Shown here one piece after another: positions 1 to 64,000 of a DNA stretch of 64,000 bases. The position numbers were made by a program, and so were the translations under genes. How positions within the stretch are numbered: the first letter of the stretch is position 1; each line of letters opens with the position of its first letter. Origin of the DNA: Oscillospiraceae bacterium (lineage in GTDB: Bacteria > Bacillota > Clostridia > Oscillospirales > Oscillospiraceae); assembly GCA_015067765.1 (NCBI GenBank), contig SVLV01000006.1, positions 1 to 64,000 on the forward strand, written 5' to 3'. The notes beneath the pieces were generated by a model that saw only the letters and a list, made by a program, of their open reading frames with translations, was not told the DNA's origin and did not search any database.

Positions 1-58
1 AAAATACCTTTTTCACATCTACAAAATCGCTTGTAAAAATTTCGACCGTAGAAACGGC

Positions 59-85
59 GAAACCCCCGATAAAATCGGGGGTTTC
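59..85 (-). terminator. Intrinsic terminator behind tRNA-Leu
   Basis: An 8-bp perfect stem (63-70 with 74-81, loop AAA) is extended by A:T pairs, and on the minus strand it is followed by TTTC. It lies about 30 bases beyond the 3' end of the minus-strand tRNA gene, so it most likely ends that transcript. The hairpin is symmetric enough to work in both directions. Bases 1-58 show nothing else recognisable. Confidence 0.6.
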
Positions 86-115
86 TTGGGCAATATCTTT
101 TTCATTGCCCTTTGA

Positions 116-200
116 TGGTGCGGGCATGGGGACTCGAACCCCAACGCATCACTGCACGAGAACCTAAATCTCGCATGTCTACCAATTCCATCATGCCCGC
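116..200 (-). tRNA. tRNA-Leu, anticodon UAG
   Basis: Read on the minus strand, the 7-bp acceptor stem GCGGGCA (200-194) pairs with TGCCCGC (126-120), followed by discriminator A and an encoded CCA (118-116). The D-arm has GGTAGAC, the anticodon arm reads CGAGA-TTTAGGT-TCTCG giving anticodon UAG, there is a long class II variable arm as expected for tRNA-Leu, and the T-arm has GGTTCGAGTCC. It decodes CUN leucine codons. It lies downstream of the glf-GT2-yuiD group on the same strand and may be co-transcribed or have its own promoter. Confidence 0.97.
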
Positions 201-205
201 ATATG

Positions 206-240
206 CAGCGGCCGGAAAATCCGGCCGCTATTTTTATTTT
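206..240. other. Stem-loop between yuiD-like gene and tRNA-Leu
   Basis: There is a perfect 9 to 10-bp inverted repeat, AGCGGCCGG (207-215) with CCGGCCGCT (221-229), and a short A-rich loop. T-runs follow on the plus strand (ATTTTTATTTT), but the genes around it are on the minus strand. There it sits just after the yuiD-like stop codon and just before the tRNA. It may be an RNA processing or 3'-end stabilising hairpin rather than a terminator for these genes. Confidence 0.5.
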
Positions 241-709
241 ATGGTTGCAAAAATACAAAATGAATAAACAGTGCATTGAGGCAGCCAATGGCTATACCCA
301 CACATACCTGCAGATTCGTGTGGCCCACAAACTCCTTCAGGTTGGCCTCCAGGTCATAGTCCTCGCCCGGACGCTTCTCGAAAATACAGATAAGCTCATT
401 GAGCACCGCCGCATGCTTTCCTGTTTCCAACCGCACACCGGAGGCATCGTGGCAGACAATGATGGCAAGGAGGGCACTGATGGCAAACTCAAAACTGCTG
501 AAGCCGAAGTGCAGGCCGGTCACCATCGCCAGGGAGCTGACCGTGGCAGAGTGAGCACTGGGCATACCGCCATCGCCGATCAGGCGGGTCCAGTCAAACT
601 CGTGATAAACAATGGTGTGGATGATCGTCTTGATCACCTGAGCCAGTCCCCAAGAGGCGACACTGGTGATCAGAAAGGGATTGTGCAGCAGGTCATACAA
701 TACAGACAT
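239..709 (-). CDS. Divergent PAP2 family protein (YuiD/DUF212-like)
   Basis: This 156-residue integral membrane protein resembles the YuiD/DUF212 family, distant relatives of PAP2 acid phosphatases and vanadium haloperoxidases. Visible hallmarks are the GDGGMPSAHSAT segment (about residues 45-56), which matches the family's PSAHS motif, and the CHDASGVRLETGKHAAVLN segment (about 86-104). Predicted membrane segments lie around 10-30, 60-85 and at the C-terminus. The ATG at 709 is preceded by AAGGGAG. The substrate is not known for the family. The gene starts 23 bases after the glycosyltransferase stop codon, so it is probably the last gene of the glf-GT2-yuiD transcript. Confidence 0.88.
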   Translation of the reverse strand: MSVLYDLLHNPFLITSVASWGLAQVIKTIIHTIVYHEFDWTRLIGDGGMPSAHSATVSSLAMVTGLHFGFSSFEFAISALLAIIVCHDASGVRLETGKHAAVLNELICIFEKRPGEDYDLEANLKEFVGHTNLQVCVGIAIGCLNALFIHFVFLQP

Positions 710-732
710 GGGAGCGCTCCCTTCTCTTTCGA

Positions 733-1743
733 TTAGTTAAACCGCACGACCTTATTGGCCAGACGATAGATAAAGCAGGAGAAATTCTGGCCGAATTTGC
801 CCGGCAGGCTGATAAACCACAGGGGAGAACGGTAACGGAAGTGTTTCCCCCACTTGGCATCAAAGGCGATGCAGTTCTTCCACATAACATCCAGGGCCGC
901 GTCCGTCTCCGCCGAGCGGTTGAGGCGGGTGAAGATGACGGAGATGCCGAACATCATAAACAGTTCGTGCTTCAAATAGGCCTTCAGGCGGGGCTGGGCG
1001 ATCTCATCCAGATGGAAGGCGGTGAAGCAGCGCTCCGTTACCAGAATCTGGTGGCTATAGCGCTTGGCCATGGCGGCCTCCTGCACGGACTGGTCGGGAC
1101 GGCCGATCCAATAGCGGTAGAGATCTGCGTTCATGTAATACATCCGCTGAACATGGGGCAGCGTCTGGCACACCATCAGGTTGTCCTCATAGAACACCTT
1201 GCGGGGCAGTTCCTGCTTCCACTTGCGCATCACTTCCGTGCGGAAGGTGCAGGAGTGGATGGTCAGCATCTGGTGCACGCGGAAGGCCTTGGTGTCCTCC
1301 CAGCCGAAGATGCGGTCCATCGGCAGGGCATTTTCATAGCAGATGGAGCGGTCGCCCTCGCCGTCGCTATGTACGTAATAGTAATTGGTGACGGCCAGAT
1401 CCACGCCGCCCTGTGCCTCACACTGCTCCAGACGGTCCAGGAAGGCAGGAAAATCCTCACTGAGGACATCGTCACTGTCCACCACCTTGAAGTATGTACC
1501 GGTGGCGTGGCGCACACCTTGATTGATGCCCTCGCCGTGGCCGCCGTTGGGCTGGTGGATCACACGGACGATCTCGGGATACTTTGCAGCATATGCGTCG
1601 GCAATCTCGCCGGTGCGGTCGGTAGAGCCGTCATCAATCACGATGATCTCCACCCGGTCGCCGCCTACCAGCAGGCTCTCGATGCATTTTCCCATATAGT
1701 CCTGCGAATTAAAGCAGGGCACGGTTACGGTCAGCAGTTTCAT
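733..1743 (-). CDS. Family 2 glycosyltransferase
   Basis: This 336-residue protein has a GT-A fold N-terminal domain. It starts MKLLTVTVPCFNS, has the nucleotide-binding DDGS motif (37-40) and a DSDD motif (89-92) that would bind the metal and sugar nucleotide. The C-terminal half is basic and aromatic, with no clear transmembrane segments, as in cytosolic transferases that decorate surface glycans. Its ATG (1741-1743) overlaps the upstream glf stop codon by four bases, implying translational coupling. Co-location with UDP-galactopyranose mutase suggests, but does not prove, that it transfers galactofuranose or builds a Galf-containing polymer. Confidence 0.9.
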   Translation of the reverse strand: MKLLTVTVPCFNSQDYMGKCIESLLVGGDRVEIIVIDDGSTDRTGEIADAYAAKYPEIVRVIHQPNGGHGEGINQGVRHATGTYFKVVDSDDVLSEDFPAFLDRLEQCEAQGGVDLAVTNYYYVHSDGEGDRSICYENALPMDRIFGWEDTKAFRVHQMLTIHSCTFRTEVMRKWKQELPRKVFYEDNLMVCQTLPHVQRMYYMNADLYRYWIGRPDQSVQEAAMAKRYSHQILVTERCFTAFHLDEIAQPRLKAYLKHELFMMFGISVIFTRLNRSAETDAALDVMWKNCIAFDAKWGKHFRYRSPLWFISLPGKFGQNFSCFIYRLANKVVRFN

Positions 1744-2852
1744 TCCTTGTTCTCCTTCAGTTCCTGTTCTGCCAAAGTCAGTGCGGAGGCCAGCACCGCA
1801 TCCATATCATAATAGCGGTATTCACCCAGGCGGCCGCCAAAGATCACCTGCTGTTCCTTATCGGCCAGCTGGCGATAGCGGGCATAGAGTTCCGTGTTCT
1901 TCGGATCATTGATGGGATAGTAGGGTTCCACTCCCGGGGTCCACTCAGAACTGTATTCCCGAGAAATTACGGTCTTGGGCTGCTGACCAAACTCAAAGTG
2001 CTTGTGCTCAATAATGCGGGTATAGGGGGTCTCACGATCCGTGTAGTTCACCACCGCATTGCCCTGGAAGTTGGGCATATCCAGTACTTCGGTCTCAAAC
2101 CGGACAGAGCGATACTCCAGCGGACCATAGCAGCAGTCGTAGAAGCTGTCGATAGATCCGGTGTAGATCACTTTGTCTGCCTGCGCATTCCACTCATCGC
2201 GGCGGGCCAGATAATCCTCACCCAGGCGCACCTCGACGCCCTCCAGCATCCGCTCCACCATGGCGGTATAGCCGCCCACGGGAATGCCCTGATGATTGGC
2301 ATTGAAATAGTTGTTGTCAAAGGTCAGGCGGACCGGCAGACGGCGGATGATGAACGCAGGCAGCTGATCACAGGGACGACCCCACTGCTTCTCGGTATAC
2401 CCCTTCACCAATCGCTCATAGATGTCCTTTCCCACCAGCGCAATGGCCTGCTCCTCCAGATTGGCGGGCTCACTGATCCCCGCCTCCTGCCGCTGCTGAC
2501 GGATTTTCTCCTCCGCCTCAGCCGGAGTCGTCACGCCCCACATCTTATAAAAGGTGTACATATTAAACGGCAGGGAGTACAGCTCTCCGTGGTAATTGGC
2601 CACAGGACTATTGATGTAGCGATTGAACTGAGCAAAACGATTGATGTAATTCCAAACCTTCTCGTCGTTGGTATGGAAAATATGGGCACCGTACTGATGA
2701 ACGGCGATCCCCTCCACCTCTTTGGTATAGATGTTTCCTCCGATATGATCTCTCCGGTCAATGACCAGAACAGATCTTCCGGCCTCCTTGGCCTGCTGGG
2801 CAAATGCCGCACCGAACAGACCGGCACCCACCACCAGATAATCGTATTTCAT
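1740..2852 (-). CDS. glf: UDP-galactopyranose mutase
   Basis: This flavoenzyme interconverts UDP-galactopyranose and UDP-galactofuranose, the donor for galactofuranose in surface glycans. The protein (370 residues) begins MKYDYLVVGAGLFGAAFA, an FAD Rossmann motif, and continues with IDRRDHIGGN and the family hallmark QYGAHIFHT. Later come the conserved GYTEKQWGR and the FGGRLGEYRYYDMD C-terminal flavin motif. The start at 2852 is chosen because AGAGGAGA lies just upstream and the FAD motif begins there; the open frame extends 20 codons further up without family similarity. It is the first gene of a three-gene minus-strand group. No large polysaccharide cluster surrounds it in this window. Confidence 0.95.
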   Translation of the reverse strand: MKYDYLVVGAGLFGAAFAQQAKEAGRSVLVIDRRDHIGGNIYTKEVEGIAVHQYGAHIFHTNDEKVWNYINRFAQFNRYINSPVANYHGELYSLPFNMYTFYKMWGVTTPAEAEEKIRQQRQEAGISEPANLEEQAIALVGKDIYERLVKGYTEKQWGRPCDQLPAFIIRRLPVRLTFDNNYFNANHQGIPVGGYTAMVERMLEGVEVRLGEDYLARRDEWNAQADKVIYTGSIDSFYDCCYGPLEYRSVRFETEVLDMPNFQGNAVVNYTDRETPYTRIIEHKHFEFGQQPKTVISREYSSEWTPGVEPYYPINDPKNTELYARYRQLADKEQQVIFGGRLGEYRYYDMDAVLASALTLAEQELKENKE

Positions 2853-3036
2853 ATCTCTCTTCTCCTCTTGGCAGTTCCCACAGGGAACTTTCCACAAAAA
2901 CATCAACGGCACGCGACCTTTTCGTCATAAATGGTCACAATATTCCATGGTATACCTATTTTAACATAGACCATCCTGCCGCACAAGTGAATTTTCCGCA
3001 GGTTTTTCATCATTTGGCACAATGTGCCGCCTGCCA

Positions 3037-3612
3037 TCAAGTCTCCTCTTCCTTCGGCGGCTCTGTCAGCCGCAGCAGCTTCTGTGCCAGAATCTGGAAA
3101 TATCCTGCCAGCAGCACATTTTCCATGACCAGAGAGCGTGTCGCCTCCTGCCTGTCCTCTGCGCGCTCCACACTCTCCGCAGCCTGCTGCAGCTGCTGGC
3201 TGAAGAAGGGAATCGTGCGGTCAAATCGCCTGCAGAACTCCCGGTACAGGGGTTCTGTCTCTTCCGCCACGGTCAGCGGCGGCTGCGGCAGCAGTTGCTG
3301 AATATCTCCCATACTTAGCACCTGTTTCAAGGTCAACAGCATCAGCAGATAGGCCAGATGCTGCCTTCCATATTTCTTTTTTACCGGGGCCGGCATCAGT
3401 TTCAGGCGCACATAGTTGTTGACCACCGCAGCGGTCACCACCCGCTCCCTTTCTGTTGCCGGAATGAAAGACAAATACTGCTCCAGCAATAGCACCACCT
3501 GATCCATATACAGGCCAAAGTCCGGCAGTTCCTCCCAGCGAGGCAGCCGATACTCCTCGATATAGCTCTGCCAACGCTGCAATTTCTGCTGCAAATAGCT
3601 TTTCTCTTTCAT
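3037..3612 (-). CDS. DUF1836 family protein, probable DNA-binding regulator
   Basis: This 191-residue soluble protein matches the DUF1836 family of Firmicutes, recognised from the LPRWEELPDFGLYMDQVVLLLEQYL segment (about residues 23-47) and the YVRLKLMPAPVKKKYGRQHLAYLLMLLTLKQVLSMGDI region that follows (about 67-104). The latter has a helix-turn-helix-like, MerR-type arrangement. The C-terminal part is helical and of unknown function. ATG at 3612 follows GGAGGG. It is transcribed away from the SGNH hydrolase gene, and both promoters touch one perfect palindrome, so it may repress itself and its neighbour. The family assignment is firm; the regulatory role is inferred. Confidence 0.8.
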   Translation of the reverse strand: MKEKSYLQQKLQRWQSYIEEYRLPRWEELPDFGLYMDQVVLLLEQYLSFIPATERERVVTAAVVNNYVRLKLMPAPVKKKYGRQHLAYLLMLLTLKQVLSMGDIQQLLPQPPLTVAEETEPLYREFCRRFDRTIPFFSQQLQQAAESVERAEDRQEATRSLVMENVLLAGYFQILAQKLLRLTEPPKEEET

Positions 3613-3642
3613 TTCCCTGCCCTCCCAGAATAATTTTCTTAT

Positions 3643-3714
3643 ATTGTACCAAAATAAAATCTGTCACGCAAGTGCAACTTGCACTTGACTCCGCTTTATA
3701 TAATATGCTATATT
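3643..3714. promoter_or_regulatory. Divergent promoters sharing a palindromic operator
   Basis: The plus-strand promoter has TTGACT (3685-3690), an 18-base spacer and TATATT (3709-3714) with an extended TG, and drives the SGNH hydrolase. The minus-strand promoter has TTGCGT (complement of 3666-3671), a 17-base spacer and TACAAT (complement of 3643-3648), and drives the DUF1836 gene. A perfect inverted repeat, CAAGTGCAA-C-TTGCACTTG (3669-3687), overlaps both -35 boxes, so a single bound repressor could block both promoters. Confidence 0.7.
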
Positions 3715-3749
3715 AGATTCAGTAATTTATTATATCCGGAGGTAAAGTT

Positions 3750-4451
3750 ATGTCTATGATATATTTGTACGGTGATTCTCTCCTGAAGGCCACCATGCCG
3801 GACGAATCTTTTCGCTATCACTTCCATTTGGATCAGCTGTCTTCCCGCTACGCAGGCAGCCCGCTGACCATGGTCAACCGCTCCAAAATGGGAGCCACCG
3901 TAGCCAAGGGACAAAGCCTGTTGGCTCACGATCTGCAGCGGGAGATGCCGGCCCAAATGGCACTGATCGGCTACGGTGGAAATGATTGTGACTTCTGCTG
4001 GCAGCAGATCGCCGAAAACCCGGATGGAGAGCATCATCCCCACACCGAACTGAACACCTACCTGCAGGCCTTGGTGCGGATGGCAAAGGACCTGCTCAGC
4101 CGCGGGATCCAGCCGGTCCTTATGACGCTGCCTCCCATTGATGCCCGGCGGTATCTGGACTTCATCTGCCGCAACGGCCTGAATCGGGAGCGGATCATGC
4201 ACTGGTTGGGTGAGGAGCAGATGATCTACCGTCACCAGGAGCTTTACTCCGATGCCGTTGCCCAGTTGGCCCGGCAGCAGGATCTGCCACTGATCCCTGT
4301 GCGGGAAGCCTTTCTGACGGAGCGGCATCTGCAGAGTCTGATCGCCGCTGACGGCATTCATCTGACCATGCGGGGCTATGAACGGCTCTTTGACACCCTC
4401 TACAACTGGTTCTCCGTCTGCCCCGCCCCCAAATGTGAGGCCGCCGGATAA
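3750..4451 (+). CDS. SGNH/GDSL-type esterase or lipase
   Basis: This 233-residue protein has the SGNH hydrolase blocks in order: GDS with the nucleophile Ser (8-10), GGND (76-79) and DGIH carrying the catalytic Asp/His pair (D201, H204). There is no signal peptide, so it acts in the cytoplasm. SGNH enzymes hydrolyse esters of lipids, acylated sugars or thioesters; the substrate cannot be read from the sequence. The ATG at 3750 follows GGAGGT. It is a single-gene transcript with its own promoter overlapping the palindrome shared with the DUF1836 gene, and it ends at a terminator shared with the convergent CarD-like gene. Confidence 0.85.
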   Translation: MSMIYLYGDSLLKATMPDESFRYHFHLDQLSSRYAGSPLTMVNRSKMGATVAKGQSLLAHDLQREMPAQMALIGYGGNDCDFCWQQIAENPDGEHHPHTELNTYLQALVRMAKDLLSRGIQPVLMTLPPIDARRYLDFICRNGLNRERIMHWLGEEQMIYRHQELYSDAVAQLARQQDLPLIPVREAFLTERHLQSLIAADGIHLTMRGYERLFDTLYNWFSVCPAPKCEAAG

Positions 4452-4456
4452 AACAA

Positions 4457-4498
4457 AGGCGATATCTGCGGAACATCCGCCGATATCGCCTCTCTTAT
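4457..4498. terminator. Bidirectional terminator, SGNH gene / CarD-like gene
   Basis: GGCGATATC (4458-4466) pairs with GATATCGCC (4482-4490), with an inner GCGGA/TCCGC stem. It is flanked by A-rich sequence on the left and TCTCTT on the right. It lies between two convergent genes and can serve both. Confidence 0.8.
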
Positions 4499-5007
4499 TC
4501 GTGATCGGTAATTTCCCACCGGGGACTCACCTGCTGCAGATAGTCCGGCACCTGCTCCCGGGGCATCTCCAGTGCCACAGCCAGTTCTCCATACAGCAGT
4601 TCTTCCGCCCGGTGCAGATAGCGCTCATCCAGCTGGCTGACCTTCTTCCCCTGTTTGGCGGCCTGCTGCCGCTTTTGCTCTGTCAGCTTGATCAGCTGGG
4701 CCAGCTGCCGGCAATCGTAGGAGGCAACGATATTTTGATAGTACTCCTTGATGGCACGCACATGGTTCTGTACCTCTCCCGGCTTCAGCTGCGGCAGCTC
4801 TGCAATCAACTCCTCCGCCTGCCGGCGGCTGAGGACCGGCCGCATCAGCACCTTGGTATCCACCGGCGTCATCACCTGCCCCGTACGGTACAGCGGCGCA
4901 AGGGTGTAATACTCCCGGTCCACACCCCGGATATCCGGGATTCCGATCCGTTCCACACGGCAGACCCCTTCCCCACCATACACCACAAGTTCTCCTACCG
5001 CAAACAT
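4495..5007 (-). CDS. CarD-like transcriptional regulator
   Basis: This 170-residue protein belongs to the CarD/CdnL family, which binds RNA polymerase beta through an N-terminal Tudor-like (RID) domain and stabilises open promoter complexes. The N-terminus FAVGELVVYGGEGVCRVERI (2-21) is the typical start, followed by the YYTLAPLY strand and the helical C-terminal domain (about 75-160). Length matches the family. ATG at 5007 follows a purine-rich site (GAGGGCAGGAAAG). It has its own promoter and is monocistronic, ending at the shared terminator. Clostridia often carry several CarD paralogues, so the target set is unknown. Confidence 0.88.
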   Translation of the reverse strand: MFAVGELVVYGGEGVCRVERIGIPDIRGVDREYYTLAPLYRTGQVMTPVDTKVLMRPVLSRRQAEELIAELPQLKPGEVQNHVRAIKEYYQNIVASYDCRQLAQLIKLTEQKRQQAAKQGKKVSQLDERYLHRAEELLYGELAVALEMPREQVPDYLQQVSPRWEITDHE

Positions 5008-5069
5008 TTTGCTTTCCTGCCCTCTTTCTCTCTTATGTACAGCCGATTTTTATCATGTATTCTAATGCT

Positions 5070-5098
5070 ATTATAGCACATTTTCATTTTTGATGTAA
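5070..5098 (-). promoter_or_regulatory. Promoter of the CarD-like gene
   Basis: On the minus strand TTACAT (complement of 5093-5098), a 17-base spacer and a consensus TATAAT (complement of 5070-5075) lie about 60 bases upstream of the ATG. Confidence 0.65.
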
Positions 5099-5132
5099 GA
5101 AAAATTTTTAAGAACCGAACAGCCGCACAGCC

Positions 5133-5162
5133 TTGTCAAGGCACCGGCAGACAGGGTATAAT
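5133..5162 (+). promoter_or_regulatory. Promoter of the gamma-carbonic anhydrase gene
   Basis: TTGTCA (5133-5138), an 18-base spacer and TATAAT (5157-5162) precede the ATG at 5204. The -35 box lies within the short palindrome CCTTGTCAAGG. Confidence 0.65.
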
Positions 5163-5203
5163 AGGCAAAACATGTTACTCTATCGGAAAGGGAGCGTTTT
5201 GCT

Positions 5204-5713
5204 ATGCTGAAAAATCCTACTATACACCCCGAGGCCTATGTTGCCCCCAATGCCACTGTACTGGGAGATATTACATTGGGGGCCCGCTCCAGCATTCTGT
5301 TTGGGGCAGTAGTCCGCGCCGAACACGAGCCCATCTCCATCGGTGAAGCGACCAACATCCAGGACAACTGCGTCCTCCATGTGGACAAGGGGTATCCCAT
5401 GCACATCGGTACCGGATGCACAGTGGGCCACAGCGCCATCCTTCACAGCTGCACCGTCGGCGACAACTCTCTGATCGGCATGGGCGCCATTGTGCTCAAT
5501 GGGGCTGTGATCGGCAAGAATTGCATCATCGGCGCCGGCGCACTGGTCCCCCAAAACGCCGTGATCCCGGACGGCAGCCTGGCATTGGGCGCTCCCGCCC
5601 GGGTCAAGCGCCCCGTCACCGAGGAGGAGATCGCCGCCAACCGCGCCAGCGCACAGGGCTATGTGGAGGAGGCCAAGCTTTTCCGGGCCCACTTCGCAGA
5701 AAACAATGAATAA
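5204..5713 (+). CDS. Gamma-class carbonic anhydrase family protein (left-handed beta-helix)
   Basis: This 169-residue protein is built of hexapeptide repeats forming a left-handed beta-helix (residues 5-140), followed by a C-terminal alpha-helix. Histidines at 59 (VLHVD), 76 and 81 (GHSAILH) match the zinc ligands of gamma-carbonic anhydrases such as YrdA/PaaY. Related proteins often show weak or no CO2 hydration, so the activity is probable rather than certain. ATG at 5204 follows AAAGGGAG. It is a single transcription unit with a clear promoter and a strong terminator. Confidence 0.88.
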   Translation: MLKNPTIHPEAYVAPNATVLGDITLGARSSILFGAVVRAEHEPISIGEATNIQDNCVLHVDKGYPMHIGTGCTVGHSAILHSCTVGDNSLIGMGAIVLNGAVIGKNCIIGAGALVPQNAVIPDGSLALGAPARVKRPVTEEEIAANRASAQGYVEEAKLFRAHFAENNE

Positions 5714-5718
5714 TCACA

Positions 5719-5758
5719 CAACCCCGAAGCAAGAAAGCTTGCTTCGGGGTTGTTCCTC
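5719..5758 (+). terminator. Terminator of the gamma-carbonic anhydrase gene
   Basis: A perfect 15-bp stem (5719-5733 with 5738-5752, loop AAAG) is followed by TTCCTCTCT. Its long GC-rich stem may also stop the convergent minus-strand gene. Confidence 0.85.
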
Positions 5759-5763
5759 TCTGT

Positions 5764-6531
5764 TTACTTGTTCCGGTCAGCCGCGATCAGCAGCTTCAGG
5801 GCCTCCACACCCACCTCAATGGCGGAAGAGGTGTCCTCACTCATGTCCTGATCCAGACCGGCAGCCTCCCGCTCCTGATTCCAGATTACATGGAAACAGG
5901 AACCGCAGCGGCAGCGCAGAGCATCGGCCACCACAAAGAGAGCGGCGCTCTCCATCTCGCTGGCCTTGACGCCCAGGCGCTTCCACGCCTCCCACTTCTC
6001 CAGCAGCTCACCGGCCACCGGCATGCGGGCCGGGCTGTGCTGGCCATAGAAGGAGTCCTTGCACTGAACCACACCTGTCTGGCATCGCTTTCCCAGTTTC
6101 CGGGCTGCCTGCACCAGCGCCGTCGTCACCTCAAAATCGGCCACCGCCGGATACTCGATGGGGGCATATTCCCGGCTGGTATGTTCATAGCGTACAGCGC
6201 CGGTGGCAATCACCACATCCCCGCTGCGCACATCCAGATCGATTCCGCCGCAGGTGCCCACCCGCACGAAGGTATCGGCCCCGATGGCATGAAGCTCCTC
6301 CATAGCAATGGCCGCCGAGGGTCCGCCGATACCCGTGGAACAAACGGAGACCTTTTCCCCCAGCAGGGTGCCGGTATATACCGTATATTCCCGGTTCTGG
6401 CTGATCAGCTTTGCATCCTCAAAATGGACCGCAATGGACTGACAGCGCCCGGGATCTCCCGGCAAAATGCAGTAGCGGCCCACATCGCCGGCGGCACAAC
6501 GGATATGAAACTGCTTTTCCATCTCTTGCAT
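5764..6531 (-). CDS. Uridine phosphorylase family nucleoside phosphorylase
   Basis: This 255-residue enzyme of the PNP/UDP family cleaves nucleosides with phosphate to give the free base and ribose-1-phosphate. Recognisable blocks are [14 protein letters not shown] (phosphate loop), [24 protein letters not shown] and [11 protein letters not shown], the last being the substrate-binding motif of uridine phosphorylases. The start at 6531 is chosen over the longer frame at 6597 because AAGGAGG sits 8 bases upstream and family similarity begins there. Together with cytidine deaminase at 11.2 kb it suggests pyrimidine nucleoside salvage. It is monocistronic. Confidence 0.9.
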
Positions 6532-6683
6532 CGAAAAGCCCTCCTTCAAACTCAATTCTATTGATATTATATCGGCATTTTTTTCCTGCTGCAACATGAA
6601 AAACTTACATCTGCTATTGTTCCCCTCTCTGTAAATACTAACAACACGCGCACGGCGCGCATTGCACAGAGAGGAGGTTGATT

Positions 6684-6953
6684 ATGCGCAGGGTAATGTC
6701 CATTTTTTTGTCCGCTTCGCTGCTGATGGGTCTGATGGGATGCACCAATCAGGGGGACAACACCCACTCCGGCACGCAGACGGAGCGTTGGGCTCCAGAG
6801 GATTCTATGCCTTTCGGAGATGACCGCAGTTACGACAGCAACTACGGCACCGGGGACAACATTCTTGGCGACTCCTACCAGCGGATGCTGGAAAATGCAA
6901 GAGTCCACGACAGGGATGGTATTTTGACAGACGGAGAGAACTCCGTCAGCTGA
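6684..6953 (+). CDS. Small lipoprotein of unknown function
   Basis: This 89-residue protein has a lipoprotein signal: a basic start (MRRVM), a hydrophobic core and a lipobox LMGC with the lipidated Cys at 20. The mature part (about 69 residues) is hydrophilic and rich in D, G, N and S, with no domain I recognise. ATG at 6684 is preferred over the in-frame TTG at 6678 because GGAGG overlaps the TTG. It stands alone with its own terminator. A role at the cell or spore envelope is possible but unsupported. Confidence 0.7.
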   Translation: MRRVMSIFLSASLLMGLMGCTNQGDNTHSGTQTERWAPEDSMPFGDDRSYDSNYGTGDNILGDSYQRMLENARVHDRDGILTDGENSVS

Positions 6954-6954
6954 C

Positions 6955-6991
6955 ACAAGGCGCTGATGCTTCAGCGCCTTGTTCCTTTTTC
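6955..6991 (+). terminator. Terminator of the small lipoprotein gene
   Basis: A perfect 12-bp stem, ACAAGGCGCTGA (6955-6966) with TCAGCGCCTTGT (6971-6982), is followed by TCCTTTTT. Confidence 0.9.
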
Positions 6992-7020
6992 TCTTTCACA
7001 AATTATTTACAGTTCCGCTC

Positions 7021-7076
7021 TTGACCATCCCACCTCTTCATGATAATATTTAGCACGCTAATATTTAGTGTGCTAA
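7021..7076 (+). promoter_or_regulatory. Promoter and MarR-type operator of the exporter operon
   Basis: TTGACC (7021-7026), a 17-base spacer and TAATAT (7044-7049) form a sigma-A promoter. Two imperfect palindromes of the form TTTAG-N-CTAA, TTTAGCACGCTAA (7049-7061) and TTTAGTGTGCTAA (7064-7076), start at the -10 box and cover the transcription start. They resemble known MarR-family operators and are most likely bound by the MarR protein encoded just downstream. Confidence 0.75.
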
Positions 7077-7100
7077 CATTTTTGAAGGAAGGTGACCCAT

Positions 7101-7559
7101 ATGGAATCCTTTTGTCGGCTGGAACATTTTGGCCCTCTGCTGGGCTATTGTGACCACCAGGTCCAAAAGGTGCTGGACCGGGAACTGAAAAATTCCGGCT
7201 ATGATGTTTCTCCCATGCAATGCCGCACGCTGATGTACCTGCATTCGCAAAACGGACCGGTGACCCAAAAACAACTGGAACAATATTTGCGGGTAAAACC
7301 CTCCACCGTCAACGGCATTGTCAGCCGCCTGGAAGAGAAGCGCCTGCTGACCCGCTGTCCAAGCACGGAGGATGCCCGATGCCGCGTCCTGCAACTGACC
7401 GCTTTGGGACAGGGGTTTCATCATGACATGCGGCAGATCGCCGAGCGGGTCAGCCGTCGGATGGAGACAGGCTTTACCTCGGAAGAAATCGCCGTACTGA
7501 CCGGATATCTGCAGCGCATCGCCTGCAATCTCACTACCCCCGGGGAGGACTCTGTATGA
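7101..7559 (+). CDS. MarR family transcriptional regulator
   Basis: This 152-residue winged helix-turn-helix protein has the typical MarR layout: an N-terminal dimerisation helix, the MQCRTLMYLHSQNGPVTQKQLEQYLRVKPSTVNGIVSRLEEKRLL HTH-wing segment (about 40-85) and the DARCRVLQLTALG wing. ATG at 7101 is preferred over the GTG at 7092, which lies inside the AAGGAAGGTG ribosome binding site. It overlaps the first ABC exporter gene by four bases (ATGA), so they are co-transcribed and coupled. The paired palindromes on its promoter suggest that it represses its own operon and is released by a ligand exported by the ABC transporter. Confidence 0.92.
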   Translation: MESFCRLEHFGPLLGYCDHQVQKVLDRELKNSGYDVSPMQCRTLMYLHSQNGPVTQKQLEQYLRVKPSTVNGIVSRLEEKRLLTRCPSTEDARCRVLQLTALGQGFHHDMRQIAERVSRRMETGFTSEEIAVLTGYLQRIACNLTTPGEDSV

Positions 7560-9292
7560 TCAAACAACTCTTTTCCTATACCAAGGGCTACCGGCACTGG
7601 ATCCTGCTGGCAGTTCTCTGTTCTGCCGCTGAGGCGGTGCTGGAACTGCTCCTGCCTCAGGCCATGAGCAACATCGTGGATGTGGGCATCCAATCCGGGA
7701 ACAGCGCCTATATCCTGTCCACCGGCCTTTACATGGTGGTCCTGGCACTGGGTGCCCTGCTGGCCGGTGTGGGTGCCGCCGTCATCGCCGCCAGAGCCGC
7801 CATGGGTTTCGGCGCCAATCTGCGTCAGGCGGAGTATGAGCAGGTGCAGCGGTTCAGCTTCAGCAACATTGAACACTTCTCCACCTCCTCCCTCATTACC
7901 CGACTCACCTCCGATGTGGCTTCGGTGCAGATGACGCTCTTCATGGGCATGCGCATCTGTGTCCGCGCTCCGGTGATGTTGATCACCGCTGTGGTGATGG
8001 CCCTGCAGATCAGTCTGGATCTGAGCCGGGTCTTTCTGGTAGTCATCCCCCTGCTGTTGGTAGGTGTGATCATCGTGATCCGCTATGTAGGCCCCTTCTT
8101 CACCGCTCTCCAGCAGGCCACCGATGGTTTGAACCTGGTGGTGCAGGAAAATCTCGGCGGTGTCCGTGTGGTCAAAAGCTATGTGCGTCAGGAGAAGGAG
8201 ATTGAAAAATTCACCCAGCGCAGCCAGCATCTGCGGGAGACCGCTGAGCGGGCCATGGGCTTTGTGGTCACCTTTATGCCCCTGATGATGCTGCTGATGG
8301 GTGCCACCATCGTGGCCATTCAGTGGATCGGCGGCCATTATGTGGCCGGCGGCATCATGCTCTCCGGCGATCTGATGGCCTTCATTACCTATGCCACCGA
8401 GATCCTCATGTCTCTGATGATGGTCTCCATGGTGCTGATGATGGTGACCCGCGCCATTGCCTGCGGCAAGCGCATTGTCGCGGTGCTGACAGAGCAGCCC
8501 GAGATCACAGAGGATCTCTCTGATCCCCAGTTGGCTGTGGAGAATGGCTCCATCACCTTTGAACACGTGTACTTCAAGTATCATCCCACCGCCGAGGGGT
8601 GGAATCTGACCGACATCAACCTGCACATCCCCTCCGGCGCCACGGTTGGCATTCTGGGCGGAACAGGCAGCGCCAAGACCACGCTGGTCAGCCTGATCCC
8701 CCGCCTGTACGAGGCCACCGAGGGTACCGTGTCCGTAGGTGGCCACGATGTGCGCCGGTATACGATGGAGTCTCTTCGCACCGGCTGTGCCATGGTCCTG
8801 CAGAAAAATACGCTCTTCTCCGGCAGCATTGCAGAAAACCTCCGCTGGGGCAACGACAGCGCCACCGACGAAGAACTGCGTCAAGCCTGTCGGGATGCCT
8901 GCGCCGATGAATTCATCGACCGTTTCCCTGACGGATACGATACCCATGTGGAGCGGGGCGGCACCAACCTGTCCGGCGGGCAGAAGCAGCGGCTCTGTAT
9001 CGCCCGTGCTCTGCTGCGCAAGCCCAAAATCCTCATTTTGGATGACAGCACCTCCGCCGTAGATACCGCCACCGATGCCCGCATCCGGCAGGCGCTGCGT
9101 ACCACCCTGCCCGACACCACCAAGGTGATCATCGCCCAGCGCGTCACCTCTGTGATGGATGCAGACATGATCCTGGTGCTGGACGACGGCCACATTGCCG
9201 GTCTGGGCAATCATCAGGAACTGATGACCTCCTGCGATATCTATCGCGAGGTCTATGAATCTCAGCAGGAGGGGGTGTCCATCGATGGCTAA
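7556..9292 (+). CDS. Heterodimeric ABC exporter, subunit with degenerate ATPase site
   Basis: This 578-residue half-transporter has an N-terminal six-helix exporter domain (about 10-310) and a C-terminal nucleotide-binding domain. Visible motifs are Walker A GGTGSAKT (368-375, with Ala in place of the usual Gly), Q-loop Q416, a canonical signature LSGGQ (472-476) and Walker B ILILDD (492-497), where Asp replaces the catalytic Glu. The switch His is replaced by Gln 528. This subunit therefore carries the non-catalytic half-site, as in BmrC/D- or TM287/288-type multidrug exporters. The gene overlaps marR by four bases and the next subunit by eight. Confidence 0.93.
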   Translation: MIKQLFSYTKGYRHWILLAVLCSAAEAVLELLLPQAMSNIVDVGIQSGNSAYILSTGLYMVVLALGALLAGVGAAVIAARAAMGFGANLRQAEYEQVQRFSFSNIEHFSTSSLITRLTSDVASVQMTLFMGMRICVRAPVMLITAVVMALQISLDLSRVFLVVIPLLLVGVIIVIRYVGPFFTALQQATDGLNLVVQENLGGVRVVKSYVRQEKEIEKFTQRSQHLRETAERAMGFVVTFMPLMMLLMGATIVAIQWIGGHYVAGGIMLSGDLMAFITYATEILMSLMMVSMVLMMVTRAIACGKRIVAVLTEQPEITEDLSDPQLAVENGSITFEHVYFKYHPTAEGWNLTDINLHIPSGATVGILGGTGSAKTTLVSLIPRLYEATEGTVSVGGHDVRRYTMESLRTGCAMVLQKNTLFSGSIAENLRWGNDSATDEELRQACRDACADEFIDRFPDGYDTHVERGGTNLSGGQKQRLCIARALLRKPKILILDDSTSAVDTATDARIRQALRTTLPDTTKVIIAQRVTSVMDADMILVLDDGHIAGLGNHQELMTSCDIYREVYESQQEGVSIDG

Positions 9293-11138
9293 ACCCAACC
9301 ACAGACATGGCTATCAGCGCCCGCAGCATCTGGTGCCCACCGTGCGCCGGCTGATGGGATACCTGACCCGGTATAAGCTGCTGCTGATTCTGGTGCTGTG
9401 CTGCCTGGCCGTTTCCGCCGGCGCATCTGTCGGCACCACTTATCTGGTCAAGCCCATTCTCAACGACTATATCATCCCCGGCAACTTCGAGGGTCTTGCG
9501 CGGATGCTTCTGCTGTCTGCGCTCCTGTTTGCCCTGTCTGCTGCCTGCTCCTACGCGTACTCCCGCATCATGATCGCCATCGCCCAGCGCAGTGTAGCCC
9601 GGCTTCGGGAGGAGTTGTTCGCCAAACTGCAGACGCTGCCCATCCGCTACTACGACACCCATCAGGCCGGCGATTTGATGAGCCGCTTCACCAACGATAT
9701 CGACACCGTCTCCGAGCTGATCGGCAACAGTCTGGGCAGCGTGATCTCCAATACTGTCACCTTCCTCAGCACCATCTGCCTGATGCTGTGGCTCAACTGG
9801 CGCCTGACCCTGATCACTTTCGCCTTCCTTGGTCTGATGGTCCTGATCGTCAAGGTGATTGGCGGCCGCAGCCGCACCAATTTCCAGCACCAGCAGAGAA
9901 CACTGGGCGCCCTCAACGGCTACATCGAGGAGATGATCGAGGGGCAGAAAGTCATCAAGGTTTTCTCCCACGAGAAAAAGGCCGTGGAGCAGTTCTCCGC
10001 CCTCAACGAGGAGTACCGCACCGCTGCCACGAGAGCCCAGTCCTATGCTGGCATGATGATGCCCGCCATGGGCAATCTCACCCGCATCAACTATGCCCTC
10101 ACCTGCTGTGTGGGCGGTCTGCTGGCCGTAGGCGGCATTGGTGACATCGGCACGCTGGGCGCTTACCTGATCAATGTCAAGGGTGTCAGCCAGCCCATCT
10201 CCAACATCAGCCAGCAGGTAAATGTACTGCTCTCCGCTTTTGCCGGCGCAGAACGCATCTTCGCCATCATGGATGAGCCCGGTGAGGTCAATGAGGGCAA
10301 GACCATTCTGGTCCGTGTCGAGAAAGACGGTGATACCCTCACCGAAACCTCCCGTCGCACCGGCCATTGGGCCTGGAAAAAGCCCGATGGCTCGCTGACG
10401 GAGCTGCGGGGCGATGTGCGCCTGCACAACGTGGTGTTCAGCTACGATGGAGAGAAGACTGTGCTCAACGACATCTCGCTTTGGGCCAAACCGGGCCAGA
10501 AAATTGCCTTCGTGGGCTCTACCGGCGCTGGAAAGACCACCATCACCAACCTCATCAACCGTTTTTACGATGTGCAGGAAGGGTCCATTACCTACGACGG
10601 CATTGATGTGAAGGAAATCGACAAATCCTCCCTTCGGGATTCCCTGGGGGTGGTCCTTCAGGACACCCATCTGTTTACCGGCACCATTGCCGATAACATC
10701 CGTTACGGTCGGCTGGATGCCAGTGACGAGGAGATCCGGCAGGCCGCCAGACTGGCCAATGCCGACACCTTCATCCGCCACCTCCCCCACGGGTATGACA
10801 CCGTCATTACCGGTGACGGAGACAGTCTCAGCCAGGGTGAGCGGCAGCTGCTGGCCATCGCCCGGGCCGCCGTCAGCGATCCGCCCGTTCTGGTGCTGGA
10901 CGAGGCGACCTCCTCCATCGACACCCGCACAGAGAAGCTGATCGAGCAGGGCATGGACAGTCTCATGGAGGGCCGCACCGTGTTTGTTATCGCCCACCGC
11001 CTCTCCACTGTCCGCAATGCACAGGCCATTCTGGTGCTGGAGCAGGGACAGATCATCGAGCGGGGTGACCACGACGATCTGTTGGCCCAGCGGGGCAAGT
11101 ACTATCAACTCTATACCGGACAGGCGGAACTCAGCTGA
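9285..11138 (+). CDS. Heterodimeric ABC exporter, catalytic subunit
   Basis: This 617-residue half-transporter pairs with the preceding one. It has a six-helix exporter domain (about 25-330), then an NBD with Walker A GSTGAGKT (411-418), Q459, a degenerate signature LSQGE (515-519), Walker B VLVLDE with catalytic E540, and switch H571. An insertion of about 50 residues (340-390) sits between the membrane and ATPase domains. Its intact Walker A/B/H elements combine with the LSGGQ of the partner to form the one competent ATP site. The start at 9285 follows AGGAGGGGG; the frame is open from 9255 but lacks similarity there. Substrate unknown; the MarR context suggests drugs or toxic small molecules. 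Confidence 0.93.
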   Translation: MAKPNHRHGYQRPQHLVPTVRRLMGYLTRYKLLLILVLCCLAVSAGASVGTTYLVKPILNDYIIPGNFEGLARMLLLSALLFALSAACSYAYSRIMIAIAQRSVARLREELFAKLQTLPIRYYDTHQAGDLMSRFTNDIDTVSELIGNSLGSVISNTVTFLSTICLMLWLNWRLTLITFAFLGLMVLIVKVIGGRSRTNFQHQQRTLGALNGYIEEMIEGQKVIKVFSHEKKAVEQFSALNEEYRTAATRAQSYAGMMMPAMGNLTRINYALTCCVGGLLAVGGIGDIGTLGAYLINVKGVSQPISNISQQVNVLLSAFAGAERIFAIMDEPGEVNEGKTILVRVEKDGDTLTETSRRTGHWAWKKPDGSLTELRGDVRLHNVVFSYDGEKTVLNDISLWAKPGQKIAFVGSTGAGKTTITNLINRFYDVQEGSITYDGIDVKEIDKSSLRDSLGVVLQDTHLFTGTIADNIRYGRLDASDEEIRQAARLANADTFIRHLPHGYDTVITGDGDSLSQGERQLLAIARAAVSDPPVLVLDEATSSIDTRTEKLIEQGMDSLMEGRTVFVIAHRLSTVRNAQAILVLEQGQIIERGDHDDLLAQRGKYYQLYTGQAELS

Positions 11139-11167
11139 TTGACGAACGGGTCTGTACCGGGTACAAT
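11139..11167 (+). promoter_or_regulatory. Promoter of the cytidine deaminase gene
   Basis: TTGACG (11139-11144), a 17-base spacer and TACAAT (11162-11167) lie directly after the exporter stop codon and directly before the exporter operon terminator. Confidence 0.75.
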
Positions 11168-11205
11168 AGAGGCGGCAGAATGCTTCTGCCGCCTCTATCT
11201 TTTTT
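11168..11205 (+). terminator. Terminator of the exporter operon
   Basis: A perfect 13-bp stem (11168-11180 with 11184-11196, loop TGC) is followed by ATCTTTTTT. It lies immediately after the cdd promoter, whose transcripts should begin inside the left arm and so escape termination. Confidence 0.85.
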
Positions 11206-11221
11206 CGCAGGAGGAATGACC

Positions 11222-11611
11222 ATGACACAACAGGAACTTTGCCGGCTGGCCATGGATATGCGCAGCCGCGCCTATGCCCCCTACTCCAAATTTACGGTAG
11301 GCGCCGCACTGGAATGTGCTGATGGCACTGTGTTTACCGGCTGCAATGTGGAAAACGCCGCCTACGGAGAGACCATCTGTGCCGAACGGGTGGCGGTCAC
11401 CAAGGCTGTCAGTGAGGGGCACCGGGACTTTGTCCGTCTGGCGGTCGCCGGCGGCAGCGAAGATTTCTGCTATCCCTGCGGCAGCTGCCGGCAGGTCCTG
11501 CGGGAATTTGCCCCCGGACTGGAGATTCTGTGTCTTAACGGGAAAGGAGAAGTTCATGCTCTGACCCTTGCCCAGTTGCTGCCCCACAGTTTTGGTCCGG
11601 AGTATCTGTAA
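11222..11611 (+). CDS. cdd: Cytidine deaminase
   Basis: This homotetrameric-type zinc enzyme deaminates cytidine and deoxycytidine to uridine and deoxyuridine. The 129-residue length fits the short family. The zinc and catalytic motif is C53-A-E55 (in TICAERVA) with the PCGSC motif giving C86 and C89; the N-terminal YAPYSKFTVGAAL is also diagnostic. The start at 11222 is chosen over the ATG at 11216 because AGGAGG lies 7 bases upstream of the former and only one base from the latter. It has its own promoter and ends at a bidirectional terminator. It complements the uridine phosphorylase at 5.8-6.5 kb in pyrimidine salvage. Confidence 0.96.
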   Translation: MTQQELCRLAMDMRSRAYAPYSKFTVGAALECADGTVFTGCNVENAAYGETICAERVAVTKAVSEGHRDFVRLAVAGGSEDFCYPCGSCRQVLREFAPGLEILCLNGKGEVHALTLAQLLPHSFGPEYL

Positions 11612-11614
11612 TAA

Positions 11615-11650
11615 AAAAGCCATCTCTGTATTCACAGAGATGGCTTTTCT
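11615..11650. terminator. Bidirectional terminator, cdd / COG0523 genes
   Basis: A perfect 15-bp stem (11615-11629 with 11634-11648) has A-runs on the left and TTTTCTT on the right. It lies between convergent genes. Confidence 0.88.
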
Positions 11651-11652
11651 TG

Positions 11653-12582
11653 TTAGAAGGATACCACTTCCTGCTCCGGTTTCTGGCAGGCGCTGATCTT
11701 GCTGACATACAGCACAGGGCCGATGCCCTCATAGGCTGCACACTCCTCCACCCGGACAGTGGCTTTCACCTTTACCCAATCCCGGTCGGCGAAACGGTCC
11801 AGTCCATCGCCTTTGCAGACCAGAGCCAAAAACTGCATATCGTCCTCACAGCAGACCATAGCAAAGCGGCCGGGGCAGTGGATACCGGGGAACTTCTTGG
11901 AGTGGCACATGAGCCCCTTGAAGGTAACCTGGATTCCCTCATAGCGGGTGGGATTATCCATCAGGTCCACATACCATACGCCGTAATCATCATCCGGCAC
12001 ATCCAGCCGGCCCTCCGACAGATCGAAGGGGGACATATCCTCCGTGACATACTCCTCGCTGGTACCGTCCCGGTTCTCCAGATAGATCTCTGCGCGGCGG
12101 TTCACCATGCGCAGATTGCGGGAGCGCAGCTGCGCGCGCAGCTGCTCATCGCAGCGGTTGAAGATCAGCAGATCGGCATTCATGATCTTCTCCATCATCA
12201 GCTGCCCCATGTTGCGCACATACATCTCAAAGGTGTTGGCGTCCACCAGACACATGATCTGATAGAGGATCCAGTTGGCGGGCAGCTTCTCCCGGTACAG
12301 GGGTTCAATGAGCCACATGCCGTTATACTCAATGATCACCTGTTTGGGCTTATACTGCTTTTCCAGCTGCTTGAACAATTCCGGAGTCAGCTCGTCCATG
12401 TCCTCCACCGTGTGGGTAAACACATTGAACAGGGCCTTACGGTTGTATTCCTCCTCACCCTCTTCGCAGCGGATCAGCAGGGTGCGGTCCTCGCTGGCAA
12501 AGCCGTCCTCCAGAATGCCATTGATGAAATTGGTTTTGCCGGCATCCAGAAACCCGGCAATCAAATATACAGGAATCTCCAT
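11653..12582 (-). CDS. COG0523-type GTPase with C-terminal DUF1980/YcgQ-like domain
   Basis: This 309-residue protein has a G3E GTPase domain: Walker A GFLDAGKT (10-17) and a FNRCDE base-recognition loop near 160. The GCxCC metal motif normal in COG0523 proteins is absent; the corresponding region reads RCEEGEEEYN. The last third (about 210-300) has WYVDLMDNPTRYEGIQVTFKGL and later GRFAMVCC, similar to the C-terminal domain of YcgQ/TIGR03943 proteins, which partner with metal-related permeases. It is encoded 10 bases after the next COG0523 gene, so the pair probably act together in metal delivery or sensing. The domain reading at the C-terminus is less certain than the GTPase. Confidence 0.8.
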   Translation of the reverse strand: MEIPVYLIAGFLDAGKTNFINGILEDGFASEDRTLLIRCEEGEEEYNRKALFNVFTHTVEDMDELTPELFKQLEKQYKPKQVIIEYNGMWLIEPLYREKLPANWILYQIMCLVDANTFEMYVRNMGQLMMEKIMNADLLIFNRCDEQLRAQLRSRNLRMVNRRAEIYLENRDGTSEEYVTEDMSPFDLSEGRLDVPDDDYGVWYVDLMDNPTRYEGIQVTFKGLMCHSKKFPGIHCPGRFAMVCCEDDMQFLALVCKGDGLDRFADRDWVKVKATVRVEECAAYEGIGPVLYVSKISACQKPEQEVVSF

Positions 12583-12592
12583 GATCTTCTCC

Positions 12593-13714
12593 TTACAGAC
12601 CGAAGAGCTGTGCCAGCTTGTCTTCCTTCAGTTCCGAGCCGATCACGCACAGGCGGCCGGTATAGTCGGCAGCACCGAAACGCACCTCGTGCTCCTCAGG
12701 CACATAGTCAAAATGCAACCAGCGGCCATCCCCTGCCGACACGATGCCCTTGGCCCGCAGGATCACACCATAGGTTTCGCCGTCCAGCGCCGTCAGGATA
12801 CGGCGAATCTCCGCCTCGCTGAAGGTCTTGACCGTCTCCACACCCCAGCTGGTAAACACCTCATCAGCATGATGATGGTGGCAGCTGCAATGGGGATCAT
12901 CGCACTCGTGGTCATGGTGATGATGGTGCTCATGCTCATGGTGATGCTCATGGCAGTCACAGTGGGGATCGTCACACTCGTGGTCATGGTGGTGATGGTG
13001 CTCACCCTCATGGTGATGCTCATGGCAGTCACAGTGGGGATCATCACACGCATGGTCGTGGTGGTGATGGTGCTCATGTTCTTCCCGCATCTTCTCCAGC
13101 AGTTCATCGGCCAGGGAGACCTTCTCCATGGCGCCCAGAATGGTTTTGCCATCCAGCTGATCCCAGGGGGTGGTGATGATGGCAGCCTCGGCATTGTGCT
13201 GGCGCAGCAGTTCCACTGCAGCCTCCAGCTTTTCCGCGCTGACCTTCTGGGTGCGGCTGAGGACAATGGTGCCGGCGGACTCGATCTGGTTGTTATAAAA
13301 CTCGCCGAAGTTCTTCATATAGACCTTCACCTTGGAGGCGTCTGCCACCGTGACAAAGGAATTCAGCTTCATCTCCGGAACATCCTTCACGGTGTTCTCC
13401 ACCGCCACGATCACATCGGACAGCTTGCCAACACCGGAGGGCTCAATGAGAATACGGTCAGGGGCAAACTGCTGGTGTACATCCTTCAGCGCCTCGCCGA
13501 AATCACCCACCAGAGAGCAGCAGATGCAGCCGGAGGACATCTCGGAGATCTGCACGCCGGACTCCTTCAGGAATCCGCCGTCAATGCTGATCTCGCCGAA
13601 TTCATTCTCGATCAGCACCAGTTTCTCGCCCTGATAGGCCTCCTGCAGCAGCTTTTTGATGAGGGTGGTCTTACCGGCACCCAAAAAACCAGACACAATA
13701 TCAATCTTTGTCAT
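12593..13714 (-). CDS. COG0523 (CobW-type) metallochaperone GTPase with tandem His-rich repeats
   Basis: This 373-residue protein has Walker A GFLGAGKT (9-16), the metal-binding GCICC motif (62-66), Walker B-like ILIEPSG (88-94) and a C-terminal CobW_C domain (about 284-373). Between the domains lies a 70-residue metal-binding insert (213-282) made of three copies of a 24-residue unit containing HHHHHDH-x-CDDPHC-x-C. Such GTPases deliver zinc, cobalt, nickel or iron to client proteins. The insert should bind many metal ions, most simply zinc. No Zur-like palindrome is seen upstream; a -35/-10 pair TTGCAA/TATCAT is visible on the minus strand. It heads a two-gene operon. Confidence 0.9.
   Translation of the reverse strand: MTKIDIVSGFLGAGKTTLIKKLLQEAYQGEKLVLIENEFGEISIDGGFLKESGVQISEMSSGCICCSLVGDFGEALKDVHQQFAPDRILIEPSGVGKLSDVIVAVENTVKDVPEMKLNSFVTVADASKVKVYMKNFGEFYNNQIESAGTIVLSRTQKVSAEKLEAAVELLRQHNAEAAIITTPWDQLDGKTILGAMEKVSLADELLEKMREEHEHHHHHDHACDDPHCDCHEHHHEGEHHHHHDHECDDPHCDCHEHHHEHEHHHHHDHECDDPHCSCHHHHADEVFTSWGVETVKTFSEAEIRRILTALDGETYGVILRAKGIVSAGDGRWLHFDYVPEEHEVRFGAADYTGRLCVIGSELKEDKLAQLFGL
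12869..13078 (-). repeat. Three in-frame 72-bp tandem repeats coding the His-rich insert
   Basis: The DNA coding for residues 213-282 of the COG0523 protein consists of three near-identical 72-base units (24 codons each), the last one shortened. The repeats keep the reading frame, so gain or loss of a unit changes only the number of metal-binding segments. Such arrays are prone to slippage or recombination. Confidence 0.85.
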
Positions 13715-13817
13715 ACTTCATTCCTCTTTCCTTCAACAGAATGGATTATCCTCTTTATGATATTCCTTTTTCCGAAAATTGCAAGGGAAAACGGCAGAAA
13801 AGCCACCTTTTCCTTTC

Positions 13818-13847
13818 TTGACGGATCGCAAATCCACATGCTATACT
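13818..13847 (+). promoter_or_regulatory. Promoter of the membrane protein gene
   Basis: TTGACG (13818-13823), an 18-base spacer and TATACT (13842-13847) with an upstream TG (extended -10). Confidence 0.65.
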
Positions 13848-13882
13848 GATGCATCATCATCGGCAGAAAGGGGTGTCCTCCT

Positions 13883-14416
13883 GTGGCACGGATCGACAAG
13901 TTGTTTTGGAGTTATTTCCTGCTATATCTGGATTTCACTCTGGCTCTTGGCATCATCAAAATCAATCTGGTGCCCGACTGGGCGGGATATCTCCTGCTGC
14001 TGTCAGCTCTGAAGGAGCTGCAGCAGGAAAGTCCCCTTTTCCGCCAGCCACAGATCTGGTGCACCGTGCTGGCCATCTATTCCGGACTGCTCTGGATCGG
14101 AGATCTGACCGGCGTTGCCTTCAATCCCGGCGGATGGCTGCTGGGACTGGCTGCCACCTGCCTGCAGCTGTATATCACACTGCGGGTCATCGACGGCATC
14201 GCCGATGTGGAACAGTTTCGGGCCTGTGATCTGGGCAGCGGCCCTCTGCACAAGGTCTGGGGGATCGCGGCTGTCGGTAGTCTGGCCTCCTATATTTTGG
14301 TCTGGATTCCTCCCCTGTCGGGCATCTGCGCCCTCATCAGCGGAATCTCCACCATGGTGATTCTGGGGCGGCTTAACACCACCCGGAAATTGTGGCGGAC
14401 GTATATCGGTATTTGA
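13883..14416 (+). CDS. Small polytopic membrane protein of unknown function
   Basis: This 177-residue hydrophobic protein has about five membrane segments (roughly 8-28, 33-45, 58-75, 80-100, 125-160). The N-terminal half contains DFTLALGIIKINLVPDWAGYLLLLSAL, a pattern common in uncharacterised Clostridial membrane proteins, and a short basic tail ends the protein. GTG at 13883 is the start, with AGAAAGGGGTG just upstream and no better ATG. I do not recognise a function. It has its own promoter and lies between the divergent COG0523 operon and the SRP RNA gene. Confidence 0.75.
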   Translation: MARIDKLFWSYFLLYLDFTLALGIIKINLVPDWAGYLLLLSALKELQQESPLFRQPQIWCTVLAIYSGLLWIGDLTGVAFNPGGWLLGLAATCLQLYITLRVIDGIADVEQFRACDLGSGPLHKVWGIAAVGSLASYILVWIPPLSGICALISGISTMVILGRLNTTRKLWRTYIGI

Positions 14417-14428
14417 CAATTTTTCTTG

Positions 14429-14457
14429 TTGCCAATACCCGCATTTTGTAGTAAAAT
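14429..14457 (+). promoter_or_regulatory. Promoter of the SRP RNA gene
   Basis: TTGCCA (14429-14434), a 17-base spacer and TAAAAT (14452-14457) place the start of transcription close to the 5' stem of the SRP RNA. Confidence 0.65.
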
Positions 14458-14468
14458 TATTCCATGAC

Positions 14469-14607
14469 AGTCCTCCGCGAGCAGCTGCGGAGCCGGTCTC
14501 GCGCAATGGATACCCACGAATCATGTCAGGCGGGGAACCGAGCAGCATTAAGAGGGATCATCCATGTGCCGCGAGGGTGCCGGCTCTGTGGCTGCACGCG
14601 GAGGACT
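14469..14607 (+). ncRNA. ffs: Signal recognition particle RNA (4.5S/scRNA)
   Basis: The 5' strand AGTCCTCCGCG (14469-14479) pairs with CGCGGAGGACT (14597-14607), and the molecule folds as one long rod. The helix 8 signature TGTCAGG-CGG-GGAA-CCG-AGCAGCA-TTAAG (14524-14552) contains the GGAA tetraloop and the Ffh-binding internal loops. At about 139 bases it is shorter than the 270-base Bacillus scRNA and lacks a recognisable Alu domain. The RNA binds Ffh and targets ribosomes with nascent membrane proteins. Its position just before dnaX matches the Bacillus order. The T-rich stretch after it (ATTTTTATTT) may give partial termination before dnaX. Confidence 0.9.
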
Positions 14608-14633
14608 ATTTTTATTTGGGAGGTGGCACCGGC

Positions 14634-16424
14634 ATGTATCAGGCACTGTACCGCAAATGGCGTCCCAGGACCTTCTCGGAGGTGGTGGGCCAGACCCATA
14701 TCACTGATACGCTGCAGTATCAGGTGGCGGAAGGCCGCACGGGCCACGCCTATCTCTTCACCGGCACCCGCGGCACCGGCAAGACCACCTGTGCCCGTAT
14801 TCTGGCCAAGGCCATCAACTGCCTCTCTCCCGTAGAGGGTGCCCCCTGCAACTGCTGCGAAGCCTGCCGCGGGATTGACAGCGGCAATCTTCTGGATATC
14901 ACGGAGCTGGATGCCGCCAGCAACAACGGCGTTGACCATGTCCGCGCTCTGCGCGAGGAGGCGGTCTATACTCCCGCTGTACTGAAAAAGCGCGTTTACA
15001 TCATCGATGAAGTCCATATGCTCTCCACCGCAGCCTTCAACGCCCTGCTGAAGATTCTGGAGGAGCCCCCCGAACATCTGGTATTTATTCTGGCCACCAC
15101 CGAGCTGCATAAGGTGCCTGCCACCATTCTTTCCCGCTGCCAGCGCTTCACCTTTAAGCGCATCCTGCCCCGGGACATGGAGCGGCAGCTGATGCAGATC
15201 GCCCAGGCGGAGCAGATCGATCTGGCTCCCGATGGGGCAGAGATCCTCGCCCGTATGGCCAACGGCGCTTTGCGCGATGCCCTGAGTCTGTTGGACCAGT
15301 GCCGCTCCATTCAGGGGCGCCTGGACAGCCGGGCCGTTTTGGATGTACTGGGTCTTGCCGGCAGCATTCAGACGGCGCAGCTGATGCGATGCATCCTGCA
15401 GCGCAGCCCCGCTGATGCACTGATGCTCTTTGACCAGCTGTACCGCGGCGGCAAGGATGTAGGAGCCCTGTTGGGGGAACTGAGTGATCTGGCCCGGGAT
15501 CTGACCATCCTCAAGGCCGCGCCCGAGGGAGGTTCCGCCCTGCTCAGCGGCCTGTATGACCGCAGCTCTCTGGAGCAGCTGGGGAAAGCAGAATCCCTGT
15601 CCCGTCTGCTGTATTTGACCGATGTGCTCCAGCAGTACACGGCGCGTCTGTCAGATAGTCTCCAGCCCCGCACCGAGGCGGAGCTCTGTCTCATGAAGCT
15701 GTGTGATGAAGCCCTCTGCGGAGATCTCTCCGGCCTGATCGCCCGGATGGACCGCATGGAACAGGCCATGGCACAGGGTGCCGCACCTGCGGCACAAAAA
15801 CAGAAGGCCCGCCCTTCTGTGCAGCAGGAGATCCCCCGCGAGGAGCCTTCCGTTCCCGTCTATGACGAGCCGGAACGTCCGCCGCTACCGGAGGAGCCCC
15901 CTCTGCCCGACGAGATTCCCATCTATATGCAGGATCCGGATCCCATCCAGCCTTCCGCACCGCAGCCTATCGCTCCCCCGTCCTTTGTTTCGCAGACATC
16001 TGCCTCCGAAGCACCCGCGGACAGGGATGACCGGCTGTGGGGCAATCTGCTGGATCAGTACAAGGGCCGCCTGCCTATGCACCACCGGGTGTTCCTGAAT
16101 ATGGCCTCCGGTACACTGACCGGCGACACACTGACCGTCCGCTGCAAGGACAAATTCGTGCAGGAGTCTTTGGACAACGCCACCGTATTGGAGGTCCTGC
16201 AGGAGGTCACCTCCGCTGCTGTGGGCCGCACCATCTATGTGGATCTGGCCGTCGGCGAGATCGGCAGTGCCGCACCGACGCATCCCAAGGCGGTTCCGGT
16301 CAGCCAGCCCGAACCTGTTCCCCAGCAGAGTCCTCCCCGGGAAGATCCTCCCGCCCCTTCTCACGACAAACTGGATGAGCTGATCGCCCAGGGCAGTCAG
16401 CTGGATCATTTCAAAATCAAATAA
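14634..16424 (+). CDS. dnaX: DNA polymerase III subunit gamma/tau
   Basis: This is the clamp-loader ATPase of the replicative polymerase. The 596-residue protein begins MYQALYRKWRPRTFSEVVGQ, has Walker A GTRGTGKT (44-51), the zinc-binding Cys cluster (C63, C72, C75, C78), Walker B YIIDEVHML and the SRC sensor (TILSRCQRF). Domain III continues to about 370, then a Pro/Glu-rich linker (about 390-465) and a C-terminal domain for binding the polymerase. The start at 14634 follows GGGAGGTGG; an upstream-open frame runs through the SRP RNA and is not coding. No obvious A-rich slippery heptamer is seen, so a shorter gamma form by frameshifting is not supported. ybaB follows by 21 bases. Confidence 0.96.
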   Translation: MYQALYRKWRPRTFSEVVGQTHITDTLQYQVAEGRTGHAYLFTGTRGTGKTTCARILAKAINCLSPVEGAPCNCCEACRGIDSGNLLDITELDAASNNGVDHVRALREEAVYTPAVLKKRVYIIDEVHMLSTAAFNALLKILEEPPEHLVFILATTELHKVPATILSRCQRFTFKRILPRDMERQLMQIAQAEQIDLAPDGAEILARMANGALRDALSLLDQCRSIQGRLDSRAVLDVLGLAGSIQTAQLMRCILQRSPADALMLFDQLYRGGKDVGALLGELSDLARDLTILKAAPEGGSALLSGLYDRSSLEQLGKAESLSRLLYLTDVLQQYTARLSDSLQPRTEAELCLMKLCDEALCGDLSGLIARMDRMEQAMAQGAAPAAQKQKARPSVQQEIPREEPSVPVYDEPERPPLPEEPPLPDEIPIYMQDPDPIQPSAPQPIAPPSFVSQTSASEAPADRDDRLWGNLLDQYKGRLPMHHRVFLNMASGTLTGDTLTVRCKDKFVQESLDNATVLEVLQEVTSAAVGRTIYVDLAVGEIGSAAPTHPKAVPVSQPEPVPQQSPPREDPPAPSHDKLDELIAQGSQLDHFKIK

Positions 16425-16445
16425 TCACACAAAGGAGATACGATT

Positions 16446-16811
16446 ATGGCAAAAGGTTACAGCGCACGCGGCGGTTTCACCGGTGGCGGCGGCATGATGC
16501 GTCAGCAGCAGCAGATGCAGCAGAAGCTCATCAAGATGCAGCAGGATATGGCTAAGGCACAGGAGGATGTGGAGAACAGCACCTTCACCGCTTCCGTAGG
16601 CGGCGGCGCCGTGCAGGCCACCGTCAGCGGCAAGAAACAGCTGACCGATCTGGTGATTAAACCCGACGTGGTGGATCCTCAGGATGTGGAAATGCTGCAG
16701 GACCTGGTGCTCTCCGCCGTTAACGAGGCCCTCCGCCAGGCAGAGGATGCCATGGAGAGCTCTCTGCAGAGCATCACCGGCGGCATGAATATTCCCGGCC
16801 TGGGCTTCTGA
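16446..16811 (+). CDS. YbaB/EbfC family nucleoid-associated protein
   Basis: This 121-residue DNA-binding protein of the YbaB/EbfC family has a Gly/Arg-rich N-terminus, a Gln/Met-rich helix ([19 protein letters not shown]) and the core [57 protein letters not shown] (about 40-95). It binds DNA as a dimer and is usually coded between dnaX and recR. Here recR does not follow; a terminator comes directly after and the next gene is on the opposite strand. The ribosome binding site is AAAGGAG. Confidence 0.93.
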
Positions 16812-16820
16812 TTCCAATGA

Positions 16821-16862
16821 AAAAAGTGAGCTATCCCGAAAATGGGATAGCTCACTTTTTTA
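16821..16862. terminator. Bidirectional terminator, dnaX-ybaB / acetylation operon
   Basis: A perfect 17-bp stem (16821-16837 with 16844-16860, loop GAAAAT) has A-runs on one side and T-runs on the other, and lies between convergent operons. Confidence 0.92.
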
Positions 16863-17963
16863 TTTCAGTGTCACGCTGTTGTTTACCACAGAGGAGGAGT
16901 ACAGGAAGAGCACGTCGGCGTCCTCAAACTCCACAAACCGCTCCAGCATCTCCGGAGCAATGTAGCGGATATCCACCACTGTGATTTTGCTGTAGGCCTC
17001 CACCAGCCAGGGAGCCAGCGCAGAACCGAAGGAATCCCGGAACAGTACCAGTTCCTTTTTCTCCTTCGCCTGCGGATTTTCAATGGTCAGCAAGGAGGAA
17101 GATCCATTGAGGAAGAAGGTGTAGCGGTCCCGCTCATCTCCCTCACCCCAGTACACGCCGCCGGAAGCATTGCGGTCCAGATCCGTGACCTGGGCGGCCG
17201 CAATCGCATCATTCATGGGGTAGCGAATGGTATCCGCTGCCAGCGGTAGCGCTGTGCGGCTTGCATAGACCCCGTAGAAAGGTTGGGGCATGGTCAGGAT
17301 CTCTGCCGTGTCGGAAAGCCGATTCTTTGCACCCATGGCTTCAGCCAGCGCATCTGCCGTCTCCTTCAGGCACTCTGCACGCCAGTGTGGATCCGTCGTA
17401 TAGTAGTCCTCCAACGACAGGGTTTCAAAGAGGTCGATGGTCTCCATTTTCCCGGCCAGTCCGCTCGCCAGCATTTGCTGCATAGCTGCGTAATCCAGAG
17501 CAGGATAGCCGCTCTGCTCTGCCAGAAAATAGTTCTTATCCGGTACCAGAGCAAACCACACATCGTTATCCTGCAGATACATCTCCCGCACCCGCAGAAT
17601 TCTCTGCAGGAAGTTCTCCACACTGGTGCGGTCCAATTTCTCGTCCAATTCACTGATGTGTCCCTGGGCTTGATAGATACCGTTATTATCCTTCTGTTGA
17701 TAGAGGCCGAACACCAGTTTTTCCTTCACCGCACGCAGTTCCTCGCGCAGAGGGAACTGATCTGCCATGTAGGAGGAAAAGCCGCTCATGGCCTCGCCGT
17801 CGCCAATTGACTCCCAGCTGATAGTGGGGAACTGCGCCAGTTTGCGCCGCTCGGACAGGGAATATTCCTCATCCGGAGTCAGCAGCGCCACAATGGCCAA
17901 CGCGCCGATTAGCAACAGAAACAGAGCCGTAGAGAGCCGTGCCTGCATTTTTTCGTTCATCAC
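16860..17963 (-). CDS. DHHW family protein (AlgX/AlgJ-like, SGNH fold)
   Basis: This 367-residue protein has one N-terminal membrane anchor (about 10-28) followed by an extracytoplasmic domain. The YYTTDPHWR segment (about 190) is a variant of the DHHW motif, and ELVLFRDSFGSALAPWL (about 305-321) supplies the Ser block of the SGNH fold. In known systems (AlgJ/AlgX, PatB) such proteins work with an MBOAT partner to O-acetylate cell-surface polysaccharides. The gene lies 9 bases after the MBOAT gene, consistent with that pairing. The glycan acceptor is unknown. In this copy the motif has Pro where the first His of DHHW usually is. Confidence 0.85.
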   Translation of the reverse strand: MMNEKMQARLSTALFLLLIGALAIVALLTPDEEYSLSERRKLAQFPTISWESIGDGEAMSGFSSYMADQFPLREELRAVKEKLVFGLYQQKDNNGIYQAQGHISELDEKLDRTSVENFLQRILRVREMYLQDNDVWFALVPDKNYFLAEQSGYPALDYAAMQQMLASGLAGKMETIDLFETLSLEDYYTTDPHWRAECLKETADALAEAMGAKNRLSDTAEILTMPQPFYGVYASRTALPLAADTIRYPMNDAIAAAQVTDLDRNASGGVYWGEGDERDRYTFFLNGSSSLLTIENPQAKEKKELVLFRDSFGSALAPWLVEAYSKITVVDIRYIAPEMLERFVEFEDADVLFLYSSSVVNNSVTLK

Positions 17964-17972
17964 ACGCCCTCC

Positions 17973-19376
17973 TTAGAATCTGAAATAAAGGAACGGATTG
18001 AAGCTGCCATCCACCAAAAAGGCGGTGCAGGCCACCAACAGGCCGGCCATGGTCAAGGGCATCAGAATCCCGCGGGCAACAGGCCACCAGTTGTACTTTT
18101 CCAATCTCCCGGCAACGGCAGGCACCACCGGCAGTGCGAACACCAGCGATGCTGCCAGCACCGGCCCGTAGCTGCGCAGCAGATACAGGGACGTACCGTC
18201 GGCAAATCCGGCGCCGGTAAGACCCGCCATGCCGGCCAGCGTACCGCTCAATTCCGTCAGATTCGCCGCGTCAAAGATCACAAAGCTCACCAGCAGCAGA
18301 GGCACCACATAGAGATGCTTCAGCCAACGGGGCGCGCGGTCCAGCGCCTTGCCCCACAGCAGCTTCTCACCGCCCAGCAGCAGGCCGAAGAACAAGCCCC
18401 ACACCACGAAGGTCCAGGCCGCTCCGTGCCACAGGCCTGTCAGGCCCCACACTACAAAGAGGTTCCGGATCAACTTTCCGCGGCTGACCCGGCTGCCGCC
18501 CAGCGGGAAATATACGTAATCCCGGAACCAGCTGCCCAGTGTCATATGCCAGCGCCGCCAGAAGTCGGAGATGCTGGCTGCAGCAAAGGGATAGCGGAAG
18601 TTTTCCGGGAAATGGAAGCCCAGCATCTTTCCCAAACCAATGGCCATATCACTATAGCCGGAGAAGTCAAAATACAGGTGCAGCGTATAGGCCACCGCAT
18701 AGAGCCAGCATAGCAGAACGGAGGGATTCTCCGCCGCACGGAAATCCACGCACAGTTCATAGAGTACATTGGCCAGCAGCACCTTCTTGGACAGCCCCAC
18801 TACGAAACGTTCTGCACCATATCCGAAGTAGGAGATCCGGTGTTCCCGCTGCTCCAACTCCCGTTCCACATCGCTGTAGCGGACAATCGGGCCCGCGATC
18901 AGCTGCGGAAACAGAGCCACATAGGTAGCCAGATGAAGGGGATTCTTCTGCAGTGGAACCGTATCCCGATACACATCCACCACATAGCTGAGCGCCTGGA
19001 AGGTGTAGAAGCTGATTCCGATGGGCAGCAGAATTCCCGTCATAGGGATCTGGGTATGCAAAATGCCATTGATCGTGGAGATCACAAAATCGGCATACTT
19101 AAACACACCCAGCAGACCCAGCTGGATGCCAAGGCTGGCCACCAGAGCCACCTTCGCCCAGGGAGTCCCCCTCTTGTGATCGATGACCCATGCACCCAGA
19201 TAGCTGACAGCAACAGAGAGGAGCAAAAGGCCCACGCGCTTTTGCTCCCCATAGAAGTAGAAAAATAAACTTGCAATCAGCAGTACGCCGTTTTTCCAGC
19301 GCTTCGGCACGATGAAATACACCAGCAGAAGCAGCGGCAAAAAGGCATACAGAAATTCAAGTGACGAAAAAAGCAT
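17973..19376 (-). CDS. MBOAT family O-acyltransferase (AlgI-like)
   Basis: This 467-residue polytopic protein of the membrane-bound O-acyltransferase family moves acyl groups across the membrane to an acceptor. Typical blocks are IGISFYTFQALSYVVDVYR (about 140-158), the SDFWRRWHMTLGSWFRDYVYFPLGG segment (about 278-302) and the catalytic His in GLTGLWHGAAWTFVVWG (about 325-341). About eleven membrane segments are apparent. The start codon is three bases downstream of the lipoprotein stop codon, and the DHHW gene follows, giving a three-gene operon for polysaccharide O-acetylation at the cell surface. Confidence 0.93.
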   Translation of the reverse strand: MLFSSLEFLYAFLPLLLLVYFIVPKRWKNGVLLIASLFFYFYGEQKRVGLLLLSVAVSYLGAWVIDHKRGTPWAKVALVASLGIQLGLLGVFKYADFVISTINGILHTQIPMTGILLPIGISFYTFQALSYVVDVYRDTVPLQKNPLHLATYVALFPQLIAGPIVRYSDVERELEQREHRISYFGYGAERFVVGLSKKVLLANVLYELCVDFRAAENPSVLLCWLYAVAYTLHLYFDFSGYSDMAIGLGKMLGFHFPENFRYPFAAASISDFWRRWHMTLGSWFRDYVYFPLGGSRVSRGKLIRNLFVVWGLTGLWHGAAWTFVVWGLFFGLLLGGEKLLWGKALDRAPRWLKHLYVVPLLLVSFVIFDAANLTELSGTLAGMAGLTGAGFADGTSLYLLRSYGPVLAASLVFALPVVPAVAGRLEKYNWWPVARGILMPLTMAGLLVACTAFLVDGSFNPFLYFRF

Positions 19377-19379
19377 CTC

Positions 19380-19955
19380 TTAGAAGTTCAGAGCCTTGTC
19401 CACCACTACGGTGACATCGGAATAGGCTTCCTTGGCAGCAGTCAGGAAGTTGCCCAGCAGCTCGCCAGCGCCAAACACGGTCACCACAGTCTTCTCGCCC
19501 ACAGTCAGCACCAGCAGCTTCTCGGGGAAACCGCACATCCACTGACGATCCTTCAGGTGCTCGCTGACAGCCTCGCCCACAGCCTTGGGAGTTGCATCGC
19601 CCTTGACGTGGTAAGCAGCAGCGGTAAAGGTATTGGCGTTCATCATGTGGATCAGGGATGCGGCACCATCGATGTTGCCGATCTGATCGGCAGGCAGGCC
19701 CAGGGTGCTATCCACGACCTCAGCATCGGTGATGGGGAACTCGCCGGGCGCATTCTCCTTGGCATTCTCCATGCTGCCGCCGAAAGAGGGGAACTGCTTG
19801 TCCGCAGCATGCTTGTTCCAAATGGTGGTCAGAGCATCCAGAGCACTGACATCGCCGCCGGAAGCGCCGCCGTTGCCGCCGTTGCCGCCGCCGCAGCCCA
19901 CCAGCATTGCGGTGATCATGGTCAGAGCCATCAGCAGAGAAATCATCTTCTTCAT
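19380..19955 (-). CDS. Lipoprotein, DUF4358-like, of the MBOAT operon
   Basis: This 191-residue protein has a lipoprotein signal (MKKMISLLMAL..., lipobox LVGC, Cys 21) followed by a Gly/Asn-rich linker of about 14 residues and a globular domain. The domain (about 38-190) resembles DUF4358 proteins of Firmicutes, with FPITDAEVVDSTLGLPADQIGNIDGAASLIHMMNANTFTAAAYHVK as the most typical part. The start at 19955 has AAAGGAT upstream; the longer frame to 20072 lacks a signal sequence. It is the first gene of the operon with the MBOAT and DHHW genes, which suggests an extracellular accessory role in glycan acetylation. Family assignment is moderate. Confidence 0.7.
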   Translation of the reverse strand: MKKMISLLMALTMITAMLVGCGGGNGGNGGASGGDVSALDALTTIWNKHAADKQFPSFGGSMENAKENAPGEFPITDAEVVDSTLGLPADQIGNIDGAASLIHMMNANTFTAAAYHVKGDATPKAVGEAVSEHLKDRQWMCGFPEKLLVLTVGEKTVVTVFGAGELLGNFLTAAKEAYSDVTVVVDKALNF

Positions 19956-20168
19956 TGTTACAGGTATCCTTTCTTTTGTTGACTGTTTCGTCAGAATCGT
20001 TTTTGTCCTGCGGGCATACCAATTCATCCCGCTGTGCAAATCGGCCTTGAGGCAAACTTTCGCCCTTTCCAAAAGCCCAAATGCCGCACTACTATATCAC
20101 AGTTCTATATGCATTGCAAGCATATTCTGTCAATTTTTGTGATTCCAAATTTTTCCGTTTCCGGTCCC

Positions 20169-21257
20169 CTATGCAGACGGCAGATAGTAGGCCAAAAGCA
20201 GCTCCACCACCATCCCGTAACTCTGCACACCGTCGCTGTCGCCGTAGCTTTTGAGAAACCCATCATAGATGTCATCCCACAGCTGGGACAGGGGCATCTC
20301 CTGAGCATCCCAGTAGGCATTGTTGCTGCGCATATCTGCCACCACACCCTCCGGCAGCATCTCCCGGATGGCAGGCCAGCGGTCCGGATCTGCCCGATAG
20401 AGGGCATTGGACAGGTGCGTAAAGCCCAACAGGTATCCGGAATAGCGGTAGACCGGATCCTCCGACCGCAGGCAGCCCAAAATTGCCAGGAAGTTGCACT
20501 CCTGCTCCGAGGCGATGTCCCGCTGATGGGCCAGTTCGTGAACCACCGTGGCCGGCAGATAACAGGCCGGGCTCTCCATATTCAAATTCGTCTCACCGGT
20601 AAAGGGGAAGTAAAATCCCGTGTACCCCATGGCCCCCAGCACATTGGAGCAGGTGATCCCCTTGGGCCGCTGCTGCGGCAGATCCAAAAAGGGAAATTCC
20701 TCATACAAGGTCTCATAAATATCGGCACAGTCATCCAGTACCTGCTGCCGATCCACCACAGCCAAACCGTTTTCATCCCGCTGCATCTGCTCCGATGTTT
20801 CTGTCAAACCCAGCGCGAACTGTTTGGTCAACTCCTCCAGCTCCTCCACTGTCCCCTGCCGGGCATAGATGCCGGACTGGTCCTGAAAGGTATCGGTATA
20901 GTAGTGGATACCCCACAGCAGGGAAAAGCCGGCGTAGACCGTCAGCAGCCCACAGGCCAGCACCAATACGTGGCGGTAAAGGGTCTCCCAACGTCGCTTT
21001 TCAGTAAACAGTCTGCCCACCAGATGGGCCAGCCATAACACCGCCCCGCCGCAGAAGGTCGCAATCAGCAATTCTGCCACAGACCCCTCCACGCAGGCGC
21101 ACAGACTGCCCAACCAGCGTTTCAGCGGACCCACCACAGACCCTGCCAGCCAGTTCATTACATCACGGTTTCCCCGCAGCAGCCAGAACAGGACCAGCAC
21201 CAACAGCGCCGAAAGCAACCACAGATGCAGTTTTTTACACCGTTTTAAAACACTCAT
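20169..21257 (-). CDS. DUF3810 family membrane protein with HExxH motif
   Basis: This 362-residue protein has three N-terminal membrane segments (about 10-27, 60-82, 95-118) and a C-terminal domain with VVHELAHQRDIASEQECNF (about 238-256), in which HELAH followed by a downstream Glu resembles gluzincin metalloprotease sites. This matches the DUF3810 family. Substrates are unknown and peptidase activity is inferred from the motif. The start ATG (21257) overlaps the stop of the upstream hotdog-like gene by four bases, so the two are co-translated. Confidence 0.82.
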   Translation of the reverse strand: MSVLKRCKKLHLWLLSALLVLVLFWLLRGNRDVMNWLAGSVVGPLKRWLGSLCACVEGSVAELLIATFCGGAVLWLAHLVGRLFTEKRRWETLYRHVLVLACGLLTVYAGFSLLWGIHYYTDTFQDQSGIYARQGTVEELEELTKQFALGLTETSEQMQRDENGLAVVDRQQVLDDCADIYETLYEEFPFLDLPQQRPKGITCSNVLGAMGYTGFYFPFTGETNLNMESPACYLPATVVHELAHQRDIASEQECNFLAILGCLRSEDPVYRYSGYLLGFTHLSNALYRADPDRWPAIREMLPEGVVADMRSNNAYWDAQEMPLSQLWDDIYDGFLKSYGDSDGVQSYGMVVELLLAYYLPSA

Positions 21258-21688
21258 TTCGCCGCCTCACGGCTCTGCGCAGGCGGATCAAGGGCCATCT
21301 CCGTATCCATCCGACACAGAAGGCGCTCCGCCTCATCCCACACCTGCACCGTGCAGAAGCAGATGCTCTTTCCTGCCCGGGACAATTTCCCCTCCGCCAG
21401 CAGCATCCGGGTCGGCCGCTCCTGCTGCTGCGGATAGTCCATGGTATAGCTGATGGGGCGCAATATCTCCTGCCGCGTTGTACGAACCGCCAGCGATGCC
21501 GCAGTCTCCGCCAGAGCATACAGCAAACCGTGGTGCAGCTGACTCCGCAGCACTTCCTCGTCGGCATCCAGCATCAACTGCAGCCGCACAAAGCCCTCCT
21601 CCAGGGTCAGCAGCTGCAGACCGCGCCCCGCCAGCAAATGATCCTGCTCCAGTTCACAGATCAGTTCCTGCTCTCTTTCTTTTGTCAT
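21254..21688 (-). CDS. Hotdog-fold protein, possible acyl-CoA thioesterase
   Basis: This 144-residue protein resembles the PaaI-type hotdog family. LRSQLHHGLLYALAETAASLAVRTT (about 48-72) corresponds to the usual H-G-G-x-L-x-x-L-A-D helix, though the typical Asp/Glu site is altered. The start at 21688 is preferred because GAGGT lies just upstream and the longer frame begins with an unrelated Cys-rich stretch. It is translationally coupled to the DUF3810 gene. Activity on CoA thioesters is plausible only. Confidence 0.6.
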   Translation of the reverse strand: MTKEREQELICELEQDHLLAGRGLQLLTLEEGFVRLQLMLDADEEVLRSQLHHGLLYALAETAASLAVRTTRQEILRPISYTMDYPQQQERPTRMLLAEGKLSRAGKSICFCTVQVWDEAERLLCRMDTEMALDPPAQSREAAK

Positions 21689-21760
21689 GTCACATACCTC
21701 ACAGGCGAAAGGAAAGCGGTGGCACCGGCAAGTGCCTCCGCTCCTCACAAATTATATCGA

Positions 21761-22711
21761 TCAAATGGATTGCAGAATCATGTACCAGACCGGCAGGGTG
21801 ACAATAGACAGCAGCGTCGCAAAAAACACATTGCCTGCTGCCTCAAACTGCATGGCCTCATCCGGGTCATACATCACGACAAACGCAGCCATCAGCGAGG
21901 CGATGGGCAGCGCCGTATAGACCACCATCATATTGGCGATGGTCGCATCCATTCCGCAAAGGAGCATGATGCGGGAAATGCCGAAGAAGATGGCCGGCAT
22001 GATCACCGTGCGGATCAGCGGAAGCTTCAGGTAGCGCAGACGGAACAGATTCTTCAGATCATACTTGCCCAGCGTCAGACCGCAAAGAACCAGACCGATG
22101 GGCGAACAGATCTTGGAAAGACTCGTGATGCAGTAGTCGATGATCTCAGGCATTCTCCAACCCATAATCCAGAAGATCAGGCCCAGTACCACTGCGATCA
22201 GGCAGGGGTTGAGCAGGATCTTCTTCATCTTCTCGCTCAGGGGCTGCTTGGCTCTGCTGTCGCCCGCGGGCAGCAGCAGGGGCTTGGTGATACCGTAGTA
22301 CATGATACGGACCGGGATCAGGAACACAGAATAATACATGGTTCCCAGGCTTCCGAACAGGGCCTCCATAATGGGGATGCCGAAGAAGGAATAATGTACA
22401 AAGGTGATGCCGTAGCGGGCCAGTCTGCCCTGCCCCGTCTTACCGGACAGCAGATAGTAGAGATGACCCAGACCCAGCTGCAGCAGGCAAACCGCCGTTG
22501 CCACCACAAGAACAATGCCGCACTTGGAGAGGGTCTCCACAGAAAAGGGCTCGGCGATCATGGAGTTAAAGATCAGGCAGGGAAAGGCGGTATTCAGCAA
22601 AAATGCGGTGAGCTGCGAGTCAAAGTCCTGCTTGACCAGTTTGATTTTCTGCACGAAAAAGCCTACACAGGTCAGGATGAGCAATTTGGCTGCCAAAGAG
22701 ACTGCTACCAT
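21761..22711 (-). CDS. AEC (auxin efflux carrier) family transporter
   Basis: This 316-residue membrane protein has about ten membrane segments in two halves, typical of the AEC/BASS superfamily. The N-terminal half contains LLNTAFPCLIFNSM and the second half starts with NPCLIAVVLGLIFWIMGW, the two Pro-containing crossover regions of this fold. Bacterial AEC proteins carry malate, malonate or other organic anions. The start at 22711 follows TAAGGAGAA; the frame is open far upstream but that region carries a promoter. It diverges from butyrate kinase, so an organic acid substrate is reasonable. Confidence 0.9.
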   Translation of the reverse strand: MVAVSLAAKLLILTCVGFFVQKIKLVKQDFDSQLTAFLLNTAFPCLIFNSMIAEPFSVETLSKCGIVLVVATAVCLLQLGLGHLYYLLSGKTGQGRLARYGITFVHYSFFGIPIMEALFGSLGTMYYSVFLIPVRIMYYGITKPLLLPAGDSRAKQPLSEKMKKILLNPCLIAVVLGLIFWIMGWRMPEIIDYCITSLSKICSPIGLVLCGLTLGKYDLKNLFRLRYLKLPLIRTVIMPAIFFGISRIMLLCGMDATIANMMVVYTALPIASLMAAFVVMYDPDEAMQFEAAGNVFFATLLSIVTLPVWYMILQSI

Positions 22712-22789
22712 AGTATTCTCCTTACATCGTCGAATCAGAGCTATTACACTTTTGTACTCTCCGTTCGAGCTCAGTTTCTCAATGCGGTC

Positions 22790-22818
22790 ATTATACGAAA
22801 ATGCTACTGAAAAATCAA
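22790..22818 (-). promoter_or_regulatory. Promoter of the AEC transporter gene
   Basis: On the minus strand TTGATT (complement of 22813-22818), a 17-base spacer and TATAAT (complement of 22790-22795). Confidence 0.7.
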
Positions 22819-22997
22819 GCATTCTGCCGCCTTTTTTCCACATAAAGCGATCTGTTACAGTTGAGATCGTTATTTCGCCGAAACCCCGGCAGCAGCAGAA
22901 CCTTTTTCCTCCGTCGCATGCCTCCTCGTATAAGAAAAACTTATCGATAAACAGCCAATTCTGCCGGTTTTTTCGGGAGTTTTTCCCCCTTGGGCAA

Positions 22998-23026
22998 TTG
23001 ATTTCCACGGCCCTGATTGTTATAAT
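22998..23026 (+). promoter_or_regulatory. Promoter of the buk-ptb operon
   Basis: TTGATT (22998-23003), a 17-base spacer and TATAAT (23021-23026) with an extended TG upstream. The predicted leader before buk is about 155 bases. Confidence 0.72.
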
Positions 23027-23188
23027 ATCGCTATCGCAACGGATGCTGCAATGCATCCGGAGCATCTCCCGAATACACCGCCGGACCAAACAGGCCGGAG
23101 CAATGTCGACCAAGGACTCCCTCTTTTTCCGTCGTTGCCCGGTTTTCGTTTTTCGGCCAAAAACTTATGATTGATAGGGGCAAAGCAT

Positions 23189-24325
23189 ATGAAAAATCTA
23201 CTCATCATAAATCCCGGTTCCACCTCCACCAAGCTGGCGGTCTGGACAGGCTACGAGCAGGTATTCTTCAAGGAGTTTAAGGTCGACAGTGCCGCCATCA
23301 AGCATCTGGATTACATGGTGGACCAGCTGCCGCTCCGTCTGGAGTCTGTGGAGGAGTTTTTCAAGGAATCTCCCATTAAGCTGGACCAGATCGACTACAT
23401 CGTTTCCCGCGGCGGCTCCCTCTTTGGCCTCAAGTGCGGCGCCTATAAGGTCAGCGAGCATCTGGTGACCATCGCCACCAATGCCCCTCGTTCTCAGCAC
23501 ATCTCCAGTCTCGGCTGCGTGATTGCCCACCACCTCTCCCAGCAGTACGGCATCCCCGCCATCATCTATGATGCCATCGCCTCCCACGATGCTGATGACC
23601 GCACCAAGCTGACCGGTATTCCCCAGATCAAAAGATGGTTGTCCTCCCATGTGCTCAACTCCAAGTTTGTTGCCCGTCAGGTGGCTGAGAAGATCGGCAA
23701 ATCCTACGATACGGCCAACATCATCGTGGCACATCTGGGCGGCGGCATCACCATCAACTATCACTCCAAAGGCAAGATCGTGGATACCGTTACGGACGAT
23801 GAAGGCCCCTTCTCTCCCCAGCGCAGCGGCCGCATCCCCTGCCAGCAGCTGATCCGCATGTGCTTCAGCGGCAAGTATACCGAGAAGGAAATGGTCAAGA
23901 TGATCCGCGGCAATGGCGGTCTGGTGGCCTATCTGGGCGTGCAGGATGCCAGAGATGTGGAGAAGATGATCCTCGAGGGCAACCAGCTGGCCAAGGACCT
24001 CTACGAAGTGATGGCATACAGTGTGGCCAAGGGCATCGCCGAGCTTTCCGTGATCGACAACGGCAACATCGATGCCATCATCATCACCGGCGGCATCGCC
24101 CATTCCAAGATGTTTACCGACATGATCGTGGATCGGGTGAAGTTCCTGGCCGAAGTTCACATCGTTCCCGGCGAAATGGAGATGCAGGCGCTGGCCTATG
24201 GCGGTATGCGCGTGATCGAAGGCAAGGAGATTGCTCAGGATTACAACTGGCTGCCTTCCAACTGCTCCTCTCTGGAGGATGTCCGCCGCCTGTACGGCAA
24301 GGGCTGCACCTGCGAGAATGAATAA
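23189..24325 (+). CDS. buk: Butyrate kinase
   Basis: This cytosolic acetokinase-family enzyme makes ATP from butyryl phosphate, releasing butyrate. The 378-residue protein begins MKNLLIINPGSTSTKLAVW, the family phosphate-binding start, and has NIIVAHLGGGITINYH, TDDEGPFSPQRSGRIP and the AIIITGGIAHS adenosine-binding block. ATG at 23189 is chosen rather than the TTG at 23171 because the family start falls there. It is followed 21 bases later by phosphate butyryltransferase. The same chemistry can act on isobutyryl or isovaleryl groups, so branched-chain substrates are possible. Confidence 0.95.
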   Translation: MKNLLIINPGSTSTKLAVWTGYEQVFFKEFKVDSAAIKHLDYMVDQLPLRLESVEEFFKESPIKLDQIDYIVSRGGSLFGLKCGAYKVSEHLVTIATNAPRSQHISSLGCVIAHHLSQQYGIPAIIYDAIASHDADDRTKLTGIPQIKRWLSSHVLNSKFVARQVAEKIGKSYDTANIIVAHLGGGITINYHSKGKIVDTVTDDEGPFSPQRSGRIPCQQLIRMCFSGKYTEKEMVKMIRGNGGLVAYLGVQDARDVEKMILEGNQLAKDLYEVMAYSVAKGIAELSVIDNGNIDAIIITGGIAHSKMFTDMIVDRVKFLAEVHIVPGEMEMQALAYGGMRVIEGKEIAQDYNWLPSNCSSLEDVRRLYGKGCTCENE

Positions 24326-24346
24326 GTCATAAGGAGGCTCATCCAC

Positions 24347-25255
24347 ATGCGATATAAGGATTTTGATGCATTGAAGGCACGACTGAAGGAGATGAAGACC
24401 GTTCCTGTGTGCGCAGTGGTTTGCGCGGAAGAGGCCCACGTCGTCGATTCCGTTGCTCTTGCTGCCCGCGAAGGTGTTGTCAAGCCCATTCTAATCGGCA
24501 AAGAGGCCAAGATTCGCGAGCTTCTTGCCGGCAATGAGGATATCGGCGCCGAGGTCATCAACAGCGAGACCAAGGAGGATGCTGTCAACACCGCCATTCA
24601 GCTGGTGCTGGCCGGCAAGGCACAGGTGCTGATGAAGGGTCTGATCGAGACCAGCACCTTCATGCGTGCTGTGCTCAAGAGCGAGAACAATCTTAAGACC
24701 GGCGGCATCGTATCCATGCTCTCCCTGAGAACCATGGGCCGCTATCCCAAACTCATCGGCTTTGCCGATGCCGGTATCTGCCCCCACCCCACATTGGAGC
24801 AGAAGAAGTCCATCATCGAGGAGTGCGTCCGCACCATGGGCAACCTGGGCATTGACTGCCCCAAGGTGGCCGTGCTGTGCTCCTCCGAGCAGGTCAGCGA
24901 TAAGTCCCCCGAGAGCCTGGATGCCGCAGAGCTGAAACGGATGAATCAGGAGGGTATCATCAAGGACTGCATCGTGGAGGGCCCCATCTCCTTCGATCTG
25001 GCCACCAATCCCGAGTCTGCCAAGATCAAGGGCTTTGAAAGTCCGGTTGCAGGCGATGCCGATCTCCTGCTGTTCCCCACCCTTACGGCAGCCAATGTGG
25101 CCGCCAAGATGGCCTCTTATCTCACCGGTGACCCCTCCGGTGTGATCATCACCGGAACGAAGATTCCCGTGATCGTCACCTCCCGCGCCTCTGCTGTCAA
25201 CACCAAGCAGCTCAGTATTCTGATGGGCGCGCTGCAGACCCTTTCGGCAGAATAA
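24347..25255 (+). CDS. ptb: Phosphate butyryltransferase
   Basis: This 302-residue enzyme of the phosphate acetyl/butyryltransferase family converts butyryl-CoA and phosphate to butyryl phosphate and CoA. Diagnostic regions are LMKGLIETSTFMRAVL, GIVSMLSLRTMGRYPKLIGFADAGICPHP and the C-terminal AGDADLLLFPTLTAANVAAK with a later GVIITGTKIPVIVTSRA. AAGGAGG lies 9 bases before the ATG. It forms an operon with buk in the order buk-ptb, whereas the classical Clostridium operon is ptb-buk. No crotonase or butyryl-CoA dehydrogenase genes are in this window. Confidence 0.93.
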   Translation: MRYKDFDALKARLKEMKTVPVCAVVCAEEAHVVDSVALAAREGVVKPILIGKEAKIRELLAGNEDIGAEVINSETKEDAVNTAIQLVLAGKAQVLMKGLIETSTFMRAVLKSENNLKTGGIVSMLSLRTMGRYPKLIGFADAGICPHPTLEQKKSIIEECVRTMGNLGIDCPKVAVLCSSEQVSDKSPESLDAAELKRMNQEGIIKDCIVEGPISFDLATNPESAKIKGFESPVAGDADLLLFPTLTAANVAAKMASYLTGDPSGVIITGTKIPVIVTSRASAVNTKQLSILMGALQTLSAE

Positions 25256-25290
25256 GCGCGGTCGCCGAGGCGTCTTTCCCTCAATAAAAT

Positions 25291-25327
25291 AAAAGGACAG
25301 CGCGTATGTTACGCTCTGTCCTTTTTA
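25291..25327. terminator. Bidirectional terminator, buk-ptb / AI-2E family gene
   Basis: AAAAGGACAG pairs with CTGTCCTTTT around an inner GCGTA/TACGC stem (25291-25326), with T-rich tails in both directions between convergent genes. Confidence 0.88.
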
Positions 25328-25356
25328 CTGTTCAGGATACTTCCGAACCGGGCCAC

Positions 25357-26595
25357 TTACTCCTGCAGCTCACTTTCCGGTTCCTTTCCGGTATAACTGG
25401 AAAGTTCTACCGGAAGATTCTTCTTTTTCAGCTGCCGGTTGATGATGTACTGACCCAGCGTCTGCAGGCAGGCAAATACCGGCACACCAAGGAACATACC
25501 CATTACGCCGAAGAAACCACCGCCCACCAGAATCGCCACAATGACCCAGAAGCCGGAGATTCCGGTGGAATCTCCCAGGATCATGGGGCCGATCAGGTTG
25601 CCGTCACATTGCTGCAGCAACAAAATGAAAATCACAAAGTACAGGCACTTGAGGGGATCCACCAGCAGAATCAAAAATGCCGAAGGGATCGCTCCCAGGA
25701 AGGGACCGAAGAACGGGATCACATTGGTCACACCCACCACCACACTGACCAGCGGTGTGTAGGGCATCTGCAGGAGGGAGCATCCAATAAAGCACAGGAT
25801 GCCGATGATCAGGGAATCCAGCAGTTTCCCTCTCACAAAGCCGCTGAAGATGGAATCTGTGCGATGTACTGCCCGCATAAAAAGCGCTGCCTTTTTCTCC
25901 GGCAGAAGGCCATAGACGATTTTTTTGCTGCCCGCCGCACCACGCTCTTTCAGCGCCAGCAGATAGATGGACACCATCACGCCGATCACCAGATTCTTCG
26001 CGAAGGTCACCAGACTCCATAGGCCGCTCCACAGACCGCCGGTCAGGGAGGCCAGCATACCCTGAATACCGGGCAGGAATTCTGCCGTCAGGAAATTCAG
26101 CGCCGACTGATAGTAGCGATCCAGCAGATTTTCCAGACCTCCGCCCAACTCCGGATTATCTGCAATAAATGCAGACACCCAGGCATGGATCTGATTGTAA
26201 TAGTTCTCTGCATTGTCGATCAGCATCAGCACACTGTCGATCAGCTGGGGAATCAGCACGCTCATCAGCAGATAGATCAGGCCCAACACCAGTACCCAGG
26301 TCACCAGAATACTGATGGCCCGCAGCCAACCTTTCTTGCCTTTGAACTCAACGGTTTGCTTTCGCAAAATATGTTTCCCCAATTTCCGGATCCCCAGTTC
26401 CACCCAGTTTATGATAGGAGTCAAAAGATATGCCATGGCCATGCCGTAGAGGATGGGTGCCAGGATATCGAGCAGTTTGCTGAAAAACAATTGCAGCGTT
26501 CCGCCCTTATAGAATACATCAAAAAAGACGAGCATTGCACAGGCTGTCAGGAAGATGGTCAGTCCCCATTTGAAATATACCTTGATGCCTTTCAT
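25357..26595 (-). CDS. AI-2E family transporter (YtvI/PerM-like)
   Basis: This 412-residue membrane protein has about eight membrane segments, matching the AI-2E exporter family. Diagnostic parts are ILAPILYGMAMAYLLTPIINWVE (about 45-67), the VVGVTNVIPFFGPFLGAIPSAFLIL segment (about 285-309) and the C-terminal GGGFFGVMGMFLGVPVFACL. Members export small molecules or exchange ions (for example the Na+/H+ antiporter-like members), so the substrate is open. The ATG at 26595 follows AAAGGGGGAC. It is monocistronic. Confidence 0.9.
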   Translation of the reverse strand: MKGIKVYFKWGLTIFLTACAMLVFFDVFYKGGTLQLFFSKLLDILAPILYGMAMAYLLTPIINWVELGIRKLGKHILRKQTVEFKGKKGWLRAISILVTWVLVLGLIYLLMSVLIPQLIDSVLMLIDNAENYYNQIHAWVSAFIADNPELGGGLENLLDRYYQSALNFLTAEFLPGIQGMLASLTGGLWSGLWSLVTFAKNLVIGVMVSIYLLALKERGAAGSKKIVYGLLPEKKAALFMRAVHRTDSIFSGFVRGKLLDSLIIGILCFIGCSLLQMPYTPLVSVVVGVTNVIPFFGPFLGAIPSAFLILLVDPLKCLYFVIFILLLQQCDGNLIGPMILGDSTGISGFWVIVAILVGGGFFGVMGMFLGVPVFACLQTLGQYIINRQLKKKNLPVELSSYTGKEPESELQE

Positions 26596-26763
26596 ATCCG
26601 TCCCCCTTTTCGCTTTTTTCTATCATACCGAAACCTCCCCTTTTTTTCAAGGGGAGAAGCCTTCTGAATCCATTAAGATTTGATAAATTCCCTCACATTT
26701 ATCATGGATACTTTTTTCAAACCTTCTTCCGGTCCGGCCAAGCCCCAAACTGCTGAATCCGAC

Positions 26764-26806
26764 AAAAAGTGGAGGACTGCCCTCACGGACCGCTCTCCAC
26801 TTTTTT
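26764..26806 (-). terminator. Terminator of the NSS transporter gene
   Basis: AAAAAGTGGAG (26764-26774) pairs with CTCCACTTTTT (26795-26805) around a partly paired loop. On the minus strand it follows the transporter stop codon and ends in TTTTTG. Confidence 0.8.
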
Positions 26807-26816
26807 GTGTGATTCC

Positions 26817-28244
26817 TTATGCAAAAAAGAAGCTCTGAATCTGGCCATAGAGGACCATCAGCAAAATGACCGGAGTAATAAAACGGATGCACAGGCGATA
26901 CAGCGGCGCGGTGCCGAAATGCTGGCCGGTCACTTCCACCTCGCTGCGGATCACATCGCTGCCCACTTCCCAACCAATGATCAGACAGGTCAGCAGACCA
27001 CCCAGCGGCATCAGTAGTCCCTCGGCTACCATACTGAAGAAACTAAGCCAATCGCCGTTCCATCCCTGCTCTGCCAAATTCAGCAACTGATAGGGGGCGA
27101 TGCCGTTGTTGCCCATGCCGTCCATGCACACCAGCACACACAAGGCGCCGATCAGCAGCGCTGCCACCAGCGCGCAGAGCGGTCTGCGGTGCTTTCCCCG
27201 CTCCTCGGCCTTCTCCACAAAGTAGGAGATTACCGCCTCAAACAGGGCAATGGATGTGGACAGAGCGGCAAGCACCACCAGCAAATAGAAGAGGATGCCG
27301 AACACCGGTCCCACCGATCCCATATTGTCAAAGACATTCTGCATGGTGGCAAAAAGCATCTCCGGGCCATCCAGCACACCCTGCGGATCCAGGGCAAAAC
27401 GGGCCGGCAGTACACAGAGGCCCGCCATCAGTGCCACAAGGGTATCCATCACTACGATCAGGAGGGTATTTTTCGTCAGGCTCTCCTTCTTATCCAGATA
27501 GGCACCATAGGTCAGCATGGTAGCCATGCCGATGGACAGGGAGAAGAATATCTGCCCTCCTGCCGCCGAGATCACGGCGAACAGCGACGGCTCCTGCTCA
27601 ATGACACCGTTGGCCACGGCCCAACCCGGTACAAACATGAACTGCAGACCCTCTACGGCACCGGGCAGTGTGCAGGCACGGATGATACACACCAGCAGCA
27701 TGAAAAACAGCAGCGGCATGCTGACCTTGCACACTCGCTCAATGCCGCCGTTGATGCCTCCCATGACGATCAGCATAGTGATCACCAGGAAGATCAAACC
27801 GTAGACAACGCTTTCCAGTTGGTTCCCCATAAACAGGCGGAACACCTCTGCTCCGACCACGCCGTTGGTACCAAAGCCGCTGCCCAGCAGATTGCCCAGA
27901 TTCAGCACCACATATTTGATGCAGTATCCACCCAGCGCGCTGTAAAAGCCCAGGATCAGAAAAGAGGCGATCACACCCAGCCAGCCGGCCCACTTAAAGC
28001 GGCGGCTGATGATCCGGAAAGTGGCCACCGCACCTCTGCCGGTTTTCCGGCCCAGGGTGATCTCACTGAGCAGCAAAATGTAGCCACAGAGAATTCCCAG
28101 CACCAGATAAACAACCAGGAAGGTAAACCCTCCGTTGGCTCCCATCTTATAGGGAAAGCCCCAGATATTTCCCAGGCCAATCGCCGATCCGACCGCAGCC
28201 ATCAGGAATCCGAAATTGCTTCCAAAGCCTTTTTTCTCCCGCAT
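26817..28244 (-). CDS. Sodium-dependent transporter, NSS (SNF) family
   Basis: This 475-residue protein with about twelve membrane segments belongs to the neurotransmitter:sodium symporter family, as LeuT and MhsT. The N-terminus FLMAAVGSAIGLGNIWGFPYKMGANGGFTFLVVYL (about 13-47) contains the unwound TM1 sodium/substrate site, and QIFFSLSIGMATMLTYGAYL (about 235-254) is TM6. Bacterial members import amino acids with Na+, commonly hydrophobic ones. The ATG at 28244 follows GAGGAG. It is monocistronic, between its own terminator and the Zur-controlled region. Confidence 0.95.
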   Translation of the reverse strand: MREKKGFGSNFGFLMAAVGSAIGLGNIWGFPYKMGANGGFTFLVVYLVLGILCGYILLLSEITLGRKTGRGAVATFRIISRRFKWAGWLGVIASFLILGFYSALGGYCIKYVVLNLGNLLGSGFGTNGVVGAEVFRLFMGNQLESVVYGLIFLVITMLIVMGGINGGIERVCKVSMPLLFFMLLVCIIRACTLPGAVEGLQFMFVPGWAVANGVIEQEPSLFAVISAAGGQIFFSLSIGMATMLTYGAYLDKKESLTKNTLLIVVMDTLVALMAGLCVLPARFALDPQGVLDGPEMLFATMQNVFDNMGSVGPVFGILFYLLVVLAALSTSIALFEAVISYFVEKAEERGKHRRPLCALVAALLIGALCVLVCMDGMGNNGIAPYQLLNLAEQGWNGDWLSFFSMVAEGLLMPLGGLLTCLIIGWEVGSDVIRSEVEVTGQHFGTAPLYRLCIRFITPVILLMVLYGQIQSFFFA

Positions 28245-28463
28245 GGTATGTACTCCTCATAGTATAGAATCGTTTCTTTGAGAAACTGTGTCCGTTCCTT
28301 CTCCCTCTATTACGGGTTATTTTTACTATACAGGAAACTTCCTCCCGGCGCAATAAATATTTGCAGGAAGCCGTCCTCTTCCCCGCTTTCCGTCGTTTTC
28401 CTCTCCCTCCGTTTTTTCCTGTGCTTCTCTTCCGTTTTTTTAGCAAAAGCACTCCCCTTTCTC

Positions 28464-28517
28464 TTGACTTTCCGCTTTTTATCTGTATAATTTGAAAATG
28501 AATTTCATTTTCAAATT
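28464..28517 (+). promoter_or_regulatory. Promoter and Zur/Fur-type operator of the zinc uptake operon
   Basis: TTGACT (28464-28469), a 16-base spacer and a consensus TATAAT (28486-28491) precede the fur-family gene. A perfect 14-bp inverted repeat, AATTTGAAAATGAA-T-TTCATTTTCAAATT (28489-28517), overlaps the end of the -10 box and the transcription start. Its TGAAAATGA half-sites are of the Fur/Zur/PerR type. With zinc transporter genes in the same operon, Zur is the natural candidate and the operon is probably autoregulated. Confidence 0.82.
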
Positions 28518-28529
28518 GGAGGCATGAAT

Positions 28530-28934
28530 ATGTCTGTTACCTATATGACCCGCCAGCAGCGGGCGGTACTGCGCTGCATGGAGACCGCGCAGCACGGCTG
28601 TGCCACCGCAGCGGAGTTGGCTGAGCAGCTGCATCAGCAGGGTCAGTCTGTTGGTTTGACCACGGTATACCGACAGTTGGAAAAATTGGCTGCGCAGGGT
28701 CTGGTCCACAAGATCGTCACCGACGAGGGGGCCTACTATCAATATTGCAACTGCCAGGAGCACAGAGATTGCTTCCTGCTCAAATGTGAGCGCTGCGGCA
28801 GCATCTCCCATTTGGACTGCACCCATCTTGGTCACCTGTACAGTCATCTGCTGACGGATCACGGGTTTGCCATCAACCCCCGGCGCACCCTGTTTTACGG
28901 ACTGTGCCGCAACTGTCAGGAGGCACAGGGATGA
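28530..28934 (+). CDS. zur: Fur family regulator, probably zinc-responsive (Zur)
   Basis: This 134-residue protein has the Fur winged-helix domain (about 1-80, with GLTTVYRQLEKLAAQGLVHKI as recognition region) and the C-terminal dimerisation domain. It has the structural zinc site from two CxxC motifs, CERCG (86-90) and CRNC near the end, and metal-sensing residues such as the H/C-rich YCNCQEHRDCF segment. ATG at 28530 is chosen rather than 28524 because GGAGG lies one base from the latter. The gene overlaps the zinc-binding lipoprotein gene by four bases (ATGA), which supports zinc rather than iron or peroxide as signal. Confidence 0.88.
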   Translation: MSVTYMTRQQRAVLRCMETAQHGCATAAELAEQLHQQGQSVGLTTVYRQLEKLAAQGLVHKIVTDEGAYYQYCNCQEHRDCFLLKCERCGSISHLDCTHLGHLYSHLLTDHGFAINPRRTLFYGLCRNCQEAQG

Positions 28935-29905
28935 AAAGACGCCTGTTTTCCCTGCTACTGGCACTGATGGTGCTGTTCTCTCTCACCGCCTGCGGCAAAA
29001 ATCCGGCAAAAGATGATATCAAGCTGCAGGTTGCCTGTTCCCTGTTTCCCTACTATGATTTTGTCCGGGCCATCGGCGGCACTTTCGTCCAGCCTCAGCT
29101 GCTGATCCCCGCCGGCCGGGAGACTCACAGTTTTGAGCCCACTCCTCTGGATGTGATCAAAATGAGTCAGGCCGATGTGCTGATCTACAACGGCGGTGAA
29201 GGGGAACTGTGGGTGGAAGAAATCCTCTCTGCCTCCGGAGAGAACATTGGGCAAGTGGTGTGCATGATGGACCACGCCCAAGCACTCATCGAGGAGGAAG
29301 TGGTAGAGGGTATGGAGCACGACCACACCCATGAACATGCTCACCAGCACGGTGAGCATTGCGATCACGACGAGATCACCTACGATGAGCATATCTGGAC
29401 CTCTCCTCTGCAGGCGATGACTCTGTGCCGGGTTATCTGTGAGGCGCTCTGCACGGCAGATCCCGACCATAGCAGCGATTATCGGGCCAATCTGGAGGGA
29501 TATCTGGAGCAACTGAAGCAGTTGGATACCAGCTTTCAGCAGGTGGTACAGCAGCGCAGCCGGGATCTGCTGGTGTTTGGTGACCGCTTCCCGCTGGTCT
29601 ACTTCTGTCAGGCCTACGGCCTGAATTACCGGGCCGCGTTCCATGGCTGCGCCAGCGACACGGAGCCGTCCCTTACCACACTGAAATATCTCATTGATCG
29701 GGTACGGGAGGAACAGATCCCCGTGGTCTATACCATCGAACTCAGCAGCCGGAAAATTGCCGAAGCAATTGCCGAGACCACCGGCGCAAAAGTTCTGACA
29801 TTCCACTCCTGTCAAACGGTGACACGGCAGGAATTCGATGCCGGAGCTACCTATCTGAGTCTGATGGAACAAAATGTATCTGTACTGAAGGAGGGTCTGT
29901 GCTGA
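28931..29905 (+). CDS. znuA: Zinc ABC transporter substrate-binding lipoprotein (ZnuA/AdcA-like)
   Basis: This 324-residue lipoprotein binds zinc outside the membrane and delivers it to the permease. It has a lipobox LTAC near residue 22, the conserved RETHSFEPTPLDV block whose His is a zinc ligand, and a His/Asp-rich loop HDHTHEHAHQHGEHCDHDE typical of zinc-specific cluster A-I proteins. Downstream DEHIWTSPLQA supplies the second His, and IELSSRKIAEAIAETTGAKVL the C-terminal lobe. It overlaps both zur and the ATPase gene, forming the operon zur-znuA-znuC-znuB. Confidence 0.93.
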   Translation: MKRRLFSLLLALMVLFSLTACGKNPAKDDIKLQVACSLFPYYDFVRAIGGTFVQPQLLIPAGRETHSFEPTPLDVIKMSQADVLIYNGGEGELWVEEILSASGENIGQVVCMMDHAQALIEEEVVEGMEHDHTHEHAHQHGEHCDHDEITYDEHIWTSPLQAMTLCRVICEALCTADPDHSSDYRANLEGYLEQLKQLDTSFQQVVQQRSRDLLVFGDRFPLVYFCQAYGLNYRAAFHGCASDTEPSLTTLKYLIDRVREEQIPVVYTIELSSRKIAEAIAETTGAKVLTFHSCQTVTRQEFDAGATYLSLMEQNVSVLKEGLC

Positions 29906-30609
29906 TGGACACTTTACTCACCTGTCAGGATGTCTCTCTGGGTTATGAGGGGCGTCCGGTCTGGGAACATCTGAATTTGACAGTTCATCGGGGAGACTAT
30001 ATCTGTATCGTGGGCGAGAACGGCTCCGGTAAGTCCACTCTGCTCAAGAGTCTGCTGGGTCTTTTGCCGCCTCTGGCCGGCCAGATCACGCTGTCCCCGC
30101 AGCTCAAGCGCGGCGCCATTGGCTATCTGCCCCAGCAGACCCGCGCTCAAAAGGATTTCCCGGCCACCGTCAATGAGGTGGTCCTCTCCGGCTTTCTCAA
30201 CGGCCGAGGTCCTCACTTCTTCTATACCGCCCGGGAAAAGTCTCAGGCCCTGCAAAACATGGGAAAGCTGGGCATTCTGGAGCTGAAAGAGCGTTGCTAC
30301 CGGGAACTCTCCGGCGGTCAGCAGCAACGGGTCCTGCTGGCCCGTGCGTTGTGCGCGGCCGGTGAGGTGCTGATTTTGGATGAGCCGGTCACCGGTCTGG
30401 ACCCTGCCGCCGCGCTGGATCTGTACCGGACGCTGCAATATCTCAACCGGCAGGAAGGTCTGGCCATCATTATGGTCACCCATGATATGCCCAATGCCCT
30501 GCGCTATGCCACCTCCCTGCTGCACGCCGGAAACGGCAGCTATTTCTTCGGCTCTGTGGAGGAGTATCTGGCCTCCCCCTACGGAAAACGGTTTGGAGGT
30601 GTGCGCTGA
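29905..30609 (+). CDS. znuC: Zinc ABC transporter ATP-binding protein
   Basis: This 234-residue ATPase energises zinc import. It has Walker A GENGSGKS (about 38-45), Q-loop in YLPQQTRAQ, signature LSGGQ in ELSGGQQQRVLLARAL and Walker B LILDEPVTGLD, with the switch His in MVTHD. ATG at 29905 overlaps the znuA stop (TGATG); GGAGGG is 9 bases upstream, while a GTG at 29899 is too close. It is coupled to znuB by another four-base overlap. Confidence 0.95.
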   Translation: MDTLLTCQDVSLGYEGRPVWEHLNLTVHRGDYICIVGENGSGKSTLLKSLLGLLPPLAGQITLSPQLKRGAIGYLPQQTRAQKDFPATVNEVVLSGFLNGRGPHFFYTAREKSQALQNMGKLGILELKERCYRELSGGQQQRVLLARALCAAGEVLILDEPVTGLDPAAALDLYRTLQYLNRQEGLAIIMVTHDMPNALRYATSLLHAGNGSYFFGSVEEYLASPYGKRFGGVR

Positions 30610-31424
30610 TGGCTTTGCTGCTGGAAATGTTTACCTATCCCTTTATCCTCCGTGCCTTTATCGTGGGCATTCTGGTCTCCCTGTGCGCCGCCCTACTGGG
30701 CGTCCCGTTGGTACTGAAGCGCTATTCTATGATCGGCGACGGTCTCAGCCACGTATCTTTCGGTGCTCTGGCCATCGCTATGGCCTGCGGCTGGGCTCCG
30801 CTGCCGGTGTCCATCCCAGTTGTGGTGGTTGCCGCCCTTTGCCTCCTGCGAATCACCGAACGCAGCCCCCTCGGTGCGGATGCCGCCATCGCCGTCACCT
30901 CCGCATCGGCACTGGCACTGGGCATTCTGGTTACCAGTCTCACCACCGGCATGACCACGGATGTGGACAGCTATATGTTCGGCTCTATTCTGGCCATGGA
31001 TCGGGCAGATGTCGCTCTGTCGGTGGGTCTGTCTGTCTCCGTACTGGTGTTGTATCTCCTGTTCTATCACAGATTATTTTCCATCACCTTTGACGAGAGT
31101 TTCGCTCAGGCCACCGGCGTAAAGGTCGGCCTCTACAACACCCTGCTCTCTGTTCTGACGGCGCTGACCATTGTGCTGGGCATGCGCATGATGGGTGCCA
31201 TGCTGATCTCCAGTCTGGTGATTTTCCCTGCACTGACCGCCATGCGGCTGAAAAAGAGTTTCCGGGGCGTGGTGCTGCTGGCAGGAGTCCTTTCTGTGGT
31301 CTGTTTCTGCTTGGGGCTCACCGGCTCTTACCTGTTGTCTACCCCCGTGGGCGCCACAGTTGTTTTGGTCAATCTGACCGCATTTCTGTTCGCTTGTATC
31401 TTCTCCCGAATCAGCCGCCGATGA
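30609..31424 (+). CDS. znuB: Zinc ABC transporter permease
   Basis: This 271-residue membrane protein of the cluster A-I (Mn/Zn) permease family has about eight membrane segments. Typical blocks are LLGVPLVLKRYSMIGDGLSHVSFGALAIA (about 24-52) and MGAMLISSLVIFPALTAMRL (about 196-215). Its ATG overlaps the znuC stop (TGATG). It is the last gene of the zur-znuACB operon, followed by a terminator. Confidence 0.95.
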   Translation: MALLLEMFTYPFILRAFIVGILVSLCAALLGVPLVLKRYSMIGDGLSHVSFGALAIAMACGWAPLPVSIPVVVVAALCLLRITERSPLGADAAIAVTSASALALGILVTSLTTGMTTDVDSYMFGSILAMDRADVALSVGLSVSVLVLYLLFYHRLFSITFDESFAQATGVKVGLYNTLLSVLTALTIVLGMRMMGAMLISSLVIFPALTAMRLKKSFRGVVLLAGVLSVVCFCLGLTGSYLLSTPVGATVVLVNLTAFLFACIFSRISRR

Positions 31425-31449
31425 TTTTCACAACAAGAAACTTCCGTGC

Positions 31450-31499
31450 AAAAACCGCCGCTCTGCCGCCTAAAACAGGCCGGAGCGGCGTTTCTTTTT
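31450..31499 (+). terminator. Terminator of the zinc uptake operon
   Basis: CGCCGCTC (31456-31463) pairs with GAGCGGCG (31483-31490) around an inner GCC-rich stem, followed by TTTCTTTTT. The next 140 bases up to the ilv promoter are AT-rich and hold nothing recognisable. Confidence 0.85.
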
Positions 31500-31637
31500 A
31501 AGAAACTTTTTCTTTTCTCCTGACAGTTTCTTCCTGTTTTTCTCCTCTTTTTTGTTGGTTTTGCATAGAGCTCTCCAGTCCGCCTCTTTTCTGTTCATAA
31601 AAATACACAAAAATCCCATTTTTTTGAAAAATTTTTA

Positions 31638-31665
31638 TTGCCTTTTTGAATGGTGGGAGTATAAT
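31638..31665 (+). promoter_or_regulatory. Promoter of the ilv operon
   Basis: TTGCCT (31638-31643), a 16-base spacer and a consensus TATAAT (31660-31665). The start near 31672 gives a leader RNA of about 350 bases before ilvB, containing the leader peptide and attenuator. Confidence 0.75.
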
Positions 31666-31772
31666 GTGGGGTAAGCAGACAAGTGTTTGCGCCAACAATT
31701 GTCCCCCGGACCGCGGCGGCTCAGCCGTTTCCGATCCGCGAAGACAGCCCAACAGGGGCACGGGAGAGACGT

Positions 31773-31904
31773 ATGAATACGATGAAGCAGATCGTTAACA
31801 TGATTGGCCGCATTATTCTGGTTCTGGTACAGATTATTATTGTACGGAAAGAGAATAGTGTGTTTGGTCATGCTGTCAGCGAGGAGTGCACCTCCGCCTG
31901 TTAA
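31773..31904 (+). CDS. Ilv leader peptide (Ile/Leu/Val-rich)
   Basis: This is a 43-codon open frame with a good ribosome site (GGGAG, 6 bases upstream of ATG). Residues 14-24 read IILVLVQIIIV, so ten of eleven codons specify branched-chain amino acids (ATT, CTG, GTT, GTA), the end products of the operon behind it. It sits between a promoter and a strong terminator that precedes ilvB. This is the layout of the leader peptides of the enterobacterial and actinobacterial ilv operons. The peptide itself is expected to have no function; ribosome stalling on these codons when charged tRNAs are scarce would be the signal. Translation is inferred. Confidence 0.82.
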   Translation: MNTMKQIVNMIGRIILVLVQIIIVRKENSVFGHAVSEECTSAC

Positions 31905-31977
31905 CCGGTTTCGTGTTCACCCATTAACAAGCAACGAAAGCTCATGACCCGACACCGGGAGTCATGAGCTTTTCTTA
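31799..31977 (+). promoter_or_regulatory. Transcription attenuator of the ilv operon
   Basis: Four segments fit classical attenuation. Segment 1, CATGATT (31799-31805), can pair with segment 2, GGTCATG (31866-31872), through five Watson-Crick and two G-U pairs. Segment 2 is exactly complementary to segment 3, CATGACC (31943-31949). Segment 3 lies in the left arm of the terminator, AAAGCTCATGAC (31937-31948), which pairs perfectly with segment 4, GTCATGAGCTTT (31961-31972), followed by TCTTATT. A ribosome stalled on the first Ile codons (31812 on) would cover segment 1, free segment 2 to hold segment 3 and let transcription continue. The pairings are seen; the mechanism is inferred. Confidence 0.75.
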
Positions 31978-32024
31978 TTCCCCGGCATACACCATTATAT
32001 TTTATAGAAAGGACAGACCCGCAT

Positions 32025-33656
32025 ATGGCAATGACAGGCGCGCAGATTTTGATGGAAGGATTGCTTCGGGAGAACGTAGACCGCATTTTCGGATATGCCG
32101 GCGCTACGATCTGTGCAGCCGTAGACGTCCTGCGCAGCACTCCTGAGCTTGGCTATACGCTGGTCCGTACCGAGCAGAATGCCGGCCATATGGCTTCCGG
32201 CTATGCACGTGTCACCGGCAAGGTGGGTGTGTGTATGGTCACCTCCGGTCCCGGTGCCACCAATTTGATCACCGGCATTGCCACCGCCTATCTGGACTCC
32301 ATCCCTATGGTTGCCATTACCGGTCAGGTCCCCTCCCATCTTCTGGGCCGCGATATCTTTCAGGAAATTGATATCACCGGCGCTGTGACTCCCTTTATCA
32401 AGCATTCCTATCTGGTGAAGGACGCCGCTCAGCTCCCCCGCATCATCAAGGAGGCCTTCCACATTGCCTCCACCGGCCGTCCCGGCCCGGTACTGATCGA
32501 CATTCCCAGCGACATTCAGGAGCAGGTGGTGGAGGACGTGGTCTTCCCCCAGCAGGTGGAGCTTCGCGGCTACCATCCCAGCGTCCGCGGCAACGACCGT
32601 CAGATCCATCTGGTCGCCACCTCTATCTCTCAGGCGGAGCGGCCTTTGATCTGTGCCGGCGGCGGTGTATTTCTGGCGGACGCCCAGCAGGAACTGCGGC
32701 AGTTTGCTGAAGCCACCGGCATCCCCGTGGTAACCACCATGATGGGCCTTTCCCTTCTGCCCACCGGCCACCCGCTGAACATGGGCATGATCGGATCTTA
32801 CGGCAATGCCTCTGCCAACTATGCACTGGCAAAGTCGGATCTGTTGATTCTCATCGGCTCCCGGGCTGCCGACCGCGCCATCGTCTCCCCGGAGGAGATC
32901 CAGCGGCGGATGCCCTCCATCCACATCGATGTGGACCCCGCCGAGATCGGCAAAAACATGCAGGCAACTGTGCCCCTGGTGGGCAATGTGAAAGTAATCC
33001 TCGGTCAGTTGCTGGAAAAGGAGATTGCTCCCGATTGTCAGATTTGGAGAGAATTGCTGCAGGAAAAACGCAGAGAACAGCTGGCTCGCACCTGGCCTGA
33101 AAAACCGGGCAGCGTGTTCCCCGGCCGCCTCTTCCGTCTGCTGGGTGAACGGTTGGAGAAGGACGCCATCGTCTGTGTAGATGTGGGGCAGAACCAGTTG
33201 TGGGCCTGCCAGCACCTGTATCTGGATGGCGCACGGCTGCTGACCAGCGGCGGCTTGGGCACCATGGGCTACTCCCTGCCGGCCGCTATTGGCGCCAAGC
33301 TGGGTTGTCCGGACCGGCAGACCGTGGTGATCTGCGGTGACGGTTCCTTCCAGATGATGATGAATGAACTGGCCGCCATCCGGGCTGCCGGGTTGCCCAT
33401 CAAAATCGTGATGATCCGAAACGGTGTGCTTGGCCTTGTCCATCAGCTTCAGACCCACGCTCCCTACCACGGAGCATTCGGTGTTCATTTGGAGGGTGAT
33501 CCCGACTTCATCCAATTGGCTGCCGCCTATGGCATCGATACCATCCATGTGGATCAGGAAGAGCAGGTTCCCTCGGCTCTTGACCAGTTGCTGGCCCATC
33601 CCGGCAGCTGCCTGCTGATCGCCGACACGGACAGCAGTTGTCTGACCAGTGATTAA
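32025..33656 (+). CDS. ilvB: Acetolactate synthase large subunit, first copy
   Basis: This ThDP-dependent enzyme condenses pyruvate with pyruvate or 2-ketobutyrate, the first common step to valine, leucine and isoleucine. The 543-residue protein has the catalytic Glu 50 (LVRTEQNAGH), GRPGPVLIDIP, and a ThDP motif starting CGDGS (437-441). The motif ends RN (465-466) instead of the usual NN, and the following LGLVHQLQ replaces the LGMVRQWQ seen in the second copy. It is shorter and clearly diverged from the second copy at 34.2 kb, so the two may differ in substrate preference or feedback control. A small subunit gene follows by 12 bases. Confidence 0.92.
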   Translation: MAMTGAQILMEGLLRENVDRIFGYAGATICAAVDVLRSTPELGYTLVRTEQNAGHMASGYARVTGKVGVCMVTSGPGATNLITGIATAYLDSIPMVAITGQVPSHLLGRDIFQEIDITGAVTPFIKHSYLVKDAAQLPRIIKEAFHIASTGRPGPVLIDIPSDIQEQVVEDVVFPQQVELRGYHPSVRGNDRQIHLVATSISQAERPLICAGGGVFLADAQQELRQFAEATGIPVVTTMMGLSLLPTGHPLNMGMIGSYGNASANYALAKSDLLILIGSRAADRAIVSPEEIQRRMPSIHIDVDPAEIGKNMQATVPLVGNVKVILGQLLEKEIAPDCQIWRELLQEKRREQLARTWPEKPGSVFPGRLFRLLGERLEKDAIVCVDVGQNQLWACQHLYLDGARLLTSGGLGTMGYSLPAAIGAKLGCPDRQTVVICGDGSFQMMMNELAAIRAAGLPIKIVMIRNGVLGLVHQLQTHAPYHGAFGVHLEGDPDFIQLAAAYGIDTIHVDQEEQVPSALDQLLAHPGSCLLIADTDSSCLTSD

Positions 33657-33668
33657 GGGGGTGCCGAT

Positions 33669-34154
33669 ATGAAAAAGACCATTTCCATTCTGGTGGAAAA
33701 CCGGGCGGGTGTCCTCAACCGAATCACCAGTCTCTTCTCCCGCCGCGCTTTTAACATTGAGTCTCTGGCGGTAGGTGTTACCGACGATCCCTCTCTCTCC
33801 CGCATTACTATGATCGTGGACAGCGGCAACAGTGTGGTGGAGCAGGTGGAAAAGCAGCTGCACAAGCTGGTGGAGGTCATCAAGGTCCGCACACTGGACG
33901 AAACTTCCCTGATCGGCCGGGAACTGATGCTCATCAAGGTGGGCGCCACCGCCCGAACCCGGGGCGATATCATGACCATCTGCGAGATCATGGGTGCCCG
34001 GGTCAGCGACATCTCCCCCAGCACCATGACATTGGAACTGTCGGACACCACCGATCGCCTCAATACATTTGAGGATATGCTGCGGCCCTACACCATTCAG
34101 GAAGTAGCCCGCACCGGTGTCATCGCCCTGCAGAAGGGTGCCGGCAAAATTTAA
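33669..34154 (+). CDS. ilvN: Acetolactate synthase small subunit, first copy
   Basis: This 161-residue regulatory subunit carries an N-terminal ACT domain (about 3-76, beginning KKTISILVENRAGVLNRITSLFSRRAFNIESLAVG) and a C-terminal domain (about 85-158) typical of IlvH/IlvN. It activates the large subunit and mediates valine feedback inhibition. The ACT domain keeps the N-x-x-G-V-L-x-R-I effector-loop pattern. It follows the first ilvB copy and is followed by the second pair after 41 bases containing a small hairpin. Confidence 0.95.
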   Translation: MKKTISILVENRAGVLNRITSLFSRRAFNIESLAVGVTDDPSLSRITMIVDSGNSVVEQVEKQLHKLVEVIKVRTLDETSLIGRELMLIKVGATARTRGDIMTICEIMGARVSDISPSTMTLELSDTTDRLNTFEDMLRPYTIQEVARTGVIALQKGAGKI

Positions 34155-34195
34155 CCAATCCCCGGTTTGAAACCGAGTTATAGAGGAGGAATGAC

Positions 34196-35899
34196 ATGAA
34201 GATTCGTGCGACCCAGGCCATCTTTGAATGCCTGCTGGAGCAGGAGGTGGATACCATATTCGGTTATCCCGGTGGTACCATCATCAATGTATACGACGAA
34301 CTCTATCGCTATCAGGATAAGATCCGTCATATCCTGACCGCCCATGAGCAGGGCGCTGCCCACGCGGCCGACGGCTATGCCCGCTCTACCGGCAAGGTGG
34401 GTGTGTGCTTCGCCACCTCCGGTCCCGGTGCCACCAACTTGACCACCGGCATTGCCACCGCCTATCTGGACTCCTCCCCCGTGGTGTTCCTCACCTGTAA
34501 TGTGGCGGAAAACCTGCTGGGCCGTGATGCCTTCCAGGAGGTGGACATCACCGGTATCGCTATGCCGATCACCAAGGCGACCTTCCTGGTCCGTGATCCG
34601 CAGGACATCCCCAATGTGATGCGCCAGGCCTTTGCCGTGGCCGCCGGTGGCCGTCCCGGCCCCGTACTGGTGGATATCCTGAAGAACGCCACCAACTTGG
34701 ACCAGATGATTGACTACGAATTCATCCCCGCTCAGGAGCAGAAGAGCTGCGACAGCATCCGCCGCCTGAATGCCAGCCATGAGCTGCAGGCCCCTCAGGT
34801 GGACCGTCAGGATCTGGATATTCTGCTGGAGATGATCGAAGAGGCCAAGCATCCGCTGCTGATCTGCGGCGGCGGCGTGGTCCGCGCCAAGGCAGACGCG
34901 GAGTTCCGCACCTTTGCTGAGCGGATGGATTCTCCGGTCGCCATCACCCTGATGGGCGGCGGCGGCTTCCCCGGCAACCACCCTCTCACCACCGGCATGA
35001 TCGGTATGCACGGTTCCCGGGCCTCCAATGTGGCTGCCAGCGAGTGTGATCTGCTGATTGCTGTGGGCTGCCGCTTCTCTGATCGCGTGGCGTCTCATCC
35101 TGCATCCTTTGCCAAGCAGGCCAAGATCGTGCAGATCGATATTGACCGCGCCGAGATCGACAAGAACGTGCTGACAGATCATCACATTATCGGTTCTGCC
35201 AAGCAGGTGCTGGCTCTGCTGAATGAGAAGCTGCCCCAGTACGATCACAAGGAGTGGAAGGAATATATTCTCCCCATGCGTTCCCCCTCCACCGCAGCAG
35301 ACAGTCCCACCCTGACCCATCAGCAGATTTTGGACGTTCTGCAGAATCAGATGCCGCAGGATGCTGTGATTGCCACCGATGTGGGCCAGCACCAGATGTG
35401 GGCGATCAAGTACCTGCATTTCACCTATCCCGGTCAGCTGCTGACCAGCGGCGGCTTCGGTACCATGGGCTTTGGTTTGGGTGCCGCCATCGGCGCTCAG
35501 ATGGGCAACCCCGACAAGCGGGTCATCCATGTGACCGGTGATGGCTGCTTCCGCATGAACTGCCACGAGCTGGCCACCGTTCAGCACTATAATCTGCCCA
35601 TTATCAGTATCATCTTCAATAACGGCACCCTGGGCATGGTCCGCCAGTGGCAGTCCCTGATTTATAACCAGCACTTCTCTGCCACCACCATGGATCGCGG
35701 TCCCGATTTTGTGAAACTGGCCGAGGCCTATGGCCTGAAGGGTTATCGCGCCTCCACCCGCCAGGAACTGGAAGCCGTAATGCAGGAAGCCTTCGCCTGC
35801 GGCTGCGGCGCCGTAATCGACTGCACCATCGACATTGATGAGATGGTCAGCCCCATGGTGGCCGCCGGCAAACCCATTACCGAATTTCTGCTTAGTTAA
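34196..35899 (+). CDS. ilvB: Acetolactate synthase large subunit, second copy
   Basis: This 567-residue catalytic subunit has the complete canonical motifs: catalytic Glu 51 (LTAHEQGAAH), the ThDP motif GDG (448-450) to NN (475-476), and LGMVRQWQ right after it. It is the more standard of the two isozymes in this operon. The ATG at 34196 follows GAGGAGG; the ATG at 34191 is out of frame and stops at once. It is followed 12 bases later by its own small subunit gene, so each large subunit has a dedicated partner. Confidence 0.96.
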   Translation: MKIRATQAIFECLLEQEVDTIFGYPGGTIINVYDELYRYQDKIRHILTAHEQGAAHAADGYARSTGKVGVCFATSGPGATNLTTGIATAYLDSSPVVFLTCNVAENLLGRDAFQEVDITGIAMPITKATFLVRDPQDIPNVMRQAFAVAAGGRPGPVLVDILKNATNLDQMIDYEFIPAQEQKSCDSIRRLNASHELQAPQVDRQDLDILLEMIEEAKHPLLICGGGVVRAKADAEFRTFAERMDSPVAITLMGGGGFPGNHPLTTGMIGMHGSRASNVAASECDLLIAVGCRFSDRVASHPASFAKQAKIVQIDIDRAEIDKNVLTDHHIIGSAKQVLALLNEKLPQYDHKEWKEYILPMRSPSTAADSPTLTHQQILDVLQNQMPQDAVIATDVGQHQMWAIKYLHFTYPGQLLTSGGFGTMGFGLGAAIGAQMGNPDKRVIHVTGDGCFRMNCHELATVQHYNLPIISIIFNNGTLGMVRQWQSLIYNQHFSATTMDRGPDFVKLAEAYGLKGYRASTRQELEAVMQEAFACGCGAVIDCTIDIDEMVSPMVAAGKPITEFLLS

Positions 35900-35911
35900 G
35901 GGGGTATCACA

Positions 35912-36478
35912 ATGAAAAAAGAATTTGACACCACCCATAAGCTCTACACTCTTGTGCTGTTGGTGGAGGATATCCCCGGCGTGCTGAGTCAGGTATCCAG
36001 ACTCTTTTCCCGCAAGGGTTACAACATCGAGTCCATCGTCTCCGGCGCCACGGATCGCCCCGGTATCACCCGCATCTCCATTGAACTTCTGGGTAATGAG
36101 CTGACCATCGAGCAGATCGCCGCCCAGTGCCGCAAGCTTCTTCCGGTTCAGGCCGTCAAGATTCTGGACGAGGAGACCTGCATCCGCCGCGAGACCGCCT
36201 TCATCAAGGTCCGCACCGAAAACCGTACCACCCGGGATGAGATCATCCAGCTGGTAAATATTTTCCACGCCAAAGTCATTGATGTGGGCCGCGAGGCACT
36301 GACCATCTATGTGTTTGGCAACCAAAGCAAAGTCAAGGCTCTGATCGACATGCTCTCCGATTTCGGCATTCTGGAGATTGCCAAGACCGGTACCATCGCC
36401 ATCGAGCGGGGCAGCGACACCATTTATGATAACAACAAATTACGGGAGGAATATTATCATGGCAAGAATGTATTATGA
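35912..36478 (+). CDS. ilvN: Acetolactate synthase small subunit, second copy
   Basis: This 188-residue regulatory subunit has an ACT domain (about 10-85) with [28 protein letters not shown] and a C-terminal IlvH-type domain (about 90-165). The typical Asn of the ACT loop (N-R-A/P-G-V-L in the first copy) is Asp-Ile-Pro here, which may alter valine binding. A C-terminal extension of about 25 charged residues overlaps the start of ilvC by 20 bases in another frame, suggesting translational coupling. Confidence 0.94.
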
Positions 36479-37478
36479 GAAGGATTGTGATCTGGGCAAG
36501 CTGGACGGCAAGAAGATCGGCATCATCGGTTACGGCTCTCAGGGTCACGCACATGCTCTGAACCTGAAGGAATCCGGCTGTGATGTCTGCGTTGGCCTGC
36601 GTCCCGGCAGCAAGAACTGGGCCAAGGCCGAGGCCGCCGGCCTGAAGGTCGCCTCCGTGGCCGACACCACCAAGTGGGCCGACATCGTGATGCTGCTGGT
36701 CAACGATGAGGCTCAGGCCGCTGCCTACAAGACCGACATCGGCCCCAATCTGGAACCCGGCATGGCTCTGATGTTCGCCCATGGCTTCAACATCCACTTC
36801 AAGCAGATCGTTCCTCCCTCCTTCGTGGACGTTCTGATGATCGCTCCCAAGGGCCCCGGCCACACCGTCCGTTCCACCTACGTCAACGGCAAGGGCGTTC
36901 CCTGCCTGCTGGCTGTGGAGCAGGATTACACCGGTAAGGCTCACGACATCGGCCTGGCCTATGCTGCCGGTATCGGCGGTGCCCGCGGCGGCGTGATGGA
37001 GACCACCTTCCAGGATGAGACTGAGACCGACCTGTTCGGTGAGCAGGCCGTTCTGTGCGGCGGCGTTGTGGAACTGATGAAGCTGGGCTTCGAGACTCTG
37101 GTGGAAGCCGGCTACGCTCCCGAAAATGCTTACTTTGAGTGCATCCACGAGATGAAGCTGATCATCGACCTGATCAACAAGGGCGGCATCGCCATGATGA
37201 ACTACTCCATCTCCGACACCGCTGAGTACGGTGAGTATATCACCGGCAGCCGCATCCTGCCCCGCGAGGAGACCAAGCGCCGCATGCGCGAGGTTCTGGC
37301 CGATGTTCAGGACGGCGTGTTCGCCGGCAAGTGGATTGCTGAGAACCAGGTGGGCCGCACCTACTTCAACGCCAAGCGCGCCCAGATGGCCAAGCATCCC
37401 ATGGAGATCGTGGGTGCCGAGCTGCGCCGCAACATGCTGTGGGGCGAGGACGACGATCCCGATACCGCTTCCAACTGA
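36459..37478 (+). CDS. ilvC: Ketol-acid reductoisomerase
   Basis: This 339-residue class I (short) enzyme converts acetolactate or acetohydroxybutyrate to the dihydroxy acids using NAD(P)H and Mg2+. It has the [17 protein letters not shown] Rossmann start (about residues 25-41), PKGPGHTVR, and the Mg2+-binding acidic helix [21 protein letters not shown]. In the beta2-alphaB loop the sequence is LRPGSKNW, typical of NADPH-preferring forms. ATG at 36459 follows GGGAGGA; upstream open frame is not conserved. It overlaps the second ilvN. Confidence 0.97.
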
Positions 37479-37499
37479 TCCTGTTTTCCATTTTCTCAC

Positions 37500-37560
37500 A
37501 CCTCTCCGGCTGTGAGCGCGCCGGAGAGCCGCTGCTGCTGCAGCGGCCCTCCGGCCTCCA
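37500..37560 (+). other. GC-rich hairpins between ilvC and ilvD
   Basis: CTCTCCGGC (37502-37510) pairs with GCCGGAGAG (37520-37528), and directly after it CCGCTG (37529-37534) pairs with CAGCGG (37541-37546). No T-run follows, so this is not an intrinsic terminator; an RNA processing site or a block to 3' exonucleases that protects the ilvBNBNC message is more likely. Confidence 0.6.
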
Positions 37561-37587
37561 TTTTACAGAAGCAAGGAGGTCCTCCCT

Positions 37588-39249
37588 ATGAGAAGTGACG
37601 TCATCAAAAGCGGCATCCCCGCCGCTCCCAACCGCTCTTTGCTGTATGCTCTGGGCTATACAAAGGAGGAGCTGTCCCGTCCGATGATCGGCGTGGTCTG
37701 CTCCCACAATGAGATCGTGCCCGGCCATATGAATCTGGATAAGATTGCCGAGGCTGTCAAGGCCGGCATTCGTGCCGCCGGCGGTACTCCCGTGGAATTC
37801 CCGGCCATCGCCGTCTGCGACGGCATTGCCATGGGCCATGTGGGCATGAAGTATTCCCTTGTTACCCGTGATCTGATCGCCGACTCCACGGAGGCCATGG
37901 CTATGGCTCACCAGTTTGACGGTCTGGTCATGATCCCTAACTGCGATAAGAACGTGCCCGGTCTGCTGATGGCCGCCGCGCGTGTCAATATTCCCACCAT
38001 CTTCGTCTCCGGCGGTCCTATGATGGCCGGCACCATGAATGATGGCCGCCGCACCTGCCTGAGCCATATGTTTGAGGCTGTGGGCGCCTACTATGCCGGC
38101 AAGCTGGATCAGTCCGGTCTGCAGGAATATGAGGAGAATGCCTGCCCCACCTGCGGTTCCTGCTCCGGTATGTATACCGCCAACTCCATGAACTGTCTCA
38201 CCGAGGCCATCGGCATGGGTCTGAAAGGCAACGGCACCATTCCTGCTGTCTGGTCCGCCCGTCTGCGTCTGGCCAAGCATGCCGGCATGCAGATCATGGA
38301 TCTGGTGGCCAAAAACATCCGTCCCCGCGATATTATGACAGAGGCTGCCTTCCGCAACGCCGAAACGGTGGATATGGCTCTGGGCTGCTCCACCAATACC
38401 ATGCTGCACCTGCCCGCTATTGCCCACGAGTGCGGCATTGAGCTGAGCTTCGATATGTCCAATGAGATCAGCGATCGGACCCCCAACCTGTGCCATCTGG
38501 CCCCCGCCGGCAGCACCTATATGGAGGATCTGGAGCAGGCCGGCGGTGTCCACGCCGTGATGGCAGAACTGGCCGGTGCCGGTCTGCTGGACACCTCTGT
38601 TCTGACCGTAACCGGTAAGACTTTGGCCGACAATCTGCAGGGCGTGGTAAACCGGGATCCTGAGATGATCCGCCCTGTTACCAATCCCTGGAGCAAGAGC
38701 GGCGGCATCGCCGTTCTGAAGGGCAATCTGGCTCCCGACGGCTGCGTGGTGAAGCAGGCCGCCGTCGCCCCCGAGATGATGCAGCATACCGGTCCCGCCC
38801 GCGTCTTTGACAGCGAGGACGAGGCCATTGCCGCCATCTATGCCGGCAAGATCGTAGCCGGCGACGTGGTGGTCATCCGCTACGAGGGCCCCAAGGGCGG
38901 CCCCGGCATGCGGGAAATGCTCAACCCCACCTCTGCCATCGCAGGCATGGGACTGGACAAGGATGTGGCTCTCATCACCGACGGCCGCTTCTCCGGAGCC
39001 ACCCGCGGTGCCTCCATCGGTCATGTGTCCCCCGAGGCTGCCTCCGGCGGTACCATCGCACTGGTGGAGGAGGGCGATATGATCGCCATCGATATCCCCG
39101 CGCACACCATCTCTCTACAGGTCTCCGATGAGGAGCTGGCCCGCCGCCGTGCCAACTGGATCTGCCCCGAGCCCAAGATCAAGACCGGTTATCTGGCCCG
39201 CTACGCCAAGCTGGTCTCCTCGGCTGACCGGGGTGCTATTCTGGAATAA
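37588..39249 (+). CDS. ilvD: Dihydroxy-acid dehydratase
   Basis: This 553-residue iron-sulfur enzyme dehydrates the dihydroxy acids to the 2-keto acids of valine and isoleucine. The Fe-S ligands are visible in [17 protein letters not shown] and in [19 protein letters not shown], and the C-terminal [23 protein letters not shown] is diagnostic. AAGGAGG lies 8 bases before the ATG. It is the fourth enzymatic step coded in the operon; ilvE and leucine genes are not in this window. Confidence 0.97.
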
Positions 39250-39263
39250 GGGAGGAACTCCTT

Positions 39264-40577
39264 ATGTATCGTTTGATTTCCCAGTTGCTGCTCTTCAGCG
39301 ACCTGGGCAAAGACTCCATCCTGGTGCAGCTGGCTCAGGCCCTGCGGGATCTGGAGCAGGACAAGGCCGACCGCTATGAACTGACCGGCCGCATCCATGC
39401 GCAGATCAAGCGTCTTTTGGACCTGAGCACCCGCTGTGGATTTGACAAGAATCTGTGGCACTGCTACCTCACCTGGCTGCTGATGACCAACCACAACTCC
39501 TTCACCCACACCTGCGAGCGCGTGGGTGCCGCTTCCGAGGGCAGCGTCAATCACTTTGCCAAGAATGACTTTGCCGTTTTCCGCAAGCTCTTCGACTATG
39601 ATTTCGGCCCTGCAGAGGAATCCCTGGGTATCGACTGTTTCTCCACTGTCTGCCACTATCAGGCCATCCCCAAGCGGGAGCGCCTCTACAACCGGGACAT
39701 CAGCGCCCAGGTGCAGGCTCTGTGCGCTCAGCTGGAGCAGGCCAAGGATGCCGATGAGATGTTCCAGCTGGTCACCGGCTACTATCGTCAGTATGGCTAC
39801 GGCACCTTCGCCATGAACCGTGCCTTCCGCATCAAGACCGACGAGGACGGCCTGGAATTCCTGCCCATCAGCAACATCGACCGGGTCAAGCTGGACGATA
39901 TGCTGGGTTACGAAAAGCAGAAGATCCAGCTGCGCCAGAACACCGAGGCCTTCCTCAACGGCGCCGCCGCCAACAACGTCCTGCTCTACGGCGATGCCGG
40001 CACCGGCAAGTCCACCAGCGTCAAGGCCCTTATCAATGAGTATTACGATCAGGGTCTGCGGATGATCGAGATCTATAAGCACCAGTTCCACAGCCTCTCC
40101 GCTGTCCTGTCTGAGGTCAAGAACCGCAACTACCGCTTCATCATCTTCATCGACGATCTCTCCTTTGAGGAGAACGAGGTGGAGTACAAGTTCCTGAAGG
40201 CCGTCATCGAAGGCGGCGTGGAGACCCGCCCGGACAACGTGCTGATCTATGCCACCTCTAACCGCCGCCATCTGGTACGGGAGACCTGGAAGGATCACAA
40301 CGACATGGAACACCACGGCGACATCCATCGCTCCGACACCATGGAGGAAAAGCTGTCTCTGGCTGCACGTTTCGGTCTGTCCATCAACTACAATGCGCCC
40401 AATCCCAAGGAGTTCCGGGAGATCGTTCTGTTTTTGGCCAAGCGCCACGGCATCGACATGCCCGAACAGGAGCTGCTGGCTCAGGCCAACACCTGGGAGG
40501 TCCGCCACGGCGGTTTCTCCGGCCGTGTGGCCCAGCAGTTTATCCAGCACCTGCAGACTCTCCAGTCCGGCAACTGA
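39264..40577 (+). CDS. DUF815 family AAA+ ATPase
   Basis: This 437-residue protein has an N-terminal helical region (about 1-190) and an AAA+ domain with Walker A GDAGTGKS (about 246-253) and Walker B FIIFIDDLSF (about 292-301), matching the DUF815 family. The family's role is not established. It starts 14 bases after ilvD behind GGGAGGAAC, so it is almost certainly the last gene of the ilv transcript and ends at the operon terminator. Its link to amino acid synthesis is context only. Confidence 0.85.
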   Translation: MYRLISQLLLFSDLGKDSILVQLAQALRDLEQDKADRYELTGRIHAQIKRLLDLSTRCGFDKNLWHCYLTWLLMTNHNSFTHTCERVGAASEGSVNHFAKNDFAVFRKLFDYDFGPAEESLGIDCFSTVCHYQAIPKRERLYNRDISAQVQALCAQLEQAKDADEMFQLVTGYYRQYGYGTFAMNRAFRIKTDEDGLEFLPISNIDRVKLDDMLGYEKQKIQLRQNTEAFLNGAAANNVLLYGDAGTGKSTSVKALINEYYDQGLRMIEIYKHQFHSLSAVLSEVKNRNYRFIIFIDDLSFEENEVEYKFLKAVIEGGVETRPDNVLIYATSNRRHLVRETWKDHNDMEHHGDIHRSDTMEEKLSLAARFGLSINYNAPNPKEFREIVLFLAKRHGIDMPEQELLAQANTWEVRHGGFSGRVAQQFIQHLQTLQSGN

Positions 40578-40584
40578 CATCTCT

Positions 40585-40620
40585 AAACCATCCCACCCAT
40601 TGGGTGGGATGGTTTTTGTT
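40585..40620 (+). terminator. Terminator of the ilv operon
   Basis: A perfect 14-bp stem, AAACCATCCCACCC (40585-40598) with GGGTGGGATGGTTT (40602-40615), is followed by TTGTTATTT. Confidence 0.92.
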
Positions 40621-40691
40621 ATTTGCTGCGATCGTCTCATTTCATTTTTCTGAAAAATGCTCATTTCGACCGTTTTTCTCCCGAAAACCCC

Positions 40692-40772
40692 TTGCAATCC
40701 CTGCGGGAATGTGCTATATTGTCCACAGTAAGGTATGTTTGCATGGAGTGGGCTGTTCAGTCCGCTCTTTTT
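40692..40772 (+). promoter_or_regulatory. rimP promoter with promoter-proximal terminator-like hairpin
   Basis: TTGCAA (40692-40697), a 17-base spacer and TATATT (40715-40720) place the start near 40727. Only about 20 bases later, GAGTGGGCT (40746-40754) pairs with AGTCCGCTC (40759-40767; seven Watson-Crick and two G-U pairs), followed by TTTTT. This would act as an early terminator or attenuator for the whole rimP-nusA-infB operon. A role in NusA feedback is a possibility. Confidence 0.65.
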
Positions 40773-40818
40773 GTTGGCCAAATTCATTCCCTTAAAATGC
40801 AGAATGTGAGGGCGAAAA

Positions 40819-41277
40819 ATGAAAAAAGTAACCGAGATCGTGGCAGAACTGGCCGCTCCCGTCGTAAGTGAATACGGCTGCGAACTGTGGGATGTGGAAT
40901 ATGTCCGGGAGGCCGGACAGTGGTACCTGCGTCTGTACCTGGACAAAGAGGGCGGTGTGGATATTCTGGACTGTGAAAATGTCAGCCGCAAGGTCAGCGA
41001 TCTGCTGGATGAGGCAGACCCCATCGAGGGCAGCTATATGTTTGAAGTGTCCTCCGCCGGTGCGGAGCGGCAGCTGAAGCGCCCCTCTGACTTTGAGCGT
41101 TTTCTGGGCAGTCCCGTGCTGGTAAAAACCTATCAGAACCGGGATGGCCGGAAGGAATTTGCCGGAACACTGGCCGGCTATGAGGACGGTGCCGTTGTGC
41201 TGGATATGGGCACTGCGCAGCCTCTGCGTTTTGAAAAGACTGAGATCGCTCTGGTTCGCCTGAGAGTGGTATTTTGA
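40819..41277 (+). CDS. rimP: Ribosome maturation factor RimP
   Basis: This 152-residue protein acts in maturation of the 30S subunit. The N-terminal domain contains CELWDVEYVREAGQWYLRLYLDKEGGVDILDCENVSRKVSDLLDE and the family motif YMFEVSSAGAERQLK; the C-terminal SH3-like domain starts at about 90. The ATG at 40819 follows GTGAGGG. It opens the conserved rimP-nusA-ylxR-ylxQ-infB-rbfA cluster. Confidence 0.95.
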   Translation: MKKVTEIVAELAAPVVSEYGCELWDVEYVREAGQWYLRLYLDKEGGVDILDCENVSRKVSDLLDEADPIEGSYMFEVSSAGAERQLKRPSDFERFLGSPVLVKTYQNRDGRKEFAGTLAGYEDGAVVLDMGTAQPLRFEKTEIALVRLRVVF

Positions 41278-41307
41278 TTGTGATTACACAGAATAGGAGT
41301 TATCGAT

Positions 41308-42369
41308 ATGAAATGTGAGGAAATTTTCGTTGCTCTGGCCATGCTGGAGAAGGAGCGTAACATTCCCCAGTCCTTTATGATGAGCAAGATCATCCAGGCT
41401 TTGACCACCGCCTACAAGCGGGATCACGAGGGTGTGGAGAATGTGATCGTGGATGTAGATGAGGAAAAGCACGATCTGAAGATGTACGTGCAGAAGGAGA
41501 TCGTGGAGGTCGTGGAGAATCCCGGCTCTCAGATCTCTCTGGAGGAGGCCAAGGCCATCTCCGCCAAGCATGAGTTGGGCGGTATGGTGAACTTCCCCGT
41601 GGAGAATGTGGAGTTCGGCCGCATTGCTGCCGGCAACGGCAAGCAGGTGATCATCCAGGGCCTGCGCGAGGCTGAGCACGGCATGATCTATGACGAGTTC
41701 AATTCCAAGCAGCATGAGATCCTCACCGGCACGGTCACCCGTATTGACCCCCGCACCGGCAATGTGTCTCTACGTATCGGTACCGGCAGCGAGTCCACTG
41801 AGGCTGTGCTGACCCTCAATGAGCAGGTCACCGGTGAGACTCTGGTGGAAGGCCAGCTGGTCAAGGTCTATCTGGTGGAGGTCCGCCGCTCTACCCGCGG
41901 TCCCCAGGTGCTGATCTCCCGCACCCATCCCGGTCTGGTGAAGCGCCTGTTTGAGTTGGAAGTTCCCGAAATCTACGACGGCACGGTGGAGATCCGTTCC
42001 ATCGCCCGCGAAGCCGGTAACCGCACCAAGATGGCTGTTTGGTCCGCTGATGAGAACGTAGATCCCATCGGTGCCTGCGTAGGTCCCCGCGGCCAGCGCG
42101 TGGGTGCCATCGTGGATGAGCTGCGCGGCGAGAAGATCGACATCATCAAGTACAGCGAAGATCCCGCTGAGTTCATTGCCGCCGCACTGGCTCCCGCCGA
42201 TGTGGAGGATGTGCGGCTGGCCGATGAGGGCAAGGTCTGCCGCGTGATCGTTCCCGACGATCAGCTGAGCCTGGCCATCGGCAAGGAGGGCCAGAACGCC
42301 CGCCTGGCCGCCCGTCTCACCGGCTATAAGATCGACATCAAGCCCAGCTCCTATGTGGAGGAGGCCTGA
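41308..42369 (+). CDS. nusA: Transcription termination/antitermination protein NusA
   Basis: This 353-residue protein binds RNA polymerase and nascent RNA, controlling pausing and termination. It has the N-terminal polymerase-binding domain (about 1-130), an S1 domain (about 133-200) and two KH domains (about 205-345), including VDPIGACVGPRGQRVGAIVDELRGEKIDII and LSLAIGKEGQNARLAARLTGYKIDI. It lacks the acidic repeats of the proteobacterial protein, as usual in Firmicutes. AGGAG lies 10 bases before the ATG. Confidence 0.97.
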   Translation: MKCEEIFVALAMLEKERNIPQSFMMSKIIQALTTAYKRDHEGVENVIVDVDEEKHDLKMYVQKEIVEVVENPGSQISLEEAKAISAKHELGGMVNFPVENVEFGRIAAGNGKQVIIQGLREAEHGMIYDEFNSKQHEILTGTVTRIDPRTGNVSLRIGTGSESTEAVLTLNEQVTGETLVEGQLVKVYLVEVRRSTRGPQVLISRTHPGLVKRLFELEVPEIYDGTVEIRSIAREAGNRTKMAVWSADENVDPIGACVGPRGQRVGAIVDELRGEKIDIIKYSEDPAEFIAAALAPADVEDVRLADEGKVCRVIVPDDQLSLAIGKEGQNARLAARLTGYKIDIKPSSYVEEA

Positions 42370-42393
42370 GCCGACTGACAGGAGGGCGCCCTG

Positions 42394-42660
42394 ATGCAGA
42401 AAGTACGCAAGATCCCCCAGCGGCAATGTGTAGGCTGCCGCACCATGAAAGAGAAGAAGGCGCTGATCCGCGTCGTCAAGACCCCCGAGGGAGAAATCGT
42501 TCTGGATACCACCGGTAAAAAATCCGGCCGCGGCGCCTATGTGTGTCCCGACCCAGAATGCCTGAAGCGGGCCCGCAAGTCCCGCGCTTTGGAGCGGGTG
42601 CTGGAAGTGGCTATCCCTGAGGATATCTATGACGGTCTGCAGGCGCAGATGGAAGGATAA
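42394..42660 (+). CDS. YlxR family RNA-binding protein (RnpM)
   Basis: This 88-residue basic protein of the YlxR/DUF448 family has the conserved IPQRQCVGCRTMKEKKALIRVV N-terminus and the GRGAYVCPDPECLKRA motif. Members bind RNA, and in Bacillus subtilis the family protein RnpM was found to modulate RNase P. It is coded between nusA and the L7Ae-like gene, its standard place. GGAGGG precedes the ATG. Confidence 0.93.
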   Translation: MQKVRKIPQRQCVGCRTMKEKKALIRVVKTPEGEIVLDTTGKKSGRGAYVCPDPECLKRARKSRALERVLEVAIPEDIYDGLQAQMEG

Positions 42661-42662
42661 CA

Positions 42663-43292
42663 TTGGAACAGATTTTGAAATTGATCGGTCTGGCCAAGAA
42701 GGCCGGCCGCGTAGAAATCGGCGAAGAACCGGTAGGTTCTGCCGCCCGCGCCAAGCACGCTCGAGTGATCCTGATGGCGGATGATGCCGCCGCCAGTTCC
42801 GTGCGCCGGGCTTACTCCTTTGCCAATGCCGGTGCCTGCCTGTGTCTGCACATCCCCGCAACCAAGGATCAGCTGGGCAGCGCCCTGGGCCGTACCAGCT
42901 GCGCTATGCTGGCCATTACGGATATCGGTTTTGCCGATGCCATTGTCAAAAAGCTGGCCGCTCTGCGTCCGGATCGCTACAGCGAGGCCTCTGCCCGTCT
43001 GGAACTGAAGGCACAGCGGGCCATGGAGCGCAAAAAGGAACAGGAGCAGCACGAGAAGAACCTGCGGCAGGGAAAAAAACGTTCCGCGCCGAAGAGTGAT
43101 GCATCCGCCAAGCCTCTGCAGGACTCCCCTCCCCCCCGCAGGGAGGATTCTCCAGAGAAGAAAACCGTCCGCTCCGGCCAGCGCACCGCATCCCACAATC
43201 GGGACCGCCGCAAGACGCAGCCTCAGCAGGAGGCCCGTTGGGAGGGCAGACCCGTCAAAAAGGGGAAGGGTTCTCCCCGCAAGAAAAAGTAA
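42663..43292 (+). CDS. L7Ae-like ribosomal protein (YlxQ) with long basic tail
   Basis: This 209-residue protein has an N-terminal L7Ae/L30e RNA-binding domain (about 1-95; LIGLAKKAGRVEIGEEPV and KHARVILMADDAA are typical), which in YlxQ binds kink-turn-like RNA. The family is normally about 100 residues. Here a basic, low-complexity tail of about 105 residues (Lys, Arg, Gln, Pro-rich) follows. The start is TTG at 42663 with GGAAGGA upstream and only two bases after the ylxR stop codon. Read from the conserved position between ylxR and infB. Confidence 0.9.
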   Translation: MEQILKLIGLAKKAGRVEIGEEPVGSAARAKHARVILMADDAAASSVRRAYSFANAGACLCLHIPATKDQLGSALGRTSCAMLAITDIGFADAIVKKLAALRPDRYSEASARLELKAQRAMERKKEQEQHEKNLRQGKKRSAPKSDASAKPLQDSPPPRREDSPEKKTVRSGQRTASHNRDRRKTQPQQEARWEGRPVKKGKGSPRKKK

Positions 43293-43341
43293 TTTCAGCA
43301 CATTTTGTGCATTCGTATCACATTGATGGAGGTGGCTTTAT

Positions 43342-45702
43342 TTGGGTAACGTAGGTAACAAATACAGAGTGCATGAGGTGGCAAAGGATTTCGGTGTCCC
43401 CACCAAACAGGTGGTAGAGATCCTCACCAAGTATGCAGAAGCTCCCAAGAACCACATGCAGGTCCTGGAGGACCGTGAACTGTCCCTGGTGTTCGAGCGT
43501 CTGACGCAGAGCAACCAGGTCTCCAGCATTGCAGTCATTTTCGCCGAGGGTGCCAAGCCCGAGGAGAAGAAGCCTGCCGTGCAGAAAAACACTGCCCCCG
43601 CCGGCAACGCCCCTGAGAAGGCTCCCGAGAAGCGTCCTCAGAACAGCCAGCCTGCCCAGCAGCAGAACAACAAGCCCGCCGCCCAGCAGTCTGTGCAGCA
43701 GCCGGTTAGCCGTGTTCCCCAGACCAAGGTGGTTGATACCCGCAAGGCGACCAATGTCAACCTGGACAAATACGATGAGAAGCTGCAGGACATGGCCGAT
43801 GCCCGCAACCACGGTCGCCGCGACCAGCAGACTCAGGGCAAGGAGAAGTTCCGCAACAACAAGAAGCGCAACAACACCTTCAGCAACAAGCACAAGCAGG
43901 AGGAGGCCGACCGTATGCGCCGCCTGCAGCTGGAGATCATCAAGAAGACTCCCGTCACCGTGGAGATTCCCGATGAGATCTCTGTGGGTGAACTGGCCAG
44001 CCGCATGAAGAAGACCGGTGCAGAGGTGGTCAAGTGCCTGATGAAGAATGGCATCATGGCCTCCCTGAGCCAGATGATCGACTTCGACACCGCCGCCATC
44101 ATCGCCGAGGAGATGGGCTGCAAGGTGGAGAAGGAAGTGGTCGTCACCATCGAGGAGAAGCTCATTGACGATCATCAGGATGCCGAAGAGGATCTGGTCC
44201 TCCGCGCCCCCGTTGTGGTGGTCATGGGTCACGTTGACCACGGTAAGACCAGCCTGCTGGACTATATCCGCAATGCCCATGTGGCCAGCGGCGAAGCCGG
44301 CGGCATTACCCAGCACATCGGTGCTTATCAGGTGCAGGTGAGCGGCAAGCCCATCACCTTCCTGGATACCCCCGGCCACGAGGCCTTCACCTCCATGCGC
44401 GCCCGCGGTGCCATGGTCACCGATATCGCCATTCTGGTCGTTGCTGCTGACGACGGCATTATGCCCCAGACCATTGAGTCCATCAACCATGCCAAGGCCG
44501 CCGAGATCCCCATCATCGTGGCCATCAACAAGATGGATAAGCCCACCGCCAACCCCGACCGCATCATGCAGCAGCTGACCGAGTACGGTCTGGTCTGCGA
44601 GGAGTGGGGCGGTGACACCATCGTGTGTCCCATCTCTGCCAAGACTGGTATGGGCATCGAGAACCTGCTGGAGATGCTGTCTCTGACCGCCGAAGTGGGT
44701 GAGCTGAAGGCCAATCCCAACCGTATGGCACAGGGCACCGTCATCGAGGCCCGTTTGGACAAGGGCCGCGGTCCTGTGGCCACTCTGCTGGTGCAGAACG
44801 GCACCCTGAAGCAGGGCGACATCATTATCGCCGGCACTTCCGTGGGCCGTGTCCGCGCCATGGTCAGCGATAAGGGCACCAAAATCAACTCCGCTGGTCC
44901 CTCTGTGCCCGTGGAGATCACCGGCCTCTCTGAGGCTCCCACCGCAGGCGCCACCTTCAACGCCGTGGCCGATGAAAAGCTGGCTCGCGAACTGGTGGAG
45001 CAGCGCAAGGAGGAACTGAAGGCCAAGGCCAATGCCCCTGTTTCCAAGGTCTCTCTGGAGGATCTGTTCAGCCAGATCCAGGCCGGCGAGATGAAGAACC
45101 TGAACCTGATCGTCAAGGCTGACGTTCAGGGCTCCGTGGAGGCAGTGAAGGCCTCTCTGGAGAAGATCAGCAACGAGGAAGTCCGCGTCCGCGTGATCCA
45201 CGGCGGCGTCGGTGCCATCAACGAGTCCGACGTGATGCTGGCCTCCACTTCTCAGGCCATCATCGTGGGCTTCAATGTCCGTCCCGACAACGCTGCCCGC
45301 GACAGCGCCGCCCGTGCCAACGTGGATATGCGTATGTACCGCGTTATTTACGATGCCATCAATGAGATCGAGGCCGCTATGAAGGGTATGCTGGCGCCCA
45401 AGTTCCGCGAGGCTCTGCTGGGCCACGCCGAAGTGCGCCAGACCTACAAGGTCTCCGGTGTCGGCACCGTGGCGGGCTGCTATGTGCAGGATGGCAAGCT
45501 GCAGCGCAAGGACTGCCAGGTCCGCCTGATCCGCGACGGCATCGTCGTTCACGAGGGTGTTCTGGCCTCCCTGCAGCGCTTTAAGGACTCCGTCAAGGAA
45601 GTCGCCTCCGGCTATGAGTGCGGTCTGAGCATTGAAAAGTTCAACGACATCAAGGAAGGCGATATCGTGGAGGCCTTTGTTATGGAGGAAATCCCCCAGT
45701 AA
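43342..45702 (+). CDS. infB: Translation initiation factor IF-2
   Basis: This 786-residue GTPase brings initiator tRNA to the 30S subunit. It has an N-terminal IF2_N domain (about 1-50), a Gln/Asn/Pro-rich linker (about 75-195), a second IF2_N domain (about 200-255), and the G domain with GHVDHGKT (296-303), DTPGHE and NKMD, followed by beta-barrel domains and the C2 tRNA-binding domain. The start is TTG at 43342 behind GGAGG, since [18 protein letters not shown] is the family start. It is followed by a strong hairpin before rbfA. Confidence 0.97.
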
Positions 45703-45725
45703 TCGCAAACTATCCTAACGCTTAT

Positions 45726-45759
45726 GTATGGGCGGGCAATTCGCCCGCCCATACTTTTT
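45726..45759 (+). terminator. Terminator-like hairpin between infB and rbfA
   Basis: A perfect 12-bp GC-rich stem (45726-45737 with 45743-45754, loop AATTC) is followed by TTTTTC. It lies 24 bases after infB and just before the rbfA ribosome site (AAAGGAG). It should reduce transcription of rbfA, nrnA, truB and ribF relative to infB, or there is an unseen promoter after it. Confidence 0.8.
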
Positions 45760-45780
45760 CGAAGAAAGGAGAATGCTTCT

Positions 45781-46164
45781 ATGGCATCCAACCGTATTGG
45801 GCGCATCAATGAGGAGATTCAGAAGGAACTGGCCTCCCTGCTGCGCAGTGTCAAGGATCCCCGCGTGGCACAGAGTATGCTGACCATTACCCATGTGGAC
45901 ACCACCAGCGACCTGCGCTATTCCCGCATCTATGTCAGCGCCCTCAATTGTTCCGACGAAAAGGGGCTGCTGAAGGGACTGAAGTCCGCGGCCGGTTTCC
46001 TGCGCCGCGAGCTGGGCAGCCGTATGGGTCTTCGCTACACGCCGGAACTGCAGTTCTTTGTAGACGATTCCATTGCCTATGGCGCCCACATTCTGGACAT
46101 GCTGAACCATGTGAAGCCTGCTAATCCGGCCAACGAGGACATCGTTCTGCCGGAAGATATGTGA
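45781..46164 (+). CDS. rbfA: Ribosome-binding factor A
   Basis: This 127-residue protein has the KH-like RbfA fold: SNRIGRINEEIQKELASLL at the start, then DPRVAQSMLTITHVDTTSDLRYSRIYVSAL, and a C-terminal helix with RMGLRYTPELQFFVDDSIAYG. It acts in late 30S maturation and cold adaptation. The start at 45781 is chosen because AAAGGAG lies upstream and the earlier frame crosses the hairpin. Confidence 0.96.
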   Translation: MASNRIGRINEEIQKELASLLRSVKDPRVAQSMLTITHVDTTSDLRYSRIYVSALNCSDEKGLLKGLKSAAGFLRRELGSRMGLRYTPELQFFVDDSIAYGAHILDMLNHVKPANPANEDIVLPEDM

Positions 46165-46171
46165 GGTGTCT

Positions 46172-47110
46172 ATGACCGTGAAAGATACGGCGGCATGGCT
46201 GCAGGAACGGGATCATTTCCTGCTGCTGACCCATGTCCGTCCGGACGGTGACACCATCGGCTCTGCCGCCGCCCTGTGCCGTGCATTGCGGGCGCTGGGC
46301 AAGGAGGCCTATCTGTTGGAGAATGACGGCCTTACTTCCACCTACGCCCCTTATGCAGAGGGTCTGTGGGCTCCTGAGGGATATGTTCCCCAGTATGTGG
46401 TCAGTGTGGATATCGCTGTCCGCAACCTCTTTACTGAGGCAGCCCAGCCTTACCGTGATCGCGTAGACCTGGCCATCGACCACCACGGCTCTCATGAATT
46501 CTTTGCGGCGGAAACCTGTCTGGAGGCGGAATCTGCCGCCTGCGGCGAGATCGTGTACGCCATCATCCGGGAGCTGCTGCCCCTCACTGCCGAGATCGCT
46601 CTACCCCTCTATGTGGCCATTAGCACCGATTGCGGCGGCTTTCAGTATGGCAACACCACCCCCCGCACCCACCGTATCGCCGCCGAACTGATGGAACTGG
46701 TGGATGTCACGGAGGTCAACAAGGCCCTGTTCCGCACCAAGAGCCGTGTCCGTCTGGCCATGGAGGCGTGGATGGTCGCTCACATGGAGCTATATGATCA
46801 GAACCGTGTGGTAGTCATGCAGATCCCCCTCGCTCTGCGCCGGGAAATGCAGGCCACCGAGGCTGATATCGAGGAACTCAGTGCCTTGCCCGTACAGGTA
46901 GAAGGTGCCGATTGCGGCATCACCCTGCGGGAACTGCGAGAGGGTGTCGTGAAGATCTCCGTCCGCACCGGCCCCCGGGTAAACGCCAGCGCTGTGTGCG
47001 CTCAACTGGGCGGCGGCGGTCACAAGGGTGCCGCCGGTGCCACCGTAGAGGGTTCTTTGGAGCAGGTGAAGGCCGCTGTTCTGGCCGCTGTGGAACAGGT
47101 GACGCAGTAA
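46172..47110 (+). CDS. nrnA: DHH family bifunctional oligoribonuclease/PAP phosphatase (NrnA)
   Basis: This 312-residue enzyme degrades short oligoribonucleotides and 3'-phosphoadenosine 5'-phosphate. It has the DHH-domain motifs LTHVRPDGDTIGSAAAL (about 23-39) and the DHH triad in AIDHHGSHEFF (about 97), plus the DHHA1 domain ending with GGGGHKGAAGATVEG. ATG at 46172 follows GAGGTG. It overlaps truB by one base (TAATG). Confidence 0.94.
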   Translation: MTVKDTAAWLQERDHFLLLTHVRPDGDTIGSAAALCRALRALGKEAYLLENDGLTSTYAPYAEGLWAPEGYVPQYVVSVDIAVRNLFTEAAQPYRDRVDLAIDHHGSHEFFAAETCLEAESAACGEIVYAIIRELLPLTAEIALPLYVAISTDCGGFQYGNTTPRTHRIAAELMELVDVTEVNKALFRTKSRVRLAMEAWMVAHMELYDQNRVVVMQIPLALRREMQATEADIEELSALPVQVEGADCGITLRELREGVVKISVRTGPRVNASAVCAQLGGGGHKGAAGATVEGSLEQVKAAVLAAVEQVTQ

Positions 47111-47979
47111 TGGCAAACGGTATCATCATTATTGATAAGCCCGCCGATTGGACCAGCATGGATGTATGCGCCAAGCTGCGCGGCATTCTAAAAACCAAAA
47201 AGGTGGGCCATGCCGGCACGCTGGACCCCATGGCGACCGGTGTCCTGCCTGTATTTGTGGGACAGGCTACCCGAGCCATCTCCTTTGCCGAAACCGGAGA
47301 CAAGGAGTATATTGCCGGCCTTCGTCTGGGTGTGGTGACCAACACACAGGACACCTCCGGCGAGATACTGGAGCAGCACCCGGTCTCCGCAACCCGCGCC
47401 GATCTGGAAAAGATTCTTCTTCGCTTTACCGGGGAGATCCAGCAGATCCCGCCCATGTATTCTGCCATTAAAATCGGCGGCAAGAAACTCTACGAGCTGG
47501 CCCGGCAGGGTAAAGAAGTGGAGCGCAAACCCCGTCCCGTGACCATCCATTCTCTGGAAATTCTGGAGCAGACCGGCCCTGCCGATTATGTACTGCGCAT
47601 CGGCTGCTCCAAGGGCACCTATGTGCGCACCCTGTGCCACGACATCGGACAGACATTGGGCTGCGGCGGATGCATGAGTTCCTTGCGCCGCTCTATGGCC
47701 GCTGGCTTCACTTTGGAGCAGGCTTACACACTGGAACAGGTGCAGCAGCTGGGTGAGTCGCTGCTGGCCGATGTGGATAGTCTTTTTACCCAGCATCCCG
47801 CTTATCATATCAGCCATCCCCGGGTGGAGCAGCTGTGCCGCAACGGCAACGCTTTTCGCATTCACGATGACCTGTCTGCCGGACTCTACCGGGTTTACGG
47901 ACAGGATGGTACCTTCCTCTGCCTAAGCCGGCTGGAGGGTAACACCATGACTTCTATCAAAAACTTTTTCGGAGCGTGA
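47110..47979 (+). CDS. truB: tRNA pseudouridine(55) synthase
   Basis: This 289-residue enzyme makes pseudouridine 55 in the T-arm of tRNA. The catalytic Asp 39 lies in KVGHAGTLDPMATGVLPV, and other family marks are YIAGLRLGVVTNTQDTSGE and VRIGCSKGTYVRTLCHDIG-like residues near 195-210. The ATG is inside the nrnA stop region, so translation is coupled; the much longer open frame upstream is not conserved. ribF follows by 7 bases. Confidence 0.96.
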   Translation: MANGIIIIDKPADWTSMDVCAKLRGILKTKKVGHAGTLDPMATGVLPVFVGQATRAISFAETGDKEYIAGLRLGVVTNTQDTSGEILEQHPVSATRADLEKILLRFTGEIQQIPPMYSAIKIGGKKLYELARQGKEVERKPRPVTIHSLEILEQTGPADYVLRIGCSKGTYVRTLCHDIGQTLGCGGCMSSLRRSMAAGFTLEQAYTLEQVQQLGESLLADVDSLFTQHPAYHISHPRVEQLCRNGNAFRIHDDLSAGLYRVYGQDGTFLCLSRLEGNTMTSIKNFFGA

Positions 47980-47986
47980 GATAACC

Positions 47987-48892
47987 TTGAAACCTACTGT
48001 GATCGCCCTGGGCTTTTTTGACGGTGTGCACCGGGGGCACGGTGCCCTGCTGGAACGGACTGTTCAGCGGGCCCGGGAGTTGGGGGCTGAACCCGTCGTG
48101 TTCACTTTTGACCGTCCTCCCAAAGAGGTGGTCACAGGTGTTCCTGTGGCCCTCATCAACTCCGCTCAGGAGCGGCAGGATCTGATCCGTCGAATCTACG
48201 GAATCGAGCAGGTGATCCTTGCCCCCTTTGACCATCAGATGATGACCATGCACTGGGAAGTCTTTTTGCAGGATCTTCTGGTGGGCACTTACGGGGCCAT
48301 TCATCTTGTGGCTGGGCACGACTATCACTTCGGCTACAAAAATCAAGGCAACCCCCAACTGCTGCAGGAAAAATGTGCCGAATTGGGGATTGGCTGCGAC
48401 ATTATCCCCAAGGTGGAAGAGGAAGGCATCACCGTCAGCTCCACCTATATCCGCTCTCTGGTGGAGCGGGGTGAGGTGGAACGGGCCGCTCAGTTCCTGG
48501 GACACCCTCACTGCCTGACTCAGCGGGTAGAACACGGCCACCGTATCGGTCGGACCATCGGTATCCCCACGGTAAATCTGGCTCTCCCGCCCCATGTACT
48601 GGTGCCCGCTCACGGTGTTTACAGCAGCCGGGTCCATCTGTCGGATGGCCGCTGTTTTGCCGGCGTCACCAATGTGGGAAACCGGCCCACAGTCCAGACG
48701 GAGGGAGGAATCTCCGTGGAGACCTTCCTGCTGGATTTTGAGGGGGATCTCTACGGCCAGACTCTGCGGCTGGAGTTCTGCCGCCACCTGCGCGGAGAGA
48801 TCAAATTTGATTCCCTGGAGCAGCTGAAGCAGCAGATCCACCGGGACATTGAAACCACCCGCGTCTTTTTCGCCCAACCCGAAAAAAAGTAA
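47987..48892 (+). CDS. ribF: Bifunctional riboflavin kinase/FAD synthetase
   Basis: This 301-residue enzyme phosphorylates riboflavin to FMN and adenylates FMN to FAD. The N-terminal adenylyltransferase domain has ALGFFDGVHRGHGALLERT (about 7-25) with the nucleotide-binding HRGH, and SSTYIRSLVERGEV. The C-terminal riboflavin kinase domain has HGHRIGRTIGIPTVNLALP and VTNVGNRPTV. The start is TTG at 47987. It is the last gene of the rimP-ribF cluster, followed by a terminator. Confidence 0.95.
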   Translation: MKPTVIALGFFDGVHRGHGALLERTVQRARELGAEPVVFTFDRPPKEVVTGVPVALINSAQERQDLIRRIYGIEQVILAPFDHQMMTMHWEVFLQDLLVGTYGAIHLVAGHDYHFGYKNQGNPQLLQEKCAELGIGCDIIPKVEEEGITVSSTYIRSLVERGEVERAAQFLGHPHCLTQRVEHGHRIGRTIGIPTVNLALPPHVLVPAHGVYSSRVHLSDGRCFAGVTNVGNRPTVQTEGGISVETFLLDFEGDLYGQTLRLEFCRHLRGEIKFDSLEQLKQQIHRDIETTRVFFAQPEKK

Positions 48893-48899
48893 AACTTCT

Positions 48900-48938
48900 C
48901 CCTCCGGGACAGAATTCCTGTCCCGGAGGGTTCTTTTA
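48900..48938 (+). terminator. Terminator after ribF
   Basis: A perfect 13-bp stem, CCCTCCGGGACAG (48900-48912) with CTGTCCCGGAGGG (48918-48930), followed by TTCTTTTATTT. Confidence 0.92.
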
Positions 48939-48997
48939 TTTCCCGACAGATTCCGCCCCGTATTCCGTCATACAATGGGGGAAAAGGAGGCCTGTCT

Positions 48998-51022
48998 ATG
49001 AAATTTCACTTTTTGCAGCGGTATCGGCCGCTGCTTCAGCCTATCGCTATATGGGCCGCAGCTCTTCTGCTGTCCGCCGGACAGTTCTCCGGGGAACACG
49101 CCCCGTTCGCGCTTGCCATTGTGGCGGCGGCCGGACCAGGTCTGCCCGGAATTCTTTCTCTCTTCGGTGCCGGCATTGGCGGTCTTCTCTTCTTTGATTT
49201 TCAGCCGGGACTTCGGTTTCTGGCTGCAGCGATTCTGATTTTTTCCGCCAATATTGCTTTCCACGACACACCACTTTGGCGAAACCGATTCTTCATTCCC
49301 GTTCTCTCGGCAGTTCTCTATCTGCTGGTTCAATCGGTGTACCTGCTCTACCGTCCTCCGGCCATCTGGGTTCTCTGTCTGCTCGCTGCCGGTTCGCTGG
49401 CAACAGCATCCTTCTTCCTCATCCCTTTGGCGGACAAGCAGGCCAAACCGCAAGCCCGTCGCGCCGGTTTGTTTGTTCTGGCCGCGGGATTACTGACTGC
49501 CGCCATCCGGGCCGGCATCGAGCCCTTCTCCGTGGGGCGTTCCATGGCTGCTGCACTGGCTCTGTTTTCTTCTGTGTGCTGCACGCCGCCTCAGGGCGTA
49601 ACACTGGGGTTGTGCATTGGCCTGCTGCTGGATCTCTCACCAGAGAATCCTCAGCTCCTCTACACCGTTTTGTACGCCTTTGCTTGCGGACTCACTTCTC
49701 TCTGCCGTAGTCTCCCCCGGTTGCTCCAGGGGATACTCTTTCTTCTTCCCTCTCTTGCAATTCCTGCCCTCTTCTCTCAGGAGCGCCTTCTCCCCTTTCT
49801 GCTGGAAGCGCTGGCAGGCGCGCTGCTGTATCTCCTGCTGCCCCGACAGATGACCCTCCCCCGGCTCAGCGGCACAGTAACTGCTCCCAAGCGGGTTCAG
49901 TCACAGCAGCCAAGTGGTCTGCGGCAATCGGCCGTCGCCTTTCGGGAGCTATACGACAGTTTCTTTCGCGGTGTGCAGCCTTCCCCGCCGGAAAACCCCT
50001 CTGTCCTCTTTGACCGGGCCGCTGAACAGGTTTGCCGCAACTGTGTACTGTGCTCCTCCTGTTGGCAGCAGCATTACAACACCACCTACAATGCCTTCAA
50101 CGATGCCTGCCCTGCAATGCTGCGGCGTGGACAAGCTCTGGCGCAGGATTTTCCTCTGCACTTCGCCACCCGCTGCGTCCATTTCAGCCGGTTTCTGGCC
50201 GCCGTCAATGTGGAGCTGCGGGCCTATCTGCTGCGCAGACAGTACCACCAGCGGCTGACCACTGCACAACTGCAGGCCCGGGAACAATATGTCCAGCTAT
50301 CGGATCTGCTGGCCAGCACCTATGCATCGGAAGCCGTACCGGCCTCTGCCGGCAGTTCTCTGCTGCGCTACCAGGTAGGGACCGGATTGCGTCCCCAGTC
50401 CGGGCAGCGGGTATGCGGAGATCAGCTGGCCTGCTTTGAGGTGGAGGATACCTTATATCTTCTTCTGTCTGACGGCATGGGCAGCGGCGAGGCCGCCCAC
50501 CGGGAAGCAGCCACTACCATTCGCCTACTGCAGCAATTTCTAAAGGCGGGAATCCAACCTGCTCCCGCCCTAAAGACCCTTAACGCCGCGCTGGCCCTGC
50601 GCGGGGAATCCGGCGGCAGCTTTACCACCATTGATCTTCTGGCCCTGCGCCGCAGCAGCGGTGAGGCCTCTCTTTACAAATATGGTGCTGCCCCCACCTA
50701 TTGGAAACGGGGCGGTCATGTCAGCCGCTTGAGCAATTCTGCCCTTCCGGCCGGCCTGCATCCCGCCGGTGAAGCGCCCAATGCCACCCGTCTGCAGTTG
50801 CAGCGGGATTCCTTTCTGGTGATGGTCAGCGATGGCATTGCCGATGAAACCTGTGATGAGTGGCTGCAAAATCTTCTGGCTGGGTGGAATGGGCACGATG
50901 CCAACACTCTCACGGCGCTGATTTTGTCGGAATCCCGGAATCAGAAGGGACTGTCCGACGACTGCGCCGTCCTGGTCCTGGCGCTGACATCCGATGGAGA
51001 AAATTCCGCCAAAGAGGTATAA
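48998..51022 (+). CDS. spoIIE: Stage II sporulation protein E (SpoIIE-type PP2C phosphatase)
   Basis: This 674-residue membrane phosphatase activates sigma-F in the forespore by dephosphorylating SpoIIAA, and helps asymmetric septation. There are about ten membrane segments (residues 12-280), a cytosolic middle region with the Cys cluster CRNCVLCSSCW (about 348-358), and a C-terminal PP2C domain with LLLSDGMGSGEAA (about 488-500) and a later VMVSDGIADE and GLSDDCAVLVL. It is shorter than the 827-residue Bacillus protein, mainly in the middle region. GGAGG precedes the ATG. It indicates a spore-forming lineage. Confidence 0.93.
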   Translation: MKFHFLQRYRPLLQPIAIWAAALLLSAGQFSGEHAPFALAIVAAAGPGLPGILSLFGAGIGGLLFFDFQPGLRFLAAAILIFSANIAFHDTPLWRNRFFIPVLSAVLYLLVQSVYLLYRPPAIWVLCLLAAGSLATASFFLIPLADKQAKPQARRAGLFVLAAGLLTAAIRAGIEPFSVGRSMAAALALFSSVCCTPPQGVTLGLCIGLLLDLSPENPQLLYTVLYAFACGLTSLCRSLPRLLQGILFLLPSLAIPALFSQERLLPFLLEALAGALLYLLLPRQMTLPRLSGTVTAPKRVQSQQPSGLRQSAVAFRELYDSFFRGVQPSPPENPSVLFDRAAEQVCRNCVLCSSCWQQHYNTTYNAFNDACPAMLRRGQALAQDFPLHFATRCVHFSRFLAAVNVELRAYLLRRQYHQRLTTAQLQAREQYVQLSDLLASTYASEAVPASAGSSLLRYQVGTGLRPQSGQRVCGDQLACFEVEDTLYLLLSDGMGSGEAAHREAATTIRLLQQFLKAGIQPAPALKTLNAALALRGESGGSFTTIDLLALRRSSGEASLYKYGAAPTYWKRGGHVSRLSNSALPAGLHPAGEAPNATRLQLQRDSFLVMVSDGIADETCDEWLQNLLAGWNGHDANTLTALILSESRNQKGLSDDCAVLVLALTSDGENSAKEV

Positions 51023-51074
51023 TCTTCCCTCGCCCTGCCCATACTGAATGCATCAGCGTAAAGGAGGGATCATT

Positions 51075-51347
51075 TTGGTCAAAGGTATCTCCCGAAGGGT
51101 CATCGTGGTGGACTCCCCCGACCCTCATATCTTTGAACAGGCTATTTTCATTGTTCGCAACGATGCGGCCGGTGGCGAGGGTGTCAGTTCTCAGGAGTTG
51201 GTCCAGCAAGCTGTCCGCATTGCCAAAAATTACACCCGCAGTCTCCATGCCGCTCCGCCCAAACGGCTGCCCAAGATCCCTCTGCTCTCCGCGCTGTTGG
51301 GCGGCGGTGCCATAGGCCTGCTCTGGCTGCTGGCAACTTTCCTTTAA
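51075..51347 (+). CDS. Small single-pass membrane protein
   Basis: This 90-residue protein has a soluble N-terminal part ([26 protein letters not shown]), a region with [19 protein letters not shown], and one C-terminal membrane segment (about 70-88, [21 protein letters not shown]). I do not recognise the function, but similar small proteins occur in Clostridia. The start is TTG at 51075, six bases behind AAGGAGGG; the earlier open frame from 51048 includes that ribosome site. It follows spoIIE by 52 bases and may be co-transcribed. Confidence 0.72.
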
Positions 51348-51472
51348 TGAACCATTGTTTCTCCTCACTTGGGAGGGGACGGGCTCTTTTGCTCCGTCCT
51401 CTCCACTTTTTTGTTTCCATTCCCCGGGAAATATGGTACAATGAAGCATCCTGTAAGAACGAGGTCTCTGCC

Positions 51473-52441
51473 ATGCGAATTGGAACAGTTGATATCCCCT
51501 CCCGGCTGGTTTTGGGCCCCATGGCCGGCGTTACGGATCTGGCTTTTCGTAAAATCTGCCGCGAATTGGGGGCCGGACTCACGGTGACCGAGATGGTCAG
51601 TGCCAAAGCGCTGTGCTATCAGGACCGCAAGAGCCGTGGTCTGCTGAAGCTGTTTGATGGGGAAAATCCCGCCAGTGCGCAGATTTTTGGAAGCGATCCT
51701 ATCTGCATGGCTGAAGCGGCACAGATTGCCGCCGAGATCTCCGGTGCCGCATTGATCGACATCAACATGGGCTGTCCGGTGGGAAAGGTGGTCTCCAACG
51801 GTGACGGCTCCGCTCTGATGAAGGACCCGGAGAAGGCCGCCCGCATTGCCGAGGCCGTAGTGAAGGCATCCCCCGTACCTGTCACCGTAAAAATGCGCCG
51901 CGGATGGGATAAGGGCAGCATCAATGCGGTGGAGCTGGCGAAAATGATGGAGCAGGTCGGCGTCTCCGCTGTGGCCGTCCACGGCCGTACCCGCGCCCAG
52001 ATGTATGCCGGGCAAGCGGATTGGACTACCATCCGCGAGGTCAAGGAGGCCGTCAGTATTCCCGTCATCGCCAACGGAGATATCTTTTCTGCCGAGGATG
52101 CTGTGAAGATCCTCCAGTTCACCGGGGCGGATTTTGCCATGATCGCCCGGGGCGCCTTCGGAAATCCCTGGCTGTTTCAGCAGGCCAAGGCTGCGCTGGA
52201 TGGTGAGCCCATCCCTCCTCTGCCCCCTCTCTCCCAACGGTGTGATCTGGCGGTGCGCCAAATCGAACTGGCCCGGGAGGACAAAGGCGAGCATATCGCC
52301 ATTCTGGAAGCCCGCAAGCAGTATGCCTGGTATTTGAAAGGCGTCCCCCATGCCAATTATTACAAGGAACAGATCGTCCGCATGAACACCATGGAGGATG
52401 TCTATCGCATCACCGAAGGGATCAAGCGTGACTTGAAGTAA
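51473..52441 (+). CDS. dusB: tRNA-dihydrouridine synthase (DusB family)
   Basis: This 322-residue FMN enzyme reduces uridines in the tRNA D-loop. The TIM-barrel domain has [13 protein letters not shown] (14-26), the catalytic Cys 101 in [11 protein letters not shown], and FMN-binding [14 protein letters not shown] and VIANGDI. The C-terminal helical domain has [21 protein letters not shown] at 51473 follows GAGGT. A possible -10 box TACAAT (51437-51442) lies upstream, with no clear -35. Confidence 0.94.
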
Positions 52442-52443
52442 AT

Positions 52444-52478
52444 AAAAAGGAAGACCGATCTGCGGTCTTCCTTTTTTC
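52444..52478 (+). terminator. Terminator of dusB
   Basis: A perfect 14-bp stem, AAAAAGGAAGACCG (52444-52457) with CGGTCTTCCTTTTT (52463-52476), followed by TTCTTT. Confidence 0.92.
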
Positions 52479-52487
52479 TTTCCCACG

Positions 52488-52588
52488 TGTTATACTGATC
52501 CCGACAGGTTTCCACACCCTGTCCAAGCGTCGCATCCGCGGCGTTCGTTCGGTCTTTCGAGGCCGTTCTCTAAACAAAAAATGGGAGG
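52488..52588 (+). promoter_or_regulatory. queT leader: extended -10 promoter and candidate preQ1 riboswitch
   Basis: An extended -10 box TGTTATACT (52488-52496) starts the leader. Hairpin GACAGG (52503-52508)/CCTGTC (52518-52523) encloses the loop TTTCCACAC, whose CACACCCTGT context resembles the class I preQ1 aptamer. Two more hairpins follow (52528-52543 and 52550-52565), then an A-rich tail TAAACAAAAAA next to the ribosome site GGGAGG (52583-52588). The loop TTTCC (52509-52513) can pair with GGGAG (52583-52587) to make an H-type pseudoknot hiding the ribosome site, as in preQ1 riboswitches. Class is undetermined; inserted hairpins recall class III. Confidence 0.6.
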
Positions 52589-52595
52589 CTTTTTT

Positions 52596-53108
52596 ATGCG
52601 CAAATTTTCAGTGAAACAGCTGACCCTTGCCGCCGCAACAGGCGCGCTGTATGCGGCCATGACGTTGATGTCCTCTGTGTTTGGCATCGCCTACGGACCG
52701 GTACAGTTTCGCCTTTCCGAGGCGCTGTGCGTCCTGCCCTTTCTGTTCCCGGAGACTTCCTGGGGGCTGTTTGTGGGGTGCTGGGTGGCCAATCTCATCA
52801 GCCCCTATGGTCCGCTGGACATGGTGGTAGGTTCACTGGCCACACTGATCGCTGCGCTCTGGACTGCCCGGTGCCGCTGCAAGTGGCTGGCACCGCTGCC
52901 GCCCGTTCTATGCAACGGCATTTTGATCGGCGCAGTGATCGCATGGCAGCAGGCCGGTTCCGGCAGTGCCTTTTGGGCGGCCTTCGCCTGGAATGGCTTT
53001 ACGGTGGCTTTGGGCGAAGCCGTGGTGTGTTACCTGTTGGGGCTTCTGCTGCTGCGTTTGCTGCCCAGGATCCCCTTCTTCCGGGAGCGCATGCGTCTGC
53101 CCAACTGA
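52596..53108 (+). CDS. queT: QueT family queuosine precursor transporter
   Basis: This 170-residue membrane protein is the substrate-binding S component of an ECF transporter for a queuosine precursor such as preQ0, preQ1 or queuine. It has about six membrane segments and the QueT start KFSVKQLTLAAATGALYAAMTLMSSVFGIAYGPVQFRLSEALCVLPF, with the conserved ARFRISEAL-like segment. The start at 52596 lies 7 bases after GGGAGG; the ATG at 52581 would include that ribosome site. The ECF energising module must be coded elsewhere. Its leader looks like a preQ1 riboswitch. Confidence 0.9.
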   Translation: MRKFSVKQLTLAAATGALYAAMTLMSSVFGIAYGPVQFRLSEALCVLPFLFPETSWGLFVGCWVANLISPYGPLDMVVGSLATLIAALWTARCRCKWLAPLPPVLCNGILIGAVIAWQQAGSGSAFWAAFAWNGFTVALGEAVVCYLLGLLLLRLLPRIPFFRERMRLPN

Positions 53109-53125
53109 TCCTCTGCACAATTTCA

Positions 53126-53166
53126 CAGGAAAGAGCCGGGAAACCTGTGCCCTTTCCTGCTTTTTT
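53126..53166 (+). terminator. Terminator of queT
   Basis: CAGGAAAG (53126-53133) pairs with CTTTCCTG (53152-53159) around an 18-base loop that can pair partly, followed by CTTTTTT. Confidence 0.75.
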
Positions 53167-53189
53167 ATGATAAAAAGCAGGAATTTCTC

Positions 53190-53269
53190 TTGACATTTTT
53201 CCTCAATCGGGTATAATTAATAAGCTCGCGTATTGCGGGCAAATCCTTGCTCTCACAAATGGTGAGGGC
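53190..53269 (+). promoter_or_regulatory. rpsF promoter and leader hairpin
   Basis: A consensus promoter TTGACA (53190-53195), 16-base spacer, TATAAT (53212-53217) drives rpsF-ssb-rpsR. In the leader, GCTCTCAC (53249-53256) pairs with GTGAGGGC (53262-53269), 15 bases before the ribosome site AAGGAGG. Autogenous control of rpsF operons by the S6:S18 pair is known, so this hairpin is a candidate target, though I cannot confirm the consensus binding motif. Confidence 0.65.
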
Positions 53270-53297
53270 CATAAGTCCAAAAGGAGGTGCAAAAAGT

Positions 53298-53594
53298 ATG
53301 GCTAAGATTTCCGCCAACTACGAGGTCGTTTACATCATCGACCCTGCACAGGGTGAGGAGGCTGTTGCCGCTACCGTGGCAAAGTTCCAGACTCTGGCTG
53401 AGCAGAATGGTTCCAACGTAGTCGTGGATGAGTGGGGCAAGCGTCGTCTTGCTTACGCAATCGATTACAAGACCGAGGGTTACTACGTGCTGATGAGCTT
53501 CACCAGCGCTCCCGAGTTCCCCAAGGAGCTGGATCGTATCCTGGGTATCACCGAGGGCATCCTGCGTTCCATGATCGTCTGCAAGGGCGAGTAA
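53298..53594 (+). CDS. rpsF: 30S ribosomal protein S6
   Basis: This 98-residue protein of the 30S subunit binds next to S18. NYEVVYIIDPAQGEEAVAATV at the start, EWGKRRLAYAIDYKTEGYYVL in the middle and DRILGITEGILRSMIV near the end match S6. The start at 53298 follows AAGGAGGTG. First gene of the standard rpsF-ssb-rpsR operon. Confidence 0.97.
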   Translation: MAKISANYEVVYIIDPAQGEEAVAATVAKFQTLAEQNGSNVVVDEWGKRRLAYAIDYKTEGYYVLMSFTSAPEFPKELDRILGITEGILRSMIVCKGE

Positions 53595-53607
53595 GGGAGG
53601 CAGTGTT

Positions 53608-54069
53608 ATGCTGAACAAAGTTTTCATCATGGGTCGTCTGACCCGCGATCCCGAGCTGCGCAGAACGCAGAGCGGTACCGCAGTCACCAGTTTCTCTCTG
53701 GCCGTTGATCGGGATTTCAAGTCCCAGAGCGGCGAGAAGGAGACCGACTTCATCGACGTGGTCGCATGGCGTACCACCGCCGAATTTGTCAGCAAGTACT
53801 TCACCAAGGGCCGCATGGCCATTGTGGAAGGCCGGCTGCAGATCCGTGACTGGAAAGACAAGGACGGCAACAACCGCCGCAGCGCGGAAGTAATTGCCGA
53901 CAACATCTATTTTGGCGATTCCAAGCGCGACGGCGCACCCGCCGGTGACTATGGCAGCAGCTATAGCCAGCCCGCCTATGGTGCTCCCGCCGGCGGCTAT
54001 GCTGCTCCTATGGGCAGTTCCAACGGTTTTGCCGAGATCGATGAGGAGGACGGCGATCTGCCGTTCTGA
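53608..54069 (+). CDS. ssb: Single-stranded DNA-binding protein
   Basis: This 153-residue protein has an N-terminal OB fold (about 1-105: MLNKVFIMGRLTRDPELRRTQSGTAVTSFSLAVDR and WRTTAEFVSKYFTKGRMAIVEGRLQ), a short Gly/Tyr/Pro-rich linker and the acidic C-terminal tail EEDGDLPF that binds replication and repair partners. It protects ssDNA. It is coded between the genes of S6 and S18, as in most Firmicutes. Confidence 0.97.
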   Translation: MLNKVFIMGRLTRDPELRRTQSGTAVTSFSLAVDRDFKSQSGEKETDFIDVVAWRTTAEFVSKYFTKGRMAIVEGRLQIRDWKDKDGNNRRSAEVIADNIYFGDSKRDGAPAGDYGSSYSQPAYGAPAGGYAAPMGSSNGFAEIDEEDGDLPF

Positions 54070-54115
54070 TCCGTGCCACTTGGCATAGGTAAATTCTATT
54101 AAGGAGGAAACTTCC

Positions 54116-54367
54116 ATGGCTATGGAACGCGAAAATAGAGCTCCTCGCGGTGCAAACCGCAAGCGCAAGAAGGTTTGCCAGTTCTGCGTGGATAAGTGCG
54201 AGTATATCGATTACAAGGATGCTGCCAAGCTGCGTCGCTTCATCAGCGAGCGCTCCAAGATCCTGCCCCGCCGCACCACCGGCACCTGCGCTATGCATCA
54301 GCGTCAGCTGACCGAGGCCATCAAGCGCGCTCGTCAGATCGCTCTGCTGCCCTTCGTGACGGAGTAA
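54116..54367 (+). CDS. rpsR: 30S ribosomal protein S18
   Basis: This 83-residue basic protein has [48 protein letters not shown], typical of S18, including a C-x2-C-x3-C set of the C+ type that can bind zinc (CQFCVDKC). It binds 16S rRNA with S6. AAGGAGG precedes the ATG. It ends at a strong terminator. Confidence 0.97.
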
Positions 54368-54375
54368 ATTGTAGC

Positions 54376-54410
54376 AAAAAAAGACACGGCTCTGCCGTGT
54401 CTTTTTTCTT
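54376..54410. terminator. Bidirectional terminator, rpsR / dCMP deaminase
   Basis: GACACGGC (54383-54390) pairs with GCCGTGTC (54394-54401), flanked by seven A's and by T-runs, so it works in both directions between the convergent genes. Confidence 0.9.
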
Positions 54411-54444
54411 TTCTTTTTTCTTTTCTTTTTTCTTTTCTTTTTTC
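54402..54444. repeat. Polypyrimidine 12-base tandem repeat
   Basis: Three exact copies of TTTTTTCTTTTC (54402-54437) plus a partial fourth copy TTTTTTC (54438-54444) continue the T-tract of the terminator and reach the stop codon of the dCMP deaminase gene. It is likely a slippage-generated simple repeat. Confidence 0.85.
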
Positions 54445-54943
54445 AGCAGCCGCAGCCGCAATCAAATTCTGCAGGCAGAGAATCGTCGTTATCGATCCAC
54501 TCCTGCACATCCACCACCTCAAACTCTGTAGGCGTCTTGCGGATCACAATGCGGGAAAGGCCGGCATTGATCACCAACCGGCGGCACATGGAACAGGATG
54601 TGGCATCATTGAGCAGCTCACCGGTCTGGGCGTTGCGGCCCACCAGATAGATCGTGCCGCCCACCATATCACGGCGCCCAGCGGAAATGATGGCATTGGC
54701 CTCAGCATGGACGCTGCGGCACAGCTCATAGCGCTGGCCACGGGGGACCTTCATGGCCTCGCGGGTACAATATCCCATATCCACACAGTTTCTGCGGCCA
54801 CGTGGGGCACCATTATATCCGGTGGAGATGATCTCATCATTCTTGACAATAATGGCACCATACACCCGGCGCAGGCAGGTGGCCCGCTCCAGAACAGTCT
54901 CGGCAATATCCAGATAATAATTTTCCTTGCTGATTCGCTCCAT
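54443..54943 (-). CDS. dCMP deaminase (ComEB-like)
   Basis: This 166-residue zinc enzyme deaminates dCMP to dUMP, feeding thymidylate synthesis. The zinc site is H79-A-E81 (RSVHAEANAI) with C117 and C120 (SCSMC); STGYNGAPRG is the nucleotide-binding block. The start at 54943 is preceded by GGAGGA; the longer frame is not conserved. The last residues CGCGC are an unusual Cys-rich tail. It is monocistronic and converges with rpsR. Confidence 0.93.
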   Translation of the reverse strand: MERISKENYYLDIAETVLERATCLRRVYGAIIVKNDEIISTGYNGAPRGRRNCVDMGYCTREAMKVPRGQRYELCRSVHAEANAIISAGRRDMVGGTIYLVGRNAQTGELLNDATSCSMCRRLVINAGLSRIVIRKTPTEFEVVDVQEWIDNDDSLPAEFDCGCGC

Positions 54944-55083
54944 ATATTTTTCCTCCGTAGAAAATAATATCTGCTCTTTACTGGTGTCATTATAATATAC
55001 TTTTTTCTCTGCTTCAAGAAAAATCCTGCACTTTTTCTGCTCATTCGATATTGACAGTTCTCTTATGCCGTACAAATAAGGGC

Positions 55084-55111
55084 TTGTGTTTTGAAAAAAC
55101 GGTAGTATAAT
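55084..55111 (+). promoter_or_regulatory. Promoter of the DMT transporter gene
   Basis: TTGTGT (55084-55089), a 16-base spacer and TATAAT (55106-55111). Confidence 0.55.
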
Positions 55112-55148
55112 CATTCATATACCATTGAGCTTTAAAGGAGCGTTTGTT

Positions 55149-56105
55149 ATGGAGAAGAAAAGCTGGCGGGAAATCAGTGCCATTTTGGGTTCCTGCTGTA
55201 GTTCTCTGCTGTTCGGCATGAGCTACATGTTCACCAAGCGTATCATTGACGATGTCACTACCTTTACTCTGCTCTCCTGGCGGTTTGTGTTTGGCGCGCT
55301 GGCCATGACCATCTGCCTGCTGGTTGGCATTTTCAAGGTGGATTTCAAAGGTAAGCCCATCAAGCGGTTGCTGTTGATGACGCTGTTCCAGCCGGTCTGC
55401 TACTTTATTTTTGAGACCTTCGGCGTCCGCTTCGTCTCGGTCAGTGAGAGCAGCACCATTGTAGCCTGCACGCCCATTATCACCATGCTCTTCAGCCACC
55501 TGATTTTGAAGGAGACTCCAAAAAAGATCCAGATCTTCGGTGTGTGCCTGTCCTGTGTCGGCATTCTGACCATCGTGCTGGTAAAGGGTCTCAGCCCCAC
55601 CTTCAGCATTTTGGGTTATTTGCTGCTGCTCTCCGCCGTGGTCAGCAACTCCTGCTACTACACGGTCTCCCGCCGCGCAGCCTATGAGTTCACCGTCTTT
55701 GAGCGCACCTATGCCATGTGTCTCAGCGGTGCAGCAACCTTTACGGTGTGCGCCCTCGTGGAAAATGCTGCTCAGGGTACGCTTATGAACTACGTCACCC
55801 TGCCCTTCACCGACCCCAACTTCCTGCTGTCCGCCGTTTATCTGGGCGTTGGCTGCAGCTGCATGGCATTCTTCCTGTCCAACCGCTCCATCACCATTCT
55901 GGGCCCCACCCGCACCTGCACCTTCTCCTCTCTGAGCACCATTATCTCGGTGGTCAGCGGCGTGTTTATCATGAAGGATCAGTTCTCTCTGATGCAGGGC
56001 ATTGGTACTGCGCTGGCTATTACCGGTATCTATCTGGTCAACCGCGCTCCCGCCCAGGCCCCTCCCGTACCGGTTGCTGCAGGCAATACCGAAGCGGAGG
56101 AATAA
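55149..56105 (+). CDS. EamA/DMT family transporter
   Basis: This 318-residue protein has ten predicted membrane segments made of two EamA repeats, with a short Pro/Ala-rich C-terminal tail. LLFGMSYMFTKRI at the start and WRFVFGAL in helix 2 are typical of the drug/metabolite transporter superfamily, whose members mostly export amino acids, purines or other metabolites. The ATG at 55149 follows AAAGGAG. The substrate cannot be deduced. It stands alone, ending at a terminator shared with the racemase-like genes. Confidence 0.92.
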   Translation: MEKKSWREISAILGSCCSSLLFGMSYMFTKRIIDDVTTFTLLSWRFVFGALAMTICLLVGIFKVDFKGKPIKRLLLMTLFQPVCYFIFETFGVRFVSVSESSTIVACTPIITMLFSHLILKETPKKIQIFGVCLSCVGILTIVLVKGLSPTFSILGYLLLLSAVVSNSCYYTVSRRAAYEFTVFERTYAMCLSGAATFTVCALVENAAQGTLMNYVTLPFTDPNFLLSAVYLGVGCSCMAFFLSNRSITILGPTRTCTFSSLSTIISVVSGVFIMKDQFSLMQGIGTALAITGIYLVNRAPAQAPPVPVAAGNTEAEE

Positions 56106-56112
56106 ACATCAT

Positions 56113-56151
56113 AAAAAAGGACCTCTGCCCGTTGGGCAGAGGTCCTTTTTT
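56113..56151. terminator. Bidirectional terminator, DMT transporter / racemase-like gene
   Basis: A perfect 18-bp stem (56113-56130 with 56134-56151, loop GTT) with A6 on one side and T6 on the other. Confidence 0.93.
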
Positions 56152-56158
56152 ATTGGAA

Positions 56159-56881
56159 TTAATACAGCTTGTGGACATTCAGTGCCATGGCCACATGACC
56201 CATCATGGAGTTGAAGTCAAACACAGGCAGACCCAGCTCATCACGCAGACGGTAGGCATAGGGGGGCAGATCGGTGCACTCCAGCACCACGGCGCCGATG
56301 TCGGGATGCTCCTCCAAACCCTTGCGGACCACACCCACCACCTCATCGGTGATCGCTTCCAGATCAAACTCCTCATCGGGATTGCTATACATGCGGCCCC
56401 ACTGAGGCTGATCGTGCATGCTCAGCACCACCAGGTTCTCCCGGTTGGTGATGTTGGCACGGGCATAATGCTCATCCTTCAGGTCATTGACATTAGCCGT
56501 CAGAATGGCCACCTTGCCATTGGCGCCCACGATGGTCTGAGCAAAGGGAACCTGCAGCAGAGAGCTGGCAAAGACCACCTGAGGTACTGCCTGAGCCAGG
56601 GCCTCCTGATAATAGGCATTGAAGCCGCAGCTGGTGGTAATGGCCTTCACGCCCTGATCCGCCAGTTCCTTGCAGACACGGATGTACTCATCCAGCAGCT
56701 CCTGGCAGGGATTTGCTTCAACCGTATCATGATTGGCGCCCTTCACATGGACCAGCATGACCTCAAAGGGGTAGGATGCGGGGTTGGTGCTGTTGCCGGG
56801 CAGAGTCTCCAGCTGCAGCAGAGCGGGACCCACATGGCCGGCTTCCCAGCGCAGCAGGGCAATCTTGGGGGTATTTTCCAT
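56159..56881 (-). CDS. Asp/Glu racemase superfamily protein, paralogue A
   Basis: This 240-residue protein has the layout of the Asp/Glu/hydantoin racemase and maleate isomerase superfamily: two similar halves, each with a possible catalytic Cys, C85 in AITTSCGFNAYY and C202 in VVLECTDLPPY. It starts KIALLRWEAGHVGPA. Its natural substrate is unknown. It is about 70 percent identical by eye to paralogues B and C, with N88 in place of their Cys after SCGF. ATG at 56881 follows AAGGAGA. A likely own promoter is TTGCCA-N17-TAGAAC upstream on the minus strand, since B ends at a terminator. Confidence 0.85.
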   Translation of the reverse strand: MENTPKIALLRWEAGHVGPALLQLETLPGNSTNPASYPFEVMLVHVKGANHDTVEANPCQELLDEYIRVCKELADQGVKAITTSCGFNAYYQEALAQAVPQVVFASSLLQVPFAQTIVGANGKVAILTANVNDLKDEHYARANITNRENLVVLSMHDQPQWGRMYSNPDEEFDLEAITDEVVGVVRKGLEEHPDIGAVVLECTDLPPYAYRLRDELGLPVFDFNSMMGHVAMALNVHKLY

Positions 56882-57068
56882 ATTATCTTCTCCTTTTCTC
56901 TGTAGGCACGGCAACCCGTAGCCCGTATCATTGGCTTCTTTAGTTTCTGTTCTACCAAAATTTCTTTCCTTTGGCAAGTCTCCTTTTTCCTGTAAACAAC
57001 TTTTCTATGAACTGCACAATCCATCTTCCTCTTCCCTGTCTATTTTGACACGTCTGTTTTCACAGTTC

Positions 57069-57102
57069 AAAAAAGACGGCGGCCGATTTCCCGGCCACCG
57101 TC
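57069..57102 (-). terminator. Terminator of paralogue B
   Basis: On the minus strand GACGGTGGCCGG pairs with CGGCCGCCGTC (complement of 57075-57102), ending in TTTTTTG. It lies directly after paralogue B's stop codon. Confidence 0.88.
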
Positions 57103-57110
57103 CATGAGGA

Positions 57111-57833
57111 TCAATACAGTTTATGTTCGTTGAGGGCCATCGCCATGTGGGAGATCATGGTGTTGACATCGAACACCGGCAGGCCGAACTCCTCGCGCAG
57201 ACGGGAGGAATAGGGCGGCAGATCCGTGCACTCCAGCACGATTGCGCCGATATCGGGATGCTCCTCCAGCCCCTTGCGGACCACGCCCACCACCTCGTCG
57301 GTCACGGCCTCCAGATCAAAGGTCTCCTCCGGATGCTCATAGAGGGTGCTCCACTCTTTCTGGTCATGCATACTCAGCACCACCAGATTGTCCCGACGGG
57401 TAATCCCGCTGCGGATCAGATGCTCCTCCTTCAAAAGCTCACTGCTGGCCGTAACAATGGCCACCTTGCGATTGGCACCCACAATGGTCTGGGCAAAGGG
57501 GACTTCCAGCAGTGCGCTGGTGAATACCACCTGCGGCACATGATCCGCCAAACCGGGCTGATAATGGGCACAGAAGCCGCAGCTGGTGGTGATGGCGGTC
57601 ACACCTTCCTCGGCCAGCTCCTTGCAGACGCGGATCATCTCATCCTCCATCTCCTGCGTGGGATTGGCCTCAATAGTATCAAAGTTAGCACCCTTCACAT
57701 GCACAAACTTGATGGGATAGGGATAGGACGCAGGATTGGTGCTGTTGCCGGGCAGACTTTCCAACTGCTCCAGCGCAGGCTGCATGGTACCGGCCTCCCA
57801 ACGCAGCAGGGCGATTTTTGCGGTTTTTTCCAT
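57111..57833 (-). CDS. Asp/Glu racemase superfamily protein, paralogue B
   Basis: This 240-residue paralogue has the same length, the same Cys pair (TTSCGFCAHYQPGL and LECTDLPPYSSRLREE) and the same N-terminal KIALLRWEAG block as A and C. It is slightly more diverged in the middle (IVTASSELLKEEHLIRSGI). AAGGAGG lies 10 bases before the ATG. The gene is only 72 bases behind paralogue C and that gap is filled by C's terminator, so B is probably transcribed by readthrough. Function as racemase or isomerase is inferred from the superfamily only. Confidence 0.85.
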   Translation of the reverse strand: MEKTAKIALLRWEAGTMQPALEQLESLPGNSTNPASYPYPIKFVHVKGANFDTIEANPTQEMEDEMIRVCKELAEEGVTAITTSCGFCAHYQPGLADHVPQVVFTSALLEVPFAQTIVGANRKVAIVTASSELLKEEHLIRSGITRRDNLVVLSMHDQKEWSTLYEHPEETFDLEAVTDEVVGVVRKGLEEHPDIGAIVLECTDLPPYSSRLREEFGLPVFDVNTMISHMAMALNEHKLY

Positions 57834-57863
57834 AATGAAACTCCTCCTTTTTCAAAATGGTTC

Positions 57864-57893
57864 AAAAAGAAGCGGCAGGGTTTCCCCTGCCGC
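57864..57893 (-). terminator. Terminator between paralogues C and B
   Basis: On the minus strand GCGGCAGGG pairs with CCCTGCCGC (complement of 57872-57893, loop GAAA), followed by TTCTTTTTG. Confidence 0.9.
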
Positions 57894-57905
57894 CCTCTAT
57901 GCGGC

Positions 57906-58628
57906 TTAATACAGCTTGTGTTCGTTGACGGCCATGGCCACATGGCCGATCATGGAGTTGATATCAAACACGGGGATATCCAGCTCATCGCGGATGCGGG
58001 AAGAATAGGGAGGCAGATCGGTGCACTCCAGAACCACAGCACCGATATCGGGATGCTCTTCCAGCCCCTTGCGGACCACGCCAACCACTTCGCCGGCCAC
58101 TGCTTCCAGATCGAACTCCTCATTGGGGTGCGTATAGATGCGGCCCCACTCGGGCTGATCGTGCAGGCTCAGGATCACAATATTGTCACGATCCTTGATG
58201 TTGGCACGCTCCAGGTGCTCCTCGCGCAGGTGGAACTTATTGGCGGTCAGAATGGCCACCTTGCGGCCCTTACCCACGATGGTCTGAGCGAAGGGGACTT
58301 CCAGCAGGGCGCTGGCAAAGACCACCTCGGGCACAGCAGCAGCCAGACCCTCCTGATAATATGCGCAGAAACCGCAGCTGGTGGTGATGGCCTTCACACC
58401 GTCCTCAGCCAGTTCCTTGCAGACACGGATGAACTCATCCAGCATCTCCTGGCAGGGATTCTCCTCGATGGTGCTCATATTGGCACCCTTCACCCGCAGC
58501 ATCTTCACCTCAAAGGGATAGGAATCGGGGTTGGTGCTGTTGCCGGGCAGGCTCTCCAGCTGCAGCTGTGCAGGCAGGACCTGGCCTTCTTCCCAACGCA
58601 GAATCGCAATCTTCGGCTTCTTTTCCAT
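57906..58628 (-). CDS. Asp/Glu racemase superfamily protein, paralogue C
   Basis: This 240-residue protein is the first-transcribed of the three tandem paralogues. It carries C85 in ITTSCGFCAYYQEGL and C202 in VLECTDLPPYSSRIRDE. AAGGAGG precedes the ATG, and a possible promoter TTGCGC-N16-TATAAA lies about 80-120 bases upstream on the minus strand, ahead of a leader hairpin (GCCGGG/CCCGGT, about 58657-58677). Substrates of this branch are not known; maleate, hydantoin or an amino acid are candidates. Confidence 0.85.
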   Translation of the reverse strand: MEKKPKIAILRWEEGQVLPAQLQLESLPGNSTNPDSYPFEVKMLRVKGANMSTIEENPCQEMLDEFIRVCKELAEDGVKAITTSCGFCAYYQEGLAAAVPEVVFASALLEVPFAQTIVGKGRKVAILTANKFHLREEHLERANIKDRDNIVILSLHDQPEWGRIYTHPNEEFDLEAVAGEVVGVVRKGLEEHPDIGAVVLECTDLPPYSSRIRDELDIPVFDINSMIGHVAMAVNEHKLY

Positions 58629-58796
58629 GTTGATGTTCCTCCTTGGTATCTCTTTCAGCCGGGTTTTTCACCCGGTTTCCATGATTTTACAAATATAATT
58701 TATACACAAATTTCTCCGGTGCGCAAGGGAAAAATCCTGTAGAGTTTTCTTTTCTATGATTTGACCAACCCGATGTGACCGGAATTGTCAAATCGG

Positions 58797-59321
58797 TCAG
58801 TAGCGCTCCCGATGGACCTTTTCCCAGTGCAGTTCCTCCGCCCGATAGGCAGGCCGCTCTTCTCCCGGCATACCCAGTGCCAGAAGGCCCTGCAACGGCA
58901 TCGTCTCCGGATATCCCAACAGGTTGCGCAGATAGGCCTCGGTGCTGCTTCCATCTGCGGCATAGCGCATCCTCCCCTGAATGATACAGGAGCCCACACC
59001 CAGCGCAGAGGCCATCAGGTGCATATTGGCCAGCACGATAACACTGTCCTCGATCCAGGTATCCGCCTCCGTCTTGCCCAGTACCACAATGGCGGCATCT
59101 GCCTGCTCCAGATGCTTGGCACTGCCTACCCGGCAGCCAGCCATTTTCCGAAGCATCTCCCGATCCCGCACCACCAGCAGTTCATAGGCCTTCCTGTTAT
59201 GGGCGGATTCCGATACCAGTCCCGCCTGCAGAATCTGCCGCAGAGATTCTTCACGAATGGGCTGGTCCGTATATTTGCGGATACTTCTGCGCCGCATCAT
59301 TACCTGCAACACTTCATTCAT
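58797..59321 (-). CDS. Nitroreductase family protein
   Basis: This 174-residue flavoprotein of the nitroreductase family has the FMN-binding RRRSIRKYTDQPI (about 10-22) and ALGVGSCIIQGRM (about 106-118). It is shorter than classic NfsB-type enzymes (about 200 residues or more), matching the compact group common in anaerobes. NAD(P)H-dependent reduction of a quinone, nitro or other acceptor is likely; the natural substrate is unknown. It is separated from the HAD gene by a terminator and is probably transcribed alone. Confidence 0.9.
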   Translation of the reverse strand: MNEVLQVMMRRRSIRKYTDQPIREESLRQILQAGLVSESAHNRKAYELLVVRDREMLRKMAGCRVGSAKHLEQADAAIVVLGKTEADTWIEDSVIVLANMHLMASALGVGSCIIQGRMRYAADGSSTEAYLRNLLGYPETMPLQGLLALGMPGEERPAYRAEELHWEKVHRERY

Positions 59322-59446
59322 TCCTCAGCAACCTCCTTGTATTCCTCTGCATTTTGTGCGGTGGCAATTTCCTCTTTGCTCTCATCATATCACCTTCTCT
59401 TTTTCTGCGCAAGGGCAAGCAGCAGATCTCTCACCGTCTGTCTCAA

Positions 59447-59482
59447 ATACAAAATCCCCCTGCGCACAGGCGCAGAGGGATT
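59447..59482 (-). terminator. Terminator of the ptsIH-HAD operon
   Basis: On the minus strand AATCCCTCTGCGC pairs with GCGCAGGGGGATT (complement of 59453-59482, loop CTGT), followed by TTGTATTT. Confidence 0.85.
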
Positions 59483-59490
59483 CCTCTTAG

Positions 59491-60150
59491 TCAATTCACT
59501 TCTTCCGCAAAGAACTTTTTTACCGCTTCCAGATCCTGGAAGATGCGGTAACACATAGCGCAGATCTCCTCCGGCGGTGTAAGCAGATCCGGGACCATCA
59601 AAGGGATCGTGCCGGCCGCATGAGCCGCCCGAATTCCGTTGATGGAGTCCTCCACCACATATGTCTTTTGGGGATCTGCTCCCAACTGCCGGCAGGCCTC
59701 CAGGAAAATGTCCGGCTGCGGCTTTCCACGCTGGATCATATCGCCGCCAATTACTACCTCAAAATAGTCCAGCAGGCCGATTTGCCCCAGTTCCTGACGG
59801 ATAATACGCTGATCCGTGGAGGAGGCCAAACCCAGATGATACCCCTGTTTCTTCAAATAAGCCAGCAGTTCTTTTGCATAGGGCTTGGGTGGAACACCAT
59901 TGGTTTCGCACTCCTGACGGAACAATGCCTCCATCTCACTGCGGACTTCCTCGATGTTCACGCGGCTGCCATAGTGCTCCTGAAACATACGGTTGGTTTC
60001 CCGACGATTGATGCCGATGCAGCGCACACACATCTCCCGCACATTCTCCATCCCATGGGTCGGGGCGATCTTTTCCCAGCACCGGATGATCAGTCGCTCA
60101 CTGTCGATGATCACCCCGTCCATATCAAATACAACAAATTTCTGTTGCAT
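59491..60150 (-). CDS. HAD family phosphatase, beta-phosphoglucomutase-like
   Basis: This 219-residue HAD-IA protein has the nucleophile motif DMDGV (D9 and D11), LGLASSTDQ (motif II, Ser/Thr), GKPQPDIFLEA (motif III Lys) and VVEDSINGIRAAHAAG (motif IV). The helical cap is of the C1 type found in beta-phosphoglucomutases and sugar phosphatases. The start at 60150 is chosen because the frame upstream overlaps ptsH; the ribosome site (TAAGAAA) is weak. It begins 7 bases after ptsH, so it belongs to that operon; dephosphorylation of a sugar phosphate is a sensible guess. Confidence 0.88.
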   Translation of the reverse strand: MQQKFVVFDMDGVIIDSERLIIRCWEKIAPTHGMENVREMCVRCIGINRRETNRMFQEHYGSRVNIEEVRSEMEALFRQECETNGVPPKPYAKELLAYLKKQGYHLGLASSTDQRIIRQELGQIGLLDYFEVVIGGDMIQRGKPQPDIFLEACRQLGADPQKTYVVEDSINGIRAAHAAGTIPLMVPDLLTPPEEICAMCYRIFQDLEAVKKFFAEEVN

Positions 60151-60157
60151 AGATTTC

Positions 60158-60436
60158 TTACAGTTCACCAAAGCCGCCTTCGATCAGGGCCACCAGTGCA
60201 TCGACGGCCTCTGCTTCATCGGCGCCATCGCCCACAATTTCAACCACTTCACCGCAGGCCAGCGCCAATGTCAGAAGCGTGATCATGGACTTGGCATTAT
60301 CGGACTTGGCAGCCGGGCCCTCTTTGCGGCGAATTTTCAGGGTAGACTGAAACTTCTTGGCGCAGTTGATAAATTCCGATGCCGGACGGGCATGCAGGCC
60401 CGTTGCATTTCGAATCGTTACTTCCTTAGTATACAT
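60158..60436 (-). CDS. ptsH: HPr family phosphocarrier protein
   Basis: This 92-residue PTS phosphocarrier has His 15 in ATGLHARPAS, the site phosphorylated by enzyme I, and the regulatory Ser in DNAKSMITLLTLALA (S50, matching HPr Ser46) that HPr kinase would phosphorylate for carbon catabolite control. Compared with Bacillus HPr it has about four extra residues (KEGPAAKSD) before that Ser. It lies 20 bases after ptsI on the minus strand. No sugar-specific EII is in this window. Confidence 0.92.
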   Translation of the reverse strand: MYTKEVTIRNATGLHARPASEFINCAKKFQSTLKIRRKEGPAAKSDNAKSMITLLTLALACGEVVEIVGDGADEAEAVDALVALIEGGFGEL

Positions 60437-60456
60437 AACAACATCCTCCTTCTGTT

Positions 60457-62154
60457 TTACAGCAATGCCTGAAACGTACTTTTTACCTCAGCTGCCGTCG
60501 CGAAACCACAGGCCGACTCTACACTCCGGCGGGCCTGCTCCATATCCAGTGTGCAGACGATCTTTTTGATGGCTGCCACCGAGGATCTTCCCATGGAAAG
60601 GCTGCGAATACCCATACCCAACAGGGCGACAGAGGCGATTCGATCGCCGCCCATCTCGCCGCAGACGGAGATGTCCTTTCCTGCGCTGCGGAAGGTGGTC
60701 ACCGCATAGTTCAGCAGACGGATCACCGCAGGGTTAAAATTCTGATAGTAGTGGGATACCGCCGGATTCACACGATCCACTGCCAGGGTGTACTGGGTCA
60801 GATCGTTGGTACCGATACTGGCAAAATCCACTTCTTTGACCAAGAGGTCTGCCATCACCGCCAAAGCGGGGATCTCGATCATGGTTCCTACCCGCAGATC
60901 GGGGTTCCAGGTTTCCCCCTTCTGCCGCAGCTGCTCCTTGGCTTTTTCCAGCAGGTCCTTCGCACGACGCAGATCCTCCAGACCACTGACCATGGGGAAC
61001 ATCAGCTTCAGATTTCCGTGGACGGAGGCCCGCAGGACCGCGCGCAGCTGCGTCAGGAACATCTCCTCCCGCTCAAAGCACAGTCGCAGGGCGCGATTGC
61101 CCAGGAAGGGGTTCTCTTCCTTCGGCAGATCCAGCGCACGAACTTCTTTGTCGCCGCCAATATCCAGTGTGCGCAACGTTACAGGATTGGGGGCAAAGGC
61201 CTCAAAGACCTTCTTGTACAGCCGGTACTGTTCCTCCTCGTCGGGCAGATCCTCCCGTCCCATATAGAGGAATTCCGTGCGGAATAACCCCACGCCATCC
61301 ACATGGGAGGCAAAATCCAAATCCTCATCGGCAGAACCGATATTCAGCAGAACGCTGACCCGGTCGCCCTCGCGGGTGGTGGCCGCCACATCCAGATAGG
61401 TGCGCTCCTCCTCCCGCTGCTGATCCAGCTGCTGCTTTTTCTCCGTATAGGCCACAAACTGCTCTGCCGTAGGCTCCGTCTGCAGAATGCCATCCCGGGC
61501 ATCCAAAATCACGATCTCGCCGTCTGCCAGCTTTTCGCAGGCATTCTCCACATCAAACAGGGCAGGAATTCCGTGGCTGCGGGCAATGATTGCACTGTGG
61601 GATGTGATGCCGCCGATCTCCGTAACAATACCCAAAATCATATCCGGATCCAGTGCACCGGTATCCGAGGGCATCAGGTCATGAGTCACCAGGATCACCG
61701 GTTCGCTGATTTGGGAAAGGTCTGCCCCCTCCTTGCCCTCCAGGGCACACAGAAGCTGCAGCCGCAGATCCATCATGTCCGCTGCCCGCTGGGCGATCAG
61801 CTCATCCTGCACCGCGGCCAATACTTCTGCATACTGGGTATACACCAGATCTACCGCTTGAGCCGCGTTCATGTTGGCTGCAATGGCTTCCAAAATCTCA
61901 TCGGACAAGGTATCGTCCTCCAGGATATCCAAATGGGCCTGGAAAATCTCCGCCTGCTCCGTACCGGCTCTCTTTTCGATGATTGTCTCGATCCGGCCAT
62001 GTACCTGCTCAAAGGCCGCACGATAACGCTGGCCTTCTGCCTCTACCGCCTCGTCCGAAACGGGAGTCGGATCAATAACAGGAATATAGGGAAAATAACG
62101 AAATACTTTGCCGATAGCAATTCCCTCTGATGCGGGAGTGCCCAAGTACTTCAT
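60457..62154 (-). CDS. ptsI: Phosphoenolpyruvate-protein phosphotransferase (enzyme I)
   Basis: This 565-residue enzyme transfers phosphate from PEP to HPr. It has the HPr-binding and swivelling phosphohistidine domain with H186 in GGITSHSAIIARS, and the PEP-binding TIM barrel with GVGLFRTEFLYMGR, DIGGDK, LMFPMVSGLEDLR and the catalytic Cys in DISVCGEMGGD. ATG at 62154 follows AAAGGAG. It is coded after the aldose epimerase and before ptsH; the order ptsI-ptsH is the reverse of the classical ptsHI. Confidence 0.96.
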   Translation of the reverse strand: MKYLGTPASEGIAIGKVFRYFPYIPVIDPTPVSDEAVEAEGQRYRAAFEQVHGRIETIIEKRAGTEQAEIFQAHLDILEDDTLSDEILEAIAANMNAAQAVDLVYTQYAEVLAAVQDELIAQRAADMMDLRLQLLCALEGKEGADLSQISEPVILVTHDLMPSDTGALDPDMILGIVTEIGGITSHSAIIARSHGIPALFDVENACEKLADGEIVILDARDGILQTEPTAEQFVAYTEKKQQLDQQREEERTYLDVAATTREGDRVSVLLNIGSADEDLDFASHVDGVGLFRTEFLYMGREDLPDEEEQYRLYKKVFEAFAPNPVTLRTLDIGGDKEVRALDLPKEENPFLGNRALRLCFEREEMFLTQLRAVLRASVHGNLKLMFPMVSGLEDLRRAKDLLEKAKEQLRQKGETWNPDLRVGTMIEIPALAVMADLLVKEVDFASIGTNDLTQYTLAVDRVNPAVSHYYQNFNPAVIRLLNYAVTTFRSAGKDISVCGEMGGDRIASVALLGMGIRSLSMGRSSVAAIKKIVCTLDMEQARRSVESACGFATAAEVKSTFQALL

Positions 62155-62183
62155 GCAAAATCACTCCTTTCCGTCAGCTTCGG

Positions 62184-63071
62184 TCACTCATTGACGCAAA
62201 CCGTATAGCTGCGCTGCCAGCTCTTTCCCCTCTCCAAGGCAGTGATGCGGGCCTTTTGGGAAATGTCCGCCTTCTGATCGCCGCACAGGGCATTGATGCC
62301 GCACCAGGGCTCCAGGCAGAGGAACTGCGCCTCTTCGATGGTATGGGGATCCGACCAAACGGCCACCACAGGAAAATCGGGGAACAGGATCTCCAGCCGG
62401 TAGTCCGCCTTCTCACACAGAAGGGTCAGCTTCTCCACTCCCGTGTCCTCCAGCACCAGTGCATCCTTTTCCAAAAGCTGCGGGGTCAGCTGCAGCTGAC
62501 GGCAGACCGGAGCCACCAGTTCCTTCTCTTCGGTCAAATACCGCCCCATAACCCGGCGGGTCTCCACCGGGATCTCCCGGTCAAAGAGCAGCTGATAGTC
62601 ACTCAGTTGTGTGCCCGGCAGCAGCGCGAAGCCCGGATGGGCACCGATGGAAAAGTACATGGTGCGTTCATCATGATTGGTCACCTGCCAGGTGGTCTCA
62701 ATTCCCTGCTCCGTCAGACGATAAGTGATGGTCAGGGCAAAGGCAAAGGGGAAATAAGCCGCCGTCTCCTCCGAGGAGGTCAGCAGGAAGGAAACCATAT
62801 CCTTCTGCATCGTCTGGACCGTAAAGTCCATATCCCGGGCAAAGCCGTGGGGCGGCATGGCGTATTCCTTCCCACCGTACACATAGCAGCCTTCGGCCAG
62901 GCTTCCGATGCTGGGGAACAGCACCGGGGCACTGCGTTTCCAGCTGCCGGTACCGTCATATAGGTATTTTCTGCCGCTGCGCTTGCCGGAAAAGGCCTTC
63001 AGTTCCGCACCGTGAGATGCGATCTCAGCGACAAAAAAATCATTTTCAATCTGAATCATATCTGTATACAT
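62184..63071 (-). CDS. Aldose 1-epimerase family protein (LacX-like)
   Basis: This 295-residue protein of the galactose mutarotase superfamily interconverts sugar anomers. The LacX/YeaD-like subgroup is indicated by IASHGAELKAFSGKRSGRKYLYDG, PHGFARDMDF and SIGAHPGFALLP, where the His residues are likely catalytic. The C-terminal LEPWCGINALCGDQ is also typical. It starts at 63071 with AGGGAGAA upstream and leads the epimerase-ptsI-ptsH-HAD group, diverging from the GntR gene by 108 bases. The sugar is unknown. Confidence 0.92.
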   Translation of the reverse strand: MYTDMIQIENDFFVAEIASHGAELKAFSGKRSGRKYLYDGTGSWKRSAPVLFPSIGSLAEGCYVYGGKEYAMPPHGFARDMDFTVQTMQKDMVSFLLTSSEETAAYFPFAFALTITYRLTEQGIETTWQVTNHDERTMYFSIGAHPGFALLPGTQLSDYQLLFDREIPVETRRVMGRYLTEEKELVAPVCRQLQLTPQLLEKDALVLEDTGVEKLTLLCEKADYRLEILFPDFPVVAVWSDPHTIEEAQFLCLEPWCGINALCGDQKADISQKARITALERGKSWQRSYTVCVNE

Positions 63072-63179
63072 AAAAAGTTCTCCCTACAACACATTCTTGC
63101 GAAACGGGACGCATTATGCTAAAATTTCAGTAATCATACAGAAAAATTTGCCTTTATTTCTGCGAAAGGAGTCCAAAAC

Positions 63180-63878
63180 GTGAAAACCAAAACGCAGTTG
63201 GCGCAGGATTACCTGCTGGATATTATTATGTCCTCCGAGGTAGGGCGGAAGATCCCCTCTGAACGGGATCTGGTTGCCCACCTGGGCTTTTCCCGCCCGA
63301 TCATTCAGCGGGCGATCAGCAATTTGATGGCGGAAGGATACTTGCGCAAAGAGGAGCGGCTGGGCACCTATGTGATGAACAAGACCATCTACACCGGTCT
63401 AAACTCCTTCACCAGCTTTGAGGATACCGCTAAGGAGCTGGGTATGCAGCCCATCACCAAGGTGTTGGAACATTCCGTTCTGTATGCCGATACACATCTG
63501 GCCAATAAGATGGAATGCCAGGTTGGAGACAAGGTTCACTACTTTTTGCGTCTGCGTCAGCATGCGGATACCCCGGTCATGCTGGATTATCAGTACTTTT
63601 TGGACTTTGCCGTAGCCGGCATCAGCAATCGATATTTGGAGCATTCCGTTTACAAATACATTGAAACGGTCATGCAGCTCTCAATCGGCTCGGCCACCTC
63701 GATCATTGACGCGGTAAGACCGGAACCGGAAATTGCAGAACTGCTGCAGCTGGACATCAGTGAGCCGCTTCTGCAGGTTGACAGACTGTCCCGACTCAGT
63801 GATGGCCGTGTATTCGAGCACACCATCAGCTTTGCCGCATCCAGCCGTCACAAGCTTTTGGTGCAGTCGACACGATAA
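63180..63878 (+). CDS. GntR family transcriptional regulator (HutC/UTRA type)
   Basis: This 232-residue regulator has an N-terminal GntR winged helix (about 5-70, with KIPSERDLVAHLGFSRPIIQRAISNLMAEGYL) and a C-terminal UTRA effector domain (about 95-228, with VHYFLRLRQHADTPVMLDYQYF). UTRA domains sense sugars, sugar phosphates or amino acids. The start is GTG at 63180 behind GAAAGGAG. It diverges from the epimerase-pts operon and probably controls it. It ends at a strong terminator. Confidence 0.93.
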   Translation: MKTKTQLAQDYLLDIIMSSEVGRKIPSERDLVAHLGFSRPIIQRAISNLMAEGYLRKEERLGTYVMNKTIYTGLNSFTSFEDTAKELGMQPITKVLEHSVLYADTHLANKMECQVGDKVHYFLRLRQHADTPVMLDYQYFLDFAVAGISNRYLEHSVYKYIETVMQLSIGSATSIIDAVRPEPEIAELLQLDISEPLLQVDRLSRLSDGRVFEHTISFAASSRHKLLVQSTR

Positions 63879-63898
63879 GTATAACACATTCAGGCAAT

Positions 63899-63952
63899 AG
63901 AGTCTGGCAAAACGAGTATTTTTTCGCAATACCGTTTTGCCAGACTCTTTTC
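63899..63952. terminator. Terminator after the GntR gene
   Basis: A perfect 16-bp stem (63899-63914 with 63933-63948) encloses an inner GTATT/AATAC stem and is followed by TTTTCGCTTT. The last 48 bases of the window show nothing recognisable. Confidence 0.9.
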
Positions 63953-64000
63953 GCTTTAGTCAGTTTCGTCTGTCTCGGTCAGGCCATCGCAAAGGAACTT

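Follow-up and report, generated by a model that had tools for sequence, protein, structure and literature searches.

Organisation of the leader region and the ilv operon

Analysis of the window, the whole 64,000 nucleotide stretch of Oscillospiraceae DNA studied here, revealed a leader ORF of 43 codons plus a stop codon upstream of an ilv operon. The gene order 3′ of the leader, named by NCBIfam, was ilvB-ilvN-ilvB-ilvN-ilvC-ilvD (Table 1). An earlier note, made from the letters alone, had placed this 43-codon frame, with IILVLVQIIIV at residues 14–24, ahead of ilvB, and had located CATGATT (31799), GGTCATG (31866), CATGACC (31943) and the right arm of a terminator (from 31961); the coordinates of the ORF and all four positions were confirmed on the sequence. 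The two tandem ilvB-ilvN pairs (32025–36478) had large subunits that were 41% identical, and the first pair has been lost in several relatives.

Table 1. Features of the leader region and the ilv operon in the window
Feature	Position	Strand	Basis
Promoter-like site, TTGCCT-16-TATAAT	31638–31665	+	10/12 consensus positions matched
SD-like GGGAGAG of the leader	31762–31768	+	Sequence check; SD-ATG pairs also in relatives
Leader peptide ORF, 43 codons, MNTMKQIVNMIGRIILVLVQIIIVRKENSVFGHAVSEECTSAC	31773–31904	+	Sequence; relatives
Regulatory codons IILVLVQIIIV, residues 14–24	31812–31844	+	Sequence; chance test; relatives
Segment 1, CATTATTCT, overlapping the first Ile-Ile-Leu codons	31811–31819	+	Aligned leaders
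Segment 2, portion pairing with segment 1, AGAATAGTG	31852–31860	+	Aligned leaders
Segment 2, antiterminator 5′ arm, core GGTCATG (31866–31872) and upstream TGTTT	31859–31872	+	
Segment 3, CATGACC and loop bases CGACAC extending the pairing with segment 2	31943–31955	+	
Intrinsic terminator stem-loop, segments 3:4, T-rich to about 31979	31937–31973	+	
ilvB (first), acetolactate synthase large subunit	32025–33656	+	TIGR00118, 584 bits over cut-off
ilvN (first), small subunit	33669–34154	+	TIGR00119
ilvB (second), large subunit	34196–35899	+	TIGR00118, 669 bits
ilvN (second), small subunit	35912–36478	+	NCBIfam
ilvC, ketol-acid reductoisomerase	36459–37478	+	Start set by alignment to NF004017
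ilvD, dihydroxy-acid dehydratase	37588–39249	+	TIGR00110

The ABC-transporter gene upstream of the leader region ended at 31424, and the first ilvB began at 32025. A GC-rich inverted repeat followed by a T-run was seen by eye 3′ of the upstream gene (31460–31500) and probably terminates transcription of the metal-type ABC transporter genes (28904–31424). Elsewhere in the window a bacterial small SRP RNA was found at 14490–14589 (RF00169, 72.9 bits).

The leader had been described as standing between a promoter and a terminator. The terminator was upheld, as RNA folding and the aligned leaders of relatives both placed an intrinsic terminator 5′ of the first structural gene. On the promoter side there was a promoter-like site, weak taken alone because 0.8 such sites are expected by chance in the stretch; TATAAT was present at the equivalent position in many of the aligned relatives. 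A consensus terminator scanner called a hairpin on the − strand only. RNA folding gave the + strand form, which the scanner missed because its loop, read with the T-run, exceeds the scanner limit. The entire leader folded better than 200 of 200 dinucleotide shuffles (z −4.05).

Ten of the 11 codons in IILVLVQIIIV were Ile, Leu or Val codons. When 31425–32024 was shuffled by dinucleotides, a short ORF with at least 10/11 such codons arose in 2 of 5000 shuffles and one with at least 9/11 in 10 of 5000. Across both strands of the whole window, the leader was the sole ATG ORF of 15–80 amino acids with at least 8/11 Ile/Leu/Val.

The earlier statement that no T-box motif is present agreed with scans of the window against Rfam 15.0. 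No T-box, nor any other Rfam family (the ppGpp riboswitch included), reached the gathering score at the leader, and a relaxed scan at E ≤ 5 gave three sub-threshold matches there that were meaningless. A T-box or riboswitch identity for the leader was rejected on the basis of these scans. The host genome, which is 79% complete, contained 12 T-box matches elsewhere, five of them over the cut-off and none on the contig of the window.

Leaders in related genomes and their reading frame

Relatives were collected in two ways. An ilvB search of genome contigs gave 164 named loci, of which the best 80 were used; the nearest relatives among these best 80 were Oscillospiraceae (best identity 76%), and the leader was present upstream of ilvB in 24 of the 80. 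In addition, a search pattern of 21 bases from segment 2 was run over genomes. Within the same family, one genus carried the pattern in 40 of 86 genomes (43 places), and a backward control pattern gave zero there in every listed row. The window's own genus carried it in 5 of 32 genomes, one of these by chance. An even sample of the family had the pattern in 13 of 400 genomes (14 places, 4 of these being leaders). The backward control matched 17 listed genomes, so that three-mismatch matches outside the two genera were at chance level.

There were 57 distinct pattern matches, and 47 of these, with at least seven Ile/Leu/Val in 10 codons, were kept as leaders. The remaining 10, with at most 6/10 and no ilv gene behind them, were dropped from all counts. 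The Ile/Leu/Val run that the earlier note expected an alignment of related leaders to reveal was thus kept in 47 of the 57 matches. In the genus rich in the pattern, 41 of the 43 places were read, and all 41 are within the 47 leaders; two three-mismatch places of that search (G532 C24 and G555 C3) stand outside the counts.

The first ilv gene 3′ of the leader was the first ilvB in 34 of the 47 leaders and the second ilvB in 11, with no ilvB match in two, L128 and L173. In L128 (1400–1, reverse strand) the leader directly preceded ilvC rather than ilvB. The open frame following the leader of L173 (600–1221) looks like the start of the second ilvB fused to an ilvN-like tail, which could stem from a deletion within the locus or from faulty assembly. 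L029 and L162 had the leader before the second ilvB, the first pair being reduced to remnants in between, and L161 had a truncated first ilvB behind its leader. The first gene behind the leader therefore varies, and the switch stays with the promoter. Two leaders, L142 and L164, were present in one genome (G520), before the second and the first ilvB respectively; this assembly is 73% complete, so strain mixing is possible.

The way the search was built guaranteed an ATG frame open across the Ile/Leu/Val codons in 47/47 leaders, and the frame was therefore tested separately. The ATG located 4–13 bases after the strongest SD-like motif was picked with the frame ignored, and in all 43 leaders scored it shared the frame of the Ile codons; the four unscored leaders comprised two that lacked an SD-ATG pair and two that lacked the Ile motif. 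Segment 2 was read as NSxFGHA, or nearly so, in 41 of the 47 leaders and in another frame (NRIVRLVM-type) in six (L136, L137, L144, L152, L172 and L173), which indicates that it is the RNA that is conserved there and not the peptide tail. Variability by codon position in the aligned leaders gave no third-position excess in any part of the peptide, so that the evidence for coding comes from the frame test together with the codon content. Relative to the GGTC of segment 2, the position of the stop codon among the 47 leaders ranged from 3 nt upstream to 87 nt downstream. The leader ORF, which has an SD-like motif and lies between the putative promoter and the first gene, looks translated, and its translation is predicted.

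Alternative helices and the proposed attenuator

Helix counts were made on the 47 aligned leaders, each cell being one pair in one leader. Three mutually exclusive helices, 1:2, 2:3 and 3:4, recurred, for which double changes gave strong support in 3:4, moderate support in 2:3 and thin support in 1:2. The earlier note had proposed these three pairings, and the helices held, with two amendments: CATGATT (31799), its segment 1, was lacking in the aligned relatives, where the conserved pair was CATTATTCT (31811–31819) with AGAATAGTG (31852–31860), and 2:3 was longer than it had stated. The compensatory changes it had asked for in 2:3 and 3:4 were found. In a tree built from 33 ilvB fragments, the tested pairs had 1 to 4 independent changes each (starred branches), none of which went against pairing and none of which was significant alone. 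The helices looked the same in an initial set of 26 leaders.

The 3:4 helix was paired in 94.4% of 611 cells, and 11 of its 13 pairs contained double changes (70 cells, compared to 16.8 in shuffles). The 1:2 helix (CATTATTCT/AGAATAGTG) was paired in 98.3% of 419 cells. Double changes were present in 4 of its 9 pairs (4 cells) and a one-column slide gave 3 pairs (5 cells), so that the double-change counts of 1:2 were not above those of the slide. L164 and L037 had CACCGTTCT/AGAACGGTG in this helix.

The 2:3 helix extended beyond GGTCATG/CATGACC into the terminator loop; one U-C mismatch column was excluded from the structure. It was paired in 94.4% of 515 cells compared to 22.7–48.0% in slid versions, a comparison that favours the structures because they were derived from these same sequences. 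Double changes occurred in 20 cells (shuffled mean 7.6) and in 4 of 11 pairs, a number of pairs reached by 17 of 500 shuffles; a slid version also had double changes in 3 pairs, but in 6 cells only. Pair 69-201 was C-G in 16 leaders, U-A in 14, G-C in one and U-G in one, unpaired in 14 and a gap in one. As this pair lies in the terminator loop, it is explained by 2:3 only. The unpaired leaders include those with another terminator type, GGTTCGACC, and leaders of that type retain either GGUC opposite GACC or a register with weak G-U pairing. Single cases were L131 (CUUUUGGUCAUG/CGUGGCCAAAAG), L148 (GUGUUC/GAACAC), and L151 and L170, which had C-G for U-A.

The GGTC of segment 2 was invariant in 47/47 leaders. 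Folding of full leaders gave 1:2 in 47/47 and 3:4 in 46/47. When the stalled state was mimicked by folding the sequence from just 5′ of segment 2 to before segment 4, at least six pairs of 2:3 formed in 47/47 leaders, compared to 277 of 940 when segment 2 was shuffled. The 2:3 stretch of the window alone was no more stable than shuffles (z 0.05), and support for 2:3 thus comes from comparison and not from energy.

We interpret the leader as a ribosome-mediated transcription attenuator responding to branched-chain amino acids, to which we assign a probability of about 0.92. The comparison of leaders supports the classical attenuation that the earlier note had proposed: directly established were the ORF with its codons and the three alternative helices, together with the conservation of these features, and from the classical model we infer the stalling, the termination, the amino-acid response and the dominant amino acid among the three. 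RNA polymerase would start near 31670 with a ribosome trailing on the leader ORF. A shortage of Ile-, Leu- or Val-tRNA would stall the ribosome at codons 14–24, where it would mask segment 1; 2:3 could then pair, the terminator would be blocked and the ilv operon would be transcribed. With all tRNAs charged, the ribosome would move on, leaving segment 2 masked or refolded with segment 1, and the 3:4 terminator would end transcription near 31975. In the absence of translation, 1:2 and 3:4 would form and transcription would likewise end. Because the first regulatory codons serve as segment 1 and the position of the stop is not fixed, 1:2 presumably re-forms behind a fast ribosome.

Other readings of the same leaders were weighed. 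A terminator under the control of a ligand or RNA-binding protein (a riboswitch or an antiterminator protein), with an incidental ORF, would fit the near invariance of segment 2 and the lack of coding bias by codon position. That invariance is, however, accounted for by the role of segment 2 in two helices, and a ligand or protein switch has against it the Ile/Leu/Val run of the 47 leaders, the SD-ATG found in frame wherever it was scored and the lack of any Rfam riboswitch match at the leader; we regard it as very improbable. It is still less probable that the conserved tail NSxFGHA itself stalls the ribosome. Although 41 leaders read this stretch in the same frame, the six that read the same RNA in another frame led us to drop this candidate; L075 and L132 stop before GHA, and block B varied to the same degree at each codon position.

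The same very slight probability as for peptide arrest applies to a leader that is degenerate or constitutive, its terminator setting a low basal level and nothing being regulated. Compensatory changes in mutually exclusive helices argue against it, as does the retention of leaders where the first genes have been lost. L048, in which the leader was apparently lost and the terminator kept, speaks in its favour; it was the one case of what the earlier note had named as counting against attenuation, a terminator kept without the Ile/Leu/Val codons, which the 47 leaders retain.

Known leader systems and T-boxes at the same gene

The attenuator reading has known counterparts. The enterobacterial ilvGMEDA and ilvBN leaders have multivalent Ile/Leu/Val codons, 1:2/2:3/3:4 logic and a terminator before the first gene. 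The window leader follows the same codon, helix and terminator logic, with no sequence kinship claimed. It differs from these leaders in that its first regulatory codons are segment 1 and its stop is at no fixed place; the stop codon of trp leaders, in contrast, has a fixed place.

Among Bacillota, the premise that mostly T-boxes or CodY are used was fair, yet leader-peptide attenuation of ilv had already been reported. According to the available portions of PMC5794164, the attenuator peptide of Staphylococcus aureus ilvD-leuABC-ilvA is experimentally supported by mutations and amino-acid limitation, and ilv leader-peptide attenuation is predicted in Lactococcus and Streptococcus. The S. aureus leader as described there resembles that of the window in being a short ORF with Ile/Leu codons, a terminator and alternative folds at a Bacillota ilv operon, a likeness that concerns layout. 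By the same account, its peptide has 26 amino acids with Ile3Leu2 and scattered Leu, precedes ilvD and acts on top of CodY, and its antiterminator pairs with the poly-U tail, unlike that of the window leader. Actinobacterial ilvB attenuators, as outlined in the abstracts and excerpts of PMC1262725, PMC10272879 and PMC11857589, also have a leader ORF upstream of ilvBNC and attenuation; they belong to another phylum and have other sequences. Histidine leader peptides are predicted in Bacillota, five Eubacteriales species included (excerpts of PMC9413887), and leader peptides replacing T-boxes have been noted for hisS in bacilli (excerpts of PMC2965389). From these excerpts, such leaders likewise replace T-boxes or repressors in Gram-positive bacteria, in Clostridia too, and concern histidine rather than branched-chain amino acids. 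Motif catalogues, in the portions available of PMC8632094, list ilvB and ilvD motifs from Leptospira and Veillonella but not the window leader. A search of the openly accessible literature, partly as abstracts and excerpts, found no report of a branched-chain leader of this kind in Oscillospiraceae or other clostridia. The mechanism is known, and a new branched-chain leader-peptide case in Clostridia is well supported by the sequence comparisons. It would place such an attenuator in gut Clostridia, where T-boxes are the usual reading, and the 47 aligned leaders with the search pattern can be used to annotate the small ORF and the operon control in uncultured genomes.

The main interest of the leader lies in its exchange with the T-box (RF00230) inside one family. 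At the ilvB of relatives the T-box serves the same gene with the same output, a terminator before ilvB; it reads tRNA directly through one specifier codon and is absent at the window leader. Of the 80 named loci, 60 were scanned with Rfam, and the remaining 20 were all leader loci. A T-box was present just 5′ of ilvB in 47 of the 60, and the 13 without it were four leader loci (L034, L053, L075 and L099) and nine others. Two of these nine (L077 and L104) had a T-box-like GGTGGTACCACGG, and seven had neither element. L064, L067, L082, L093, L101 and L103, with no T-box and no leader 5′ of ilvB, formed one clade on the IlvB tree, and in several of them ilvB lay closely behind another gene. L048 (bases 2500–3000) retained a terminator before ilvB, with no Ile/Leu/Val leader and no T-box found; its position inside the leader clade makes it an apparent leader loss.

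A quick IlvB tree of 85 rows, with long outgroup branches, required at least three changes between leader and T-box, or five with the no-element state counted, the changes being counted without direction. Its 25 leader rows fell into groups of 17, 6 and 2. As these rows share the sequence of segments 1 and 2, repeated invention is unlikely, and transfer of the leader with the operon, or its loss in T-box lineages, appears more likely.

The specifiers of the 47 ilvB T-boxes look like CTC (Leu) in 31, GTC (Val) in 11 and ATC (Ile) in five. A script on its own gave 23, 7 and 4, misreading 2 and leaving 11 unread; the assignment was then made by eye from 50-base strings, with the position rule taken in part from a legend in PMC5794164. 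The amino acid sensed at the ilvB T-box thus appears to differ among relatives. We tentatively suggest, as a possibility somewhat short of even odds, that at one operon, and within one family, the T-box and a ribosome sensor multivalent for Ile, Leu and Val have taken each other's place several times, with a homologous leader moving between lineages with the operon and the signal alternating between a single tRNA (for Leu, Val or Ile) and the full set of three. With close relatives that carry a T-box at the same gene and specifiers that apparently differ, the family is a natural experiment on sensor replacement.
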